6,046 nucleotides of DNA from Rhodospirillaceae bacterium. Lineage in GTDB: Bacteria > Pseudomonadota > Alphaproteobacteria > UBA828. The stretch is taken from the NCBI GenBank assembly GCA_028819955.1, contig JAPPKP010000396.1:1-6046 (forward strand). Direction: 5' to 3'. Positions 1 to 6,046 of this stretch are shown piece by piece. The notes beneath the pieces are model-generated. The model was not told where the DNA came from. It searched no databases and saw only the letters and a program-made list of their open reading frames with translations. Made by a program: the position numbers and the translations under genes. Positions within the stretch are counted from its first letter, which is position 1, and the number at the start of each line of letters is the position of its first letter.

Positions 1-136
1 GCCGGACCGCGAGCGGCAGGTAGGCGCCGTCGATCCCCTTCTCCTCGAGCCAGTAACCGTGAATGCGCGGCGAGCGCGAGTGTGCCACCGGCCAGCCCAT
101 GACCCCGGCCAGTCGCGCCGCGCCGGTGAGAATCAT
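1..136 (-). CDS. aroE: Shikimate dehydrogenase, N-terminal part (cut by window edge)
   Basis: This is the first 45 codons of a gene that continues off the left edge. The family reduces 3-dehydroshikimate to shikimate with NADPH in the cytoplasmic pathway to aromatic amino acids. The visible residues contain the family's N-terminal substrate-binding signature, [13 protein letters not shown] at about residues 14-26, with the SxS pair at Ser20 and Ser22. A short run follows ([11 protein letters not shown]) that fits the next strand of the domain. The ATG at 136-134 overlaps the maf stop codon in an ATGA arrangement, so translation is probably coupled to maf and the two share a transcript. The NADP-binding domain and catalytic Lys/Asp lie outside the window, so AroE cannot be separated from AroE-like paralogues here, but the maf–aroE order is typical of alphaproteobacteria. 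Confidence 0.9.
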
Positions 137-774
137 GTCTCCACCAGCCCGTGCCCGCGCAGGAAATCGAGGAGCGGCAGCAAAGGCAGGCCCAGCACCG
201 CGAACCAATCACCCTCGATCTCCGCGAGCAGCTGCGCGCCCAGGCCCTCCGCCTCGTAGCCGCCGACACAGGCAAGAATGCCGTCCCCCGCGCGCTCCAC
301 GTAACGCTGGATAAAGTCGTCGGAGAAGGAGCGCATCGTAAGCTCCGGACACGTCAGATGCCCCCAGATCTCGGCCTCGTCGCGCACCACGGAGACCGCG
401 GTCACCAGCGTGTGGCGGCGTCCCCTGAGGCGCTTGAGTTGTCCCTTGGCATCTTCCACGTCCACCGGCTTGTCGAACCACTCGTTCCCGCAAACCAGCA
501 GCTGGTCGGCGCCGATGACGAAGGCGCCCGGCGCGCCTGTACTCACCCGGCGCGCCTTGAGGCTGGCCAGCGTTCGTGCGGTCTCGCGGCCCTCTGGATC
601 CTCGGCCCGCATGGCCTCCTTGACCGCACCCTCGTCCACCCGCGCCGGCTGCACGGTGAAAGAGAGGCCGGCGGCCCGCAGCATCGCTGCGCGCACGGCC
701 GCCTGAGAGGCAAGCACTAAGAGTCTGTCGCCAGCCTCGCCATGCGAGTTTGTGCTTGCCTCGGGCGTTGCCAT
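133..774 (-). CDS. maf: Maf family nucleoside triphosphate pyrophosphatase
   Basis: The 213-residue product belongs to the Maf/YhdE/YceF family. These cytoplasmic enzymes hydrolyse non-canonical or pyrimidine nucleoside triphosphates to monophosphate and pyrophosphate, which cleans the nucleotide pool. Visible motifs are an N-terminal LAS...R segment (residues 21-28), V-D-E at 46-48, a Lys in ASLKA at 73, the G-A-D-Q motif at 88-91 with the presumed catalytic Asp90, D-K-P at 101-103, and G-G-Y-E-A-E-G-L-G at 171-179. Length is slightly above the usual ~190-200 because of about 15 extra N-terminal residues. The ATG start is supported by an AGAAGG ribosome-binding sequence about 8 bases upstream. 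The first motif is unusual: the common SxSxxR appears as S-Q-A-A-V-R, so the second Ser is Ala. Substrate preference (dTTP/UTP or 7-methyl-GTP type) cannot be decided from sequence alone. The gene lies 71 bases after the DUF299 gene and overlaps aroE. Confidence 0.93.
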
Positions 775-845
775 TGATGTGCCTTCTTCTCACCCTTCGC
801 CCATGCTGCAGCGCAGGATATACGCTTCCCGCGCCGCGCCAACCG

Positions 846-1652
846 CTAGGCTCGACGGTCGTGCAGCTGGAGAATCGCGGCGGCGGTTTCCTCGATCGAG
901 CGGTGGGTCACGTCGATCACCGGCCATGCGGCCTCTGCGAAGAGCCGCTTGGCCTGCCTGACCTCCTCTTCCACCTGAAGGGGGTCCACGTAGGCGGTCT
1001 CGCCGATATCGCCGATCATGCGCATGCGGCTGCGCCGAATGTCGATCAGCTGCTCCGGGTGACAGGAAAGGCCGACCACCAGCGCACCCTTCAGCGTCGT
1101 GAGTTCGGGCGGAAGCGGGCAACCGGGCACCATCGGCACGTTGGCCGCCTTGAGTCCGCGATTGGCCAAGTAAAAGCAGGTCGGGGTCTTCGAGGTCCGC
1201 GAGACACCGACGAGCACGATATCCGCTTCGCGCAGTGACGCAGGTGCGTGTCCGTCGTCATGTGCGAGCGCGTAGTTCATCGCTTCGATGCGTTTGATAT
1301 AGGCTTCGTCCATGACGTGCTGGCTGCCCGGCTGATTGCGGCTCTCGATGCCGAGAAAGCCGCTCAACGCTGCAATTGCCGCATCGAGGAGCGGGATGCA
1401 GGGGACCTCGATGCGCCGGCATTCGTCGTCCAAGAGAGTGCGAAGCTGCGGGTCAACGAGTGTGAACATCACCACGCCAGGCTCGGCCTCCACATGGGCA
1501 AGCACGCGGCGGAGCTGACTCTCGGTGCGCACCAGCGACCACAGGTGCTCGACCGCATCCACGCCCCGGAACTGCGCCGCCGCCGCGCGCGCGATGGTGA
1601 TGCAGGTCTCGCCGGTGGCATCGGAGACCAGGTGCAGATGAAACCTTCGCAT
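846..1652 (-). CDS. DUF299 bifunctional kinase/phosphatase regulating PPDK or PEP synthase
   Basis: The 268-residue protein is of the pyruvate, phosphate dikinase / PEP synthase regulatory family (DUF299; E. coli PpsR, plant RP1). Members use ADP to phosphorylate, and phosphate to dephosphorylate, a threonine next to the catalytic histidine of the dikinase, switching PEP formation off and on. It opens with the typical F-H-L-H-L-V-S-D-A-T-G-E-T (residues 4-16). It has the P-loop-like G-V-S-R-T-S-K-T at 149-156, then Y-L-A-N-R-G at 161-166 and N-V-P-M-V-P-G at 171-177. The open frame extends upstream to 1745, but the ATG at 1652 begins exactly at the conserved N terminus. A GGAGG lies about 14 bases before it, rather far. 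Whether the target is PPDK or PEP synthase is not visible. In Caulobacter and Rickettsia this gene (CC_0001/RP001) borders the chromosome origin, and here it diverges from hemE in the same way. Confidence 0.92.
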   Translation of the reverse strand: MRRFHLHLVSDATGETCITIARAAAAQFRGVDAVEHLWSLVRTESQLRRVLAHVEAEPGVVMFTLVDPQLRTLLDDECRRIEVPCIPLLDAAIAALSGFLGIESRNQPGSQHVMDEAYIKRIEAMNYALAHDDGHAPASLREADIVLVGVSRTSKTPTCFYLANRGLKAANVPMVPGCPLPPELTTLKGALVVGLSCHPEQLIDIRRSRMRMIGDIGETAYVDPLQVEEEVRQAKRLFAEAAWPVIDVTHRSIEETAAAILQLHDRRA

Positions 1653-1756
1653 GAACCCGCCGCTACCCTCCGCGCTGTGCCCGCACGGGCACGAATTCTC
1701 AACGCCTTCATGTGGGGAATCCGTGAGCAACGGCGTCCAGCCCACGGTTCCCCAAC

Positions 1757-1856
1757 CTATCCTCAGCTTATCCGATCATCCTTGTCACAGGGCCGTCATA
1801 ACGGGGATAACGCTCTGACGACCGGCTCTGGAACGTGCCCTTCCACACTATCCTCG
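1757..1856. other. Cluster of weak DnaA-box-like sites with TATCC cores
   Basis: Four sites sharing a TATCC core fall within 100 bases: CTATCCTCA at 1757-1765 (7 of 9 bases of TTATCCACA), TTATCCGAT at 1768-1776 (6 of 9), TTATCCCCG on the minus strand at 1810-1802 (7 of 9), and CTATCCTCG at 1848-1856 (6 of 9). The first two are 11 bases apart, about one helical turn. None is a consensus box; low-affinity DnaA arrays are known from other origins, so the density and context matter more than any single match. Binding is inferred. Confidence 0.35.
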
Positions 1857-1873
1857 TTTTCCTACGACTGGTG

Positions 1874-1908
1874 AAAGACCCCGCTACGCTGGCTCTTCGC
1901 GGTTTTTT
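1874..1908 (+). terminator. Terminator-like imperfect hairpin with T run
   Basis: CCGC at 1881-1884 can pair with GCGG at 1899-1902, and AAAGA at 1874-1878 with the first five T of the run at 1903-1908 if two C are bulged. The loop is 14 bases. This resembles a weak intrinsic terminator on the plus strand, but no plus-strand gene is known to end here. It may end a short transcript from the origin region, or simply be an easily melted T tract. Confidence 0.22.
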
Positions 1909-1942
1909 CATCTTGCGCTTCTCTCCAACGTGACCCAATCGA

Positions 1943-1951
1943 TGATCCACG
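1943..1951 (+). other. DnaA box candidate, G-box type
   Basis: TGATCCACG differs at one position from TGATCCACA, which I recall as the G-type DnaA box of the Caulobacter origin, and at two positions from TTATCCACA. It is the best single DnaA-like site in the gap. It lies 129 bases before the hemE start codon. Confidence 0.45.
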
Positions 1952-1998
1952 CGTCATCTGGGATGAACATCAGAATCCCCTCCTCCGCGCCAACATCA

Positions 1999-2007
1999 TC
2001 ATCCACT
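1999..2007 (+). other. DnaA box candidate
   Basis: TCATCCACT matches 7 of 9 bases of TTATCCACA and keeps the ATCCAC core shared with the site at 1943-1951. It abuts the AT-rich palindrome at 2005-2019. A DnaA site next to an AT-rich unwinding region is a common origin layout; function is inferred. Confidence 0.33.
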
Positions 2008-2019
2008 CTTAATAAGAGT
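2005..2019. repeat. Perfect 6-bp inverted repeat in AT-rich stretch before hemE
   Basis: ACTCTT and AAGAGT are perfect inverted arms around AAT. The palindrome sits in the most AT-rich part of the gap (about 2005-2036) and 53 bases upstream of the hemE start. It could be an operator for a dimeric regulator of hemE or part of a DNA unwinding element. The sequence does not tell which. Confidence 0.4.
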
Positions 2020-2071
2020 CATTTAATGAAGATAGTCTGACGAAGCCGGGGACAAGGGCTGATCGGCAATC

Positions 2072-3124
2072 GTGGATACGAACAATAGACCGCTTCTCGC
2101 GGCGCTTCGGGGGGAGGTGCAGCACCCGCCGCCACTCTGGTTGATGCGCCAAGCAGGGCGCTACCTGCCTGAATACCGCGCGCTGCGGGCGAAGGCGGGA
2201 TCTTTCCTCGATCTTTGCTACGACCCCGCGCTCGCGGTCGAGGCCACGCTTCAACCCGTGCGCCGGTTCCCCCTCGACGGGATCATCCTGTTCTCGGACA
2301 TCCTGGTGGTGGCTCAAGCGCTTGGCGTCAAGCTCTGGTTCGAGGAAGGCGAGGGGCCGCGTCTGGAGCCGATTCTCGAGGGTGGGCCCCTTCCCGAGTT
2401 CGAGGCGGGACGCCAGCGGCACCACCTCGCGCCGGTCTACGAGGCGATGGAGCGGGTTGCGGCGTCAGCGCCGGCCGGGGCGACCGTTCTGGGTTTTGCA
2501 GGGGCGCCATGGACGCTCGCCACCTACATGGTCGGCGGCGGCCGAAGCCGGGACTTCGTCACGGTCAAGGGCTGGGCCTATCGCGATCCGGAGAGCTTCG
2601 GGCGGCTGATCGAAACATTGCGTCAGGCGGTGTCGGCGCACCTAGTCGCCCAACTCGACGCCGGCGCCGACGCAGTTCAGGTCTTCGACAGCTGGGCTGG
2701 AGCACTGCCAGAGAGCGAGCTCGGGCGTTGGTGCATCGAGCCTTTGAAAGAAATCGTGGCCGAGGTGAAGGCAGCGCACCCGGCAGCCCCGGTCATCGGC
2801 TACCCGCGCGGGGTGGGCGTGCTCTGCGAGCGCTTCGCTGCGGAGACCGGCGTAGACGCAGTCTCGATCGACAGCACTGTACCGCCGGCCTGGGCGGCGG
2901 CACACCTGCAACCGCACTGCACAGTGCAGGGCAACCTCGATCCCGTGGCGCTGGTGGCGGGCGGTGATGCGCTGCGGCGCTCGGCTAATGCCATTCTGGA
3001 AGCGCTCGGCGACGGCCCCTTCGTGTTCAATCTCGGCGAAGGCGTGCTTCCACGGACGCCCCCTGAGCACGTGGCGGAACTCGTTGACCTTGTAAAAGCG
3101 TGGCCGGACGGGATCGAGCGATGA
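2072..3124 (+). CDS. hemE: Uroporphyrinogen decarboxylase
   Basis: The 350-residue cytoplasmic enzyme removes the four acetate carboxyls of uroporphyrinogen III to give coproporphyrinogen III in haem synthesis. Length is normal. Diagnostic blocks are P-P-L-W-L-M-R-Q-A-G-R-Y-L-P-E-Y at 20-35 (Arg26 and Arg30 correspond to human Arg37 and Arg41), I-L-F-S-D-I-L at 72-78 (Asp76, equivalent of essential human Asp86), G-A-P-W-T-L-A-T-Y-M at 144-153 (Tyr152, human Tyr164) and F-D-S-W-A-G at 205-210 (Ser207, human Ser219). The late block normally written FNLGHG reads F-N-L-G-E-G at 319-324, so the usual His (human His339) is Glu323. The start is GTG, with AAGGG about 13 bases upstream; no in-frame ATG lies nearby upstream. 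The stop overlaps the hemH start (ATGA). It is the first gene rightward from the presumed origin. Confidence 0.96.
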   Translation: MDTNNRPLLAALRGEVQHPPPLWLMRQAGRYLPEYRALRAKAGSFLDLCYDPALAVEATLQPVRRFPLDGIILFSDILVVAQALGVKLWFEEGEGPRLEPILEGGPLPEFEAGRQRHHLAPVYEAMERVAASAPAGATVLGFAGAPWTLATYMVGGGRSRDFVTVKGWAYRDPESFGRLIETLRQAVSAHLVAQLDAGADAVQVFDSWAGALPESELGRWCIEPLKEIVAEVKAAHPAAPVIGYPRGVGVLCERFAAETGVDAVSIDSTVPPAWAAAHLQPHCTVQGNLDPVALVAGGDALRRSANAILEALGDGPFVFNLGEGVLPRTPPEHVAELVDLVKAWPDGIER

Positions 3125-4155
3125 GCCGCGTTGCGGTGGTTCTCATGAACCTCGGCGGCCCCGACTCGCTCGACGCCGTCGAGCCGTTCCTGCGCAATCT
3201 CTTCCGCGATCCGGCCATCATCGGAGCGCCAGGACCGGTGCGCCGGCTGCTGGCGCGGCTGATCGCAAAGCGGCGCGGCCCCGAGGCCCGCGAAATCTAT
3301 CGCTCGATCGGCGGACGCTCGCCCTTGCTCGAGGAAACCGAGGCGCAGGCAGCGGCCTTGAAGGCTGCTCTCGCCGACCTCGGTGAAGTCGAGGTGGTTG
3401 TCGCGATGCGCTACTGGCACCCGATGAGCGATGCTGCGGCGCGGCAGGTGGCCGCCTTTGGGCCAGAGAGGATTGTGCTTCTGCCCCTCTATCCGCAGTT
3501 CTCGACCACCACGGCGGCTTCGTCGCTGGCGGCTTGGCGCTCGGCGGCCGGGGCCGCCGGCATCGCTGCTCCCGCGCACGCCGTCTGCTGCTACCCGCGT
3601 GCGGACGGGCTGATCGGAGCCCACGCGGCGCTGATCGAGCCCCTGCTGGCGACGGCGGCTGAGGCAGGCCCACCTCGGCTGCTCTTCTCTGCCCACGGCC
3701 TGCCCAAGCGTGTGGTCGCGCGCGGCGATCCCTACCAGTGGCAAGTGGAGGAGACCGCACGCCAGATCGTCGCCCGCCTTGGCCGCGAGGACCTTGACTG
3801 GACGGTCTGCTACCAGAGCAAGGTCGGGCCGCTCGTTTGGCTGGAGCCTTCCACCGTCACGGAGCTCGACCGCGCCGGTCGCGACCGCGTGCCCGTGGTC
3901 GTCGTGCCCGTCGCCTTCGTCTCCGAGCACAGCGAGACCCTGGTGGAGCTAGACGTTACCTATCGAAAGCGTGCGGAGAATATGGGCATCCCCGCCTATC
4001 ACCGAGTTCCGGCCCTCGGCACGCATCCAACGTTCATCGCGGCGCTTGCCGATCTCGTGCGTCGCGCTCTGGATGGCGAGACCGGCGTCGACTCCGGCGA
4101 GGGCGGACGGCTCTGCCCCGTCGCCCATCGCGGCTGCCCACTGGCGGCAAGCTGA
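3121..4155 (+). CDS. hemH: Ferrochelatase
   Basis: The 344-residue protein inserts Fe2+ into protoporphyrin IX to form protohaem, usually at the inner face of the cytoplasmic membrane. It shows N-L-G-G-P-D at 10-15, S-I-G-G-R-S-P-L at 62-69, L-P-L-Y-P-Q-F-S at 121-128, S-A-H-G-L-P at 190-195 with catalytic-type His192, Y-Q-S-K-V-G-P at 231-237, and F-V-S-E-H-S-E-T-L-V-E-L-D at 266-278 with the metal-handling Glu272. The ATG at 3121 overlaps the hemE stop; an in-frame start 21 bases earlier would lie within hemE and lacks family support. The C terminus carries Cys332 and Cys339 (C-X6-C) but lacks the third nearby Cys of the [2Fe-2S] ferrochelatases of Mycobacterium and Caulobacter. Further cysteines are at 156, 157 and 230. 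The stop overlaps hemJ by one base. Confidence 0.96.
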   Translation: MSRVAVVLMNLGGPDSLDAVEPFLRNLFRDPAIIGAPGPVRRLLARLIAKRRGPEAREIYRSIGGRSPLLEETEAQAAALKAALADLGEVEVVVAMRYWHPMSDAAARQVAAFGPERIVLLPLYPQFSTTTAASSLAAWRSAAGAAGIAAPAHAVCCYPRADGLIGAHAALIEPLLATAAEAGPPRLLFSAHGLPKRVVARGDPYQWQVEETARQIVARLGREDLDWTVCYQSKVGPLVWLEPSTVTELDRAGRDRVPVVVVPVAFVSEHSETLVELDVTYRKRAENMGIPAYHRVPALGTHPTFIAALADLVRRALDGETGVDSGEGGRLCPVAHRGCPLAAS

Positions 4156-4598
4156 TGGCTGACGATCTCTACGCCTGGCTCAGAGCGCTGCACGTGATCG
4201 CTGTGATCGCCTGGATGGCTGGGATGCTCTACCTGCCTCGGCTCTACGTCTACCACGCCGATGCCGAGCCGGGCTCCGAGCTCTCGGAAACCCTCAAGGT
4301 CATGGAGCGGCGCCTGCTCCGGATCATCATCAACCCGGCCATGGTGGCGAGCTTCGGCTTCGGCGGGGCCCTGCTGGCCCGGCCCGGCGCGGTCGACTGG
4401 TCCGGCGACATCTGGATCTACGTCAAGCTCGCCCTTGTGTTGCTGCTCGCGACCTTCCACGGGCTGCTCGCGCGCTGGCGGCGCGACTTCGCCGCCGACC
4501 GCAACCGTCGCGGCGCCCGCTTCTACCGCAGGGTGAACGAGGTGCCGACGCTCGCCATGATCGCTATTGTCATCATGGTCATCGTCAGGCCGTTCTGA
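4155..4598 (+). CDS. hemJ: Protoporphyrinogen IX oxidase, HemJ type (membrane)
   Basis: The 147-residue protein is a HemJ (UPF0093) integral membrane enzyme. The family oxidises protoporphyrinogen IX to protoporphyrin IX, the step just before ferrochelatase, and is the usual form in alphaproteobacteria lacking HemG or HemY. Four hydrophobic stretches are visible at about 11-32, 58-76, 85-105 and 132-145. Family blocks are W-L-R-A-L-H-V-I-A-V-I-A-W-M-A-G at 8-23 (His13 corresponds to the haem-ligand His of studied HemJ proteins), L-P-R-L-Y-V-Y-H at 27-34, I-N-P-A-M at 59-63, Y-V-K-L at 89-92 (conserved Lys91) and R-V-N-E-V-P-T at 126-132. The open frame extends far upstream, but only the part from this ATG resembles the family, and the TGATG overlap with hemH indicates coupled translation. 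HemJ and HemH made together would favour passing the reactive porphyrin on directly; that is inference. Confidence 0.95.
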   Translation: MADDLYAWLRALHVIAVIAWMAGMLYLPRLYVYHADAEPGSELSETLKVMERRLLRIIINPAMVASFGFGGALLARPGAVDWSGDIWIYVKLALVLLLATFHGLLARWRRDFAADRNRRGARFYRRVNEVPTLAMIAIVIMVIVRPF

Positions 4599-4619
4599 TC
4601 GGAGTTGGGAGCGAGAGGC

Positions 4620-5738
4620 GTGACTGAACGAGCCGGGGTCCTCTCCAGCACCGCGATCGCGGCGCTGATCGAGCGCGGCGAAGTCTCTGCGGACGAGCCC
4701 ATCGGCACGGCTCAGATTCAGCCGGCGAGCCTCGACCTAAGGCTCGGACCCAAGGCTTACCGGGTGCGCGCGAGCTTCCTGCCGGGCCGCGAGAGCGTGC
4801 GCGCGAAGATCGTGCGCCTCGGCATGCACGAGATCGACCTCGCGCCCGGCGCGGTATTGGAGCGTGGCTGCGTCTACATCGTGCCCCTGATGGAACGCCT
4901 CGCGCTTGCGCCCGATGTCGCGGCCCACGCCAACCCCAAGAGCTCCACCGGGCGGCTCGACATCTTCACCCGGCTGATCGCCGACGAGGCGCACGAGTTC
5001 GACCGGGTGCAGGCCGGCTACCGGGGCCCGCTCTACGCCGAGGTCTCGCCCCGCACCTTCAGCATCGTGGTGCGCGCCGGAAGCCGGCTCAACCAGATCC
5101 GCTTCAAGCGGGGCGACCCCGGCTATTCCGAAGGCGCGTTGGAGCGTCTGCATGCCGAGCGCCGCCTGATCGAAGGCGAGGTCGCGCGCGGTGGCTTCGC
5201 CGGCGGCCTGCCGCTCTCCGTCGATCTCGCCGGCACCGGCACGGGCCTCGTCGGCTGGAAGGCGAAGCGCCATGCCGACCTGGTCGATATCGACGTGGTG
5301 GACCGCTACGAGCCCGGCGATTTTTGGGAGCCGATCGCGCGGCCTTCCGGCGGCGGCGTGATCCTGAACCCGGACGATTTCTACATCCTGGCCTCGAAGG
5401 AATCCGTACGCATCCCGCCGGACCACGCCGCCGAGATGGTGGCCTATGACACCCTGGTCGGCGAGTTCCGGGCGCACTACGCAGGCTTCTTCGATCCCGG
5501 CTTCGGGCATGACGAAGCGGGCGGCGGCGGCACGCGCGCGGTGCTGGAGGTGCGCTCCCACGACGTGCCCTTCGTGATCGAGGACGGCCAGACCATCGGT
5601 CGCCTCTTGTTCGAGCCGCTGACAGAACGCCCCGCCGAGCTCTACGGCCACGGCATCGGCTCCTCCTACCAGCGCCAGGGGCTCGCGCTCGCCAAGCAGT
5701 TCAAGCGGCCTCTGTCCGATGCCGGCGTGGCGCCATGA
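4620..5738 (+). CDS. dcd: dCTP deaminase, long alphaproteobacterial two-domain form
   Basis: The 372-residue protein matches the long 2'-deoxycytidine 5'-triphosphate deaminase family of alphaproteobacteria. The reaction converts dCTP to dUTP and ammonia, feeding dTMP synthesis. Ordinary Dcd has about 190 residues; this looks like two Dcd/dUTPase-like halves. The first half has Q-P-A-S-L-D-L-R-L-G at 34-43, K-S-S-T-G-R at 107-112 (the SSxxR of the active site) and a strand with Glu141 after A-G-Y-R-G, probably the catalytic Glu. The second half has the related F-D-P-G-F-G at 291-296, Glu310, and I-E-D-G-Q-T-I-G-R-L-L-F-E at 320-332, but no SSxxR. The C-terminal S-S-Y-Q-R-Q-G (348-354) resembles the Dcd tail. 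GTG at 4620 is preferred because GGGAG lies 7 bases upstream; a TTG at 4605 has GGAG directly against it. It follows hemJ by 21 bases and is probably cotranscribed. Confidence 0.88.
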   Translation: MTERAGVLSSTAIAALIERGEVSADEPIGTAQIQPASLDLRLGPKAYRVRASFLPGRESVRAKIVRLGMHEIDLAPGAVLERGCVYIVPLMERLALAPDVAAHANPKSSTGRLDIFTRLIADEAHEFDRVQAGYRGPLYAEVSPRTFSIVVRAGSRLNQIRFKRGDPGYSEGALERLHAERRLIEGEVARGGFAGGLPLSVDLAGTGTGLVGWKAKRHADLVDIDVVDRYEPGDFWEPIARPSGGGVILNPDDFYILASKESVRIPPDHAAEMVAYDTLVGEFRAHYAGFFDPGFGHDEAGGGGTRAVLEVRSHDVPFVIEDGQTIGRLLFEPLTERPAELYGHGIGSSYQRQGLALAKQFKRPLSDAGVAP

Positions 5739-5768
5739 GCGGCCCGAATACCGACATCGAATCTTCGT

Positions 5769-5798
5769 TTGACACGGCGGAACGGCAGCCGATAGGCT
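5769..5798 (+). promoter_or_regulatory. Probable sigma70-type promoter for rho
   Basis: A perfect TTGACA (5769-5774) is followed after 18 bases by TAGGCT (5793-5798), which keeps T, A and final T of the -10 consensus. Transcription would start near 5805, giving a rho leader of roughly 150 bases. It begins 30 bases after the dcd stop, so rho can be expressed apart from the haem genes. Confidence 0.55.
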
Positions 5799-5820
5799 AA
5801 GGTTCGCGTCCGCCGCAGCG

Positions 5821-5839
5821 GGCGGGCTCTTTGCCCGTC
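5821..5839 (+). promoter_or_regulatory. Hairpin 1 in the rho leader
   Basis: GGCGGGC at 5821-5827 pairs with GCCCGTC at 5833-5839 (7 bp including one G-U) around the loop TCTTT. No T run follows, so it is not a standard intrinsic terminator. It lies just downstream of the presumed rho transcription start and could take part in leader control or RNA stability. Confidence 0.4.
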
Positions 5840-5900
5840 TTCGGCGCATTCTCTCGGAAAAAGTCAGCCGCACGCCGTTCTCACTTGGTTTGCGCCCTCA

Positions 5901-5924
5901 GCGTGCCGCCGGCTGGCGGTGCGC
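5901..5924 (+). promoter_or_regulatory. Hairpin 2 and C-rich tract in the rho leader
   Basis: Bases 5901-5910 can pair with 5915-5924 as a continuous 10-bp stem (core CCGCC/GGCGG, two wobble pairs) closed by GGCT. A C-rich, G-poor run follows at once (about 5922-5937), and the rho ATG is 28 bases after the stem. Rho genes in other bacteria are autoregulated through their leaders, and a C-rich unpaired tract beside a hairpin would suit Rho loading. This role is inferred. Confidence 0.42.
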
Positions 5925-5952
5925 CCCCCGCCCCACAACGGCAGCGTCCGTC

Positions 5953-6046
5953 ATGCATCTGCAAGAACTCAAGACCCAGACCCCGACTCAGCTGATCGAC
6001 TACGCCGAAGAGCTCGAGATCGAGAACGCGAACTCGATGCGCCGGC
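5953..6046 (+). CDS. rho: Transcription termination factor Rho, N-terminal part (cut by window edge)
   Basis: The first 31 codons are present; the gene runs off the right edge. Rho is the hexameric RNA-dependent ATPase/helicase that ends transcription at C-rich sites. The visible start, M-H-L-Q-E-L-K-T-Q-T-P then L-I-D-Y-A-E-E-L-E-I-E-N-A, matches the family's helical N-terminal domain (E. coli starts MNLTELKNTPVSEL). The RNA-binding and ATPase domains lie outside. No strong ribosome-binding sequence precedes the ATG (best is a weak GGCAGCG), which fits a controlled leader. Position after hemE–hemH–hemJ matches the alphaproteobacterial origin-flanking order. Because the haem operon has no clear terminator, some read-through into rho is likely besides its own promoter. 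Confidence 0.93.
   Translation, partial: MHLQELKTQTPTQLIDYAEELEIENANSMRR

Follow-up and report, generated by a model that had tools for sequence, protein, structure and literature searches.

The window, the whole stretch of 6,046 nt from a Rhodospirillaceae bacterium that was analysed here, carries two sets of genes around one long intergenic gap (Table 1). The first-pass annotation had given the order as aroE–maf–DUF299, gap, hemE–hemH–hemJ–rho; this order was recovered except that it omitted dcd, which stands between hemJ and rho. Both flanks read outward from the gap, with ppsR on the minus strand and hemE on the plus strand, and the gap is indeed unusually long, being the longest intergenic stretch of the window (maf–ppsR, 71 bp; dcd–rho, about 214 bp). 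It is 44% AT, against 62–74% GC in the flanking 100-bp windows. Because the alignment of eight orthologous gaps contains indels, several of them of a single base, and shows no common reading frame by eye, the gap appears to be non-coding, in agreement with the earlier description. An RNA feature in the gap was rejected on the basis of no Rfam match at gathering scores and a weak consensus fold for the 144 alignment columns nearest hemE (8 pairs, −6.34 kcal/mol).

Table 1. Genes and sequence features of the window, in order of position
Feature	Position	Strand	Remarks
aroE	cut by window start	minus	
maf-like gene	133–774	minus	NF002690, 193.7 bits, under its cut-off of 269
ppsR (DUF299/COG1806)	846–1652	minus	left boundary gene; NF003742, 329.6 bits, cut-off 225
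Putative oriC gap, ppsR/hemE	1653–2071	none	419 bp, 56% GC
DnaA-box-like TTCCCCACA	1711–1719	minus	2 mismatches; includes W-box TCCCCA at 1713–1718
W-box TCCCCA	1749–1754	plus	
DnaA-box-like CTATCCTCA	1757–1765	plus	within block CAGCTTATCCCCAGCTTATC of the close-relative consensus
DnaA-box-like TTATCCCCG	1802–1810	minus	consensus block GGGGATAACG
TGATCCACG, G-box-like	1943–1951	plus	one mismatch from Caulobacter G-box TGATCCACA (consensus from PMC4285127)
AATCCCC	1974–1980	plus	adjoins the melting element; AATCCC in 7/8 aligned rows, by eye
AACATCATCATCC, possible drifted DnaA-trio stretch	1992–2004	plus	correspondence to sister CTA repeats by eye
Probable DNA unwinding element	1995–2034	none	least stable 40 bp of the window
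DnaA-box-like TCATCCACT	1999–2007	plus	2 mismatches
Inverted repeat ACTCTTA-A-TAAGAGT	2005–2019	none	within the unwinding element; by eye
TTAA-N7-TTAA (CtrA-type) box	2012–2026	none	1 mismatch; GAGTC (GANTC) site at 2016 inside
hemE	2072–3124	plus	right boundary gene; GTG start; TIGR01464, 377.2 bits
hemH	3121–4155	plus	TIGR00109, 265.7 bits
hemJ	4155–4598	plus	TIGR00701, 173.6 bits
dcd (long dCTP deaminase)	4605–5738	plus	start uncertain; NF005734, 548.5 bits
rho, 5' end	5953–6046	plus	start about 5953 by eye; orthologous G001 ORF is Rho (TIGR00767, 698.3 bits)

Conservation of the gap among relatives

All data beyond the 6-kb window come from relatives and not from the source genome. One HemE scan of genome contigs gave 28 loci, namely those of seven close MAGs (loci L001–L007, genomes G001–G007; HemE 76–85% identical) and 21 from more distant organisms, among them Magnetospirillum, Reyranella, Vineibacter, Neomegalonema and Hyphomicrobiales. 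Each of the 28 has ppsR and hemE in divergent orientation, with gaps of 317–518 bp by inferred starts; since the loci were retrieved via hemE, this synteny shows retention of the pair among them and not the rate at which it is lost. Being orthologous, the gaps do not count as independent samples. Of the 21 genomes that the collection contains for the family of G001, 15 were matched by a query of 801 bp taken from around the gap; complete gaps, 400–490 bp long, were obtained from eight further members. Beyond rho, G001 continues with an ornithine-cyclodeaminase-like gene, parB, a parA-like gene, gidB, gidA and mnmE. A gap between divergent hemE and COG1806 (DUF299/ppsR) thus reproduces the origin neighbourhood of Caulobacter and Rickettsia, as had been proposed. 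dcd follows hemJ in the window and in L001–L007, and no dcd match was found in L008–L028, several of which are short.

An AT-rich stretch had been reported in the gap, and it is present: GC falls to 0.47 at 2000–2099, and the 40-bp stability minimum of the 6,046-nt window is at 1995–2034. For five of the seven close relatives, the 40-bp minimum of the complete 12–17 kb locus falls 66–75 bp before hemE. The corresponding minimum of L003 and L004 lies 6.1–6.5 kb to the right of the hemE start, past rho (the end of rho being judged from G001). When windows of 80 bp are used, the window has its stability minimum at the gap, but only four of the seven close loci do. Alignment of the window with the seven close gaps yields the consensus blocks CAGCTTATCCCCAGCTTATC, GGGGATAACG and CCTTCCAC, together with a long hemE-proximal conserved block that contains TTTAATGAAGATAGTCTGA and holds the probable unwinding element. 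The final 100 bp of the gap are 69–84% identical to the window in the seven close relatives, and four-fold sites are 47–61% (hemE) and 51–66% (ppsR) identical. The remaining gap exceeds both four-fold figures only in L001 (77%) and L003 (76%). In the other five relatives it is 51–56% identical, close to or below the four-fold sites, so that most of the left gap is not conserved there past neutral sites.

DnaA-box-like sites and DnaA-trios

The gap had been said to contain DnaA-like sites, which holds for weak sites only. Five sites with up to two mismatches to TTATCCACA were counted in the window gap against 0.9 expected, a number reached in 0 of 200 dinucleotide shuffles, but none lies within one mismatch. 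The pattern TTWTNCACA with up to one mismatch has zero sites in the whole window, where 1.28 are expected. Sites of the two-mismatch class are in excess over shuffles (p ≤ 0.05) in 23 of 29 gaps, the window included, and a significant excess is absent in L006, L015, L016, L018, L022 and L027. Motif counts in these gap tests cover both strands, and palindromes (TTAA-N7-TTAA, GANTC) are thus counted twice. A sixth site, GTATCCACG (2068–2076, minus strand), overlaps the hemE start codon and, by eye, is retained in L001 and absent from the other six close relatives. A G-box at one mismatch was found in none of the seven close gaps. An IHF site was also sought in the window gap and dismissed, as WATCAN5WTR had no match.

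Site density was scanned in 420-bp segments along the window and nine contigs of 20–395 kb (for G006, the first 20 of 23.5 kb). The densest segment overlaps the gap in nine of the ten sequences, and G003 ties at 3/3. The counts at the gap and at the highest peak elsewhere are 6/1 in the window, 6/4 in G001, 4/3 in G002, 5/3 in G004, 4/3 in G005, 3/2 in G006, 5/3 in G007, 7/6 in G008 and 6/5 in G009, so the margin is a single site in G002, G005, G006, G008 and G009. No such peak was detected at dnaA on the two dnaA contigs G001:C100 and G008:C11.

A DnaA-trio was called where a box with at most two mismatches lies within 16 bp of at least three trios, the rule taken from PMC8287927. Among the eight clade gaps it selects the window alone, away from the unwinding element, where a lone run of four NTN follows CTATCCTCA at 1757. 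This run was reached in 6 of 200 simulations, and we rejected it as a formal trio because it is distant from the unwinding element and none of the seven close relatives has it. Beside the unwinding element itself, no trio run was found in the window or in L001–L007. In four of the eight other family members, the corresponding place holds four or five CTA repeats within 24 nt (reached in 0 of 200 simulations) and then an AT-rich palindrome, for example ATTCTTATAAGAAT; the remaining four have one to three CTA repeats. Judged by eye, AACATCATCATCC followed by ACTCTTAATAAGAGT in the window may possibly be a drifted trio with the same palindromic element as in these sister genomes. The ppsR–hemE gaps of L014 (4097–4534), L089, L090, L091 and L092 carry such CTA-repeat runs of four or five in 24 nt before an AT-rich stretch, and are good candidates for a study of the basal unwinding system in alphaproteobacteria.

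Cell-cycle motifs, segregation sites and strand asymmetry

Within the hemE-proximal block, the CtrA-type box is exact in L001–L003, has one mismatch in the window, L004, L005 and L007, and is missing from L006. The exact TTAA-N7-TTAA occurs once on the one contig counted from each of G001, G002 and G003 (302, 103 and 35 kb). It was also seen in the distant, AT-richer gaps L016, L017, L019 and L022, and no exact copy was found in the Magnetospirillum gaps. CtrA itself was not found in G001–G007, where the best NF045991 scores are 117–170 bits against a cut-off of 350 (these are MAGs of unstated completeness), nor in G010 (168 bits, same cut-off). The Magnetospirillum genomes G008 and G009 score 396.5 and 411.8 bits. 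The highest CtrA-model match among the close genomes, in G005, was discarded as a CtrA: it shares 36% identity with the CtrA of Magnetospirillum, and its best-scoring model is that of a heavy-metal-regulator subfamily, under the cut-off of that model.

GcrA exceeds its cut-off of 26.9 in all seven close genomes (100–110 bits); in controls, this model also matches Caulobacter and, unexpectedly, Sulfolobus. A RAMA domain was over cut-off in none of the seven, with one weak match in G004. Ordinary CcrM was not found in the close genomes, where the query reaches at most 63 bits, against 605 in G009 and 503 in G010. The two Magnetospirillum genomes show the reverse, with CtrA and CcrM present and GcrA missing or under cut-off. 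Although the motif is exact in L001–L003, CtrA control of 2012–2026 was set aside as a present mechanism, CtrA having been found in none of the close MAGs. Control by GANTC methylation was likewise rejected, the window gap having 3 sites against 2.6 expected (two-strand counts halved; p 0.5) and CcrM not being found. According to the review PMC4468827, CtrA sites are unseen in origins outside Caulobacter, except possibly in Rickettsia prowazekii; our TTAA-N7-TTAA matches, as motif matches alone, do not contradict it.

A more speculative reading, which we consider rather unlikely, is that the origin of this clade works without CtrA and ordinary CcrM, keeps GcrA, carries a CtrA-type box fused to the unwinding element and has a trio that drifted from CTA to ATC. 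If this were true, the box would be a relic, or would serve as a site for another regulator of the OmpR family or for DnaA itself, the control circuit having been rewired while the site was kept.

The position relative to parAB/parS and gidA–gidB, named as a check when the origin was first proposed, was examined in the relatives. Six of ten genomes have an exact parS, GTTTCACGTGAAAC, on the hemE side and 7.8–12.6 kb away from the start of hemE: four close relatives (G001, G003, G004, G007), where it lies about 8–9 kb from the gap, and both Magnetospirillum genomes. All six have a ParB match about 1.5 kb from parS, and in G001 gidB and gidA follow past parB. No exact parS was found on the hemE contig of G002, G006 or G010, and G005 has it only on other contigs. 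The hemE contig ends less than 5 kb from hemE in G002 and G005; that of G006 ends about 8 kb past hemE, with no exact parS and no ParB over cut-off found. parS of G010 is on a different contig from hemE. Additional parS-like copies occur on other contigs in G004 and G005; the reversed pattern that served as a control has matches in G004 and G010 too. In all ten genomes dnaA is on a separate contig from hemE, which excludes only a close neighbourhood, since many contigs are short. In the closed genomes treated by PMC8116508, parAB lies near ori in nearly all of the alphaproteobacteria studied, Rhodospirillales being among the exceptions; the same source describes dnaA as not conserved near ori in Rhodospirillales.

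GC skew, another of the suggested checks, gave a divided answer: in each of the two Magnetospirillum genomes a break or minimum falls less than 5 kb from the gap, but the contigs of the closest relatives have no significant break at it. In G008 (M. fulvum), the gap is 1.2 kb away from the best strand-corrected third-position keto break (p 0.003 and 0.002, the lowest values attainable with 300 and 500 permutations), with t 5.43 at the gap versus t 0.16 at dnaA; the TA3 break alone is 32 kb from the gap. G009 has its cumulative GC-skew minimum 4.4 kb away, on a 352-kb contig, and its strand-corrected keto break 71 kb from the gap. Plain GC skew has no sign change at the gap in G001, G003 and G004, and the cumulative minimum of G001 is 104 kb from it. 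Strand-corrected breaks were not significant in the single close contigs of G001, G003, G004 and G006; G001 gives t 1.05 at the gap against t 1.38 at dnaA, neither contig being significant. When the seven close genomes, whose genes are partly orthologous, were pooled, TA3 differed across the gap (one-sided p 0.007, 0.013 and 0.005 for 30, 50 and 100 kb) and GC3 was not significant (p 0.30, 0.21 and 0.59). The KOPS motif used is the E. coli form. Its forward/reverse counts in the close relatives are 13/37 on the ppsR side, as expected, and 26/23 on the hemE side; those of G009 are 12/26 and 15/16, and those of G008 are 23/32 and 26/5. Strand asymmetry is supportive of an origin in Magnetospirillum.

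Probable origin and comparison with known origins

We consider it very probable that 1653–2071 is a chromosome origin of the hemE/COG1806 type, as in Caulobacter and Rickettsia. The assignment, which the first-pass annotation had made as a likely one, is based on the agreement of synteny, the DnaA-like site peak, the stability minimum and the conserved block, and on parS/parB nearby, dnaA elsewhere and the M. fulvum break. DnaA-ATP would bind the cluster of weak sites (1711–2007) cooperatively, and a DnaA filament would extend to the hemE-proximal end through the box-and-trio-like segment (1974–2004). The unstable element would then melt, and helicase would be loaded for two forks. ParB at parS, which we infer to lie near the gap in the window's own genome too, would then separate the new origins.

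The gap might instead be only the two-way promoter region of ppsR and hemE, with regulatory conserved blocks and the origin elsewhere. The two genes do start divergently from it, and its most conserved part adjoins hemE, the expected place of a promoter or leader. We nevertheless hold this to be improbable: the densest DnaA-like sites fall at the gap in nearly all sequences scanned, parS and parB are nearby in most of the genomes, the skew breaks at the gap in G008, CTA-repeat runs stand in the gap of half of the other family members, and a promoter scan found 0 sigma-70-like sites in 1600–2100, where 0.3 are expected. The two functions can coexist, by analogy with Caulobacter, where transcription of hemE is described as important for replication (PMC8959179).

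An origin that adjoins dnaA is a common arrangement outside alphaproteobacteria. For the present lineage, we give this arrangement hardly any credence: the strand statistic of G001 is not lower at dnaA than at the gap on its two non-significant contigs, whereas neither dnaA contig scanned has a DnaA-box peak at dnaA and G008 has its strong statistic at the gap. With the hemE-side gap as the probable origin, an origin is now placed in an alphaproteobacterial lineage represented here by fragmented MAGs alone, and this would allow replication-rate estimates from read depth and correct assembly orientation. This lineage may also offer a natural test of which components of the Caulobacter origin circuit can be done without. 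For specialists, the point to note is that it keeps a CtrA-type box while no CtrA was found in it.

CTA repeats in half of the other family members resemble the DnaA-box and DnaA-trio arrangement of the B. subtilis-type basal unwinding system, unlike the window and L001–L007, which are without a trio run beside the unwinding element. Rickettsia origins are described as 383–396 bp long and 82–83% AT, between hemE and COG1806, with two or more CtrA boxes reported (PMC1914354); the window shares their flanks, but not their base composition. The Caulobacter crescentus origin Cori has five full CtrA boxes (PMC8959179) and CtrA, whereas the window has one CtrA-type box with one mismatch and CtrA was not found in the seven MAGs. 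A further difference is that the window gap has no match to the IHF consensus. The Caulobacter origin is given as 404 bp and 43.56% AT, also between hemE and COG1806 (PMC1914354), and the window gap resembles it in flanks, size, AT content and AT-rich element. Cori's DnaA sites include the G-box TGATCCACA and the W-box TCCCCA (PMC4285127, PMC4468827), and the weak sites of the window likewise include TCCCCA and a one-mismatch G-box. The hemE/COG1806 type of origin is thus already known, and the window adds another example of it.
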